Shown: piece after piece, positions 1 through 64,000 of the stretch
How positions within the stretch are numbered: position 1 is the stretch's first letter
Layout of the letters: every line of letters starts with the position of its first letter
Assembly (NCBI GenBank): GCA_023101885.1
Contig: JALPQD010000241.1
Coordinates: 2,477,001 to 2,541,000, forward strand
Length of the DNA stretch: 64,000 bases
DNA from: Typhlomys cinereus
Lineage: Eukaryota; Chordata; Mammalia; Rodentia; Platacanthomyidae
Reading direction: 5' to 3'
The notes under the pieces: generated by a model
Databases searched by the model: none
What the model saw: only the letters and a program-made list of their open reading frames with translations
What the model was told of the DNA's origin: nothing
Position numbers and translations under genes: made by a program

Positions 1-187
1 CCTAATGTTGAGTTTTTGATCTTTGGTTTATTAAAAATGATTAAAGAGGCATCATATTTGAAGTGTGTGGTTCATAAGCTTGAGGTCCTATACTATGTAA
101 CTCCAACCCCATCTTATATTGTTAGTTCATGAAAAAAAAATGAAAAATAATGGTAAGAAAAACTCTTAAGAAATAGGGTTACAGATT
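1..187. other. Unassigned AT-rich sequence
   Basis: AT-rich flank with no recognisable gene or repeat by eye. It runs up to the start of the MaLR-like LTR. Confidence 0.5.
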
Positions 188-846
188 ACTATGGTTTGAA
201 TATGAGCTCTACCCCCTCGCAGGCTCATGTGATTGAATCCTTAGCTGGCGTTAATGTGTGGGAACATTGTGGCACCTTCGGGAGGTGGAGCCTTGCTGGA
301 GGAAAACGTATCACGAGGATACCGCCCCACTTCCTCTTGCTTGCTCCTGTTCTCTCTGCTTTTTTTTTAAATTTTTTATTATTATTTATTCAATTGTGAG
401 TGTATTCGCGTGTGTGCGTGTGTGCATGTATGTGTGTGTGTATGTATGTGTGTGTGTGTGTGTGTAGAACCACAGACGAATTCGGGAACCACCATGGACG
501 CCTCCACCTGGGATTCACAGGCTCCTCCCTACCAGGACCAGAAACGCAGGCCGCCCCCGCTTCCGCCCTGCGTCTATACGTGGGGTCTAGGATCAGAACT
601 CAGGACCTTCCGCCTGCAAGGCAGAGGCTTAACCCCTGAGCTATCTCTCCAGCCCCTCTCTCTGCTTCTTGATGGCTGTAGTGACCTGAATCAGCCTCCT
701 GCTTCTGTTTCCAGTCATGCCTTCTGCCATGTGATTCCTGCCTTAATGGACTATTTGCTCTCAGAAACCATATACCAAACAAATTTCCCCATTTTACCTT
801 AAGTGGTGAATGAGTATTGCCTCACAACAGAAAGAGAAAAATAACT
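188..846 (+). mobile_element. MaLR-like solo LTR, split by a SINE
   Basis: The left part has the 'TATGGTTTGAATATG' start and the 'AGGCTCATGTG' block typical of MaLR-type (MT/ORR1/MST-related) LTRs. The right part ends in a CTCACAACAGAAAGAGAAAAATAACT-like tail, as these LTRs do. A similar LTR lies at 22,862-23,215. The LTR is interrupted at 362-656 by a young SINE with its own target-site duplication. No internal retroviral coding sequence is present. The class call is from remembered family features, not an alignment. Confidence 0.55.
362..656 (-). mobile_element. CA-bearing tRNA-derived SINE, copy 1
   Basis: On the minus strand it reads head (GGGCTGGAGAGATAGCTCAG...), tRNA-like A and B boxes, a GC-rich body with a GAATTC, a CA repeat (plus-strand GT at about 407-464), then an AATAAATAATAATAAAA-type tail. 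It is flanked by the duplication TCTCTCTGCTT at 351-361 and 657-667. Compared with the other copies it lacks about 20 bp of the body around CTCCTTGTTTACTCTGCCC. Short open frames across it are not genes. Confidence 0.9.
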
Positions 847-1589
847 GCTCCTGCTCCACAGATAGGGACCAAGGTCTCCTTTTCATTCCAATGTTGATTG
901 AATCATTTCTTCCAACTTTCTCGCTGGGGAGCTGTGGGAGGTTCAGAGATGTGACCGGGCCTTACAGGGTGCTAAGAGTGAATCACGAGGCCTAGGATGA
1001 GTCTCTGCTTTTTTTATTTTTTGACCAAGCCTTCTGTCATTGAAGCTACAGCAAAGAGCCCTCCATTAAGTCTTTGTGGAATGAGACAGCGAGACCAGGA
1101 CAAACCTTCCATCCTTTCTCTGGGATGATTCCTTCGGTTGTTTTTACCTAGAATGAATGGGAGGATAGGTGAAAACATGGAAGGATTCCTCCCTGCATTC
1201 AGGAAATCCTCCCTGAACTCGGACTCTGCAATCTCTGGCCAAGCCCCGAGAATACAGAGGTTCAAGCCTGGCCACGGCTCCTGACTGCCACGAGTGTGTA
1301 TGGTGAGGACTGAATTGGGTGTAACACAGAGAGTACTGGATGACCTTATTGTTCATTGGCCACGGGCGGTCAAGTTTGCAAAAGATTTTGGCTGTTCCAC
1401 CAACCAGCTGTGGATTCCTAGGCGTGGCTTCCTCAGCAGTTTTCCTTTTCCATTGTAAACACACCCGTTTCCTCTTATAAACCAAGTGAAGAAGATGCAC
1501 TTGTTCATTTTCTACAGACTTCATTGGTTTTTCACTTGATGGATTTTTTTTGGTAGGAAGATTTGCAAGGAAGAAAATGTACTCATTAC
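847..1589. other. Unassigned single-copy-looking sequence
   Basis: No coding, RNA or repeat signature recognised. Overlapping open frames of 83 and 126 codons near 1,014-1,524 have no recognisable domain and unremarkable composition. Confidence 0.4.
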
Positions 1590-1900
1590 TTTTGTGTCAC
1601 CATGACCAAGTACCTGAGAGAAGCAGCCAGGGAGGGAGGAGGGATTTATTTTAGCTCAGGGTTCAGAGGTTGGAGCACTCAGTCCTTGGCAGGAGCAGGT
1701 GCTTGTTACATAGCACTGACCAGGAAACAGAGCTTGGCGGCCACGGGGCCAGGCTGCAACTCTCCAGGCCTGTCCCCATCAACACACCTCCTGAGGGTTC
1801 CACAACTTCTTAGAACTAACTGCACCATGAGCTGGAGACTGCGTGCGGAACATAAGAGCCCATGGGGAAGAGTTCATAATCAAACCACGACCACAGGACC
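1590..1900 (-). mobile_element. MaLR-like LTR fragment (reverse)
   Basis: It opens with the reverse complement of a MaLR-type LTR end: a 'tgtcaccatgaccaagtacctgag' block, followed by 'gatttattttagctcagggttcagagg'-like sequence. It closes near 'atcaaaccacgacc', the reverse of the LTR start. Diverged, with no target duplication found. Confidence 0.4.
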
Positions 1901-2518
1901 AAGAATGTGAGTGGAGCTTGGTGAGTGGGGCGTGGCTTCCAGCAGCCCTGGGGGAGGAGTTTCAGCTCTCTGCCGAGTGAACTCTGCTGCAGTCTTTGGG
2001 ATTTGCTGAGGACCAAATGACATGCATTTTACTGAAAATCCAAATGTTACACTAAGCGTGTAATGTTACGGACTTGTTTCCTGAGTGAGGGGACAGCATG
2101 CTGGTGAGGCTGCTTTGTGAGCTCGTCCTTGGGGACACGAGCCCTCTGCGGTCGACTTCAGTGTACTGCCTCCGACCACTGGGGCGGCCTCGCAGGCTGA
2201 GATGGCAGCTGAAGTACCGGTCCTCACATTCTCAATGGGCGCAGGAAGCAGAAGAACCAGCGAAGAGGAAAGGGTGCTGCATCTCTTTTCAGCCAAGCCA
2301 GCCTCCTTCAAAGCTGCTTTCCTGGAAACTCTCCTAGTTGCTTTTGCACCAGTATCACTGGCCTCTCGTGCCGCAGAGGATGATGGGAAATGTATTTAGG
2401 GTTACATGACATCATCACCATCACTTCACACCGAGGAAGATCTTGATACTAAGCGAAAACAGATTAAGGCATCTATCTATATGTCTTAAATTTTTTCTGT
2501 TTATCAGAATTACTTGGA
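1901..2518. other. Unassigned sequence
   Basis: No recognisable repeat family, exon or RNA gene. The 81-codon minus frame at 2,066-2,311 and the plus frames overlapping it show no domain and I do not call them genes. Confidence 0.4.
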
Positions 2519-2800
2519 AGGGGTTGGGGCAATGACACAGTCATCGAAATGCTTGCCTTGTAAGCATGTGGACTGGAGTGCCATCTTCGGAACCTACGTG
2601 AATAAATTGGATGTGGTAGCTTGTTCGTAATCCCAGTGCTGGGGAGATGGAGACAGGCTGATCTTTGGGGCTCGCTGAAATGAAGTGAAATGTAATGAAA
2701 TGAAATAAAATAAGGGTGGATGGTGCTTGAGAAATGACACTTCCTCTACATGCCTGTGCAGTCCCCACTGTGCACGTGCGTGCGCGCGCACACACACCGT
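2519..2800 (+). mobile_element. B4-like (ID/B1-type) composite SINE
   Basis: A diverged tRNA/ID-like head ('gggttggggcaatgacacag', 'gcttgccttgtaagcatg') is followed by a B1-like block ('taatcccagtgctggggagatggagacaggctg') and a CA-rich end near 2,780. This head-plus-B1 order is that of B4-type rodent SINEs. Confidence 0.55.
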
Positions 2801-4959
2801 CATCTGGGAGGATGTTGGAGTTCACACTGGCCCTGTCCTTAGAGAATTTGATTTTGTAGCTGTGGGTGGGCTGAGGGGAGGGGGGTCTTAGAATTTGCAT
2901 TTCTAATGAACTCCCATGCAATATGGGCGGTGTTAGTTCTAGGACCATATTTGGAGAGCACCAACAGCCTGTCCATAGGTAGGCACATTGATTTGCTGGA
3001 GGAAATTCTATCGTTGTAACTTAAAATCAACCAAAAGCCCACTAAAGCTAGCAGCTTCTGAAAAACGACGTCTTCTAAGAGTTTAAAAATATTAACCAGT
3101 GGCAGACATAAGTAACTCAAAAGTGTCAGTGGTGACATTTCCCATCCCTAGAGACTGTGTGGTGGACCTTTGGGCCACATCTGATGGTCTGACTCTGCCT
3201 CCCCACCAGACTCAGTGGAGGTGGTCTTCACTCAGCATTGCTGATAAGTGCTTCTACTGTTTCCACTCGGTGTGTTTGCAGCAGCTGTGTTTATAGAATT
3301 TTGCAGACCAATGTGCCTGTGGCATGTTGCAATCCACAGGGCTCTATAGTGACACCCTAAAGCTTTTCCTTATCACTGGATGAGTGCACAGGGTGACCAC
3401 AACAGGGCTAGGATTACATGTAGTCTGCTGACTGTCAACTGACCTTGCTTAGAAATGCTCTTGAAAAGGGTCCAGCCTGTTTGCCTTTACAGAAAAGGCA
3501 GGGTAGGTTGCCCTCCCACTCAACACTTATATACAGAACAGCTACTCTGTCTTGCACAGTGCCAGGTGCCTGACTTCCCATAGTTAAAATATTGCACTAC
3601 TGCAAGTCTTTCTGTCATCTCTAGACACAGCCCTGAGAGCAGTGTCCACATCGATCACCCAGAGCCTTTGAATTGGAACTAGTTTAAAGCACATTTTGTT
3701 TAATTTGCAGAGGCATAGTGAGGAATTTTTGTATGTGGCTTTTCTGGCTGGAACAAGACTTCCCAAAAGATTAATAATGAAATGAAGCATGGGTGAAAGC
3801 TACCCACCCATGTTAAATGGAAAAATAAAAGTTGTTAGTCATTGTCCAATACAGATTGGCCAGGGGATTTGTTTAGTGGGCTCATCCCACACCCTCCAGA
3901 AGATTCAGTTCATGAGTGGAGAGCAAGGAGCCAATGTCACCTCACCTTCAATATTCAGCTGACCACTGACTAAAAACTAGGGTAAGATATTTTAAAATTT
4001 TAGATACCATAAAAATGTAGGGAACTGTCCTTTTTTAAAGTTGATGTGGTCACCATGTTTGTTAATGTTACTTAAGTAAGGGGGAGGGGTAATTAACTCT
4101 CAGCTGCTGTCACTGAGGAGCACAAGTCCTGACCTTCACTTCTTGCATGGAATGTCAGTAATCCGGATTTCTTTAGACCCACATTTGGGATCATGTCATT
4201 GAAGTCTGAACAAAAGGTCTACAAAAGAGCTTTCCATTTCATCACAAAAGAAAACAAAAGGATAAGTGGGTGAGAGCACAGAGACACATGAAGCTCAGTG
4301 AGGGAGAGAAACCGGCGTGGAGTGCTGAGGCAGGGGGGCACATGGCGTGCTGATCCACATGCAAATGGCAGCAGCAGTCTTGTGGGATCATCACTGAGCA
4401 GCTCATTTTTACAAAGCACATGACTATATCAAATATGTTGTGTACCAGAAATACATGCAATTTTGATTTGACAGCTTAGACAATAATAGTCTCCCAAGAA
4501 AATTATATCATGAAGGAATTACTTATGAATACTTAGAAAAAAACTGGTCAGTAATTAATGAACACAATAAAGATGAGGCTAACCTGTTAAAAACACTTTG
4601 TCCTAAGAATCACCAAGTAAATTTTACCAATTTCTGAATACCAAGAGTGGTAAAACTATACTTCTTCAAAGAATATCTGGTGGTATATCTAGTGGCACTC
4701 TACTAATGAAAGGACCCATATATATATTCTACAGTGGGAATATCAACTTTCTTATAATCTGAAGCTTTGCAAAGAATCTTGGTAGTACATTGTTAGACTG
4801 TAGCACATGAGCTAGGAAAAAAGATATTTTATTATAACTCTGAATATATAGGTGTTTACCCAGGAGGAAAAACATAATTTTGAGAGGAAGCTAAACATTT
4901 TAAAATTACATTTTGGGGATGCACAATGGAGATACTTGGAATGATGATGTGTTTCTGTA
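2801..4959. other. Unassigned sequence
   Basis: About 2.1 kb without a recognisable gene or clear young repeat. A weak MIR-like patch may lie near 3,505-3,600. Open frames here are all under 100 codons and look random. Confidence 0.4.
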
Positions 4960-5270
4960 ACAGAATGCCTGATGTGGTATAATACATCAAGCAAAGAGAT
5001 TTTTATGGCTAGAAAGTCCAAAGGACATGGTGCTGTTGTCTGGCAAGGGTTCCTTGATTGTGTCAAAAGCTAGTGGATGATGTCATATGGAGAGAGAAAG
5101 AGAGAGAGAGAGGTCACATGGAGAGAAAGGAAGCAAGCACGAGGAGGAAACTGACTCACCTTTATAATAATCATTTTCAGGATTAGTCCATTCCTATGAG
5201 CCCCAACCTACTTCCAGAGACCAACATTAATATCTTCATGAGGTGCGTATAATCTGGTCAGCTCCAGTCC
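4960..5270 (-). mobile_element. MaLR-like (MST/MT-type) LTR fragment, reverse
   Basis: The order of blocks matches a reversed MaLR LTR: 'gctagaaagtccaaaggacatgg', a GA-rich stretch at about 5,090-5,115, 'gtcacatggagagaaaggaagcaagc', then 'cctatgagccccaacctac'. Diverged; the class is inferred by eye. Confidence 0.4.
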
Positions 5271-7014
5271 CCAATCCTTGAAGGTCTGGCTGATTTTACT
5301 ATCATACCTTTAGGGACCAGAAAACTTCAACGTGGCTTTTGGTAAAAGCAAACCACATCTAACCATAGCAGTTACCATGCCTGGTCCTGGTCTTCTCCAA
5401 ATGTCTGTAAAATGGTTTTGAATCATTCTTCCAGCAGCTGCTGCAAAAGTGATTATGTTGGCTCCTTGATTAGGCAGGACATGGCACAACATGACCTCTT
5501 ACATTGAGCCAACCAGTTTAAGCAAAGACAGTCTCTCCACATATCCGGACGTTGCCAGATCTATGGTGCTACAAAGTGTGAAGAATTGTACAGAGTAATT
5601 TGTAGGCAAAGAAGGCATTTTAGGGACGAATTTTTTTCAATTAGAATTTCAGGTTGGCATACAAAGTCATGGATTCCGTCGTGAGATCTTCATGTACACA
5701 CCCCATCACACTTTGTTCTCATTCATTGTCTTCTCCCACTGCTCTCTTGATGTGTAACTCTTTTTGTGGGGAGATAGCACACAGCTGTCTATTCCACCTC
5801 ATGGGAATTTTATGACAACTAAAGTAGTGATTATGCCAAGGTCCAACTTGAGGAACCAATGAGTTTACTTGGGCAACTCAAAGGCAATTACATCACCAGA
5901 AAGCTCACCCCAGCATGGATGGACTTAAGGGACGCTGCTGCATGCCTGGGAGAACCTTTTCCAGATTCCTGGACTGCTCTGGGTCTCTTCCAGTCTGCTG
6001 CAGGCTGCCCCGCTGACTAGAAGAGACTCCGCCAGCATTTGGTTAGTGCTTTCACTGACTTTTTGTAGGAGACGGCCCCTGGATCTTATTAGTTTCAGGA
6101 ACCTCTTGAGTCTAAAGAACTGTTTACCTTCTGAGCTTTTCTCAAAAATGGAATGTTTAAAACTGCCTCAATACATCTTCCTTAGGTTAGACTAGGGGCA
6201 CATATCTAAAATGGAATTAAGCCATGCCCAGAGTAAAATTGCCATGCAACACCTCCCTCTACCGTTTCCCTCATTTAGCTGGTCCCTTCCTTTCCATACC
6301 TTCTTCTTGTGACATCTTTGTCTCCTACTTCTCTTTAAGATTTCTTCCTTCCCTCCAGTGATCCATGGGATGCATTTGTAACATTGTTGTTGTCAATGAA
6401 GTGCTGACTCACAGTGTGGAGGCGGGAGGTGAAGTATTGTTTTTGAAACCAGCCACCTTTTTCTGTATCACCTTGAAGTAGAGATAACTTGAAGTCAGGT
6501 TGGTTTTAGTCTTGTGTCACCCTAACAGTCCTGTGGTTCTGTGGTCAAATGGGTGACACAGGTCCTCATGCTGTGAGCTTCGGAAAAAGTTTGCATGTGG
6601 TGACCAGAGGGTCCCACTCAGCAGTTCACAAAGACTTGGCAATTGGCTTCATCTGGCCATATGTCCATCTAGAGTTGTTCATGTTAGTCTATACATAAAG
6701 TCATGGTGGTGGCCGAGTGATTAGCAGAGGTATGTGCAGCCAGAGCCTTGTTGGGTTTCTCCTCACATTTTTTCATGCTCAAATTCCCCTGTCCCTTTAA
6801 ATATTTTTCCATCTGATTATCCACGGGAAGTCGAAATATACCACTGATCTTTTTTGTTCTTCGCTACATTAAAGTAGGAAAATAAATTGATTTGGTGACT
6901 GGTGAATAAAATACTTAATCTCAAAGAGTTTGCAATCTATGCATTAGCAAACAATACTGAAAATTTACTGTATCATGAAAGGACTAAGATAAAAACCTTT
7001 ACAGAATGTTTTCT
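5271..7014. other. Unassigned sequence
   Basis: No recognisable gene, RNA or clear repeat. The 60-codon minus frame near 5,310 has no domain. Confidence 0.4.
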
Positions 7015-7165
7015 CTGGTCCTCATAATAGTTTCATGATGTAAGAGCTATCTTTCAGAAATGGGGAAACTTGAAACGTGGGTGAAATAACATGTCCAAGA
7101 TCACATAGCTCAAGGTCAGAGCTCTCACCACCAGACTTGTATCTTCCTCCTGAAGAGTCTCCAGG
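7015..7165 (+). mobile_element. MIR SINE fragment
   Basis: Carries the MIR core order: 'tttcagaaatggggaaacttgaaac', 'aacatgtccaagatcacatagctc', 'aggtcagagctctcacc'. This is an ancient mammalian tRNA-derived SINE, strongly diverged. Confidence 0.65.
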
Positions 7166-7599
7166 GGGGTAGTCATCAGTCACAGGTGTTTCTGGACCAT
7201 GTGGCCAATATTCTGCAGGTCACGTGCCATGGCAAATATACAGATTGCACAGAACTGTGACCTCAAGGATGCTTGTTCCCCCTGTGCACTGTCACTAATG
7301 GAGTGTTAGGTAGTAGGTGACCATGGAGAGATACTGGTTGACTTTCACATCATATTCAAGGTGGCCAGTCACTAGTTTGGTTCAAAGGTCGTGTTAACAC
7401 TGCAGTCATAGCTCTGGGTTGGTCCCCGAAGATCCTGCTTTAAGGCTTCAGTTATCGGGTGGTGGAAAGAACTAGGGAGTCCAGAGGAGAGGTTCTGGAG
7501 AGGGGGTGTTGGTAGAGGGAATGTTGGTACTATGTGGGGGGGGGGAGCTAAGATGGTGGCTTTAAACAATATCTCCTTTCCCCTCCTTTTTTGGGAGTA
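7166..7599. other. Unassigned sequence
   Basis: Unassigned. Contains a short G-run at about 7,537-7,545. No exon or RNA gene seen. Confidence 0.35.
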
Positions 7600-7752
7600 G
7601 TGTGTTTGTTTGTGTGGGTGATATATATGAAGTCAGAGACCAACCTGGGGAATTTGGTTCTCTCCTTCCACCATGTGGGCCTCAGGAATTTTAGTCAAGT
7701 CCTCAGGCTGGGCAACAAGGGCCTTTCCCTGCTGAGCCACCTCATGGTCCCA
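7600..7752 (-). mobile_element. B3-like SINE
   Basis: On the minus strand it starts with a tRNA-like head (reverse of 'ctgctgagccacctcatggtcc'). It carries the B3 body block seen on the plus strand as 'ttggttctctccttccaccatgtgggcc'. Its end is GT-rich on the plus strand. Confidence 0.6.
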
Positions 7753-9099
7753 TGGTGACTTTTTGCTAAGTGATGTGGAAGCCTTTTAACACTCAACAGA
7801 TATGGAAGCACAGTGTGAATCAGTTGAATAGAAGCTTTGGAAACTGCAGTGAGTCAACTCCAATAAGCACCCTCTTCTGTCGTTTCCCAGCTATCTGTTA
7901 AGGCTGACATAGCATGTTGCTAACTGAAAAACCATTAAGTTAGGTTCAGTCCACCTAACACCCTTCTTGCTTTATTCCTATACTAACACTAGAGGGTAGT
8001 AGTTACCTTGCAAATTTCTATTTCAATGTTAGCCAGTCTCTGAACATCTACACAGTAAAATAAGACAACTTTGGGGGAAATGCCTAGTACTGACCCCTTT
8101 GTTCTTTAGGATGTGTATACATGTGGAAATGATTTCAAAAGGCATTTTCCAAAGGACACCGACATTCTTTCAGCCTTGCTCTATGCTCAGGTCTAAAACA
8201 AGCAAGCCTTTTTTTGACTTTAGGGAGAATTGTAGATTCAGTAACTGTTTGTTAAGTGCCAATGTTGAAACATTGTGCACCATTCCAAGTACACAGTGGC
8301 TGGCTTTCTTTGAACACAGGCTTATTTCACAGTCCCTCAGTGTTTACTGTTGCTGGCTAACTTGAAACAGATCTACAAGCATGTTTGGAAATTGAAGGGA
8401 TGATGTGTATAGACAGGAAGATCTCTACTCGAAGACTGAACTCTCTCATATATGAGAGGATGTTCTTGGTATTAACTGTACCAAAACTGGCCAGTCATTG
8501 ACCTAGGAGTGGCCCTGGGAATGGATTATTTTTGTTAGTACAACCGATTCATGTATAGTTAATAATATATATCTGAAATAGATCCATTTGGAAGCTCTGA
8601 GATTCCTGGATGTACTCTTAACTTGTGTGAATTAGAGAAACGTTTAGGTCTTGGGGTGGTTGCTTGATCCCAATTTCTTCATCTTTAACATAGTAAAGGC
8701 AGGAAAAAGTGCTTGGAGGGACCCTTCAAGTTTTGACTGTTTAAGAACAATATCCACTTAGAAATGCATAAAATCCAAAGCACAGACAGACAATATCCTG
8801 TTTGTGGGACTTGGTATAATACAGAAAAGACTGAATGCCATGTTAGCTATATGGTATTGATTGGTTCACCTTACTTATTGCTCACCAGTGCCTCCTGTGG
8901 AGGGAGCAGGTGATCTGTAAGTGTGATGTAGAAGGAAATATGGGATCAGGACTAATGTAAAGAGGAAAGAAAACTAAGTATCTACAGAGAAAACGGAGTT
9001 TTTTTATGCACTTTATCACTGTTACAATTTGGTGATGGGAAATTACATGTAGCCACAGCAGCGGAGATGGAAAGAGATTAGCCAGAGAGAAACAGCACA
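7753..9099. other. Unassigned sequence
   Basis: No clear gene or repeat. The 88-codon plus frame at 8,099-8,365 has no recognisable domain. Confidence 0.4.
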
Positions 9100-9183
9100 C
9101 TGGAGAGAGAGAGAGAAGGGAAGGAGAGAGAGAAGGGAGAGAGAGAGAGAAGGGAAAGAGAGAGAGAAAGAGAGAGAGAGAGG
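9100..9183. repeat. GA-rich simple repeat
   Basis: Interrupted (GA)n tract with GGGA units over about 80 bp, purine-only on the plus strand. Confidence 0.85.
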
Positions 9184-11870
9184 TTTTTTCTCATCCCTTA
9201 GTTTACTTCTCCATTCATCATTCCTTGAATCTGAGTTTCATGTTTCCATGTTTTATCTATTCAGCATAAATAATTCTCCCTGGATCAAGTAAAGTGTGTC
9301 ATAAAGAATAGTGGAAGAACCAGGGCACTCTAAGTCTGGCCTGAAGGAACCACACCATTTCTAGAAGGTTCCACATCTGAAGATGAGCATGTAAAGAGAG
9401 AAGGCCAGAAGAGATAGCTGGATGAAGAGCCTGGAAGTTTCCCAAGTGTGAATCCTGTTGTTGTTTCTCTGAGAAACTTCTTGACATTATTTTGTGTGGT
9501 AGAATTTTTAGAGGTTAGACAACAGAGACTGAACGTAGACACACTGCCAGGTGGAAAAAGGAAGCAGGAGACAATCATGCTTACAGAAGCCACTTGCCAG
9601 TTTTCTTCCTTGGGCCTCAATGAAAGCTGTGAGAAAAGAGACTTAGGAGGGCTGGGGATTTTTAATAATGGCAGGAGTAGAGAATGGCCACTCCCTAGGG
9701 CTTTGTGGGTGAACTGACATCAGTGTGGGGAACTATGGCAGGCAGAAGAGATCCGGCCTCCTGGATAGATGTTTTCTGAATGACTTGAGTTTGACTTATG
9801 ACAGTTTGATTTATAGTTTCCTCAAGTGTTTGATGGTGCAAGAATGATGCAGGTTCATCAGCAATTGTATTTTGAATTGTGAGTTTCATTCCTCACTGGG
9901 CTGGTTGTACGTTGTGTGTGACTCTCTTTGGATGGTGGGGCACAGACAGCAAGCTGCAGTTTCAGTTAGTCACCAGCTGAAATGAGGCATGCTAACTGCA
10001 TCTTCTACTTATGATATGTCCAACTTACAATGGGGTTATGGGCTGCATCTCATTGTAAATGGAATAGCAACTATTCTAACAGTCCTAAGAGCCATGAGAA
10101 AAGATTGCTAATGTGGTCTAATCTATAAGAGGTTCAGAACATATGTAGATATAGGTTGCATGCCACATAAAGAAATAGTTGAAGAAACTGGAGTGTCTTA
10201 CATGGAGGAGAGACTGGATGAACTTAGTAAATGATAATTGTTTCCAAAATTCTGGCATGAAGATTTCTTTAAGCCCCAATAGAATGTTTTAAAACCATGC
10301 TTTCATGGATTGGTCATTATGCATTTACTTTGCATTTCTTTGTGGCATATTAAAAGAACTCTACTTCCTAATCTCACTGAAGGAATTCAGCAAGCAAAAT
10401 AACAGACCACCAGCAATTTGCATAATATTGCTTATAAAATCAATAATGTATTTGCATCAAATTCTCAGATCTGATTTATATGGCATATAGGATTTCCCTA
10501 GGCTGGAGAGAGAGAGAGAGACACTAAAGAGAAGAGAGAATGACTTTTATCACGGGAACAGAAGGAGACAGAAGGTGAGAGGACCAGAATATGGAACAAG
10601 GCCAGGTCTGAAGGGAAGCAGGTGGGATAGGCGGAAGCAAGAAAGAGGTCATCATGAGAAATTCCAGGAATACAGAAGAGGGTTTGGAGATCTCCATTCT
10701 GTCAACAGGGGAAACCACAAAGGAGCAGTCTGTGGACTGTGGGTCTGGCTAGCAGCAGGCCTCCCAACAGTCAGATTGACAGAAGGTTAGTCCAGAGGCG
10801 GGCACAGTGTCAGCTACATGGAAATTATATACAGTACAATAGCTATATACTGTATACAGTACAATTGCAACCCTGAGTCAGAAATGCTACACCCCCTCCC
10901 AAGAAGTGAGCAAGGATTCAGACCTGCATCTGCCTATACTCTGCCCTAGTCAGTAGGTTAGTTACTTTTGTGGGTGTATCAGCTTCACCCTTTGTGAAAC
11001 CTCTGTTTCCTGGCCTCTGATTGTGTTTCTGTTGCTGTGGCCATCGATCAATACAGGCGTTGACGAGCTTCTTGCAGTGCGTGCCTATTGCTTTCTGCCT
11101 TTGAGATATGCATTGCTACAGACAGCACGGCACACCGACAGAACTATTCACACCCACACATGCTCACCTGTAAAATACAAGGGAGCGGGGGAGGGGGACC
11201 CTCAGATTACCAGGGGACAAGAACCAGTGGATACATGCCTTCCTGTTCTTTTCCCTAGGCAGTGATAGTTCATGATGAAGAAGCCTCTGAGTAAGGGCCA
11301 CCCAGATCATTCCAGGGCATTCTGGCATTGCCTTGCCTTCCAGCCCTCCGATGTGCCCTGGGCATTTTCTGATCTCTGGAATCACCTTGATAGAGGAGAA
11401 AATTCACCTGAAGCACTGAATAGTACAGTCAGAGAAAGCAAGAGGGTAAGAGAGGGAACAGAAGTCCCCAGAGGGTGACTTGGACTGACCAGGTCCCTAT
11501 AGGAAGCAAATAGGACAACCAATGTGACTCAGGTGCTTTCTCTGCCCTTTGCTTTGTGGGGGGTGTGGGGGTGCTTGGAGCAGGCGGCTTCCTTGTTAAT
11601 GATGCTCTTGTGCCCTTCAGAGGTGAATTTCCAGCCTCTGCCATTTCTGCTTCTTGTCTTAAGACGAGCTTGCAGATCTAACTTGGTCTCCTGCCTCTGA
11701 AATGGAGATCTGTTCCTTCCTGGTCCCCGAAAGCCGTCTCTTGGGAACTGGACACCTCAAGACGCTGCCTAACAAGCACGTACAGGGCAATGCTTGCTTT
11801 CTCTTGTGAGATTCAGCTCTTGGTCAAATAACGTGGGCCTGGATTGTAGAACGCAGGCCTGTTCTTTCAG
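9184..11870. other. Unassigned sequence
   Basis: About 2.7 kb with no supported gene. Contains a short GA run near 10,505 and a small TATAC/GTATA palindromic duplication near 10,825-10,865. Open frames up to 96 codons lack any recognisable domain. Confidence 0.4.
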
Positions 11871-11990
11871 GAAATTCAATTACCGCCTTGAAAGCACTAA
11901 TTACCGGCCTTAAAAACCAACATGATTAGCCAAGAATAATTATTACCGCGAGGAAAGCAAAAACAATCAGGAAAGAGCACATCTTTAAAA
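11871..11990. promoter_or_regulatory. Candidate non-coding regulatory element with phased TTACCG sites
   Basis: Non-repeat sequence with several homeodomain-type cores (AATTA, TAATTA, GATTAG). TTACCG recurs at 11,880, 11,901 and 11,943, spacings of 21 and 42 bp, which puts the sites on one helical face. Function and conservation are inferred and untested. It could be a chance cluster. Confidence 0.3.
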
Positions 11991-12249
11991 CCACCTTCAG
12001 CTTCAAGATTCCTCCCAGCTGAGCAGGGATCGCACGAATTTCTCGCTCTCCATTTGAAAGGAAGTTCTTAGCAACAAGCAATCTGCCACCCAGTCTCATC
12101 TATGGTTTCTACCTTTGGTGTGTGAATAGTAATCAGTCATAGTGACAAAAAAAATCCCACAAAATGTGGAGGTTCATACAACTTAAGGGCTGATATTTTA
12201 AGCTCACTCGGTGGGTTTAAGTCATTAGTGGAGTTGTGGCTGGTGGGAG

Positions 12250-12251
<2 letters not shown>
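11991..12251. other. Unassigned sequence next to the candidate element
   Basis: Non-repeat sequence continuing from the TTACCG cluster up to the GT microsatellite. No exon seen. Confidence 0.35.

Positions 12252-12288
<37 letters not shown>
12252..12288. repeat. (GT)n microsatellite
   Basis: About 18 uninterrupted GT units. It lies outside the CA-bearing SINE copies. It creates spurious His-Thr open frames on the minus strand. Confidence 0.95.
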
Positions 12289-12289
<1 letters not shown>

Positions 12290-13089
12290 CACAGTGAGGT
12301 TTGGGGGGGTTACCATGACTACACCACACAGCTCCCTTGCTACTTGAACATCCTGTAAAGGCCACAGCAGGGAGAGGGGGTTGGCAAACCATATGAATGA
12401 AGTCAGAAGGGGGTTCAAAATTCCCCATTTAGAGGGCTGTATTTCCTTCAATACCTCTGCCATCGGGGTACATTCTTTTCTAAGACTCCAGATGATTTTT
12501 TTTTGTCCAGAGTTGTTATTAGTCAAGTAAGATTAAAGGAGCCCTGGTGTAACGGGACAATTCTACAGACACCGGGAAATGGCTCTACGGTTTCATTGAG
12601 CTGTCATGGGTAGGGTCTCTGGGTTACAGAAATACGATGTCTTATTAAGTAGGAGGGAGGGACAGCTGTGGGTAGGTGCCCCATTCTTTTTCTGTGCTTT
12701 TAAGAGCCCACCTGCTGCATCTCCTTCAGGTCTGCCCAGGCCTCTGTGTTGGACAAAATAGCACAACCTTTTGGAAGGTAGAAGGAAGAATAATGACTGA
12801 GGGCCACCATGCCTACTCAAATCCTTGCTTTACATTCCCTTTTCTTTTCCAGAATGGGCCCCTGAGAAACCTGACCAAAAAAATTCTTGTCTTTAGCCTG
12901 TAGACAAAAATAATTTGTCTAATGTTATTCAGTTTTTTTAATTCAGTACTTTCTTTCCCCTTTTTCTCTATTGCTCCTTCTTTTCTAAACTTGACTGAGA
13001 TATCTTCTCCTAGTTTTCTTCCTATTTCAGACTTTTAATAGAAGTAAAAAAAAAAAAAAAATCCATTCAGAAAAGTACACAAGGTGTGT
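12289..13089. other. Unassigned sequence
   Basis: No supported gene. Includes an A-run at 13,046-13,061. Confidence 0.4.
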
Positions 13090-13974
13090 GTGCAGTACCC
13101 TGGCTTTCCACAAGTGGTCATCCTGAGTCCCTAGGGCTCAGATTAAGGTGGAGGATCAGCATGCCCCCCCTCCTGCTTTCCACATCTTGCCAGAATGACT
13201 ACTGTCATTATCACCAGCTTTTCATGTCTACTTTTGAATTTACCATACACGGAATTTTTCCACATGCTCCAGAGCCTCTGCAAGATGCCTCATTGTGGAG
13301 TTTGCTGCTTCTTACTACTGTACCAAATCTTTTTGGGTGAATTTGCCTCTTTATTCACTGTGTTGACCATTGTATAGTTTTTGTCCCATCCAGATTCCCT
13401 CAGTAGGACTGAAGGATAAACTCTCCCACTCTTTGGCTGAGGGGAGAATATTGGCTAACGTCTTGTTTCTTTGTTGGGAAAGGTTATCCAATGTTGGAGA
13501 TATGTGGAGACAAGATGGACTTCTTACTCAAATATGCTATTGCAGGCTCACAGCACCTTGTAAGTTAACACAGGCAAAGAGACTGCATTCTAGTCTGATC
13601 TCTCTCTCATCCTCTCTCTTTCCAATGCTGGCTTTTCCCTCCACAGGCCCCCCACCATGGTGTTGATTTTGAGCGCCCCTGAACAAACACTGCAAATTAG
13701 TGCTGCTTTGTGGGAAGCCATGGGGTTGAGTCATTTCCAACTTTTGGCTTTTTCAAGTGTTGCTCTGTGAACACTCTGGAGCAGTTCTGTTGAATAAGCA
13801 ACTACATTTTAGTGGGCTCTGCATCTCAGAGTGGAACTGCTGGGGTTTAGAATCAGCATACATTGGTTTGACAGACACTGACAAATAGGTTTTCAAAGTG
13901 GGTTGCGCTGACTGTCATCTCACCAGCATGCTGGCTGCTCCATGTCTTCACCAACATTTGATATTGCTTCTCTT
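13090..13974 (-). mobile_element. Ancient L1 (L1M type), left part
   Basis: The part from about 13,680 reads like the 3' region of an ancient L1 on the minus strand: 'gtggaactgctggggttta', 'ttttcaaagtgggttgcgc', 'cttcaccaacatttgatattg'. The stretch 13,090-13,380 is a weaker match, and 13,380-13,680 is unassigned. It stops at the left target duplication of the young L1 composite. The same element resumes beyond it, after an LTR, at about 23,216 ('tgattttaatttgcattt'), which fixes the order of insertion. Confidence 0.55.
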
Positions 13975-13989
13975 TTCATGGCAACTTTT
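13975..13989. repeat. Target-site duplication, left copy, of the L1 composite
   Basis: TTCATGGCAACTTTT, matched at 22,847-22,861 by TTCATGTCAACTTTT with one difference in 15. The size is typical of L1 target-primed insertion. Confidence 0.7.
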
Positions 13990-15391
13990 TTATTATTATT
14001 ATTTCCGCTCATACAAACTTAACAGGTACACCTGTCCCCTCCCTCCCTCCCCCTCCTTCCTGGCCCCCCTGTTCCTCCCTTCCTTCTCCCCTCCCTCCAC
14101 ATCCCCCAGTGTCCTCCCTCCCAGTAGTTCCCCCCCCCACAATCCCCAGAGCATACTTTAATGTGCATGCCAAACTCTCCTCTGGTTCCTCTTCTCCCAT
14201 GAGGTGCAAGGACCCAGGGGCATTTCCCAGAACGCTTTCCTGTGTTCCCCTTAAGCTTAGGAACACTACTGTGTCTCTCAGTCCCTAGCCTCCAAGGATC
14301 CTAGTGCCTTTAGTCCATGCTAAACTTTGTGGGGTCAATAATGTGTTGGACATTGCACAGGTCATGCAAAGTCCTATTATGATTGCTTTGGCCCTAACTT
14401 GTGTGGAGTATCTTGCATATCATTACTCCTCCCATCCTTGTGCTCTTGCAATCTTACCGCCCCCTCTTCCACAAATTTCCCTGAGCTTCAGGATGGGGAG
14501 AGATTAGGCTGCCTTAGTTACTGGTGGTTGATATAGAGTCTCTGATGTTCTGAATTATGGTTTGTAGATTTTTTTTTTTTTTTAGTTTTGCTGCTCCTGC
14601 AATGCTCTTGGCTCCATCCTGATGGGTATTGGATGTCACCCCTTGCAGTCCTTGATGGTGGTCTATTTTCTCTGCTGTAACATGGTCCCCTCTCTCATTG
14701 TTTCTGGTGGGGCCCTCCTTCCCCATCCCTCCTGTTTACCATCTTTGCAATTACGGTAGGTATTACAGAGATTTGTCTTTGAGTGTCTCTAAGTGGGTTT
14801 TGTATTAGGATCCACCTATTAGGGAGTACATATGGTGCTTAATTTTCCATGTCTGGGATACTTCACTCAATATAATTGTTTCTAATTCCATCTATTTCCT
14901 GGCAAATTGCATTAATTCATCATTTTTGATGGCGGAGTAATATTCCATTGTATAAATGTACCACATTTTCCTTATCCACTCGTCAACTGTTGGACATTTG
15001 GGTTGATTCCATGACTTTGCTATTGTAAACAGTGCTGCTGTGAATATGGTCGTGCTTGTGCTATCAAGTGAATTTTTGCTGTATGTGGGGTTATTCCCAA
15101 AAGTGGAATAGTAGGGTCATATGGCATTTCAATCTTTAACTTTCTTAAGAATCTCCAGATGGCTCGCCAGAGTGGCTATATGAGCCTGCATTCCCACCAG
15201 CAATGTAGGAGAGTTCCTCTCTCTCCACATCCTCTCCAGCATTTGTTGCTGTTTGTATTGGGGATTTTTGCCATCCTGACCAGGGTGAGATGATATCTCA
15301 GGGAAGTTTTGATTTGCATTTCCCTGATGGCTAAGGAAATGGAGCATTTTTTCAGATATTTGTTAGACATTTTAATTTCATCCCTGGTAAA
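13990..15391 (-). pseudogene. L1 ORF2 3' end plus spliced 3' UTR, 5'-truncated copy
   Basis: Homologous to 15,437-17,081, including the purine-rich 3' UTR (pyrimidine-rich here at about 14,035-14,150), the ORF2 C-terminal region at about 14,820-15,060, and the segment up to 'CATCCCTGGTAAA'. It lacks exactly the 235-bp segment present at 16,048-16,282, and also the 44-bp duplication of the other copy. Homology stops near 15,391. It is followed by 30 bp of non-L1-like sequence and the A-tract of the other copy. No intact frame remains. Confidence 0.8.
14642..14643 (-). other. Splice junction scar in the L1 3' UTR
   Basis: On the minus strand the sequence reads GGACTGCAA|GGGGTGACA. The unspliced copy has GGACTGCAA followed by GTAAGC...CAG and then GGGGTGACA. 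The join is base-exact for removal of a GT-AG intron. Confidence 0.8.
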
Positions 15392-15436
15392 GAAAGTTTC
15401 TTTTTTTTTCTCCCTGTATTCTTTTTTTTTTTTTTT
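15392..15436 (-). other. Linker and internal A-tract between the two L1 units
   Basis: 15,422-15,436 is a run of 15 T (A on the L1 sense strand), directly next to the 3' UTR of the larger unit, so it is that unit's poly(A). 15,392-15,421 is a pyrimidine-rich linker with no clear match to L1. Neither end of it carries a target duplication of its own. Confidence 0.6.
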
Positions 15437-16449
15437 AACATTTTTTATTATTATTCAAACCTAATAGGTACACCGGTTCCCTCCCTCCCTCCTCCTTTCC
15501 CCAACCCTCTGCTCCCCCTCCCCTCACTCTTCTCTCCCTATCCCCCGGTGCCTCCACCCCAATCCCCAGAGAAACCTTTAATGTGCATGCCTGACTCTCC
15601 TCTGTACCCTCCTCTCCCATGACTTACAAGGCATTTCCCTGAACCCTTTCCTGTGTTCCTTAAGCATAGGAACACTACTGAGGCTGTCAATCCCTTGCCT
15701 CCAAGGATCTTGGTGCCTTTAGCAAATGCTAGACTTTGTGGGGTCAACAGTGTGTTGGACATTGTGCAGGGCATGCAAAGTCCAATTATGATTGCTTCGG
15801 CACTAACTTGTGTGGAGTATCTTGCAAATCATTGCTCCTCCCATCCTTTTGCTCTTACAATCTTACCGCCCCCTCTTCCGCGAATTTCCCTGAGCTTCAG
15901 GATGGGGAGAGATTAGGCTGGCCTAGTTCTAGGTGGTTGATATAGAGTCTCTGAAGTTCGGGATTATGGTTTGTTGATTTTCTTTTGCGGTTTTGCTGCT
16001 CCTGCAATGCCTTTCACTCCATCCTGATGGGTATTGTATGTCACCCCCTGGCCAGAGATAAAAAGCTGTTAAACTAGAGTCTTGTTATAAGAGTATATTC
16101 AAAGGTAGATGTAATAAAAGTGGGAAACCGTGGTGAGGGAGGGGTCAATCACCCATTTGCAAAATGGTTACTTATTATCTGCCAGACTATATGGCCTCCC
16201 CTTCTGGTGAGATCATACCCCCTCAGTTGTAAATGATCAGGAATGAAAGTCTGTGAACTTAACCAGATGTCTCATTGCTTACTTGCAGTCCTTGATGGAG
16301 GCCTATTTTCTCTGCTATGACATGGTCCCCTCTCTCCTTGTGTCTGGTGTGGCCCTCAAACCTCATCCCTCCTGTTCATAATCCTTGAAATTACTGTATT
16401 ACAGAGATTTATTGTCGAGGGTCTCTAGGTGGGCTGGGTGAGTTTGATA
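15437..16449 (-). other. L1 3' UTR with retained intron
   Basis: Lies between the ORF2 stop (about 16,450) and the A-tract. The sense strand is G-rich near 15,480-15,560, as in other L1 3' UTRs. It contains the 235-bp GT-AG segment, whose 5' splice site is about 168 nt beyond the ORF2 stop. Confidence 0.75.
16048..16282 (-). other. Putative L1 3' UTR intron, retained copy
   Basis: On the minus strand it starts GTAAGC at 16,282 and ends with a pyrimidine-rich CTTTTTATCTCT stretch then GGCCAG at 16,048. A TTTAAC just upstream could act as a branch site. The segment is absent at the exact boundaries in the copy at 13,990-15,391. It is present in the older copy at 33,348-33,587, where the donor is GTAAGT. 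That makes presence ancestral and absence derived. Confidence 0.75.
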
Positions 16450-17340
16450 CTAGGAGCCACCTATTGAGGAGCACATACGGCGCTTAATTTTCTGTGTCTG
16501 GGATACTTCACTTAATATAATTGTTTCTAATAACATCCATTTCCCGGCAAATTCCAGCAATTCATCATTTTTGATGGCTGAGTAGTACTCCATTGTATAG
16601 ATGTACCACAGTTTCCTTATCCACTCGTCAACTGTTGGACATTTGGGTTGATTCCATGACTTTGCTATTGTAAACAGTGCTGCTATGAACATGGTCGCAC
16701 TTGTGCTATTGAGGTGAACCTCTGCTGCATGGGGGGTTATTCCCAAAAGTGGAATCGCAGGGTCCTATGGCATTTCAATCTTTAATTTCTTTAAGCATCT
16801 CCAGACGGCTCGCCAGAGTGGCTGTATGAGCCTGCATTCCCAACAGCAATGTAGGAGAGTTCCCCTCTCTCCACATCCTCTCCAGCATTTGCTGTTGTTT
16901 GTATTCCCCTCTCTCCACATCCTCTCCAGCATTTGCTGTTGTTTGTATTGTGGATTTTTGCCATCCTGACCGGGGTGAGATGATATCTCAGGGAAGTTTT
17001 GATTTGCATTTCCCTGATGGCTAAAGAAGTGGAGATTTTTTTCAGATATTTGTTAGACATTTTAATTTCATCCCTGGTAAAATTTCTTTTAAGTTCCAGG
17101 GCCCATTTTTTAATTTTGCCATTAGTTTCCTTGGTGTTTAGTTTTCCAAATTCTATGTGTACTCTGGATAATAGAGCTCTATCAGATATGTGGTTAGTGA
17201 AGATTTTCTCTCATTCTGGGGGTTGCCTTTTTGCTCGAGTTACAATCTCTTTATCTGAACAGAAGCTCTTTAATTTCACAAGATCCCATCTGTTGAATGT
17301 TGGTTGTAGTGACTGTACTATTGGATGTCTCTTTAGGAAA
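16450..17340 (-). pseudogene. L1 ORF2 C-terminal region, broken
   Basis: The frame at 16,450-16,746 carries the L1 ORF2 end with WNQPKC, DEWIRKLWYIYTMEYYSAIK and SEVSQTQK, and stops at about 16,450. Upstream the frame is disrupted, among other things by a 44-bp exact tandem duplication (16,861-16,904 and 16,905-16,948), which is not a multiple of three. The other copy at 13,990-15,391 lacks this duplication. Confidence 0.85.
16861..16948. repeat. 44-bp exact tandem duplication in L1 ORF2
   Basis: Two identical 44-bp units starting TCCCCTCTCTCC, head to tail. The homologous site near 15,205-15,260 has one unit. It shifts the ORF2 frame. Confidence 0.9.
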
Positions 17341-19506
17341 TGTTGACCTAGCCCAATCAGCTCGAGGGAGTTCCCTACCCTTTCAACTATGGTTTTTATA
17401 GTCTTTGGCCTTATATCGAGGTCCTTGATCCATTGTAATTAAGTCTTGTACATGGTGACAAGTATGGGTCTAGCTTTAATTTACTGCATGTGGAGATCCA
17501 GTTTTGCCAGCACCATTTGTTGAAGATACTGTTCTTTTTCTATTGGATTCTTTGGGCCCCTTTGTCAAAGATCAAATGGTTGTATTTGTGTGGGCTTATA
17601 TCTGGGTCTTCAACCCTTATCCATTGATCTGTGTGTCTATTTTGGAGCCAGTACCAGGCTGTTTTTATAACTATGGATTTGTAGTATAGACTAAGGTTTG
17701 GTATGGTGTTACCTCAGCAGTGTTTTTGTTACTCAGATTCTTTTTCTCTCCTGGGTCTTTTGTGCCTCTATGTGAATTTTGAGATTGTTTGGTCAACTTC
17801 TTTAAAGAATTGCTTTGGGATTTTAATTGGCATAGCATTGAATCTGTATATTGCCTTTGGTAGGATGGTTATTTTTATGATATTGATTCTGCCAATCCAG
17901 GAACATTGGGAGGTCTTTCCACCTTCTGGTGTCTTCTGCTATTTCTTTCTTTAGGGTTTTAAAGTTTTCATTATAAAAATCTCTTACTTCTTTGGTTAGG
18001 TTCATACCAAGGTATTTCATTTTTTTAGGGGATTGTTTCTCTTAGGGCTTTTTCACTTCTTTCATTCTGGGCATATAGGAAGACCACTGATTTTTGCACA
18101 TTTATTTTGTATCCTGCCACCCTGCTGAACTTCTGTATTAGTTCTAGGAGCTTCCTGGTGGAGTTTTTGGGATCCCTCAGGTATAAGATCATGTCATCTG
18201 CAAATAGGGATAGCTTGACTTCTTCCTTGCCGATTTGAATCCCTTTTATGTCCCTTTCTTGTCTTATGGCTTCAGCTAAGACTTCAAGTACAATATTGAA
18301 TAGAAGCGGTGAGAGTGGGCAGCCTTGTCTAGTTCCTGATCGAAGTGGCAATGCTTCCAATTGTTCCCCATTGAGCATAATCCTTGCTGTGGGCTTGTTT
18401 TATACAACTTTTATAATATTGATAAACGTTCCTTCCATTTGAACCTTCTCTAGGTTTTTGATCATAAAGGGCTGTTGGATCTTGTCAAAAGCTTTTTTTG
18501 CATCTATCGAGAGTATCATGTGGTCTTGATCTTTGGACTGGTTTATATGGTGAATTACATTTATTGATTTGCATATGTTGAACCAATCTTGTGTGCCTGG
18601 GATACAGCCTATTTGATTTCCATGGATGATCTTTTTGATATGTTTTTGAATCCGATTTGCTAAGACTTTGTTGAGAATCTTTGCATCTGTGTTCATCAGA
18701 GAGATTGGCCTATAGTTTTCTTTTTTAAGTGTATCTTTATTAGGTTTTTGGATTAATACGATATTTGCTTCATAGAAGGCATTTGGTAGTGTTCCTTCCT
18801 TTGCTATTTGATGGAACAGTTTAAGGAGTATTGGTGTTATCAGCTCCTTCAATGTCTGGTAGAACTCTGTGCTGAATTCATTTAGTGCAGGACATTTTTT
18901 GGTGGGAAGATTCGAGATTACTTCCTCGATTTTCTCATATGTTATAGGACTATTTAAATAATTCACAACTTCCTGATTCAATTTAGGTGAATTGTGTTTA
19001 CTTAGGAATTCATCCATCTCTTTTTTGTTGTCAAATTTCACAAAGTATAAGTTTTTGAAATATGAGGTTATAATTCTCTGGATTTCTTGGGTATCAGTAC
19101 TGATAACTCCATTTTCATTTCTAATTTTGTTAATTTGGGCTTTCTCTCTCTTGCTTTTGGTTAATTTAGCTAAGGGTGTATCAATCTTATTGATTTTTTC
19201 AAAAAACCACCTTTTTGACTGGTTGATTTTCTGTATCGTTTTCCTAATCTTGATTTCGGATATTTCTCCCCTTATTTTGCTAATGTCCTCTCTTCTACTG
19301 CTTTTGGGATTGGAATGCTCTAGTGTCTCTAAAGCTTTAAGCTGCATTGTTAAGTTGTTTATTTCTGATGTTTCCATTTTTTTGATGTAGCCATTAAGAG
19401 CTATGAACTTTGTCCCAGAGATTTTGGTAAGTTGTATTTTCATTATTGTTCACTTTCAGGAAATCTTGAATTTCCTTTTTAATTTCTTCCTGAATCCAAT
19501 TCTCCT
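17341..19506 (-). pseudogene. L1 ORF2 reverse transcriptase region, broken
   Basis: Minus frames at 18,400-19,443 (347 codons), 18,025-18,378 and 17,823-18,020 form one L1 reverse transcriptase. Visible motifs include [19 protein letters not shown] (motif A), [13 protein letters not shown] (motif B) and FADDM (motif C catalytic pair). Frame arithmetic shows the first two frames are in phase and separated by a stop (TAA) where related L1s have Tyr. Near 18,022 a small deletion shifts frame before KYLGMNL. The protein would copy L1 RNA at a nicked target. This copy cannot make full ORF2. Confidence 0.93.
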
Positions 19507-20058
19507 TCAGATCATAGTGTTAAGTTTCCAGGAGTTAGTGTATTTTCTTTTGCTTGTTGTGTTGTGGATATCAAGCTTTAGGCCGTGGTGGTATGATAAG
19601 GTACAGGCTAGAATTTCAACTTTCCTGTATATGTGGAGATTCGTTTTGTGGCCCAATATGTGATCTATTTTGTAGAAAGTTCCATGTGCTTCTTCAATGT
19701 CTGGTAGTTTGGTAGAGATCTGTAAGGTCCATTTCAGTAAGGGTTTGATTAATCTCCAAATCATCTCTAAGTTTTTTTCTGTTGATCTATCCCATGTTGA
19801 GAGGGCGGTATTGAAATCCCCAAAAATTATCGTTTTGGGATTGATTTCTCGCTTTAGATGTTGTAGCGTTTGCTTAATGAATATTGGGGGGGCCGTATTG
19901 GGTGCATATATATTCAGTATTGTGAAGTCTTCCTGGTGAATTGTACCTGTGACTAAAATGTAGTATCCATCTGTGTGTCTTATGATTTTCTTTGGTTTGA
20001 AGTCCACTTTGTCCGACAGCATAATGGCTACCCCTGGTTGTTTTCTGCTTCCATTAGC
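19507..20058 (-). pseudogene. L1 ORF2 endonuclease, C-terminal part
   Basis: The minus frame 19,507-20,022 has the apurinic-type endonuclease motifs GDFN (catalytic Asp and Asn) and KIDHILG. The final SDH motif reads SYH, so the Asp that pairs with the catalytic His is replaced by Tyr. A stop follows at NTMI, before ENWIQEEIKKEIQDF. The N-terminal part lies beyond the SINE. Confidence 0.88.
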
Positions 20059-20071
20059 TTGCAGAATTTTT
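20059..20071. repeat. SINE copy 2 target-site duplication, left
   Basis: TTGCAGAATTTTT, repeated exactly at 20,379-20,391. Confidence 0.9.
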
Positions 20072-20378
20072 AAAAAAATTTTTTTTATTATTATTTATTC
20101 AACTGTGCGCATGTGCGCGCGCATGTGTGTGTGTGTGTGTGTGTGTCTGTGTGTGTGTGTGTGTGTGTATGTGTAGAACCACGGACGAATTCGTGAACCA
20201 CCATGGACGCCTCCACCTCCTTCTGCCCCGGGATTCACAGGCTCTGCCCTACCAGGACCAGAGGCGCAGGCCGCCCCCGCTTCTGCCTGGCGTGTATATG
20301 TGGGATCTGGGATCCGAACTCAGCACCTTCCGCCTGCAAGGTGGAGGCTTGACCCCTGAGCCACCTCTCCAGCCCAGT
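20072..20378 (-). mobile_element. CA-bearing tRNA-derived SINE, copy 2, inside L1 ORF2
   Basis: Complete copy with a 13-bp exact duplication. The CA/TG tract at about 20,105-20,173 includes GCGC runs and is alternating purine-pyrimidine. It shares with copy 5 a body deletion around CTTGTTTACT and a GGGATCTGGGATCC block, so the two look like one subfamily. It splits the endonuclease between GWSKILQ and the segment before SDKVDFK. Confidence 0.93.
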
Positions 20379-20391
20379 TTGCAGAATTTTT

Positions 20392-20560
20392 GACCAGCCT
20401 TTTATTTTTAGGATGTGCCTATCTTTTGTGGTGAGATGGGTTTCCTGCAGGCAGCAGATTGTTGGGTTGTGATTCTTTAATTCAAGTTTGTAATCTGTGT
20501 CTCTTGATTGGTGAGTTAATTCCATTAACATTTAATGTTATAATAGAGAAATTATTTTTA
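20392..20560 (-). pseudogene. L1 ORF2 endonuclease, N-terminal part
   Basis: The minus frame reads CCLQETHL (catalytic Glu of the endonuclease) followed by HILKIKGWSK, then runs into the SINE. It joins the 19,507-20,058 segment once the insertion and one duplication are discounted. The ORF2 start is near 20,525-20,560 and not well defined. Confidence 0.8.
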
Positions 20561-20613
20561 ATTCCGGACATTTATTATGTTTAGTGGCTTTTGTAAATGT
20601 ATTGGTTCGCTTT

Positions 20614-20970
20614 TTAGGTTTTGGTGGTATTATACTTCCCTTCTGTTCTCCTGGATATGCTTTTTTTTTTTTCTTCAAGCTTGAGTATCATTTCTAGCAT
20701 TTTTCGATGGCCTGGTTTGGTGGACATGTATCCCTTTAAGTTGTCTTTGTGTTGGAAAATTTTTCTTTCTCCCTCGATCATGATGGATAGTTTTGCAGGG
20801 TGTATCAGCCTGAGTTGACATTTTTGCTCATTCAATACTTGAAGTACGTCTGTCCAAGCTCTTCTTGCTTTTACTGTTTCCATTGAGAAGTTGTTTTTTA
20901 TTTTAATAGGTTTACCTTTAAAAGTGACTTGTTTTTTTTTTTTTTCCTTGAAGCTCTCAGCACCATTTTT
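20614..20970 (-). pseudogene. L1 ORF1 C-terminal domain
   Basis: The minus frame 20,614-20,883 reads KARRAWTDVLQ, IHPAKLSI and GERKIFQHKDNLKGY, the usual L1 ORF1 C-terminal RNA-binding domain. Upstream at about 20,930-20,970 a T-run (A on sense) breaks the frame from the RRM-like part. Confidence 0.85.
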
Positions 20971-21638
20971 TTATCTTGAATGTGGAGTGTTTTAACTATT
21001 ATTTGCTGTGACGAGTGTCTATTTTGATCATATCTGTTTGGGGTGCGGAATGCCTCTTGTATATGGATGGGCCTCTCTTTTTTTAGATGAGGTAAGTTTT
21101 CCTTGATGATTATTTGAAAAATTTACTCAGGTGTGGTATTTTGAGATTCTTGCTCTGGTATTCCATGAATACAAATGTTAGGCTTCTTCAGGGTGTCCCA
21201 TAACTCTTGAATGTTTCTCTCAAGTATCTTTTTGGCTTTAACAACCTTTTCCATTGAGCTGGTTAATACTCCCACTTTGTCTTCAAGGTCTGAAATTCTG
21301 TTTTCTGCTTCTTTAGTTCTGCTGATAAGACTCTCTGTTGAGTTCTGGGTTGAAGATAACTTGTCTTTTAGTTCAGTTTTGAACTCTGCTTGAGTCTGTT
21401 TTAACTGCTCTATGCCTTTTTTTGTTTCTTGAACTGTTTTTCTCAATTCCTCCAAGTGTTTGTTGTTTTCCTCTTCAAAGTGATTGATGCGGTTATTTAA
21501 TTCCTTCCAGATTTTCTCTTTCATAGTATTTAACATGGTAATGATCATGTTTTGAAAGTCATTATCCTGGGTCAGGCTTTCTTGGCCATTTTCCGTGGGT
21601 TTGTTCTGGTTGGAGTTTATCATTATGGGGTTAATTCC
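20971..21638 (-). pseudogene. L1 ORF1 N-terminal and coiled-coil region, copy A
   Basis: The minus frame 21,123-21,701 encodes a Glu/Lys-rich coiled coil (LEELRKTVQETKKGIEQ, ISDLEDKVG) and then the start of the RRM (NICIHGIPE). ORF1 protein forms trimers that coat L1 RNA. The same section recurs at 21,706-22,372. At its sense-5' side it is joined directly to a promoter-monomer fragment at 21,639-21,705. Confidence 0.88.
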
Positions 21639-21705
21639 TGGGTCGCGGTGAGTCCTGGCTGAACTGCATGTCCCGGGGGCGGCCAAGTGGGGAAAAGGCA
21701 TTTCT
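21639..21705 (-). other. L1 5' UTR monomer fragment between the ORF1 copies
   Basis: GC-rich sequence (gtgagtcctggctgaactg..., ggccaagtgggg) resembling 22,586-22,636 of the 5' UTR monomers. It sits between the two ORF1 copies and marks the duplication joint. Confidence 0.6.
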
Positions 21706-22372
21706 TTATCTTGAATGTGGAGTGTTTTAACTATTATTTGCCGTGGTGAGTTTCTATTTTTGTCAAATCTGTTTGGGGTGCAGAATGCCTCTTGTATATG
21801 GATGGGCCTCTATTTTTTTAGATGAGGAAAGTTTTCCTTGACTGATAGTTTAAAAAATTTCCTCAGGTGTGGTATTTTGGGATTCTTGCTCTGGTATTCC
21901 ATGAATACGCATGTTAGTCTTCTTCAGGGTGTCCCATAACTCTTGAATATTTCTCTCGAGTATCTTTTTGGCTTTAACAACCTTTTCCATTGAGCTGGTT
22001 AATACTCCCACTTTGTCTTCAAGGTCTGAAATTCTATTTTCTATTTCATTAGCTGCTGATAAGACTCTCTATTGAGTTCTGGGTTGAAGATTGCTTGTCT
22101 TTTAGTTCAGTTTTAAACTCTGCCTGAGACTGTTTCAACTGCTCTATACCTATTTTTGTTTCTTGAACTGTTTTTCTCAACTCCTCCAAGTGCCTGTTGT
22201 GTTCCTCTTCAAAGCAATTGATGCAGTTATATAATTCCTCCTGGATTTCCTCTTTCATAGTATTTAACATGGTAATAATGATCATGTTTTGAAAGTCCTT
22301 ATCCTGGGTCAGGCTTTCTTGACTATTTTCCATAGGTTTGTTCTGGTTGGAGTCTATGGGATTAATTCTTTC
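21706..22372 (-). pseudogene. L1 ORF1 N-terminal and coiled-coil region, copy B
   Basis: Second copy of 20,971-21,638, offset about 735 bp, with point differences and small indels. The minus frame 22,049-22,408 again shows LEELRKTVQETKIGIEQ. On the sense strand it comes first, then the monomer fragment, then copy A. It therefore cannot run into a complete ORF1. Confidence 0.85.
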
Positions 22373-22510
22373 AGTGGGAGATTTGTTTTGCTTCTCGTGG
22401 ATTTGCACTTTGACTTGGGCATTGTTTTAATTCTTAAGACCTTCTGTCAATTTCTGTGCTTTTTTCACTGAACTGAATGAATTATTTGGCCTGGAGCAGC
22501 TCCTGCTCCA

Positions 22511-22846
22511 GCTGGCTGGTGGGAGGAGCTGGGGACCAGTGGGCTGCCTAGGGTTTGGGGGTTGGCGGGGGGAGCTTACCTAGGTTGCTATGAGTCCCGG
22601 TTGGACTGTGCGCATCCCAGGAGGGTGGGGAAAGAGATGAAGTGGCAGTGGCAGGGCGCTATTAACCTGGGGAGCTGGAGACGTGGCCCAGGGGGTCCTC
22701 TCCGGCCTGGCGAAACGCCATCTGCGACTGGCTGGTTGGAGGACCTGGGGCCAGTGGGCTGCCTGGGGTTTGGGAGTGGGCGGGGGAGGGGGGTCGCAGT
22801 GAGAACCGGCTGGACTGCGCGTGTCCCAGTCGGTTGGGGAAGAGGC
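22511..22846 (-). promoter_or_regulatory. L1 5' UTR tandem monomers (about 1.5 units)
   Basis: Two related GC-rich units, starting at 22,512 and 22,728, offset 216 bp. The second is cut off at the target duplication. Tandem promoter monomers are known in rodent L1 (mouse A, F and Tf types). The 154-codon plus frame here is an artefact of GC-rich sequence. Sequence 22,373-22,510 links the monomers to ORF1. Confidence 0.7.
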
Positions 22847-22861
22847 TTCATGTCAACTTTT
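22847..22861. repeat. Target-site duplication, right copy, of the L1 composite
   Basis: TTCATGTCAACTTTT, one difference from 13,975-13,989. It directly abuts the truncated monomer. Confidence 0.7.
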
Positions 22862-23215
22862 ATGACTAGGTGCCTAGGTTTCCATGTACATGGTTCCTCC
22901 ACAGGCTCACATATTGGATACTTGATCTCTAGCTGTGGTGCTGTTTTGGGAAGTTGTGGAACCTTCAGGAGATGGAGACTAGTTGAAGGCAGTGAGCCAC
23001 TGGTGACCAGGCACTGGGGCATATAAGAAAGATCCAATTCTGACCCAGGTCTCTGCTTCCTGCTTCCTGATCCAAGAGATATGAGCAAGCCAGCTCCAAT
23101 CACCATTTTCTATTTACAATGAACCATGTCTTCCTAAACCTAAACCATGCCAAAATAAAACCTCCATTCCTTAAGTTGCCTTTATCAGGTATTTGGTTAC
23201 AGGAATGAGAAAATT
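22862..23215 (+). mobile_element. MaLR-like solo LTR
   Basis: Shares the 'AGGCTCACAT' block, 'GGAACCTTCAGGAGATGGAG', an AATAAA near 23,155 and a 'TTACAGGAATGAGAAAATTA' end with the LTR at 188-846. It is inserted in the ancient L1M next to the target site of the L1 composite. Confidence 0.55.
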
Positions 23216-23615
23216 ATTAATGCGATAGGAATATCATGCTATTTCAATATGATTTTAATTTGCATTTATTTGCATAATTTCAGCCTGCATGCATTCAAGT
23301 CACTTTTCCCAGGTCATTAGGAAGACGTTTTGTTTTAAGACTTAATTTTGGAAAGGGCAACTGTAGGTTTACAGCAAAATTGAAAGGAAGGCATAAATAT
23401 TTCCTTATATGAACCCTTCCCTACACATACGAAGTCTCCCCAGAGTGACACACTGATGACACATCACTGCCACTCAAGCCTATAGCCAGCATTTGTGTGA
23501 CTCTTGATACTGTACATCTGTAGGTTTTCACCAATATGTATAGAATATCCATCTTAGGGAATCACAGGAACATTTTCATTTTCTTAAAAATCTCTGTGTA
23601 CTGTCACTCTTTAAG
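23216..23615 (-). mobile_element. Ancient L1 (L1M type), right part
   Basis: Resumes the L1M sequence broken at 13,974 ('tgattttaatttgcattt'). From about 23,335 it looks like a further ancient L1 segment ('ctgtaggtttacagcaaaattg'). Confidence 0.45.
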
Positions 23616-25447
23616 ATGATCTCCTCTCCCTCTCTTTATGGAAGGTCCAGGTATTTTTTTGTGTGTGCTTGGAGATTTATTAATTTTAATAGCTTTGCAT
23701 GGATCAGATGCAATGTGTACTGGTGTTGTTTTATGTGGACTGACAATATTATTGATTTTATTAAATGGCTGTAGACCTTAAGAAGTAGCAAGAAACCTAG
23801 GGACATGAAATTTACTAGCAAGAGAGGTGTAGAAAGAAAGGGACTTGGGATCAGGAAAGAAGATAAAGATACCAGAGGAAGTTGAACACAGCACAGCAGA
23901 TAGTCAGGGTGATGTAAGAAGAGAACATGAATTTGAATTACAAGTTGGTATGGGTCTTAGGGTTACTCCTAACTACTTAGGGTATCTTGAACTGATAACA
24001 AGAGGCCTCAATTTCTATATGTATGAGCTGGACCCGAAAGATTTTTTATTTAACACTGAGAATGTTATAAAAGGTGAGGGATTGGAGCACAAATTCTGAT
24101 AACGGAACTCCAGGGACCTACTTGCCAGTGGGGGAAAATATCCTTTGGAAATGATCTTACTAGGCAACAGCATATGCATGAATGATGCAAGAGAATCAGT
24201 GGGCATTGAGCAAGAAAGGAACAATCTGCAGGGTGTGACTGCTTCCTTCTTGTCCCCTTCCAGCCCAGGGCAGTTTTGTCTCATCATGCCTGCTCACTTA
24301 GTGATGGCTGCAACCAAGAATGCTGTCTCCTTGCACCCAGTGAGAGGCCTTTCTTCTGCAAGGAGCAGACTTCAGCGTTCCTTATTTTGTCCCCATCCAC
24401 TGGCTGCTGAGGCTGAGTCCAAGCTAAGGGTTCCCTTCTGCTCAGTCTATACTATGGACCAGATAGGCTGAGGATATTGGGGGTCTTTACCCTCTTACCC
24501 CAGTTTGCTATGATTTTAGGTCAGGACAAGCAAGCCATGAAGACCTCAGTCTGTTGTATCCCCTTTATCAAGGATCCCTTTCTACAGCAGAGAAGCTTAA
24601 GGTCATCCTCACCCCATACTCCAGAGTACAGTCCCTAGAGACTTGCCTAGGAGAGAAGCTGGCCACAAAACCGGCATCCCTGATCTCTTCCCAAGCAGAT
24701 GGCTTTTTTGTCATGGAGTGTGAAGTTCAAACCTAAGGACCCTCTCAAGTGCAGTGCAGCTTCTGGCGAATGACAATCAATGCACAGCCATAATATGATC
24801 CAGCTTGGGTGGTTGGTGAGCTGGACAGTTTGAAAAAGAGACCTCTCAGGGCCAGAAGAAACCTCATCTATGAACCTAGGAAGTTCCTCCAACATAATCA
24901 ATTTTTGATTAGATTAGTTCATGGAGTGATTTGAACCTCAAGAATTGTAGATAGGAACACTTTGGAGAAGTCAGCGAAAGAAAGAGAGTTCTCTTGCCAT
25001 CCCAATGACTCCAAACCTGTATCTCTCTGAACCACATCAGAGGCTGCACTCTCACACTAAATTGAGACAGTCGCTAAACAATAGCAATAACAAACAAGTA
25101 ATCACAGGGCTTGTAGGGGATAGCAATATTCAGATCGGTTATAACCTGTCACCTAAAATGTTCAGTTTCCAACTGAAAATTAGGAGGCATATAAGCATAC
25201 AGGGAAATATAACCTATACACTGGAAGAAAGAGAAGTCCACAGAAATTGCTCATGAGAATCACCAGATGCTATGCATATGTATATGATGCATATATATAT
25301 GATGCATACGTACATGTACACATGATGAGTATGTATACGACATATATGCATATGATGTATGTATGTGTATATGCATATTTGGGTGTGTTGTGAGCTTGTG
25401 TGTGCAGGTCATCATAAATGTAATTTCTCAGACATCATTCTTCATTT
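23616..25447. other. Unassigned sequence
   Basis: No supported gene; frames up to 108 codons (24,145-24,471) have no recognisable domain. 25,255-25,390 is an AT-rich ATGCAT/TATATA-type low-complexity stretch. Confidence 0.4.
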
Positions 25448-25620
25448 TTTTTTTGAGGTAGGGTTTCTTACCAGTCTAGAACTTGTGAAGTAGGCTGGGC
25501 TGATTACCCAGACAGCCCTAGGGATCCACTCATCTCCATTTCCCCAGCACTGCCATGTTTAGGTTTTTCACAGAGGTGCTGGGTTTCCTGTCTTAACTAT
25601 GTCTCTGACCCCAGATGCCT
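25448..25620 (-). mobile_element. B1/B4-like SINE fragment
   Basis: The plus strand shows a T-run then 'gaggtagggtttctta', 'aggctgggctgatta' and 'ccccagcactgcc', the reverse of a B1-type body, followed by a diverged tail. Confidence 0.45.
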
Positions 25621-25914
25621 TATTTTAACCACAAAGGATGTCAAAATAGATATTATTAAAAACGTTCACACAAATAAGGGCAATTATGATTATAAAAATA
25701 AAGAATGATAAAATATCAATATTGGCTCAAATAGAGAATACGAATACAATACTAACCACAACATCTAATTGTAAACTTCCGTCTAAACACTTCTCATTTT
25801 ATCTTTAGATAAGAAAAGATCTCAACAACCAAACAAAACACAACCTAATGCAATGGAAGAGCAGTGAAATAGACAATAACAACCAACTGGAGTACTCATG
25901 ACTCTGAAATGCTC

Positions 25915-26490
25915 AGCTGGGAATCAGGCCAACCAAATCTCTCCCTATCCTAACTAAGGCTCAGAGAATCTTGCAGAAGAGGGGGCTGGTAGGATTGTAA
26001 GACCCTAAAGATGGGGAGGTCCACAGAATGGCTAGGTCATTTCACTCAAGACAGGGCTACTGCACATGGGAACTTACTGAAATGAGACTTATCTTCACCA
26101 TACCTACACTATGACTAACCTATCAACCTTCCCCCATTGGCTAGTGAGGAACTTAGGAGAAATAATTATATGCAGGGGGAACCTTAGCAGCTGGGGCTAG
26201 ACAGGTGAGGAGAAGTGTCCCTATCAGTGGCTCTATCCAAGGGAGTGCCACTTAATCTGCCACAGAGGCCTGACCCCACTAGAGCAGACAATCCAGAGAG
26301 AACCCTGGGACCCACAGACGCAGATAGGCGGGGGGGAAGGAGTGGGATGGATTGATGAAGGGAAGAGAGAGTGGGAGAGAAAAGGGGGATGGGAGGGAGG
26401 AGGGAAGAAATGGGGAGCAGGAAAATCACTCATTTTGCTTGAAAATATAGAAAAAATAAAAATAAATATAAAAAAGAATATTAATAGAAA
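25915..26490 (+). mobile_element. L1 3' end (Lx-like), plus strand
   Basis: Begins around 'ctaaggctcagagaatcttgcagaag' and ends with a GGGAGGGAGGAGGG purine tract and an A-rich tail near 26,450-26,490, as expected of an L1 3' UTR. The first 110 bp recur at 63,886-64,000. The open frames are artefacts. Confidence 0.5.
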
Positions 26491-26564
26491 ATAGTTTAAA
26501 ACAGCATCAAATAAAAACTCTGAGGCTGCAAACTACATAAATGAAATAAATTATTACCAGAGGG

Positions 26565-26800
26565 GGCTTGAGAGTTGATTTGAAGTCACAGACAAAAGAA
26601 CTGTCAAAATTAAAATCCATCACAGAGACTTTGCAAGAAGACTTGAGAGAAAAAAGAATAAAGGAAAACACAGAGCCTCAGAGACCAAGCGAGATTATGG
26701 AACACGCTAACATATTATTCTGGAGTGTCAGAAAGAGCAGAAGGAGAGAAAGAAGAGCCAAAGAAGTAATGGCTGGGAAGGGGGCATGACATTGTCACAG
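26565..26800 (+). pseudogene. Ancient L1/HAL1 ORF1-like fragment
   Basis: The plus frame 26,568-26,789 has the order of an old L1 ORF1: Lys/Glu-rich coiled coil, then NTEPQRPSEIMEHANIL. This matches the 'cagagcctcagagacc' and 'aagaaataatggc' blocks known from L1M/HAL1. Short and decayed. Confidence 0.5.
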
Positions 26801-27044
26801 AAAGAGTAGTCAAGGAGAGAGTGAAACTGGTGGATTCTATAATGTTGGACTGAGGGAGTCCAAAGTGACTTCCCCTTTAATCTATTATGTGCCCGACTTA
26901 TCTCAAAGAAACATCAAGGGTATCTCAAAGAAACATTCCTGGCCTGAGAATACCAGGGGTTCAGGTGTCAATTCCACATGGCACTCTGGTGATCTGCTGG
27001 GGAACAAGTGAAGGAAATAGACCTGGAAATAGACCAGAACATCT
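26801..27044. other. Unassigned sequence
   Basis: Nothing recognised. Contains a short direct repeat of 'TATCTCAAAGAAACAT' near 26,899 and 26,921. Confidence 0.35.
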
Positions 27045-27145
27045 TTTGGGAGTTGTCTTTCTATCATGTGTATTCCAGGGATCGAACTCAGGTCAACAGA
27101 CTTGGTAGAAAACACCTTTACTCACTGAGCCATCCTTCTGGACCA
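27045..27145 (-). mobile_element. B3-like SINE fragment
   Basis: The plus strand shows 'ccagggatcgaactcaggtc', 'acacctttactcactgagcc' and 'ccttctggacc', the reverse of a tRNA-derived B3/B2-type head. Confidence 0.6.
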
Positions 27146-28756
27146 AGTTCTGGTGATCTAACGTGCATTCGTAACATCTAGAAGAGAGAACTTTAAATAT
27201 GTTTTCACCAAGACATGGTAAATTTTTGACATGATATGCTAACTACCACAACTGTGTATCACACAATGGACATATGTGTTGAAACACCATACCATATGCT
27301 ATGTCGCAAATATGTAAAGCTACTAGGTATCAATCAAAAAAATGAAAACGAAAACTCCAACGACTAGAGGGATTGGTTTAGCTCCCACACACCACGGGAT
27401 CGCATGAGACTGGGTATGTGGGGCATGGGTTAGCTACACTTGGCTCATTGGAGTGGACCTGATGGAAGAAGGGCAGGAAGGCAGGTCCACCTGCAAAAGC
27501 ACATTCTAAGTCTTACTGACTTCCCATCTGCTAACATCCCAGAAACCCAGACATCATTATCCGGAGTCATAAATTCGCATGCAAAGGAGATGGATAAGCA
27601 GTCTTAACACTGAAGAAAGAATGAAGGTCTGGAACCACAGCACGGCTCATTGCCATACGCTAGCAAGTTCCTTTGTTTATCTGAAAAGAAAAAAAACCCA
27701 GATAATTATATTATTGTAGGTGCATCCTTGACATCTCATATAAAATCACTGACAAGTAACTTCCTTCCTATACAAAAGCTACTATGGATAATGTCACTCT
27801 TGCCCTTCAATCTCTTACTGCTGTTAGTTTGACAACAAACAAGTACATAATAATTGAAAAAATTCCTCATCCCAACACACAGTACATAGTAGAATTTTGT
27901 CTGCTATACCTAGTATGCTCCTATTTAGGATCTTTTATCAATTTTGCATTTGTGAAAACACCTTTGGAGAGCTTCAATCAGAGTGTCTGGCTACTTTGAA
28001 TTCTGCTACTTTAAGTTTTCTTAATGTCAAAATAATGTCTTACATGCCCACAGTCTTTTTTTCATCCATCCCTTTTTGGGGTTGTGTGGTACCTTGACAT
28101 TTCACAGGGTCATAATGAGGCTCTTTGTTTTAAGAATCCAGGCTGAGCATCCATTATCTAAGTTGGTGTCCTGTTGGCGTGTAGCACTGACTGGCGCTGA
28201 CTGAGTGATGTTAGGGTTGATTCAGGGGCATGGGAGCTCTCAAGCTCCCATAAATCCTTCTTACCTGAGAAGACAAGCAAGTGTCTGGAAAAGCAATAAA
28301 GTCCTCGTGCTGGATGAGTGTGCCTGCTGCCCGTGGGAGGAAAACAAAGCCATCTGCTCTGTTGGTGGCAGCAACACACTGCACCAGGCTCCAAGCCCAC
28401 TGACCTGCTTTGTGGTCTGAGGTCTGAAATATTCCAGCCAGATGTAGAACTGACTCTGTGGCTTAGTAAACCTGACAAAGGAGTTGCAGAAGCTCATTTG
28501 TTAGCTTTGAAAACAGCAAGTGAAACAGGCTTAGAATCAGCTTCATGGAGACATGACTTGTGGGGTATGTGTGTGGGGAGAGGAACAGGTGAGCTCTGTT
28601 ACAATAGGCCAGGGTTTTCATCAAGCTGATGGTCTCTTTGGAGTCCACATGGCAAGTGACCATGTGTTGAGATTCAAGCTAGACTCAAGTGGATCTATGT
28701 TAAGCTTCCATTCAATTTAGGCAAGAAATGGAAATTCCCTTTCAGGGTTGTCTAAT
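27146..28756. other. Unassigned sequence
   Basis: About 1.6 kb without a supported gene or clear repeat. The 106-codon minus frame at 28,158-28,478 and its overlaps lack domains. Confidence 0.4.
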
Positions 28757-28774
28757 AAGATTTTGAGACTTCTT

Positions 28775-29059
28775 GGGGCTGGAGAGGTGGCTCAGGGGTT
28801 AAGCCTCTGCCTTGCGGGCAGAAGGGTCCTGAGTTCGGATCCTAGACCCCACGTATAGACGCTGGGCATGAAGAGGGGGCGGCCTGTGTTTCCAGTCCTG
28901 GTACCCTGTGAATCCCGGGGCAGAGTAAACAAGGAGGAGGTGGAGGTGTCCATCTTGGTTCCTGAATTCGTCTGTGGTTCTACACACCCACACATACATA
29001 CACGCACGCACACACACATACACACACAATTTAATAATTAATGAAAAAAATTAAAAAAA
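28775..29059 (+). mobile_element. CA-bearing tRNA-derived SINE, copy 3
   Basis: Plus-strand complete copy: GGGGCTGGAGAGGTGGCTCAG head, A box, B box GAGTTCGGATCC, body with GAATTC, short CA tract and an A-rich tail. It is flanked by an exact 18-bp duplication, AAGATTTTGAGACTTCTT, at 28,757-28,774 and 29,060-29,077. The CA tract is the shortest of the family. Confidence 0.93.
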
Positions 29060-29284
29060 AAGATTTTGAGACTTCTTGCTCAGGCCAGCCTGGTTCCTCA
29101 TGAGCTTGTTACTTCTTCTTAACACTTAGGTTCCTGGGGACTTTTTTGTTGGAAAAGTCTCAGGAAGATCCTTGTATTCATCACAACTTTCGGGAGTTTC
29201 TTTCTGTTTCTCTGTGAAATGCCTCTCTCTTCTCTTTGCCTGCCTTCTACATGCCAGCAACCTGTTCTAAAAGTGCTGGATAAC

Positions 29285-29495
29285 ATCCTGGTTGACAGAA
29301 TGGACTTTAGAGACACACTGCCTGGCTTGGACACTTGGCTCAGACATTCAGAAGTCACTTAAGCAGATCACTTACCCTCCTGTAGGATTGTCTTATCAAC
29401 TATCATGATCAGGCTTCTATGAACATGGGTTAAATGAGATAATGCATGGAACCCATAACCTGTTGAGGATATGGAATTATAGGCTATTATCAGTA
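29285..29495 (-). mobile_element. MIR SINE fragment
   Basis: The reverse of a MIR: 'agtcacttaagcagatcacttaccctcc' and 'gttaaatgagataatgcatgg' on the plus strand. Confidence 0.6.
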
Positions 29496-29867
29496 CCACT
29501 GCCTTTTATCTTCTGCTGGATAAAATGCACCTGAGTGGTAATAACAGAGCTTCTTACAGGTTGTCTTAACCTGCATTTCCCTCAAGTCTTCTATAGTTGA
29601 ATATGTTTGGAAAACATTGCTTACCAGGTGTGTTTGTGTATGCATTCCTAATGTATTTTCAAACCACAGAACTACTGCCTGAAATTTTCCATAGCCCAGG
29701 AAAAATGAGGAGAATCTCTGGTAGGATTCTGAGCCCTTCTGAATGAACTAATCAGCAACCAGCCCTTATCACCCCCAAGGGGAGTAATGGAACTTACTAA
29801 CATTTCCTCTGTGCCAAAAATTGATTGTGGCATCTGAAGATTAACTGTTTCAATAAAAGCATATTAA
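29496..29867. other. Unassigned sequence
   Basis: No gene or repeat recognised between two MIR copies. Confidence 0.35.
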
Positions 29868-30030
29868 TAGCCCCCATTATTGACTGCTTGGAATGTGCCA
29901 GGCAATTTTTTTTTAAATAAATGATCTCTAACTGCCCCAAGATTTTCTTTTGTAGGATGAGTGTGACTATCCCTGGTTTCAAGAGGAGGAAGTTGAGGTT
30001 CTATAGAGTCCAGATTCCTGGTCAGTTCTG
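29868..30030 (+). mobile_element. MIR SINE fragment
   Basis: MIR order: 'attgactgcttggaatgtgccaggca', then a diverged core, then 'aagaggaggaagttgaggttc'. Confidence 0.55.
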
Positions 30031-30590
30031 AAGCTTCTGAGTATCACTGTGTGAAAGGGTGCTGGAGAACTTGGCTTTGCAGAAGTGCTTAAAGACACTA
30101 GAGAAGACAGAGAAAAAGAAGAACTAGTTAGTAGAGTCACATTGCATTTTATTTTACTTTTTTCTTTAAAGAACATTATCTGGTGTCATCACTCACTTGA
30201 TTCCTCATATGTTTGACTTGGCCCAGCCGTCTTGCTAGGTTTGCACCAGCGCGTTCCTTCTCTCCTGGCTCTGCTCTGTACTCACCTGAGTCCTGTGATT
30301 TGGGGCTTTTTCTCACAAGGATCTTTTCCAACAGGGTCACCTTTGCATGCCTAACTTGATAAACTTTCCTTCTCTGAGCAACCTGTCCCAGGCATTCCAG
30401 ACAAAATCGACCACCCCTTTTTTATGCCACACAGTTTTATTCAGACTCATGCATTGCAGTTAGTTTGTTGCACTAAATTTGCTTTCTGAAAGATGGAAAC
30501 AGTGAGTCAGGATCAATGTGGTCTTCCAGATAGGTGTTTATTCTGTCTTGTTTTTTAAAATTATTTATTTAAGAGAAAAGGAGAGGGAGA
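30031..30590. other. Unassigned sequence
   Basis: No supported gene or clear repeat. Confidence 0.35.
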
Positions 30591-30637
30591 GGAAAAAGGA
30601 GAGGAAGAGAGGAAGAAGAGAGGGATGGAGAGAGTGG

Positions 30638-30672
<35 letters not shown>
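30590..30672. repeat. GA-rich simple repeat
   Basis: Purine tract ending in an uninterrupted (AG)n from about 30,637. It borders a B3-like SINE, so it may have grown from that SINE's tail. Confidence 0.85.
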
Positions 30673-30674
<2 letters not shown>

Positions 30675-30679
30675 TGCAT

Positions 30680-30818
30680 GCCACAATTCACACATGGAGG
30701 TTAGAGAACAGCTTTCACAAGTTGGAAATTGGTTCTCTCTTAGATGGCATGGGGATGAAACCCTGGTTGCCTGGTTTGCAGAGAAGTTCCTTTACTCACT
30801 GAATCACCTTGTTGGCCC
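30680..30818 (-). mobile_element. B3-like SINE fragment
   Basis: The plus strand shows 'cacatggaggttagagaacag', 'ggttctctcttag' and 'cctttactcactgaatcacc', the reverse of a B3-type SINE. Confidence 0.6.
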
Positions 30819-31596
30819 TTGCCTCTTTTTTTTAAATGATGCATAGAATCATTGAAGCTCAAATAAGTGCTTAGCACTAGAGCGCTGGTATCCACCCTAA
30901 TTTTAGAACCTAGGGACACCTGAGTGCCAAGCTGCTAACTGAGTTAAACAAATATATCATCTTGGATATCTTGACATTAAAGGAAAACTTCACCATCATG
31001 GTTGTCTCAACATCACCCTCATTACTCCATCTGAGTCTTGCTTCACACACACCTTCTTTCTGCCTCTCCTTGCTCTGTGGGAAGCTTTTGATTTTTTCAA
31101 CTTTACAGAGGGCAATTAAAAGAAATCAATTAAAGTCAGACCTGTGAAGGCAGCAATCCAACAGAGAGAGAATAAATGAGCAAGATGTTTATCATCAAGG
31201 AAGCTGAAAAGCTAATATTGTCTAAATAGTCATCTGAAGGTGTGAGGCCGACAGCCACATGTGTCCTAGGACAACTGGAGGAGGCAAAAGTTTTGCTCTT
31301 TTGCTCTCCTGGCTGACTTGGTCAGGTGAGACAGAGATAGTCAGTGCAGATGGGCTATGCCATTTTCCCTTTGGACACTGAAGTCCAAAGTCATGTCACC
31401 ATCAGCCACCGCACTGACATAACCACGACCTTCATAGTTAGGCTTTCTGAATACTTTTTGGTAAAAATTTCCTTGGAGATAAGAGAAAATGAAGTCCAGG
31501 CTATAACTCACAAGTTCTGGAAGGAATATGTTCAGGCATTGTCTAATAGTATTTGACAATGAGACAATGAGAAAAACTGTGCAAAAATGATGTACT
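30819..31596. other. Unassigned sequence
   Basis: No supported gene. The 153-codon minus frame at 31,341-31,802 overlaps a SINE and has no recognisable domain. Confidence 0.4.
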
Positions 31597-31775
31597 CCTA
31601 GGTGGATGAGATAGCTCAACTGGTAAGGTACCTGTTTGTGAACCTGGAGACCTGCTTTCAATTCCCAGGAGGAGAAACTTCTAGAAGGTTTCCTTTGATT
31701 TCCATCTGTGTGCCGCAGTATGCATGTGTAGTCTTTTCGACTCTCTTTCAAATAAAATATAGAAGAAAAAATATA
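31597..31775 (+). mobile_element. Diverged B2-superfamily-like SINE
   Basis: The tRNA-like head 'gatgagatagctcaactggtaagg' with 'gacctgctttcaattccc' (B box) is followed by a body ending 'ctctttcaaataaaat'. The tail differs from the CA-bearing family, so this is a separate and older family. Confidence 0.5.
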
Positions 31776-32685
31776 TACAGTGCTATCTTGGGAGAAGCTC
31801 AAGTCCAGTCATACAACCTTCCCACACATCACCAGCCATGTCTGAGGCTTCTCTCCTGACTGCTCCACAGATAAGAATAGATCCTATCCCCTCTTCTCCC
31901 AGAGCTAGGATGCAAACCCAGAGACGTACACGTGCCACACAAGTGCTTTACCACTAAACTCTATTCCTCTCTCTCTCTCATCAAGTTTGATTGTTGTAGT
32001 TTGACTATTCCCATATGAGGGAATAGGCCTGAAATGTGTATATAGTCCACTGTAGACTTTTTTTTTAAATTTTGAAGCCAGAGTTTCAGTGCTGAGATAT
32101 TGAATGAACTTAGTTGTGCCTGAGTTAACTTGTATCTTCCTTTAATTGCTCTCCTGACTACTTATGGGTCTTGTGAATCAGACTTTTAGTTTCTGTACTT
32201 TCATAGAATTGTCTTTCTGAGACCTGTACCTTCTTGAACATTCATTTTCAGATGGATATTTGTAAAAATTGCTTGTATTCTCATTTGTTACTCTTATACC
32301 TAAGAGTTCATTAGAGAGTATGGTTAGAGATGCAACTATAGGTAAATGAATAGTGATCTCACAGTAGTTAACTGCATCAAGTAGATATATTATTATTTAG
32401 AACCATGGAGGTGGAAGAAAGCAACACTAATTAAACAAAAGAAAGATATTTTATGATTCTGGTATGGATTGTAGAATGTAAGAATACAAATATGACCACA
32501 TTTCAGGACCTTAGAAACTCTCAGGACTGATTCTTATCACCAATTCTCTTCACATGCTAGCCTTTTTCTTCCTATTATTCATGTGTGGAGACTTTTAGAC
32601 TTTTTCCATCTCTAATATATGTTACAGAAGATAGGATTAGACATTCTATGAGCTCCCCCATCTTGCAATAAGCATTTAAGTTTTA
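31776..32685. other. Unassigned AT-rich sequence
   Basis: No supported gene or clear repeat. Contains a TC tract near 31,965. Confidence 0.4.
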
Positions 32686-33595
32686 AAAAAATTGTTACTT
32701 TTTTGCCTAATTATACAAGCTCAATAGGTACCCCCTTTCTTCTCCCTCCCCCTCCCTTCTTTCCTGTTGTCCCCCCATTCCACTCTACCTCCTTCTCATT
32801 CTCTGCCCCCCCCATGCACTTTCCTTCACTCCTCCTTTCTTGGTGCTTCCTGCCTTCTCCTTCCCATCCTACAGAATATCTCTTTATGTGGGTGCTGAAT
32901 TTCCCTCTGAGTTGTCTACACTAGTGAGGATTCAGGTCTCAGTGGAATATGTTGGGTCCCTTCTTGAGCTGCCTGCTGGTATGGAAACTCTATTATGTCT
33001 GTTTATAACACCTTGCCTTTAAGGATCTTACTTCTTGAAGCCTTCTCTCTGTGATCCTTGATAGATTTTGGGGGGTTGTTGACATGTTAGCCAGTGTGCA
33101 GGTCAGGCAAGGTTCCCCCTGACTTGTGTGGAGTATCTTGCATATTGTTGGTCCTTCCCGTCTTTAGGCTCTCACAATTTTGCCTCTTCCGCGAGGTTCC
33201 CTGAGCTTTAGGATGAGGAGAGATTTGGCTAGTCTGGTTCTGGGTGAATATTGCAGATATTTGATGTTCTGAATTATGGTTTGTTGTCGTTTTCAATTTT
33301 GCTGTTCTTGCACTGCCCTTGGCTGTATTGGTTGTTGAAGTCATCTCCTAACCAAAGATAGAGGACTGTTTAAAAGAAGATCTTAATATAAGAAAGAGGC
33401 ACAAAGATAGATGAAAAAACAGAAGTAGGGCACAACAGTGAAAGGGGTCAGTCTCCTGTTTGCTGGTTGGTTACCATCTAATTGTCAGTCTCTAAACCTT
33501 CCCTGTCTGGGGAGATCAAACCTGATCAGTTCCAATTGAATAAGAAGGGAAGTGAGAGTGAGCTGTACCGGATGTCTTGCTACTTACATGTAGTA
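32686..33595 (-). mobile_element. Older L1 3' end with retained 3' UTR intron
   Basis: Homologous to the 3' UTRs at 13,990 and 15,437: 'aagctcaataggtacccc', a pyrimidine-rich block, 'cttgtgtggagtatcttgca', 'ttccctgagctttaggatg'. It is more diverged, so it is an older insertion. It carries the intron segment at 33,348-33,587 and ends soon after. Confidence 0.8.
33348..33587 (-). other. L1 3' UTR intron, retained in an older copy
   Basis: On the minus strand it begins GTAAGT at 33,587 and ends CTCTATCTTTGGTTAG at 33,348, about 240 bp. The position matches the 235-bp segment at 16,048-16,282. The donor here fits the consensus better than in the younger copy. Confidence 0.6.
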
Positions 33596-34055
33596 CAAGG
33601 CATTCAAGTTTTGACTTTCCTGCTCAGAAAATAAGATTCCCATACCAGAACTATATGTTATGGACAGAAGCCTAATCTATAGGTATTAATTACATAAGAT
33701 CAGTCTGGATGGAGAAGTCAGGTATGTTGCTGGTCTTTGGAAGAAAACTAGGGCTTTCAAAAGATGAAAAATAGGCATGAAAGGAAGAAACTTATAAATG
33801 TTCTTATAAAATATTCTCTAAGCAAACATTGATTTCTTTAGTTTGGTTACAATTCATTTTCCTAGCAAGTGAGTTGTTATAGTTTTTAGCCTATGATTTT
33901 TATGCTATTAGCCTCTATTATTCATTAGATTTATTTACTACAAGAAACCAATTCTTTTATCAGACAATTCATTGAAAAAAATCTTACATTTCTTACAAGT
34001 CTTTCTCCTAAACAGCTTATAATAATGCCATATATACACAATGCTCACACACTAG

Positions 34056-34056
<1 letters not shown>
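33596..34056. other. Unassigned AT-rich sequence
   Basis: No supported gene or clear repeat. Confidence 0.35.

Positions 34057-34090
<34 letters not shown>
34057..34090. repeat. (TG)n microsatellite
   Basis: About 17 TG units, not part of a recognisable SINE copy. Confidence 0.95.
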
Positions 34091-34092
<2 letters not shown>

Positions 34093-34225
34093 CATTTTGA
34101 TCTTCAAAGTCATCATATGAGAAAATTGAATATGTAAATTTGTGGAGAGAGCTTGAAAATTTTCCCAAGGTCAAGAGATAATTAGTGGTGGAACTCAGAT
34201 TCTAACCTGTATAATCAAACTAAGG
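34091..34225 (+). mobile_element. MIR SINE fragment
   Basis: Shows 'ttttcccaaggtcaagagat', 'aattagtggtggaactcagattc' and the trailing MIR 3' part. Confidence 0.6.
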
Positions 34226-34959
34226 GGAAGATATATCTTGAAATTAACCATTTATGCCAAGTATAATATAGTAGTGCAATGTCGAATATGGTACAGTGAC
34301 TGCCTTTTATTTTTGTCCTAGAATTTGGAGGAAAGTTAAAAACAATGCAAACTAGTCTCATTACTTCATGTTTATTACTTCCTTAAATAATGGTTGATAT
34401 TGGCATGATCAGTCATTATTTTTCAACCATGCTGAGGGATATAGCTCAATCTTTTCCCAATACTTTTCAGAGTATCCTGAAAACACCCTCAGCCTGATTT
34501 GAGAGCAGCATTTCAAGGGAGTCACTCCGTTCCCTTGTCCAAGGATTTGGTTTTATTTCTAAATAAAATAAAGAAGTGAGGAGTGGGTAAGTAAATTATT
34601 TCCCAACAACTGAAGAACAATCAAGTGGAAAGGGACAAGCTTTCACCATACAGCAGAGCCAGCACAGACTGGGTGTTGATCACATCCCATTAGGAAATCT
34701 TACTGTTAAGTTAGCCTGTCCCTGTACAGCAGACTCCCAAAGCCATGCCCATCCCAGAGTGTTGTCTCAGGGCCTACAATATCAGCATCCCCTGGAATCT
34801 TCTTAGCCCGTGAGGTGAATCTAGCTCTTATAAAGTGGGGTAGCCACAGGGCATTGCTTCATAACACTTATGGAGTCTCTGCTGGTGCTGTCCATGGTTC
34901 TTCCATATTCCTTGCCCTGTTTTTAAGTTCATCTCTTGGTATTATAGTTTGCCTGCATG
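34226..34959. other. Unassigned sequence
   Basis: No supported gene or clear repeat. Confidence 0.35.
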
Positions 34960-35330
34960 TTGATAAAATCACCATCACATGACTTAAGGGAACAAAGGGT
35001 TTATTTTCTCTTATGATACTGGGTTATAGTTTTTTGTCTAACTTGGCAGGAGAGCTCACACCAACATTAGGGCCACACCATCTCCGCATAACAGCTGAGA
35101 AAGGGACAATTCTTACTTGTCAGACCAGTGTGTCTGGCCAAGTATACACAAGGATGCCCTTTTCTCAAACAGTTCTCTCCATCTTCACCTGTCCAGGGAC
35201 CTTTCCTACCCACCATGGACTGGGCCTTCCCCATCAACTAGACAATCTCCTTCAGTTTGCTCTGGACTTAATTCACTTACAAATTCCTTACAAATATGCC
35301 TAGAGATCAAACCCTCAAATATATAGTAGA
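34960..35330 (-). mobile_element. MaLR-like LTR fragment (reverse)
   Basis: The plus strand shows 'gacttaagggaacaaagggtttattttctc' followed by 'acttggcaggagagctcac', the order of a reversed MaLR-type LTR. Strongly diverged; the 96-codon plus frame is not a gene. Confidence 0.35.
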
Positions 35331-35609
35331 CACCTGTATATAACTATGACACTTAGGCTGAGAAACTGGGGTCCAGAGGTCATAAACTGATATTAGAACA
35401 CAGACTCAATTCACTTACAGATGTGTGTGCCCAAGTTGGTTGGTGGGAGACAGGGGTTGAGCAATGGAGAATGTCTAAATGAGTGGCATCTAGACCATTT
35501 ACACATACTTCAAAGGTTCTCAGCTTCATGAGGTGACATCAATCATTAAAGAAAAGCCATTTCCATAACCAAGAGACCTGGCCATTGGTCCAAGTACCTG
35601 TTTTTTTAG

Positions 35610-35765
35610 AAGAGTGTATCGTAGTTATGATATAAGGGAATCATAGAAAGCACCTAGTTTCATTCACTTGCTCATTTTGCAGATGAAAGAAATAAAACTA
35701 AATCCTTGGCCAAGAGAATGGTGAGAAGCACACAGCTACAGAGCACTAGACTGCATGTTTCAGAA
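35610..35765 (+). mobile_element. MIR SINE fragment
   Basis: 'cattttgcagatgaaagaaa', 'ccttggccaagagaatgg' and 'cacacagctacagagcac' follow the MIR core order. Confidence 0.55.
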
Positions 35766-36019
35766 TAATGCAAAGGTTTTTTTTTTTTTTACCTGCTATT
35801 GCTTCTTGTCAGTGCCCACTTCATCTCACCGTTCTCTATTCCATTATAGCTGCGATGACATTTATGTTCCTACTTAAAACAGAACCTGCTGGAGATAAAA
35901 TGCCCATCAATTGAGAAAAAAAGCATTTTTTTTAACAGATCAAACTGTCTTAGAATATTCAATGCTATTATCTTTACCATTGGTTTTTATCATAAGCTCT
36001 GTCCTGTATATTAGAACAG

Positions 36020-36152
36020 CCTTCAGCCATGCCTGTGAGGTGATTTCTTCCAAACCTTCATTTTACAGATGAGGACACTTAGGCCCAAGAGGGTCTATGT
36101 GGCTTGCTGAAGGTCACACGTAATCAAACAAGTTCTCTCATGCCAGCCTCCT
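36020..36152 (+). mobile_element. MIR SINE fragment
   Basis: 'ttcattttacagatgaggacacttaggc' and 'cttgctgaaggtcacacg' mark a MIR core. Confidence 0.65.
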
Positions 36153-36649
36153 CTAAGGATCTATGCCTCACGGAGTGGCTCCCTTGAAATGTTGCTCTCA
36201 AATCAGGCTGAGGCTGTTGATTTTACATGTAATTTCCCCTCTGGTATTTGACATCACAAATGAAAGCACAGGACCAGATGCTTAATAGCTTCTAAATGGA
36301 GGCTGTTAAATGAAGAGCAACTTTCCCCCATCTTTTCTGTGGGTCATTGTGTCTCCTCCAAAGTCATCTTATTTTTGCTGTTTGTTAGCTTATTTCCCAT
36401 CTGGGAATTATGAAAATGATTTTTGAAGCATTCAAATGACTTATGCTGCTAAATTTTCTCAGGCACTCTCCTGTATCTACTTGGAATGCAATCAAACAAC
36501 CACAACTAGTGTATTTCTGGTTAATTTTAGCAGAAGCTACAATGTACACATAGCAACTATATCTTGTATGAATTTTCTTACTTTTTTCTTTGACCTAAAG
36601 AGTTTATTTCTCATTTTGTTTATGGCAAAAAGTTACAAATTATTGTAAG
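36153..36649. other. Unassigned sequence
   Basis: No supported gene or clear repeat. Confidence 0.35.
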
Positions 36650-38289
36650 ATGTAGGATAAGCCTGACGCTATGAAAAAAAAGTTTTTTTTTATTACTTCA
36701 ACTAATTTTATCTCATTTTTTCTTTATATTTCTATGGCAATAAAAGTACACAGAATATATATGACTCAATATACCATATCGAAGATTAATTAATGCCAAA
36801 TACCTATTTTAAGATCAATTTCCCCTTCATAAAGATCAGGAAATACAGCATTGTAGACACCCAAAAATATGTATTCTTCTCTTCCCTGTGGGTAATTATT
36901 CTTTTTGTTTCTCTTTATAACATTGTCTTTACATATTTACATATTTGTATTACCACCTGCACATACAACTTTCTGTGTTATTAATATTTTATATCACTTT
37001 TGTATGTCTAAAGTTAATGAAACATATCAATACATTATTTTTAAGTAATTGTTGAATGTTGTCCACAGTTTGCCCAGATTTCTTACATGTCTCATCTAAA
37101 GTTCCTCTTCTGTTCCTGGTTCCCACTCAGGATATCACTCTGCATGGAATCTCTACTTGCTTTGACTCCCCTTGATTGTCAAGTTTTCAGACTTATCCTG
37201 TTTTTGATGATCTTGAGAGCTCTGAGGAATTATTATCAGGAATTTCATAAGACATCTTTCTTTTGGAACCTATTTGGTGTTCCCCTGTGGTCAGACTGAG
37301 TTACAGATTCTAGAGAAGAGAATAGAGGCAGAAATCCTTCGGCATCTCACTATCTGAAGCACCCATTCCTTAACTTGATTGCAACTTTTAATGTTAATTC
37401 TGATCATGGGGCTAAGGTAGCGTTTGTCAGATTTTTGCCCAATTAAACTTACCCCCCACCGCTTCATTCTATTTTTTTTTTTTTGTTGGAAGGTACATTA
37501 TAGAATCCATATTTAAATAGTGAAGAGTCCTGCGCCACCCTTTAGGAATATTAACCAATTAAAGTATTTTTAAGGCTTCTACATGGAAGATTCCCCCCCC
37601 TTATAAACTTATTCAATCATGCATTTATTAACTCTTGGACATTTACTTTGTATTTTGGGCTATAACCCATTAATATTTGATTCACAGCCTACATTTTACA
37701 TTTTTTGGCTATTGGGAACTTTTTCAGTAGGCTCTTGTATCTTTGATATATTTTTAAAATGTGTGTTTGTGTTTAAGTGTGTGTTTTGAGTACCTTTTAG
37801 CTTTTTGACAGTATGAAATATCCCAGGCTGAACTTGTCAACTTCTGTCTTCAGTATTAGAATCAGTCATCTCTTCAAGAAGCATTGGTTCTTTTTATTGG
37901 AAAATAGTTTTATGAAGCAAGATTTGGGTTTTAAGTATGAGTATAATTTGTTTTAGGCTTTCTTGGCTACCAGAATAAATAAATATCTGTTGCTGTTATG
38001 CAGCTATGAGTATCTATATTAGCATGAACTGTTTTTGAGGTCCCCAACTTCAGTTCATTGTCACATGGATCACTGAAACTTTCCTGCTTGCTTATCTTGA
38101 AATTCCCACTCCAGTAGTAAGAAACCTGGCTCATGCATTTGCTACCCATTTATTTGTTCATTTCTTGTTTATGTGTATACAGTGCTAGAATTGTTAACTC
38201 AGTCAGTAGATTTTCATTATATCGTTTTAATTTGTCCACATTAGTAGGTACCAGTAACATGCATACCTAACTTAACAAAAAAGTCAAAA

Positions 38290-38462
38290 TTATTTTTTAC
38301 TTATATTTGTGTGCGTGTGTGTGTGTGTGTGCGTGCATGTGTGTGTGTCAGAAGACAACTTGTGGGAGTCTAGCCTGTCTTTTATCATGTGTGTCCCAGG
38401 CATTAAACTCAGGGTACTAGTCTTTGCAGCAAGCATCTTTACCCACCTTGTTATCTTGCCAA
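38290..38462 (-). mobile_element. B3-like SINE with GT end
   Basis: A GT tract at about 38,308-38,349 is followed by 'cagaagacaacttgtgggagtc', 'attaaactcagggtactag' and 'catctttacccaccttgttat', the reverse of a B3-type SINE. Confidence 0.6.
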
Positions 38463-39059
38463 TATTTATAAAAATTAGTTTCCTAAAATTCTTTAGCTTA
38501 TTTTTATAAAATTTTGAATACTTCAACTTTAGTTATCCTCCTATTTTACTCTTACATTGCATTTTTAATGCTCTTTATGTATATATGCTTATATGTTCAT
38601 AACACAAATATATAAGCATATCATTGTATATGGTTTATTTAATACTTACCTATAAATGACTAGCTTTCTTTTCTTCTTTCTTAAATCTCAGTTTTTAATC
38701 TGAAATAACTTTTAATATAAAATTATTTTGTTTTAAAATTGCCTTTTGGCATTTCTATCACTGAAAGTCTTTTGAACATGAATTTCAATTATGACTTATT
38801 TGATGGGATTTTTCTCTCGTTCCTGAAAGATAATTTGGTTAGGTATAGAATTTTGGGTTGGCACTGTTTTTTGGAGCATACTGAAAATAACTTTTATTGT
38901 TTTGGTTTTATTTTGCTGTTGAAATCAGTTGTCTGTTGACTACTACACATTGAGGGTAATGTATCTTTATTTCTTTTTAACAAATTTATTTTATCCCTTT
39001 TTGATCATATTTTTCTACTTTTCAAGTTTGGCTATAGTTCCCACCATCTATACTTTTGC

Positions 39060-39214
39060 ACTCACATACACAACATGCACACTATATACACAAATACACA
39101 TATTACACATACAAACATACACATATGTACACATACATACATACATACACAAAGCACTCCTCATACACATAAGCACACAGACAGAAACACTCAGGCACAC
39201 ACATATACTCACAG

Positions 39215-39255
<41 letters not shown>
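39060..39255. repeat. AC-rich low-complexity tract with (AC)n core
   Basis: Irregular CA/CATA units leading into about 20 uninterrupted AC units at 39,216-39,255. The open frames on both strands are repeat artefacts. Confidence 0.9.
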
Positions 39256-39258
<3 letters not shown>

Positions 39259-39624
39259 ATTAATGTTTATCTCTCCTGTAGGAATTTTCAAACCTATATA
39301 TGTTTGTTTCTTATGTCAGTCTGAAAAACTCAGCTATTATTTCCTCATATATTACACGGTTCCATTTTCTTCTTCTTCTCCCTCATATATTCTGATCACT
39401 TTTATCTGTGTCATATCTGGGAAATGTCATTGTCATTTGTAACCTTTCTTTTAAAAATGATTTTTTTATCTATTCTTCAAAAGTGCATGTATGTGTACAA
39501 TATATTTTGAGCACATTTACCCCTCCAATCCCCTTCCTCACTTCCCTGGGCACTCCTCTCTCAACACATCTTCCTGCCAACTTTATCTTCATGTCCTCTT
39601 CAGATTTTGCTCTCCCACATTCTT

Positions 39625-39716
39625 TTTTTTAAAGTATTTGTATTCTTTTTTTAAAATTTTTATATATATTTTTAAATTTATTTATTTATTCATTGTGGGT
39701 GTGTGTATGCACACAC

Positions 39717-39767
<51 letters not shown>

Positions 39768-39976
39768 ACCACAGGCGAATTCCGGAACCACCATGGACCG
39801 CCTCCACCTCCTCCTTGTTTACTCTGCCCGGGGATTCACAGGCTCCGCCTTACCAGGACCAGAAACGCAGGCCGCCCCCGCTTCTGCCTGGCGTCTATAC
39901 GTGGGGTCTAAGATCCGAACTCAGGACCTTCAGCCTGCAAAGCAGAGGCTTAACCCTTGAGCCACCTCTCCAGCCC
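39625..39976 (-). mobile_element. CA-bearing tRNA-derived SINE, copy 4
   Basis: Minus-strand copy with the full CTCCTTGTTTACTCTGCCC body block, GAATTC and a long TG tract (about 39,718-39,764). Flanks CTCTCCCACATTCTT (39,610-39,624) and CTCTCTGACATTCTT (39,977-39,991) differ at two of 15 positions. Confidence 0.88.
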
Positions 39977-39991
39977 CTCTCTGACATTCTT

Positions 39992-41253
39992 ATAGAAGAG
40001 TGTTATGAGTCATTCTAACCCCAGTTATTATTCTCCTCTTTCTCTCACTGAAAACCAACGATCTTCCTAAGCAGTTTCCCTCCAACTTCTGTGGCTTTTT
40101 GGGTGAGTATCTTACTGAGTTTCTTCAGGTTGCCTGTACTGACATTGTCTGAGCCTTTGCTGGAGCATGGATGATATATCAATGGACACACTACTAGAGA
40201 AAGTATTTACCCTTCCCACAGCCAACACTCACCTTCTATAGTCCCTCAGGGAGGTGTACTGCCCCAGGAGGTCTCCCTTTTTCATGGTGAAGCGTTCTTC
40301 TCCAAGATCTTTTAATTATGCCAAATTTTCTATCTAGTGTGTCCACTGAGCTCTTACATCTTTTTCTTATACATTGCACATTTAAAAATTGTTTGTGTTT
40401 TTCAAACCTCCTGTATCATTCTTTATTTTTAGTTTCTATTGCCATTGAATATCTCTGCCTGTCATCTCTGCAATAATCATGCTTTTTATAGTTAGTTTGC
40501 CATTGAACTATCTCCTTTCTACTTGTTTTCTTTCATGTTGTCTTTCCTCCACATACAACTGGTTACCTTGAATAACTTGTTTGCCCTGGAAAATTACTTG
40601 ATCAGATTTTTCAAGGTCAAGGAGCAGTATGACTTCTGGCTTTTCCTCAGGAGTGCCTCAGAAGCTCAATCTCTGGCCTATTTCAGGCTAAGCATGCCTG
40701 TGGAAAGGAAGATAATAGATGGCTTTTAGTGCGGATTGTCCCTGTCTTCAAGGCTCATGCTTGAGGACTCCCAGACTAATTCCAGTCCTGGGCACACTTT
40801 GGGTCTGGACTTTCGTCCTCTTGCTCTGAATATGACCTGAGTCTAAGTTGTTCTTATTGGAATTAGTCTCAGAGAAATGTTCCAGCCATACGACTTTGAT
40901 TTATAATAATTTACACCCTGATACAGTTCTCTGAAACAATTATTTGCTAGTTTTATAAAAACAACTTTCACTTTTATGTTTTCAATCACACTAATAATTT
41001 ATACATTTTTACAGCATCATTATCTGCCATCACTAAATTATTGTTGTGTTTTTGTTATTTTATGATGGAGAAATGAAAATATCAACAGCATACAATTTCA
41101 ATTTAGGTATAATCAGAGAAGCAAATGTGATAATCATAAGAGGTGAATAACAAAAACCACAGTATGTTCCACATAACATAGTGAAAAACAGAAAAGAGGT
41201 AAAGTATGCTAAGAAATGCATGCCACTAGCTTTTGAATTCTGGGCTACCCCTT
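39992..41253. other. Unassigned sequence
   Basis: About 1.3 kb without a supported gene or clear repeat. Confidence 0.4.
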
Positions 41254-41548
41254 TGTGTGTGTGTATGTGTGTGTTTGTGTGTGTGTGTTAGTGTGCAGGT
41301 ACGTGTGCAATGTGTGCACGTGAGTGTGGAGACCAGAGGACAACCTAAGTCTCATTTATCATCAGCTGTCCCAGCCATCCATCTTATGCTTTTGAGACAG
41401 GGTCTCTCATTCTTCTGGATCGGGCACATTAGTCTAGGCTGACTTGTCAGCACGAGCTGGATATCCACTCATTTCTGCCTTCCAGCACTGATCTCCATTC
41501 TAAGCTTTTTTTTAAAAATTTTTTTATTATTATTAATTCAACTGTGCG

Positions 41549-41592
<44 letters not shown>

Positions 41593-41900
41593 TGTGTATG
41601 TGTAGAACCACGGACGAATTCGCGAACCACCATGGACGCCTCTACCTCCTTCTGCCCTGGGATTCACAGGCTCCGCCCTACCAGGACCAGAAGCACAGGC
41701 CGCCCCCGCTTCTGCCTGGCGTCTATACATGGGATCTGGGATCCGAACTCAGGACCTTCCGCCTGCAAGGCAGAGGCTTAACTCCTGAGCCACCTCTCCA
41801 GCTCCATTCTAAGCTTTTTATGTGGTTCTGTGAATCCAACTCAGGTCCTAATTCTTATACAGCAAGTATTTTACAAACTAAGCAATTTCCTTAGTCCCTG
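41254..41900 (-). mobile_element. B4/B1-like SINE, split by a young SINE
   Basis: Left part 41,254-41,510: a TG-rich end, 'gaccagaggacaacctaag', then a B1-like block 'tttgagacagggtctctc' to 'ccttccagcactgatctcc'. Right part 41,802-41,900: the tRNA-like head in reverse ('ccaactcaggtcctaattc'). Copy 5 separates the two parts. Confidence 0.55.
41511..41801 (-). mobile_element. CA-bearing tRNA-derived SINE, copy 5
   Basis: Exact 18-bp duplication CTCCATTCTAAGCTTTTT at 41,493-41,510 and 41,802-41,819. Same body deletion and GGGATCTGGGATCC block as copy 2. TG tract at about 41,552-41,602. Inserted in an older B4-like SINE. Confidence 0.95.
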
Positions 41901-42910
41901 GATCTCCTCTCTCTATAAACCAGCCACTTCTGTTGCAGGCCTAATACTAGCCACCATCGGAGAATGATGCCTGCTCCAGTGAGAAGCATGTGACACTCAC
42001 CAGGCCAGTTCTCCTCTATTCTTGAAGAAGTTTAAGTTTACCACAACTATTTCAAAGACCAATCCAAACACATTTAGTGCAACGGAGTACACATATACCC
42101 TGCAGCCCGCCCCTCTCACTTCTGAATAGTGTTTCCAGAGAAACACTCACACAGACAGATAAAGATATGCACATGAGTATGCTTGCAGAGAAAAAGCTGG
42201 AGTCTCTCCAACTGTTCCTTTCCTAGAAGAATGGATAAGTATGACATGTGCGTGTGACAGAATGTCTTCTAACAGCCAGAAGGAGTGAAACGGATCTGCA
42301 AATAGAAATCTCTCAGATACACAATGTTAGGAGGAAAGAAAAAAAGTCACACCATGTGATCCTGAGCTTCTTCATGTCTATTGCTGTTAACCAATTCCAG
42401 GTTTGCAATTTACAATTCGGGTCCAACTTTGACCTGTCTGTTAATTCAACATTTTGGGTTGAGCAAGGTAGGCCAATTCTGCTAGTCTCTTCTGGCTTCA
42501 CATATGACCCTTACGTTGATTAACACTATGCCAACTGTTATGTGTTACATATAATGACTTCCACCACGAAGAGAGCCACTGGTGTTTGGGCCTCATGTCT
42601 GGAAGGGTCTCATGCTTGAACCACTGGAAGGCCAGCTCAAGTTTCTGACACAGTGCTGGACAAGAATGTATCAAAACAGAAAGTCTCCAATGCACAAGAT
42701 GTTATCAAGTCTTTGCCTGAATCACATCTGCTAATGTCCCATACAGCAGCTATGTGCTAAGCTTTGAGTCAGTGACAAACAAGGAAGGGTCCCTGAAGAC
42801 AAGGAGATAAGTGGCTCAGGTGGGGGCTGTCATAATTTCAGCATCTTATGAACATAGCATAATACTTATTTGAGGCTGAATTGCGCCATTCTCTCCTTTG
42901 ATATGCCATA
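41901..42910. other. Unassigned sequence
   Basis: No supported gene. 42,100-42,300 has an L1-like trace ('ctagaagaatggataagtatgac') too diverged to call. Confidence 0.35.
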
Positions 42911-43061
42911 GCTGGATGGGCATGGTAGCACATAACCGTGGCCCCAGAAATTGGGAGGTGGAGGCAGGAGCATTGTAACTTCAAGATCATTTTTGGCTAT
43001 ATATAGTGAGTCTGAGACTAGACTGGGCTGCAAGAGATCCTGAATAAAAAAATAAAAATAC
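42911..43061 (+). mobile_element. B1 SINE (7SL-derived)
   Basis: Starts 'gctggatgggcatggtagcacata', continues 'gggaggtggaggcaggagc' and 'agactgggctgcaagagatcctg', and ends in an A-rich tail. Diverged by roughly a fifth by eye. Confidence 0.8.
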
Positions 43062-43270
43062 ATCCATTGTAGCCATATCCCTTTTTAATCTTAGAATATA
43101 ATCACATTAGACATACAGACTTTTAAAAACCTAATATGCTAATATGAGGACTTTAGTTTGGACTTTTAAATATCAGACTTAAGTATGAGGTGGGTATATA
43201 TATATGAGGAGAAAATATTGGTCCATACAGAGGGATATGTATACACAGAGGAATTATCACAAGATTCAGA

Positions 43271-43516
43271 GGTGTGTGTGTGTGTGTGTGTGTGTAGAAG
43301 AGAGCATTTGAGTGTGTATGCCTATGGAGACCCAAGGGTGACTTTAGGAATCATCCTGAATTGTTCTACCTCGTTATTTCTTTGTTCTGGGATTTCCCAA
43401 ACTTTGCCTTCTAGGGCCAGAAGTTCAGACTGCTGCCATTTCTGCCTAGTGTTTTTGTGTGGGATATGGAATCCAAGGTGTTTTATTATTATTATTATTA
43501 TTTTTATTTTATTCAA

Positions 43517-43557
<41 letters not shown>

Positions 43558-43838
43558 CGCACGCATGGTGTGTGTGTGTATGTAGAACCATGGGCGAATT
43601 CGAGAATCACCATGGACGCCTCCACCTCCTCCTTGTTTACTCTGCCCTGGGATTCACAGGCTACCAGGACCGGAAGTGCAGGCCGCCCCCTCTTCACGCC
43701 CGGCGTCTATACGTGGGGTCTAGGATCCCAACTCAGGACCTTCTGCCTGCAAGGCAGAGGTTTAACCCCTGAGCCACCTCTCCAGCCACTCAGGTGTTTT
43801 TGCTTGCAAGACAAACCCTGAGCTTCTCTCTCCAGTCC
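43271..43838 (-). mobile_element. Older relative of the CA-bearing SINE, split by copy 6
   Basis: Left part 43,271-43,475: GT tract, 'aatcatcctgaattgttctacc', 'ctgggatttcccaaac', 'tagggccagaag', 'ctgccatttctgcctagtgttttt'. Right part 43,792-43,838 gives the rest of the head ('gagcttctctctccagtcc'). Closely parallels 46,174-46,462. Its layout (TG, body, tRNA head) is that of the young family, so an older subfamily or sister family is inferred. Confidence 0.65.
43485..43791 (-). mobile_element. CA-bearing tRNA-derived SINE, copy 6
   Basis: Complete minus-strand copy. TG tract at about 43,520-43,552 followed by GCGTGCGCACGC. Flanked by AGGTGTTTT at 43,476-43,484 and 43,792-43,800. It sits inside an older SINE of the same general type. 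Confidence 0.9.
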
Positions 43839-46173
43839 TGAGAAGATGTCTTTCTACAAATCAAGGAAAGGATCTCAACAATACTCTGATCTTGAATGTC
43901 TAACCTCTAAAACCGTGAGAAAAGAAACCTATGCTGTTTAATGTACTCAGTCCATGACATTTGTTATGTTAGTCTTAGAAGACTAACACAAGGCTACTCA
44001 TGCAAATTTGAGTCACACTGTGTATGTTCTATATATACAAAGATAATTAAATGTGCACGTGCTACATCCTAGAGTAAAGGTGTTTGGAAAGATGGAGAAG
44101 TAAAGCAGACAACCATGTAAGAAGGTGCTGCTGGGAGGGACAGCATACCTTGTACCCAGGAAGCTGATCAAGTGTAACTGATGGACACGAGCTCCAAAAA
44201 GTGGAACAAAGTTCAATAAAAGCGAACTTTCCTGACCAGGGCAGAGTTGTTTTTCTCACACAAATAAAACATTTTAATATCTAATATTGTTAAACATTGC
44301 GATGTGTTAGGTTGTCATATCCCTGAACTATTTCCATGAAAAGAACATTGCTTCCACTTGTAGGAGAGGTAATGGAGGCAAAGAAAGTATAAATACACTT
44401 CTAACATGTAAATAGTTCGGAAGGGGTCGGAAAAAGAGGTGAACATCAATCTGTCTGCCGTTCACTTGTGCTGTGGTGATTCTTGGAATCCCTTAGCTCC
44501 TTCTGCCTCTTTAGCTGCCAGGCCTCTTCTTCGTATTTGCAAATGAGTTCCCCTTGCTGGTGGCTTCCAGTTCTGCCTCAGTCACTGCTCTTGATACCCC
44601 AGCTTGCATTCTGCAGTTTGCTGGTTCTTCTCATTTACAGCCTGGCAGCTCCATTTGCTTCTGCTTCTTACAAAAGACTCCTGGGTTGTATTTCAAGTCA
44701 AGGAGGCTAAGAGCCAAAGATGTAGCCAATAGCATGTAGAAAGAGGCAAGATACGCAGCCTTAGCTACCTATGCTGTGGATGCTTTGAAATATAGGCAGT
44801 CTTATTTAAAAAAATAATGACCGATAAGAGCTGATTGGGAAATGCATAAAATGTTACAAGCTGATTGCTTGCATCTTGGTATTGTCAAACTTGGGATTAT
44901 TTACGTACATAATGGCAAATATGGCAAATCCAGACTTGCCATGTTAGTCAGAAAATGAATTATAAAATTCTCATATGTAAAAGGGATATGACAATCACTG
45001 CACAATGGTGGTGTCAGAGATCTGAACTCAAATGAAAACCTTTTCAGCATTTTAGTTAAGAGTGTAAGTAAAAATAATTGTGTTTTGCTTGAGCCTTATT
45101 GTTTCAACTTTCAAATTGGAATCTTCATACCAACCTTACTGAAATGCTACAAGGAACCAAAAGTTCTCACGAAAAAGTTGAACATTGTGTACACAAGAGA
45201 TGTTGGAAAATATTAATCGAATGAACCTATAGAGAAAATTCTAGCTAAAAAAATTTACCCATCATTCTTTCAGAAAGTGCATGGAATAATACTGGTATTT
45301 ACAAATGTTTATCACATGCCCTATACTATATTTTTCATACATTGGCTTTGTACAGATTGAAGTAGTTTTTTTTTCTTTGCTACCATTTTAAAGAAGATGA
45401 ATTCATAGGACTAATTGAAAAAAAAAACAGGGCTGTGTCTGTCAGACTTCAGAGACAGCCTTTTTAACCATCTATGCTGCTGGTTAAGACTGATAACTGC
45501 CAAAGGTAGAATGTCGATAATACATGCAATAAACATGATTACATGGGGAGTGTGTGTCTGCCTTATTCAATTAGGTGTGAGGTCATCTGGAAAACAGAGC
45601 CCTTGTATCAATTAATATGGAATCACAGCTTTGTTGACCCCTCAGGGGCTGGCTGAGCTCTTTGCCAGGAAGTGTGCCATAAATCCTGGGTCATGTTTTA
45701 TGCAACGTGGCCACTGACTTCAATCCTGTGGGGATTAGAGTCTTATGGGAAAGGGCTCTTATGGTCTTCAGCTAAACCACCTCAAAAGCTCAAATTCATT
45801 CCAAGATCCTATTAGCAGACCTTTGTTATGACATTGATAACTGCCCGTCACTCTACAGTTAGTCTTTCTGTCATCTTCCCAATGTGGCTGACTCTCCTGA
45901 AGAATATAGAAAGCGGTTACTCATCTCATCCCAATTTCTATGCTTAATCTATTACACTGTGTCTAGGCTATTAGAAGCTTCCATTTTTTAAAAATAAGGA
46001 CATAGATTTTTTTCTTCTCTGGTATTTTTATCTTTTGTCTGGTGTCTTGGAGAGCACAGGCACTGTAAGCAACTTCTTTTTTCTTTTTCATGGAAAATCA
46101 ACCTGAAAAAGGAATTTTATTTTGCTACCTTGAACTTTAGCTCTTACCTTTAATACTTTTTCTCCCTTCTTTT
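43839..46173. other. Unassigned sequence, parts possibly conserved
   Basis: About 2.3 kb without a supported gene or clear repeat; a weak MIR-like patch near 44,330. The region 45,400-45,900 is free of recognisable repeats and of balanced composition, so it is a candidate for conserved non-coding sequence. This is inference only. Confidence 0.3.
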
Positions 46174-46184
46174 TGTGTGTGTGC

Positions 46185-46241
<57 letters not shown>

Positions 46242-46462
46242 GAGGGCAGTACATGTGCCTGTCGAGGCCCAAGAGTAATTTCTGGAATCATCCTGGATTG
46301 CTCTACTTTCTTTTGGCTTTGCTGTGGGATTCCCAGGCTCCTCCTTCTAGAACCAGAAGTGCATGCCGCTGCCATTTCCACCTGGCATTTTTATGTGGGA
46401 CCCTTGGATTCAAACTCAGGTCTTTCTGATTTTGAAGCAGAGGCTCATCTTTCCAGCCCCAA
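46174..46462 (-). mobile_element. Older relative of the CA-bearing SINE
   Basis: Long TG tract (about 46,187-46,239), then 'gtcgaggcccaagagtaatttc', 'ggattcccaggctcctcc', 'agaaccagaagtgcatgccgc', and a tRNA-like head in reverse ending 'catctttccagcccc'. The body shares its block order with copies 1-9 (CAGGCTCC, CCAGAA, GCCGC, ACTCAGG, GCAGAGGCT) but not their detail. Confidence 0.7.
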
Positions 46463-46789
46463 GTACTTTTATTCTTGTTACAATAGAAACGTTCCCCTGT
46501 CACCGTCCATTTCTATCTTCACTCTTACTGTAATGAAATGATGTACATAATAGTTGATGATAAGGCAGTGTATGAACTACGCTAATCTCATCTGTAAAAA
46601 ATTACCAAATAGCATTTGGTTCTACTGGAAACCAGTAGTTGGGGCAGTTTGTTTCTTTAGCAGGACAATCTGATGCTGAGAGGGAAATATTGGGAGCTGA
46701 GCCTTGAAATCTTTTGTATTACTCCCTAATTACTGAGTAGTGTATTGTCTCACATATGTGAAACATGGAGGATTCTCAGAGACCTTTTT
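46463..46789. other. Unassigned sequence
   Basis: No supported gene or clear repeat. Confidence 0.35.
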
Positions 46790-47310
46790 TCTTTATTAGC
46801 ACATATTAATTATACAGAGCAATTAATGGGCTTCATTGTGGTGATCCACATATGTATGCAACATTTCATGATCCTACAGCCTTCTATTCTCCCTCATTGT
46901 CTTCTTTTTTACTCCTCCTACCCTGATCGGTTTAGCGTCCTCTTTTCTAAGTTTCCTTAATCCCCTTTTACTTTCTTTCTCTCTCCCTCTCTCTGTTTTC
47001 CACATATGAAAGAACACATGATCATTGTCTTTCTGTGTCTGGCTTATTCTGCTAACATGATGTCCAATTCCATCTATTGTTCTGCAAATACCAATATGTA
47101 TAGGGAAAAATTCAATCTTTTTACCTATTAAGGAAGTAAAAAACAAAACTACATTGAGATTTGATCTCATTCCATCCAGGATGGTCACGTCAAGAAATCA
47201 TAACTAATTCTGGTGAGAATCTTAGGAGAGATAAACACTTACATTTCCCTGGAAGGAATGAGAATTAGTTCTGCCACTATAGGAATCAGTGATGAGATCT
47301 TTCTTTGATA
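46790..47310. mobile_element. Old L1 3' end with inverted 5' segment
   Basis: 46,790 to about 47,115 is an L1 3' region on the minus strand ('cacatatgaaagaacacatgatcattgtctttctgtgtctgg'). From about 47,145 to 47,310 L1 sequence reads on the plus strand ('acattgagatttgatctcattcc', 'tgccactataggaatcag'). The second part belongs upstream of the first in an L1. This is the layout left by twin priming. Confidence 0.55.
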
Positions 47311-48814
47311 AATCTTGTGTGTATGTATGTATGTGTGTGTGTTGTGCATACTGCACTCTTGGAAAACTCTTCGGACTGATTTAGAATGTGAGAAGAGCTA
47401 AAAGGGATTCCTTAGTTTTTACCTATAGAGATGAAATGAAACAATGCCTGAAAAACCCTTCGTTCAAGTATCAAGTGTTGAAGCGAGGGCTTTAACAATT
47501 GAAAATTGTTTATCTCAATTATTTTGGTCTACTTGTTTTTAAAAATTAAGACACATCATGTTTTTGCAAATTCCCACTCAAATGTCTTTTCTGAGAGTCA
47601 TTTTCTGGTCTTCCAGGCAAAGCTTAGACAACACTCATCTCATATCTTCATGTGTCTCAAAGCATGTTGCTTACAGTTTATCTGTTTTCTTGTATCATTT
47701 CCTTGAACAGAGGAAATGTGGATATTGTTCCTTTTGTTTATCAGGTTACTAGCCCAGAGCATCTCAGTATCATCTCCATTTGTTCTTTATATATTTATTG
47801 TCCTTGGTGTCACAGATACTGTAGCAAGGTTAAAGCATGTAGTCTCTGTCTGTCAGAAGTTCATAGCTGAATAAGGGATATGAAATAATAAACAGCCAAT
47901 CAAAGCATGCTTTTAAAAAAGGAACATTTAGCTACCATTTCTTATTTTCAGAAGAGACTTCTTTAAGGAGAATATAGCTAGCTGTGAAACAATTGTTTTG
48001 CTCTGAATTTCATCCTAAAAAGAATCTGTGAAAAGGGCCTGAGTGTATGTAGATGGCTAGGAGGTGCTTTAGGAATCAAGTGATGGAGAGAAGGAAGAAA
48101 ATTCTTCAGAGAACTGGGCATTGCTGTAAGTAGGATGTATAACACCCTTTAAACTTCAACTGTGAAGAGTTAGACAAGGTGATTGTTGACTGACTCCTCT
48201 ATTGGGCGAGGCATTAACTTGAGGGCATTTTTAGTTGCACACGGGGGCTGAGCAAGTTGTCTTGGCCTCAAATCAAGGGAAGACAGAAATCTTTCTGGGA
48301 AATCATGGAGATAGTAGGGCAAAAATGGGAATTATGCGGCAGAGCTTGGTCAGAAACTAAATCCACAGTGTTGGTACACAATGCAGACAGACTAGGCATC
48401 TCTGTACTAGAGTTTAAGAAAAAAATCTTTGCCTTAAATGCAAACATGGAAGCTACATGGAGAGATATGGGAATCCCTGCTGGTACTCATAACTGCATAC
48501 TGCAATTATCCAATAATTGCAGTCGAAAAATGAGCGATGTTTTTTAAGAAAACTATTATTTATTCATCTTGGAGAGCTAACGAATTCACAATAGGATTGC
48601 ACATGAGAGCAAGGGTTATGTTAGGGGCCTGGTGCCATTTTCCCCGAGCAGCCGTTAGCTCATAAGCCCCGACCCCTCCATGATGGGAATGCTGCCAGAT
48701 CAAGACCGAAAATGACTATGTTATGCTTGCATGAAAGTGTTCTCTAGCACTCCAACTCTTCCTCCAGCTTTTATATTTTTCTAAAAATTTTTAACCTTAA
48801 CTGGTTAATTTTTT
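47311..48814. other. Unassigned sequence
   Basis: About 1.5 kb. No supported gene; the 96-codon plus frame at 48,257-48,547 has no recognisable domain. 48,595-48,760 is repeat-free and locally GC-richer than its surroundings. Confidence 0.35.
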
Positions 48815-48979
48815 GTGTGTATGTGTGGGCACATGTATATTACAACACACATGTGGAAGTCAGAAGACAATGTGCAGGAGTTGGTTCTCTCCACTTACCG
48901 TGTGGGTTCTGGAGGTTGGACTCAGGTTGCTAGTCTTAGAAGTAAGTGCCTTTACATACTGAGCCATTTTACTAGCCCT
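48815..48979 (-). mobile_element. B3-like SINE
   Basis: 'atgtggaagtcagaagacaatgtgcaggag', 'ttggttctctccac', 'tgggttctggaggttggactcagg' and 'cctttacatactgagcc' are B3 blocks in reverse order. Confidence 0.7.
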
Positions 48980-49499
48980 GAGTTCTACATTATTTAGTGT
49001 AATGTGGTTAATGATGACATATCTGATTTAAAGTTTTTTTTCCAGAGTAAAATCTTGCAGCTCTTAAAAACTTGCTTTGTAGTCTCTCAGATCCTGACTC
49101 ATCTCTTCCCATTAGGGTGCCTTGTCAAATCATGAACTCTTGAGGAACCAGCTGATGCTGCTTCCTGAGAAACAAATTGCTCCTCTCCTAGCAGGATAAC
49201 AAGCAGTGGAAAGAGAAGAACAGAATGCATATCAGCTTCCCACACAGTACAATATTTGAGCAATGATACGATGGCCACGATTTCCTTCTGAAGATAAAGT
49301 GTGGAGAGATTGTGCCTTTGAAGATTTGTAACAATCAGATTTCAGGAAAAAAATGCACATAATATTTTTCTCTCCAAATAATTATTTGTGAAATAATGAT
49401 TACCATTCATTATTCTAAAGGCATAAGCTTCCCCAAATGGCAATCACTTCTTTAAACAGTTTTATCTATAAAAATTATGATTTTCTTTTGTGGTCGAAA
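48980..49499. other. Unassigned sequence
   Basis: No supported gene or clear repeat. Confidence 0.35.
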
Positions 49500-49690
49500 G
49501 AGCTGTGCTGTGAAGACAGAGAAGCCACATCTTGGCGACACCGATTATTATTCAAACTTCATGATCTTAGGCTAAACATTTAATGTCTTTGAGTCTCTAA
49601 TTTCTCATCTGCCAAAGGAGAAATAATATTGTTTCACAGCCTTTTTTGTGTGTATATAAGGGTTGGATAAGGTGACCACCACTAAACTCT
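49500..49690 (-). mobile_element. MIR SINE fragment
   Basis: 'gatcttaggctaaacatttaatg', 'tgagtctctaatttctcatctgc' and 'gggttggataaggtgacc' follow a reversed MIR. Confidence 0.5.
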
Positions 49691-49903
49691 AGGTAGAAGG
49701 TCAGGATTCAGCAGTGTTAGTTTCTACTTGATGTCCTCAGCTAAAGGGAAATAAGCCATGATGTATTCCCACCATAGGCTTAGAGACCCACTTCCCTGAA
49801 TGCAGTGCATCCATTTTTGCTGAGTCTTTGAGGCTTAAGAGGCAGACATGAATTAACTTTATTCACTTCTCAGGTTTTAAAAGGGTTTTCCTTTCCTATT
49901 TTA

Positions 49904-49969
49904 TTTTTTTATTATTTATTCAATTGTGTGTGTATGTGTGTGTGCGCGTGTGTATATGTGCGTGTGTGT

Positions 49970-50020
<51 letters not shown>

Positions 50021-50207
50021 ACCACGGATCGCCTCCACCTCCTTCATGTTTACTCTGCCCCCGGATTCACAGGCTCCGCCCTACCAGGACCAGAAACGCA
50101 GGCTGCCCCGCTTCCACCTAGCGTCTATATGTGGGGTCTAGGATCCAAACTCAGGATCTTCCGCCTGCAAGGCAGAGGCTTAACCCCTGAGCCACCTCTC
50201 CAGCTCC
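49904..50207 (-). mobile_element. CA-bearing tRNA-derived SINE, copy 7
   Basis: Minus-strand copy with a long TG tract (about 49,926-50,018). It lacks about 25 bp of the body containing the GAATTC (ACCACGGATCGCC where others have the longer stretch). Flanks TTCCTTTCCTATTTTA (49,888-49,903) and TTCCTTTCTTATTTTA (50,208-50,223) differ once in 16. Confidence 0.92.
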
Positions 50208-50229
50208 TTCCTTTCTTATTTTAAAAGTT

Positions 50230-51380
50230 AAAAGTTTAAAATTTTAACTTAATTGAAAATTTATAAGTTTTCCTACTTGTATATATTTTGTTGAGAATAT
50301 TTATCCCACACCCCTCTACCTCCTTTTCTTACTCTTCCTCTCCTGTTAGTTGCCTTTCTCACCCTAGTTTTACCTGTTATTATGTCATACATATGATTTT
50401 ATGTATCTATATAATATCACGTATATATGATTTTTATATATACCTAATCTAGGAAACACAGATAAGAAGAAACATAAAACATTTGTCTTTTTGAGACTGG
50501 CTTAATTCGCTTGATATATTTATTTCCAGTTATATCCATTTTCCTGCAAAACATGTATCTTCATTCTTATTTATGACTGAAAAAAATTCATTGTGCATGT
50601 AAACCACATTTTTTTAGCCATGCGTCTGTTAATGGACTCTCAGGTTGGTTTCATAACTTAGCTATTGTAAATCATGCTGCAATAAATAAACATTGGCATG
50701 CAAGTATCTCTGCGATTGTTGTTTGGAGCCATTTAGGTAAATATCCAGGTATGATAGATAGCTGAATCATATGGAATGTGTATTTTTTCCTTTTTTAATT
50801 GTAAAATACCCATAATAATTTCACAGTGACTCACCAGTAATAATTTCACATGCTCACCAGTAGTGTGTAAGTTTCCCCTTCTTCCCAAATCCTCATCAAC
50901 ATTTGTTTGTTACTTCTTTCCTTAATGATTGTCATATGACTGGGGTAGAACAGACTTTCAAAGTAGTTTTGATTTTATTTCTTTGATGACAAGGAAGGTT
51001 GAAAAATGTTTTAATATATTTAGTTGTCATTTGTGCTTCAACTTTTGAAAACTATTTATTAGCCATTTATTGACTGGATTGTTCAATTTCTTTGAGTTGT
51101 TTATATAGTCTAAGTATTAATCCTCTGTCAGATATATAGCTAGCAAAGATTTTTTTCTTATCTTGTAGGCTACTTTTTCACTTGCCTGTTTCCTTTACTG
51201 CACAGAGTCATTTAAATTTCATGATGTCTTATTCATCAATTGTTGACCTTATTTACTGAACTATTGGAGTCCTATATTAGAAAGTTCTTATATGTTGAAG
51301 TGTTTCCCACCTTTTTTCCCTAACAGTTTACAGATTTTTTGAGTCTTTGGTATATCAACTACAAAGTGTTTTTTCATATG
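50230..51380 (-). mobile_element. Old L1 ORF2 3' part and 3' UTR
   Basis: Reversed L1 blocks in order: 'ttgtctttttgagactggctta', 'taaccacattttttta'-like, 'ttggtttcataacttagctattgtaaatcatgctgc', 'gaatcatatgg', 'gagttgtttatatagtctaagtattaatcctctgtcagatatat'. Many indels; no open frame. Confidence 0.75.
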
Positions 51381-51699
51381 TTGGAATATTGCTTGAGTGC
51401 TAAAGGAATGAGCTGTAACAATGTGGGTTGATATAAAGATATCACTAAGTCGTGCTGTTTTATTGAAAACACATCACATCCATTTCAAGTGTGTGCCAGA
51501 AGTCATGCCTAGAGAGGTTCAAGGATGTTTATGGTAGCAATCTCATAATAGTATATTATTATGCTAGCAGAATAATCAATCAATAATTGCGCCTGATTCA
51601 TAAAATAAATTATTGTCAGATAGATTAAAATAGACAGTCATATGGATAAATATCAAATACGGAAGGACATGTGCACATTTTTAAAATGTTAAAAGCATC
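51381..51699. other. Unassigned AT-rich sequence
   Basis: Not recognised. It may be a further, inverted part of the adjacent old L1, but this cannot be shown by eye. Confidence 0.3.
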
Positions 51700-51990
51700 A
51701 GGGTCTGGGAAGAATACTCAGTGGGAAAAGTGCTTGCCACATAAACACAAAGACCTGAGTTTGAGTCCCACTACCCACTTCTCAGCCAAGTCTGGTGTTA
51801 CACTTGTAATCCCAGTGCTGGGGAGGCAAAGACAGGCAGATCCCTTGCCAGACTCACTGTCCAGACAGTCTAGCCTGATCTATGTGAGAACCTATTTCAA
51901 AAACCAAAGTGAAAAACTTCTGAGGAAAGAGACTGATCTCTGGCTACCATGTACATGCACATACATATATGCACAGACAGCTGCAAACAT
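51700..51990 (+). mobile_element. B4-like (ID/B1-type) SINE
   Basis: ID/tRNA-like head ('gaatactcagtgggaaaagtgcttgcc', 'gacctgagtttgagtccc') followed by a B1-like part ('gtaatcccagtgctggggaggcaaagacaggcagatcc'), then a CATA-rich end. Confidence 0.7.
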
Positions 51991-53942
51991 ACACTGCCAC
52001 ATATATATATAAACAACCTGTGTTCACCCACTCACCCACAGGCTGCTAAAAATCATGGTGGTGAAGGTTAAATACTACGTCTGCATGACTATATATATTA
52101 TAGAAACAAATCTGGAAAAATAAACATTGAAATTGGAGTAATTGTCATCATGAGGATATACTAACTCAATTGCCCATAGCTCCTTCACCTCCTTATGAAA
52201 TGCCAGTCCTGCCTGCATTCCTTAGGGCTGACCTAAGGAATCAGCAAGTCTATCAACCTATTCATCCTCTGGGATTAGAGCCAAATGGTACCCAGGTCTT
52301 TGAAATTCTCCTGCAGTCTTTGTCACTCTGATGAATGACCTTTTTCACCATGTGCTTTGTTTTAAGTGATGGTGGGTCAAAATGCCAGTTTCCATGGGAG
52401 GAAAAAGAGAAGGAAGCAGCTAGCGAATTGCATTATGGGTTGCTCACGGTTCTTTGTAAACCATTTGATGGAGGAAGAATGCTTTTAACTGACAGAGATC
52501 TACTCTTATATTATGTGGAATCCTCATCATTCTTGGCATGAATCAGGATCTGAGAATTTTAAGTTTTTCTTTTCTTCAGGGACTTTTTTTTTCAGTGGGA
52601 AAGATGTTACTGGTAGGGTTTGCTATTTATTTCCTTGATGTGTGAATTGTAATGTTTGTTTGGTTGTCTCCCACTGTGCTGACATTTTGCCTAAGCAGAT
52701 CTTGAGGCTATGAAAGGGGTAGCTGCAGAGGCGAGCAAAGGAGAGACCCACAGTGTTGATCAACTCCCTAGGAGAATCTAATCCTGGGCCAGAATGGAAA
52801 TTTTACCATGAATTTCAGTTTTCATTCTTTTTAATTCCCACATGATGGACATTAAAGACTGACATTCATCTAGTGTTAGATACAGGGGTCAACTTGATAA
52901 TTGAAGGTTCAGAGCTCTAGGCACACTTGTAAAGAATTTAAAGTTGAGATAAACCCTTCCATATCCCTACCCAGAAAATCAGGAGGAAATTGATGAGGAA
53001 GACTAGCCCATGGTTGGTGATGCCCATCTCTAGGCAGGTAAATAAGATGGAGGAGACTGATTAGGGAAATTGGCATCTTTTAGTATACATGCTGATCTGG
53101 CAAGAAAGGATTGTCCCTTTCTCAGCAGTACTGTGGATACATGGATAGTGTGTGGCTTGTACTCTCGGCCCCTGGTTGGTGTGGACTTTCCAGCCAAATT
53201 GTATTAAAAACAGTAATCAGATTATTGCAAGAGAAAATAAAATCTCTTGCTTCCCTATAAATTGTTTGGTGGTAAACTTATTAGAAGCAATGAAGAGTAA
53301 CTGCTATAGGTAGTATGGACTTTTTGTTTTTAAATGCTTTTTATTTACTTACTTACTTAGGCCTGAGATATTCAAAATCTAGAAGCAGAGCCTGGCTTTT
53401 TGGTTTAGTGCATAATTTCTGCCCTCAAATACAGAGCATGCAGGAGTCCCAATGGGAAGTTTGCTTCAGATGAGTCTGGACATAGTTATTCAGAGTCCTG
53501 GTTCCCATAGGAAAGAATTCTAGGTTCCAAGCATTTTTTCTTCCAGCTGGTACAATTTTGTTTAAATAATAAAGCTCAGAGGAAAGCTACCAGGAAGAAG
53601 AAAAGGCCCTGCTGAGTGTGATTTATCAGTTTGCTTGATGAAATGATCCTGCTGTGGAATTAGTTAACTCTGTGAGTCCTGGCCATTCCCACGCAGATCT
53701 GGCTTTCTAATTCAATCAACTGATTAAACAACTAGAATATAATGGAGATCAGAAGTAAGAAAGAGCACACCTTTACTGATAACTGCATGATAAGCCTAAT
53801 AGATTGAAGATATCCTTCCCTGCACTCTTTAAATAAGCATTGATAGCCTGTGCCATAGAAAGTCCATGCTGTTCTTAGCAAAAGAATTTAAGTAGGGGAC
53901 TTGAGGATGAGTTGGTTAAACTTTTAGCCTGAGAATCTTCTT
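51991..53942. other. Unassigned sequence, parts possibly conserved
   Basis: About 1.9 kb with no supported gene. 52,320-52,570 and 53,560-53,830 lack recognisable repeats and are candidates for conserved non-coding sequence by composition only. Confidence 0.3.
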
Positions 53943-54245
53943 TTTAAAGTTTTATTATTAAATAGAATTTGCAAGCACAATGGGTAGGTATCCTTAACTC
54001 CCTTCTTTCCTTCTTCCTCCTTCCCTTTCTTCCAACCCATTCCTTATGGATCCAACCCATTCCTTCCCACCCTCTTGTCCCTCAGTTTCTGTGGGTTTCC
54101 CTCTGGATCATCTGCTATAGTGGGGATTCAGGCATCTGTGGCAGACCAAGTAGTCCTTCCTTCGGTGGACCACTGATATGGGCACTCCTCTTCACTAGTC
54201 TAATTCTAATCCCTAGGGATCCTACTGCTTAAAATTATTTCTCCT

Positions 54246-54438
54246 GGGGCTGGAGAGGTGGCTCAGGGGTTAAGCAGGCAGAAGGTCCTGAGTTCGGATC
54301 CTAGACCCCACGTATAGATGCCGGCGGAAGCGGGGGCGGCCTGGTTTCCGGTCCTGGTAGAGCGGAGCCTGTGGATCCCGGGGCAGAGTAAACAAGGAGG
54401 TGGAGGCGTCCATGGTGGTTCCCAAATTCGTCCGTGGT

Positions 54439-54482
<44 letters not shown>

Positions 54483-54580
54483 CATACACACACACACACA
54501 CACATACGCGCACACATACACACACGCGCACACACGCATACACGCACAATTGAATAAATAATAAATAAAAAAGTTTTAAA
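54246..54580 (+). mobile_element. CA-bearing tRNA-derived SINE, copy 8
   Basis: Plus-strand copy flanked by AAAATTATTTCTCCT (54,231-54,245) and AAAATTATTTATCCT (54,581-54,595). It lacks about 11 bp of the tRNA-like region between the A and B boxes (GGGGTTAAG joined to CAGGCAGAAGG). The tail carries overlapping AATAAA signals and a TTTT. Confidence 0.92.
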
Positions 54581-54664
54581 AAAATTATTTATCCTAAGAT
54601 CCTTGCTAGTCTATGGAGGCATATTCATATGTCAGCCATTGTGTGGGTCTGGTAAGGTTATCTT

Positions 54665-54941
54665 CTTTTTTTTAATTTTTATTTATTCAATTGTGCGTGT
54701 GTGTATGTATATGTGTGTGTGTGTGTGTAGAACCACGGGCGAATTCGGGAACCACCATGGACCACCTCCACCTCCTCCTTATTTACTCTGCCCCGGGATT
54801 CACAGGCTCCGCCCTACCAGGACCAGAAACGTAGGCTGCCCCCGCGTCCAAGCCCAGCGTCTATACGTGGGGTCTGGGATCCGAACTCAGGACCTTCCGC
54901 CTGCAAGGCAGAGGCTTAACCCCTGAGCCATCTCTCCAGCC
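54665..54941 (-). mobile_element. CA-bearing tRNA-derived SINE, copy 9
   Basis: Minus-strand copy with exact 16-bp duplication CTGGTAAGGTTATCTT at 54,649-54,664 and 54,942-54,957. The TG tract is short (about 54,696-54,729). It lies tail-to-tail with copy 8, 84 bp apart. Confidence 0.95.
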
Positions 54942-55104
54942 CTGGTAAGGTTATCTTAACAATGATTTAAAACCAGTTTCAAAGCCAGGAGTATTGCTGT
55001 GTCTACAGAGATGATTCATTCTTTCTAATCACTATATGATTTGACATTCATGACAGACATTCAGCTAGTATGAATCTTTTGTTTCTAATGCTATTTATTG
55101 CTTA

Positions 55105-55279
55105 CTTTTTGTGTGTGTGTGTGTGTGTGTGTGTACATGTGTACTGCAGTATGTTTGTGTAGGTCAGAGGACAACTTTCAGCAGTTTTCTCTCCTCCCAC
55201 CATGTGTGCTCAGAGGAACTCAGGTGGTCAGACTTGCGTGACAAGTAGTTTTACCTGCCGAGGCATCTTGCCAACCCTA
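55105..55279 (-). mobile_element. B3-like SINE with GT end
   Basis: (TG)n at about 55,110-55,134, then 'gtaggtcagaggacaactttcagcag', 'ttctctcctcccaccatgtg' and a decayed tRNA-like head in reverse. Confidence 0.65.
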
Positions 55280-55904
55280 GCATGGCTCTTTATGGTCATG
55301 CCAGATGCTTCAGAGCCAACCTCTTCTGTTGTCAGCAGCATTGATGCTGATTTAATAGTGACTGTTCCATGCAGTTATCAAATATAGTTATCCGTTACCC
55401 TCATCCTATTGTTCCATGGTTATATAATTATCCATTTTGAGTTTCAGCTGTGGTGTATTGGAGAATTGTGTATCAGCAATTGCATCCTGTCTCTCAGGCA
55501 TCAACAGTCTTTTTCTACTCTCTGCTGTATAGATTCGTTTGAGATTTCTGGAGCTGGCTAAGGCTATGCACAGTAACAGGTTTGAAATGGGATTGGGAGC
55601 AGCTAATACCACCCAGAGCAGTGCTCTCTTTATAGGGAGAGGAGTCAGGGATAATACTGGGGAGAGTGGGGAGAATCCTTACCCTTCTCAGACCAGCTGT
55701 GGAGCTTGGTCCTGCTGCTTTCTGCGGGAACTTTGGAAATGTACATGTGGCATATATATATTTATTATCCTGTGTTAGAGAGAGACTATGTAAAGAAAGT
55801 GAGAAATCTGAGTTCTTAATGTTTAAGATATGTCTTATCACCCAGTGATTTACATTCATACAAAACATTTGGTAAAATGAATAAAGTACTTTCAATGACT
55901 AGAG
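55280..55904. other. Unassigned sequence
   Basis: No supported gene. The 126-codon minus frame (55,515-55,895) has no recognisable domain. Confidence 0.4.
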
Positions 55905-56120
55905 AAAAACTTAATTTTGGCTCACAATTTTGGAGGTTTCAGAATTGATTGATTGACCACATTATTTTCAGGTCTTTCTCAAGGCAGCATGAAAGAGAGA
56001 GAGAGAAAGAGAGTGAGAGAAGAGAGGAGAGAGAGAGAGAGAGAGAAATTTTGAGGAAGATGTCTTACCTCATGCCTCATGGTGGACAGAAAGGAGAAAA
56101 TAGTGACACCATGGGAACAA
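55905..56120 (-). mobile_element. MaLR-like LTR fragment (reverse) with GA tract
   Basis: 'cttaattttggctcacaattttggagg', then 'tctcaaggcagcatg', then an (AG)n tract at about 55,994-56,046, in the order of a reversed MaLR LTR. Confidence 0.4.
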
Positions 56121-57269
56121 AGACCTTACCACACGAATCCGTGGAAAATAACCTAAGTTCAGACCAGAGTAAGTTCTTCATTCAGGTATTCATTTTATAT
56201 AAGACACTATATAAGACCAGGTACCAAAAGCTGATCAACATCGTTCAGTTTAAAATTTAAAAATTTTGCTTAACTAATGAGCTAAATCTTTCTGTTGTTT
56301 CATACTTCAAACTTACACCACGTGTCCCTGCAGCCAAAATATTGCCTATCACTAATGGGCACCTGCAACTTCAAAGGGAAATACTTATGTTATACTCGTC
56401 TTTTCTCACAGGATCCCAGACTGGGGAATGTTGAGGAGGTACTTGGAGTCCAGAGACAGTTTCTCTACCCCACAACTCAGAAGAATTGATTCTTTGCTTA
56501 CTAGTCTTCTCTATTAACTCCTCTCTTCTGATTGCTCTCCAGAACAGCTGATCTAACATATACCTAAGCTTGGTGTGATTTTGTTTTTAAACATAGCAGT
56601 ATGCTGAACAGACAGGGGAGAGACTTCCAAAGTGTGAGAAGTATCAAGTTGTACATTTTCCTTTAGACATTTCTGCTATGGGACACTGGCGACTATTTCC
56701 CACATGGTGCCAAATGATACTTTCATACATCAACATATTCAAGTCACTTGTGCACCTTTTTGTTCAGAAAATGTATGTCAGGTTAAAAAATAGCTTCAGG
56801 TCAAAATTTCTGGCAAAAGACACCAGAGGTCTGGTACAAGCTCAAGCAAGCTCCCAGGCTGAGTTTGTGATTTTCATAAAAGCAGACTTCTCTTTTTTAT
56901 AAGCACTTATAAGCACTGATTTGGTTTCTCTTCCTCTGAAGAATAAAATTAGAAAAAGATTAGCAGGGAAAAATGAGTGAAAGGAGAAGAAATAGAAGTA
57001 TAACAAGAGAAAAAATATTACCAACAGAGAACAGAAGACAAGGACTTTTCTGCTTTGGTTTTCTTCTGGATAAACCCATGTTGGAGGTGAGGTTTTTCCA
57101 TTTTCTGTGAAATGTGACTGTAAAATAGCTTTGCAGCATTATATGAACACATCCCAGAGTATTGAGGTCAACACTCTGAGGGGCAAGAATTCTTGACCCT
57201 CACACTGTGAGCCACGCAGTATAAGAATCCTTACTTTTGAAATGATAGATCTCAATCCATTCTTTCTTT
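56121..57269. other. Unassigned sequence
   Basis: No supported gene or clear repeat. Confidence 0.4.
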
Positions 57270-57366
57270 ACTTTTTGTTTAGACAGGACCTTGTTTTATA
57301 TCCCTGGCTGATCTTGTGCTCCTGTACATTCTGTCTCTACTTTCTAAGTGCTGGGACTATAGGCGT
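57270..57366 (-). mobile_element. B1-like SINE fragment
   Basis: 'agacaggaccttgttttatatccctggctgatcttgtgctcc' and 'taagtgctgggactataggcg' are reversed B1 blocks. Confidence 0.65.
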
Positions 57367-57741
57367 ATGGGCCACATTCACTTACGATTCTGTTTTACCT
57401 CTGTTCACAACATTTGGTTCTTCCCTTCTCTTTCTGGCTGTTTGTGAAATCAATGGAGACTGCTTTCATAGTAGATAGGAAGTAATTTCTCATCTTGCTG
57501 AGGATATATGTCTTTTTTTTGTAGGCAAGAGTATGCTGTGTTTTGCACCTGAGATTGGAAAGAGCTCTTTGTCTGTGCTCAGACAAAGGTGGTAACTGAG
57601 TCGTCTGGGTTTTGAACCCTTTGCATGTCAGGTTTCTTCCCAGGAACTGGGAACAGTTATGGCTCACTGCTTCCTAAAGATTGGTTGGACATGAAGAAGT
57701 AAGCTATTCTATTAATGCACTGCCAGGTTTCAAAGGTCTAT

Positions 57742-57893
57742 GTTGGCGGGGGACATGGCTCAGTTGCTAAAGTGCTTGCTGTACCAGCAAGAGCACTAGA
57801 ATATTCAAACTTTCGCTTGACATTGAAAGTGGTGGCCTGTCTGTCATTCCAGCCTTTGAAGGCAGAGGCTAGGAGTTTTGTAATGAAGATGCA
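57742..57893 (+). mobile_element. tRNA/ID-headed SINE fragment
   Basis: 'gggggacatggctcagttgctaaagtgcttgct' is a tRNA-like head with A box. A weak B1-like stretch ('cattccagcctttgaaggcagaggc') follows, as in B4-type SINEs. Confidence 0.5.
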
Positions 57894-59873
57894 TGATAGC
57901 CAAATTTGCTGTTAATACCACTTGCTGTTCCGTGTGCATAGAAGTGGATACTATGACTCTTGAGTTTTCCCAACAGAAACTGCTTTATGAAAGATCTACT
58001 GTCAAGTTGTCAAGATACACGCTTGTATCTGTCTCCCAAGAAGGAATTCAAGTGGTACTGCTTGGTGGAATAGTCTACATATATTATGTGCATCCTTAAG
58101 GAACTGGTTAGTTAGTTGTGGTCCATTGTTCAACTGCTGGTGGCAACCATTGCTTCAAATCTAGCTCCAGGATGATGTATTGCTTCTGTTCCTCAGTTCT
58201 GCTCTTGGAAGACTTTGTGTTCAGTGTAGTTTCCAAGGTCTTTTTATGGTCAGTTCCTACGTTCAGTACCTGGTATTAAAAGACAGCTAAAGGAATTTTT
58301 AGGAGCAAGGATGTTGCCATTTTACAGTTGGTTTCAGTTGCTCCCTGTGGGTTTCCAAGCATGTATATGACCTGTGTAAACTCAGACTTTGTGACATACC
58401 CCTTGTGAATTTCACTAGATCATCACAACATTCTCCAATGTTATAGATCTCCAACATTAAGGATCTAAATGAACTGAAGTGTAGATTAGTAGTAATTTAC
58501 ACAGTGTGTTAGAACCTCTGGATTCAATTCCTACCACTACACTTTTTTAAAAAAACACCCATGTTCTCCAGCATGTGGTTTACAAATAAAGCTTGAAAGC
58601 AAACTTGTTCATTTTATTAATTACTGAGAGATAGGGCTTATATCTTGAACAATAAGAACTCAAATTTCCCACTTTATTCACTTAATCTCTCTCTCGTTTT
58701 CACTAGTGCAAACTCTCTTGCTTCTACCAAATGATTTGATTGATACAAAAAATTGATTTGTTTGTGGCATTGCCTCTGCTTATGGACACAGATAAGCAAC
58801 ACAATCATGCAAACAGGCAAGCAACATCTTTGCTTCTTGAACCAGGGGTGATAGTTCTATCCTCCATAGAGTGGCTGGAGAGATTGCTGTGCTAATGTAT
58901 TTTCAGTGCTCAGCAAAAGTGCCTGGGACAGTCATGGTTTATATTAGTCACAGGTATTATTAGTGCAATTTTAAACTAGCCATGATTGCAAGCATGTCAG
59001 TAGGTCTCAAACTTCCACAACTATTTGTCAGTGTATCTGTGCCAACTCCCAGCACTGCTGTGCAAGAAGCAGCTGACATCAGGGTCACTCAGTTCTTTCT
59101 CAGAATTGTCTCTGCTTCCTTTCCTGTGACTACTGATATGTTGAAATCAACTAATATGAACAAACAAGAACTCTGGCCTCAGAAGTGTTAGAATTGTAAA
59201 ATAATCATGGCAGGTGCATCTCAGACTTACTGCAGTCTGTGAAAGTCAGGTATCTGCTTATTCAGATCCAATCTGAGGTTAAGCCTAGTGCACATGACTC
59301 TGTCTGCTGAACCTTAGGAGAGACACTCTTTTTCTGGGACCCCTGGGCACACAATGTTTAATTAATTCTAACAAGCATGAGACCTCAGCCTAGTGTTTCC
59401 TTGAGATGTGGCCCAGGGGGTTAATCTCCCATCTCTTGGTTAATCAGTTTCATCCACAGCCTCAATTAAGCCTCAATTTTCATTTTTTGATTGAATCTGT
59501 CTTTGCTGCCAGAAGTTTTCCGGGTGAGCTGAAAGGACCTTAGAATGAACTAGTGTGACAGAAGCAGCAGCAAGCCCATCACATCCCTTCTGGGATTGTT
59601 TCCTGGACACTTTCCATGTTGAGACACTGAGTACTCTGGAGTGTCACACAGGAGGCCCCTGAGCTGATAGGTCGCTGGATCAGGGCCCCTGAGAAGATAG
59701 TGCTTGGCTCTGTGCCAAGAATATCTTTCCTCTTTGAAGAAGTGATATGAGTATGAAGAGAGGGGAGATTGAGTCATGAGTGTGTATTCTGGCTCTCCTA
59801 CTGCCAGCTCTTGCTATGAAGATCACTTCTATATATTAACATCAGTGATAGTTACTAAGAACTAAGTGTTTCA
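57894..59873. other. Unassigned sequence
   Basis: About 2 kb with no supported gene or clear repeat. Confidence 0.4.
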
Positions 59874-60021
59874 TACACTCACAACTCAATATGTGGTACA
59901 GGGAGCAGCAGCATCCATACGTCCTGGAATCAAGGTCTTTCTGAACATGTCCCAGATATAGGAACCAGAATTGATATTGCATTCAGTTGCTCCCTGTACC
60001 ACATATTGAGTTGTGAGTGTA
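59874..60021. repeat. Perfect 34-bp inverted repeat with 80-bp loop
   Basis: Arms 59,874-59,907 and 59,988-60,021 are exact reverse complements over 34 bp. The loop is 59,908-59,987. The arms show no resemblance to the SINE or LTR ends in this window. Confidence 0.95.
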
Positions 60022-61649
60022 ATTTGCATTCTCTAGGAAGTTTGAAACATACTCAGCAATGATTTCATTTCTTATTCCAGATATTACTAAGGAATATGCA
60101 TTGTGTGGATGCCACCTCTTGTTTATACTGCCATCCATGACTACTTTACACTTACATCATTTCAGAGCAAGAATGTTTTGGCTTTCCATATTAGTTGCTT
60201 TCAAATATATCAATGGCAGTCATGGACTTGAGTAGCCTCATAACATGGCTCCCTCAAAGAGCAGGCTCTAAGAGAGCAAGGCAGTGTTTTTAATGGTTTA
60301 GCCTCAAAAGTACCCACAAGTCATTTCTACTGTACCCTATTAATGGTCACAGATGTACATGGAGGGAAACTGAAGCTCAAGAGCTCAGGAAGATCATTAA
60401 CTAGCATACAAGAGCAATGGTCTTGAGCCTTGTCTTCTCTCAAAGCAGGTACTTTGAGCCACTGTACTGTTTATATTAGGTTTGGCCAAATGTGGACCCA
60501 ACATTTTTAAAAATAAAATGTCTGCATGAACATGTACAGATTTCACTCTTAAAAATCACTACTCTATGAACATATAGTATATTATTCACCCAGCATATCC
60601 TCCTTATCAGCCATTGTAAGTGACCTAGAGCTGATTTAAAACACAAGAGAAGGTGGATTATATGGGAGTGGTTCCCTGTGGATACTGAGGAGCCACTTCA
60701 TGTGCTGACAGTCTCCTCTGTTCTTGTTATTTTTAGATTTCGAGGCTCTCTCTTTGGTCTATCGTAGATTAGGGAGGCTCTCTGCTGTGACAATCCTGGA
60801 GGAGCACTGTTTATCCACCCTGGGTATCCTGAAGCATCTCCAGGCAGGTGCCCCTGGCTCTGTTTTCTCTTCATACACACTGCAAAGAACTCAATACAAC
60901 CAGGAAAGGGAACAATATAATGATAGGATATCATCTTGCTTCCTTTTTTCCTGGATGAATATCAGAGGTTTTCTTGGGTACAGAGATGGGGTGAATTCAG
61001 AATTTTATCCCTTATTTCCTTTTTCTAATAATGTTGCACAAGTGGAATGGTCTGGGAGGGATAACTTGTGGTTTCTCAGTTTTCTTTGGAGAAAAATGAG
61101 AGTTTCAGCTACATAAATACTTTCTTTAAAGGGCAGACTTATTTATAGTTAACCACCGGCATCCATGGTTTTGTTTTTTTGGTAATAAGGATAATAAATC
61201 ATGAAAGATAAGAGGATCTGGGAAGGTTTAAAAATAGAGAAAAGCAGGAAACCTGGAGAAAATGAAAGACTATGCTTAAGAATCCTCAGCCTGCCACTTC
61301 TGGACTCAGTTTTTTAAGTACTAGCATCTCAGGTCCTATTAAACAATCCTCAGAAGACAGATCAAAGAGGGAGCATGTGCCACTCATGCCACTCTGTCGA
61401 CTTCTCAGACATTAGACCGGAGTCACCATGAGGAAATTACTTGGGGACAAGAAAGAAACATTCTGGGGCAGTTGGGTAAAGTCCACAGGCAAGCAGATTA
61501 TGAAAGTTATTTCTTTCTCTTGATTAATGTCCCTTAAAAGTAAATTTATGGAACTGCTGAAAAGCAGATTTATGACCGTGTTTTAGGAAAAGACTTCCAG
61601 AATGAAGGAAGAGAATGTGCCTACCTTTTGCAGCACCGGAATAAAAAGT
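60022..61649. other. Unassigned sequence with a MIR trace
   Basis: 60,335-60,440 has a MIR-like core ('gagggaaactgaagctcaagagctc'). The rest is unassigned. The 130-codon plus frame at 60,724-61,116 shows no recognisable domain and is not called a gene. Confidence 0.4.
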
Positions 61650-62020
61650 CCATTAGTTATTTACTGCTTTATAACAAATTACCTCAAAACTGACTTAAGC
61701 AGCAATAAACATTTGCTATGACATGGGGTTCTTGTGTGTCGGGACCTTGGGAATGATTTAGCTGGATGGCTTTGTCTCAGGGTTTCTTCTGAGGTCACAA
61801 TCAAGGCGTTGGCAAAGGCTGAAGGCTTCCCTCCTGGGACTGGAATATCAATTGCAAAAGGCTCACTCACTGGGTTGAAAGTTGTGGCTTTTTGGTAGAT
61901 GTCCACTCCTTGTCATGCAGAACTTTCCAATGGGGGCCTTGAGTGCCCTCATAATAGGGTAGCTGGTTTTCCTCAGAACACAGGATCTAAAAGAGCAAGA
62001 TAGGAAAAACCATGTCTTAG
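61650..62020 (-). mobile_element. MLT1-type LTR (reverse)
   Basis: 'ttactgctttataacaaattacctcaaaactgacttaa' is the reverse of the conserved MLT1 LTR end. 'tagctggatggctttgtctcagggtttcttctgaggtcaca' and 'tagggtagctggttttcctcag' follow in order. Ancient mammalian MaLR LTR. Confidence 0.7.
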
Positions 62021-62469
62021 CCTGGGAAGTACCCATTTCCATTTTCACTGTGAATACAAGTCAGATTCATTCAGTTTGGAGGAGGTTATAGGACAGAGCA
62101 AGTACCTCTTGGTATGTAGGGATCATTGGGGGCCATCCTTGAGGCTGAGTTTCACAAATTTAAATATAACTAGCTACAACTATATGAAATATAATTGAGA
62201 GATACATTTGAGCTCTGTTATGGGGGGTTTCCTTCCTTCCTTTTTGAGTAGATGATCATTTTTATTAGTTAAAGCAACATTTTAAAACATGTGTTTACCT
62301 AAATTTTCATATTATTGTATATTGTATGTCAAACATGCTAGTTCTTGTATTTCTTGACTTTCTTTTTTTCCCAGTCCTGTTGGACAGTTTTACTTCTACT
62401 TTCATGTCATATAGACATATGTGATTTCAGATCATTGGTAAACTCTTGGTTTCAGATTTTTTTCCAATG
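62021..62469. other. Unassigned sequence
   Basis: No supported gene or clear repeat. Confidence 0.35.
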
Positions 62470-62668
62470 TGTTCCTAGGATGGACTCAAACTTTCTATGT
62501 AGCCAAGGATTTTCTGCTCTTCTTGCCTTCCCTCCTGAGTACTGGGAGCACAGGCATGTGCCACCAATTCTGGTTTATATGCTCAGCTTATGTGACGCTG
62601 AGGATTGAACTCAGGGTTTCCTGAATGTTAGACAATCTACTCTAACAGCTGAACCACATCTCCAGCCT
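62470..62668 (-). mobile_element. B1 plus tRNA/ID-type composite SINE
   Basis: Reversed B1 part ('aggatggactcaaactttctatgtagcc', 'cctgagtactgggagcacaggcatgtgcc') joined to a reversed tRNA-like head ('gaggattgaactcagg', 'ctgaaccacatctccagcc'), a B4-type dimer. Confidence 0.7.
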
Positions 62669-63235
62669 AGCCTTATCTTCTTTAACCCCAAACATATCAG
62701 AATAGATGATCTCAGATCTCATGCTACCCACTTTTGGCATTGTGGGTTAGCTGTATTTTAAGACCTCAGTTCCAGGTCTAACCCCTTATTTTGTTGGAAT
62801 GTCTAAGGCAAGCCATTTCTAGTTCTGAAGAAAGGATTTTAGTTTTTGCGGATGGGGGCAAGCCTGAAGAGATAACAGGTGCAGAAAAGCTTTGCAAATC
62901 TAAATTCCATGAATGTAGAAAATGCTGTTTTATTTCCCCACAAAGTAGTCGAAGTAGAGAAAAGCAGTATCATTATCATGGAAATAAAACTACCTGCTAC
63001 TCTTCAATGTATTCTGAGCCCCCAAATGAGCTTTCTTATCCACCAGGGTAAGTTGTGGTCTTTTGAGCTTTGCCAGGTGGTTATTATACATACATGCTTT
63101 ATGATTTATAAAGAGCTTTTTACTGGTGTTGTATTATGTGGGTCTTGATTTTTCCAGCATAAATATCTTGTTTATCAAAATGGTTTTTAAACTAGTAAAT
63201 TTTAGGAACATAAAGGTATGTAATTCATTCTGGAT
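62669..63235. other. Unassigned sequence
   Basis: No supported gene; the 86- and 89-codon plus frames lack domains. Confidence 0.4.
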
Positions 63236-63273
<38 letters not shown>

Positions 63274-63274
63274 T
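63236..63274. repeat. (ATC)n microsatellite
   Basis: About 12 uninterrupted trinucleotide units; gives a spurious Ser run in one frame. Confidence 0.95.
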
Positions 63275-63885
63275 GCTTACTTATTGCTTACTTTTCCTCT
63301 TATGCAGTAGGGAAAGTAAATCAGCTAGACCTCATCCTTATATGCTGACACCTGAGAACTTTTCATGTTAGAAACCAAGTAGCTTAGCTTGGGGTTCTCA
63401 ACTCCTCAGGGTGAATCTGAAAAGGTATGTCCTACATTTATGGCTATTTTTATTTTTGCAAGGTTGTGAACTGTATGAATAAGGTGAAAAAGACAATTCA
63501 ATTCATCAGAACTACTACTCTCATGAAATTTACAAACTCTATTATGTTTCCTCTCAGGTCAAGTACTGATGTCACACTGAGGATGAGAATGTGGATTCCA
63601 ACTCTGGAGCTCATTTGTTGAGCTGTGATGAGACTAGAATTCTGGTAGTTGATTTCAACAGAGTCTGCTATGTTCTTCTGCAGAAGTCTGTAAAGATTAT
63701 GTGATTTGGGGAATAACTGATGACCAAGGCATGTTCTTCTGACAGAGGCTATGTGTAAGAGGGTAGGGGATATGAGTCACAGCAAGAATTGGACAGCCTT
63801 CTTTTCTTAATATGACCATTTTGAATTTTGTTCCATAATGATAGATCACCATTGGTGCATTAAAATACATTTGGAAATGTGTATC
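63275..63885. other. Unassigned sequence
   Basis: No supported gene or clear repeat. Confidence 0.35.
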
Positions 63886-64000
63886 ATGTCCCCATCCTAA
63901 GGCTTGGGGAACCTCGCAGAAGAGGGAGTGGTAAGAGTGTAAGAACCCAAAAATGGGAAGGTCTACTGCTGGACAAAACATTCTATTCAAGCCAAGGATG
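63886..64000 (+). mobile_element. L1 3' end (Lx-like), truncated by window end
   Basis: 'cctaaggcttggggaacctcgcagaagaggg' through 'ccaaaaatgggaaggtctactg' parallels 25,955-26,050, the start of the L1 3' UTR-like element there. It continues past the window. Confidence 0.5.

Follow-up and report, generated by a model that had tools for sequence, protein, structure and literature searches.

Exact absence of a GT-AG segment from the 3' UTR of one of two nested rodent L1 elements: probable retrotransposition of a spliced L1 RNA

Two nested L1 elements

The window, i.e. the whole stretch of 64,000 nucleotides analysed here (Typhlomys cinereus, assembly GCA_023101885.1, contig JALPQD010000241.1, positions 2,477,001 to 2,541,000), harbours on its minus strand two L1 elements of one family, one nested in the other (21699-15422 within 22846-13990). 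Coordinates are those of the window, and a slash in a sequence marks a junction. The two elements and the flanks of the outer one comprise:

22847..22861, minus strand: target-site duplication, 5' copy (AAAAGTTGACATGAA), directly before the outer L1 5' terminus at 22846
21700..22846, minus strand: outer L1, 5' part (5' UTR and 5' part of ORF1), starting with GCCTCTTCCCCA
15422..21699, minus strand: inner L1 (copy A), from its 5' terminus GCCTTTTCCCCA to its poly(A), nested in the outer L1; 3' limit (~15422) set by eye
13990..15404, minus strand: outer L1, 3' part (copy B), with the 3' end of ORF2, a 3' UTR lacking the segment described below, and poly(A); 5' limit approximate
13975..13989, minus strand: target-site duplication, 3' copy (AAAAGTTGCCATGAA), adjoining the copy B poly(A)

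The reverse transcriptase (RT) domain falls in the inner L1 (RVT_1, 3.6e-18), and the RT region shares 61% amino acid identity with the L1 in L001, an L1 located in viral_contigs that is presumably of mouse type. By these two measures the element is an L1. The element fits the L1 scheme of an ORF2 with endonuclease and RT, a coiled-coil ORF1 and poly(A), with the endonuclease match (Exo_endo_phos_2, 1.2e-5) below its cut-off and the piece of ORF1 giving weak matches to other families, all likewise below cut-off. The C-terminus of the L1 in L001 served as the reference for placing the ORF2 stop; the sequence of L001 gave no match to a 3' UTR of the type of copies A and B.

The outer L1 carries the hallmarks of retrotransposition, namely poly(A) and a target-site duplication of 15 nt with one mismatch that abuts both of its ends. 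This duplication was found by pairing the outer 5' end with the 3' flank of copy B, one mismatch being allowed; a match of this length anywhere in the flank arose in none of 40 shuffled flanks and in one of 40 random stretches of the window. Earlier boundaries, with the 5' flank placed at 22780-23120 for copy A and at 15385-15432 for copy B, had yielded no exact match, whether of 8 or of 7 bases. Since the duplication brackets the copy B poly(A) and the L1 5' end at 22846, copy B terminates a real insertion. The outer element (22846-21700 plus ~15404-13990) lacks some 3.5-4 kb of its middle, so that it is the 15-nt duplication that links copy B to the outer 5' part. Both elements begin with the same kind of 5' terminus and copy A lies inside the outer L1; by this nesting the outer L1 was in place first and copy A was inserted later.

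Several further features of the locus were observed. AAAGAAA occurs, by eye, at both flanks of the inner L1 and could represent microhomology or a short target-site duplication. After the inner poly(A) follow GAATACAGGGAG and a second A-run (15421-15401, minus strand), possibly a very short 3' transduction. The ORF2 of the inner L1 contains a 44-bp tandem duplication (16949-16906, minus strand) that is absent from copy B. Between its ORF1 and ORF2 regions lies a SINE-like element with a long CA tract (~20065-20375, minus strand), flanked by AAAATTCTGCAA repeats (by eye) and of a structure that we take to be rodent-like; eight more stretches of the window match it over some 250 nt or more (e.g. 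41802-41509 and 39976-39655).

An intron-like segment in the 3' UTR

The 3' UTRs of the two elements differ by one large segment, for which the relevant positions are:

16450..16452, minus strand: TAG that ends the ORF2 of copy A, with the donor 167 nt further downstream
16048..16282, minus strand: intron-like segment of 235 nt in the 3' UTR of the inner L1 (copy A), with donor CAA/GTAAGC, branch-like TTTAAC, pyrimidine tract and acceptor CTGGCCAG/G
14642..14643, minus strand: copy B junction without the 235-nt segment, the last base upstream being 14643 and the first downstream 14642

Copy A, read on the minus strand, has GGACTGCAA/GTAAGC...GGCCAG/GGGGTGACA, the segment running from 16282 to 16048, while in copy B GGACTGCAA is joined straight to GGGGTGACA, spanning the junction between 14643 and 14642 as GGACTGCAAGGGGTGACA. 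The exact absence of a 235-bp GT-AG segment from the adjacent 3' UTR copy, which an earlier note had claimed from the letters of this DNA, thus holds in sequence and coordinates, as does its description of a donor, a pyrimidine tract and a possible branch site, TTTAAC lying upstream of the tract. The same note had placed the donor about 168 nt past the ORF2 stop; the spacing is 167 nt in copy A, and the junction of copy B lies at 162 nt.

The gap is bounded exactly by the GT and AG of the unspliced relative, without added bases. It can be placed in two equivalent ways, one base apart, one of which gives GT...AG. Since it slides by one base only, a slippage deletion is not explained by a direct repeat, and slippage between repeats was rejected as the cause of the gap (microhomology of one base). 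Splice sites were scored with approximate mammalian position weights, not with MaxEnt. On these tables the unspliced relative has good sites: among the minus-strand dinucleotides of about 6 kb (13986-20022), the donor CAA/GTAAGC of copy A is the best of 172 GTs, and of 497 AGs only one scores above its acceptor TTATCTCTGGCCAG/G. When all 390,735 gaps of 30-600 nt in the copy A 3' UTR were considered, 578 (0.15%) had both splice scores above zero, and only two scored as well at both ends; these are probably the observed gap itself in its two equivalent placements.

These figures bear on whether copy B simply suffered an ordinary genomic deletion of 235 bp that ended on GT and AG by chance. We regard this as very unlikely: a fit to both splice sites of equal quality is found in about five gaps in a million, and one base of microhomology is all that the ends share. 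In its favour, the window holds a single copy with such a gap, and copies A and B differ by 12 indels in total (17081-15450 against 15391-14000); yet the 235-nt gap is the largest of the 12, and the other 11 are all 44 nt or less, led by the 44-nt tandem duplication of copy A.

Other 3' UTR copies and the direction of change

A profile search revealed five L1 3' UTR copies in the window, A and B and three more:

33348..33587, minus strand: the same segment, 240 nt, in an old L1 (copy C), with donor CAT/GTAAGT and acceptor TTTGGTTAG/G
25768..26416, plus strand: very old L1 3' UTR fragment (D), in which the acceptor side of the segment persists (TCTAAAC...TTTTATCTTTAG)
63888..63996, plus strand: L1 3' UTR fragment (E), matching downstream of the junction only and uninformative

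The segment is whole in A and C, represented by its acceptor side only in D and absent from B, with E too short to tell. The GT-AG ends of copy C (GTAAGT and TTAG) fall in the same alignment columns as those of copy A at both ends, and a BLAST alignment of the two segments, covering 178 nt, shows 66% identity. In fragment D the position aligned with the AG of copy A reads TAAG (score 1.6, a poorer site), the best AG lying a few bases upstream. Against most of the A and C segments its upstream sequence reached local scores of 39 and 29, where the highest among 200 shuffles were 47 and 50, and D therefore says nothing on the donor.

As to the direction of change, presence and absence by themselves cannot separate gain from loss, and the segment might have been inserted in the lineage of copy A, with B representing the original state. 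Gain was rejected on the segment in the distant copy C together with its acceptor side in D, and we hold it to be exceedingly improbable; moreover, a target-site duplication around the segment in A would measure one base at most, and the flanks group B with A. Downstream of the junction identity is 88.5% between A and B, 69.5% between A and C and 70.9% between B and C. As A and B are closer to each other than to C (69-71%), parsimony points to loss in B, and, given the segment in the older C and its acceptor side in D, the simplest history is that copy B lost an ancestral segment. Private substitutions number 21 in A and 16 in B, counts that date neither copy.

No second copy without the segment was found in the window by the profile search, B being the sole one of the five, E uninformative. 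Copies elsewhere were sought with one pattern in viral_contigs and two in genome_contigs, which yielded 0 loci; a 17-base pattern matched 13 viral contigs, and these matches are taken as chance since the 3' UTR profile, allowing E values up to 10, matched none of 14 loci.

A second candidate junction at the 5' end

The reverse situation may exist at the other end of the nested pair, where the inner L1 lacks a segment present in the outer one:

22368..22579, minus strand: 5' UTR/ORF1 segment of the outer L1, 212 nt, from donor TAG/GTAAGC to CTGAAAG/AATTAA; absent from the inner L1

TAG/GTAAGC at 22579 is the top donor of the outer 5' part, with a score of 9.7 against 4.8 for the next of 32 GTs. 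Over its first ~62-63 bases (21699-21637) the inner L1 is similar to the outer 5' UTR as far as this donor, after which it resumes inside ORF1 at GAATTAACC, where the outer copy has CTGAAAG/AATTAATCC (first base 22367). The first exon of the inner L1 would thus end at the top donor of the outer copy, and the junction on the ORF1 side carries one extra G relative to the GT-AG prediction. If the source of copy A had one substitution there, the junction would fit a 5' UTR/ORF1 splice of the kind seen in human spliced integrated retrotransposed elements (SpIREs). A second junction at a top donor would also hint at splicing in the L1 family of copies A and B. If this reading of the 5' end is right, the two nested elements are reciprocal, the outer one spliced at the 3' UTR only and the inner one at the 5' end only.

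The outer 5' UTR also contains two diverged monomer-like copies of ~145 nt, 74% alike (22841-22488, minus strand); at the place of the GTAAGC donor of the second copy, the first shows a short gap.

Origin of the intronless copy

We consider it very probable, from the sequence, that the segment is a GT-AG spliceosomal intron which an L1 lineage carries in its 3' UTR and which part of its RNAs lose, and that copy B derives from a spliced RNA. The spliceosome would be the agent, and splicing would be partial. The earlier proposal that a spliced L1 RNA was reverse-transcribed gains support from the exact loss at a strong donor/acceptor pair, from the ancestral segment in older copies, and from the target-site duplication and poly(A) of copy B; the human SpIREs are a precedent. 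An L1 RNA spliced at the 3' UTR intron and unspliced at the 5' UTR/ORF1 intron would have been retrotransposed to give the outer L1, with copy B as its 3' end. The lineage that kept the intron would have stayed active and produced copy A, its 3' intron kept and its 5' UTR/ORF1 intron apparently spliced, which later entered the outer L1. Against this reading stand the single intronless copy in the window, the approximate weights behind the splice scores, the aligned acceptor TAAG of fragment D, the one G too many at the inner 5' junction, the linking of copy B to the outer 5' part through a duplication whose length was also matched in one of 40 random stretches, and the survival of an intron that efficient splicing should soon have removed.

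Alternatively, the short 3' UTR of copy B could stem from an exchange between L1 RNAs or copies, by recombination or template switching. The locus is indeed rearranged, as the missing middle of the outer L1 demonstrates, but template switching had no reason to pick the best donor and the second-best acceptor, and we judge it highly improbable.

A different sequel to splicing would be that one spliced copy went on amplifying and gave rise to an intronless L1 subfamily of which copy B is a member, the loss then being a subfamily trait, not a dead-end event. This is compatible with splicing and alters only what followed. The difference between A and B (10.5-11.5%) is enough for separate subfamilies, their private substitutions are similar in number, and it would take luck to meet a spliced 3' end in a single window if such copies were as rare as in human (~2%). 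The nested copy A, however, indicates that the lineage with the intron was still mobile once the intronless copy existed, and the window offers no second intronless copy; we find the subfamily possible, if somewhat unlikely.

Consequences for the L1 transcript

Under splicing of L1 RNA at the 3' UTR, the position of the junction matters. As a general rule, an exon junction more than 50-55 nt past the stop codon exposes an mRNA to nonsense-mediated decay (NMD). By this rule, with the junction 162-167 nt past the ORF2 stop, the spliced RNA should be an NMD substrate. An efficiently spliced intron would be quickly lost from a retrotransposon, so that survival of this one would require either weak splicing or a penalty on the spliced RNA, both hypothetical here. 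Unlikely, in our estimate, is the idea that the 3' UTR intron was long kept as useful, shielding the long transcript against the HUSH-type silencing that intronless RNA undergoes, with NMD preventing spliced RNA from retrotransposing and so protecting the intron, and with copy B as a rare escape.

Spliced L1 copies that have integrated preserve, like fossils, a record of how L1 RNA was processed. Loss of an intron from the 3' UTR spares the promoter and both proteins, and the spliced copy need not be dead on arrival. Furthermore, the position after ORF2 is where transcripts meet two defences of the host, NMD (a junction far past the stop) and HUSH (a long intronless RNA), and the presence or absence of the intron across many natural copies would make its effect on L1 success directly testable.

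Comparison with known systems

Word searches of open-licence papers, at the level of titles and openings of abstracts, gave among the matches listed no report of a 3' UTR intron in an L1, which is no proof that print lacks one. L1 RNA splicing was first reported by Belancio and colleagues in 2006, in a paper that may list 3' splice sites. Processed pseudogenes and retrogenes lose their introns when the L1 machinery reverse-transcribes a spliced RNA; the present case differs in that the transcript is that of the L1 itself and its splicing would be partial.

In mouse L1, sense-strand splice sites with GT/AG ends have been described from cDNA, as far as the consulted part of that source goes (PMC2176070). 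The sense orientation and the GT/AG ends are shared with our segment, whereas the mouse sites concern L1-derived exons in transcripts and ours a probable intron lost from an integrated L1.

A positional parallel is offered by a reporter with an intron 3' of the L1 ORF2, in which HUSH repression was abolished (PMC8770142, consulted in part, as for the statements that follow). That intron was an engineered beta-globin intron; an ACTB intron (0.4 kb) was protective too, a short chimeric (small artificial) intron of 0.13 kb gave no protection, and protection scaled with intron length, splicing itself being dispensable. The segment resembles the reporter in lying right after ORF2, and differs in being natural and 235 nt long, a size between the 0.13 kb and 0.4 kb introns; it may be too short to matter for HUSH.

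Closest to the present case are the human SpIREs, which, in the portion of PMC5860796 consulted for this comparison, include the classes SpIRE97/622, 97/790 and 97/976, account for 131 of 6,609 annotated full-length L1PA1-L1PA6 elements, and arise by splicing within the 5' UTR or from the 5' UTR to ORF1. This splicing damages promoter or ORF1; the source regards the copies as likely dead ends (PMC5860796), and one human SpIRE became active again via a host promoter, according to the consulted part of PMC13174262. The apparent 5' junction of the inner copy A bears some resemblance to their 5' UTR/ORF1 class, apart from its extra G. Copy B shares with them an internal gap running exactly from GT to AG in a copy integrated with L1 hallmarks, and differs in that its gap lies in the 3' UTR, sparing promoter and both ORFs and placing the junction 162 nt past the ORF2 stop. 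SpIREs as described in human have their donor in the 5' UTR; that of copy B is in the 3' UTR, and B is therefore termed SpIRE-like. On the best reading of its sequence, copy B with the outer L1 would be a spliced L1 and a variant of the known SpIRE kind, new relative to the human SpIREs compared in that its gap lies in the 3' UTR, at the opposite end of the L1.
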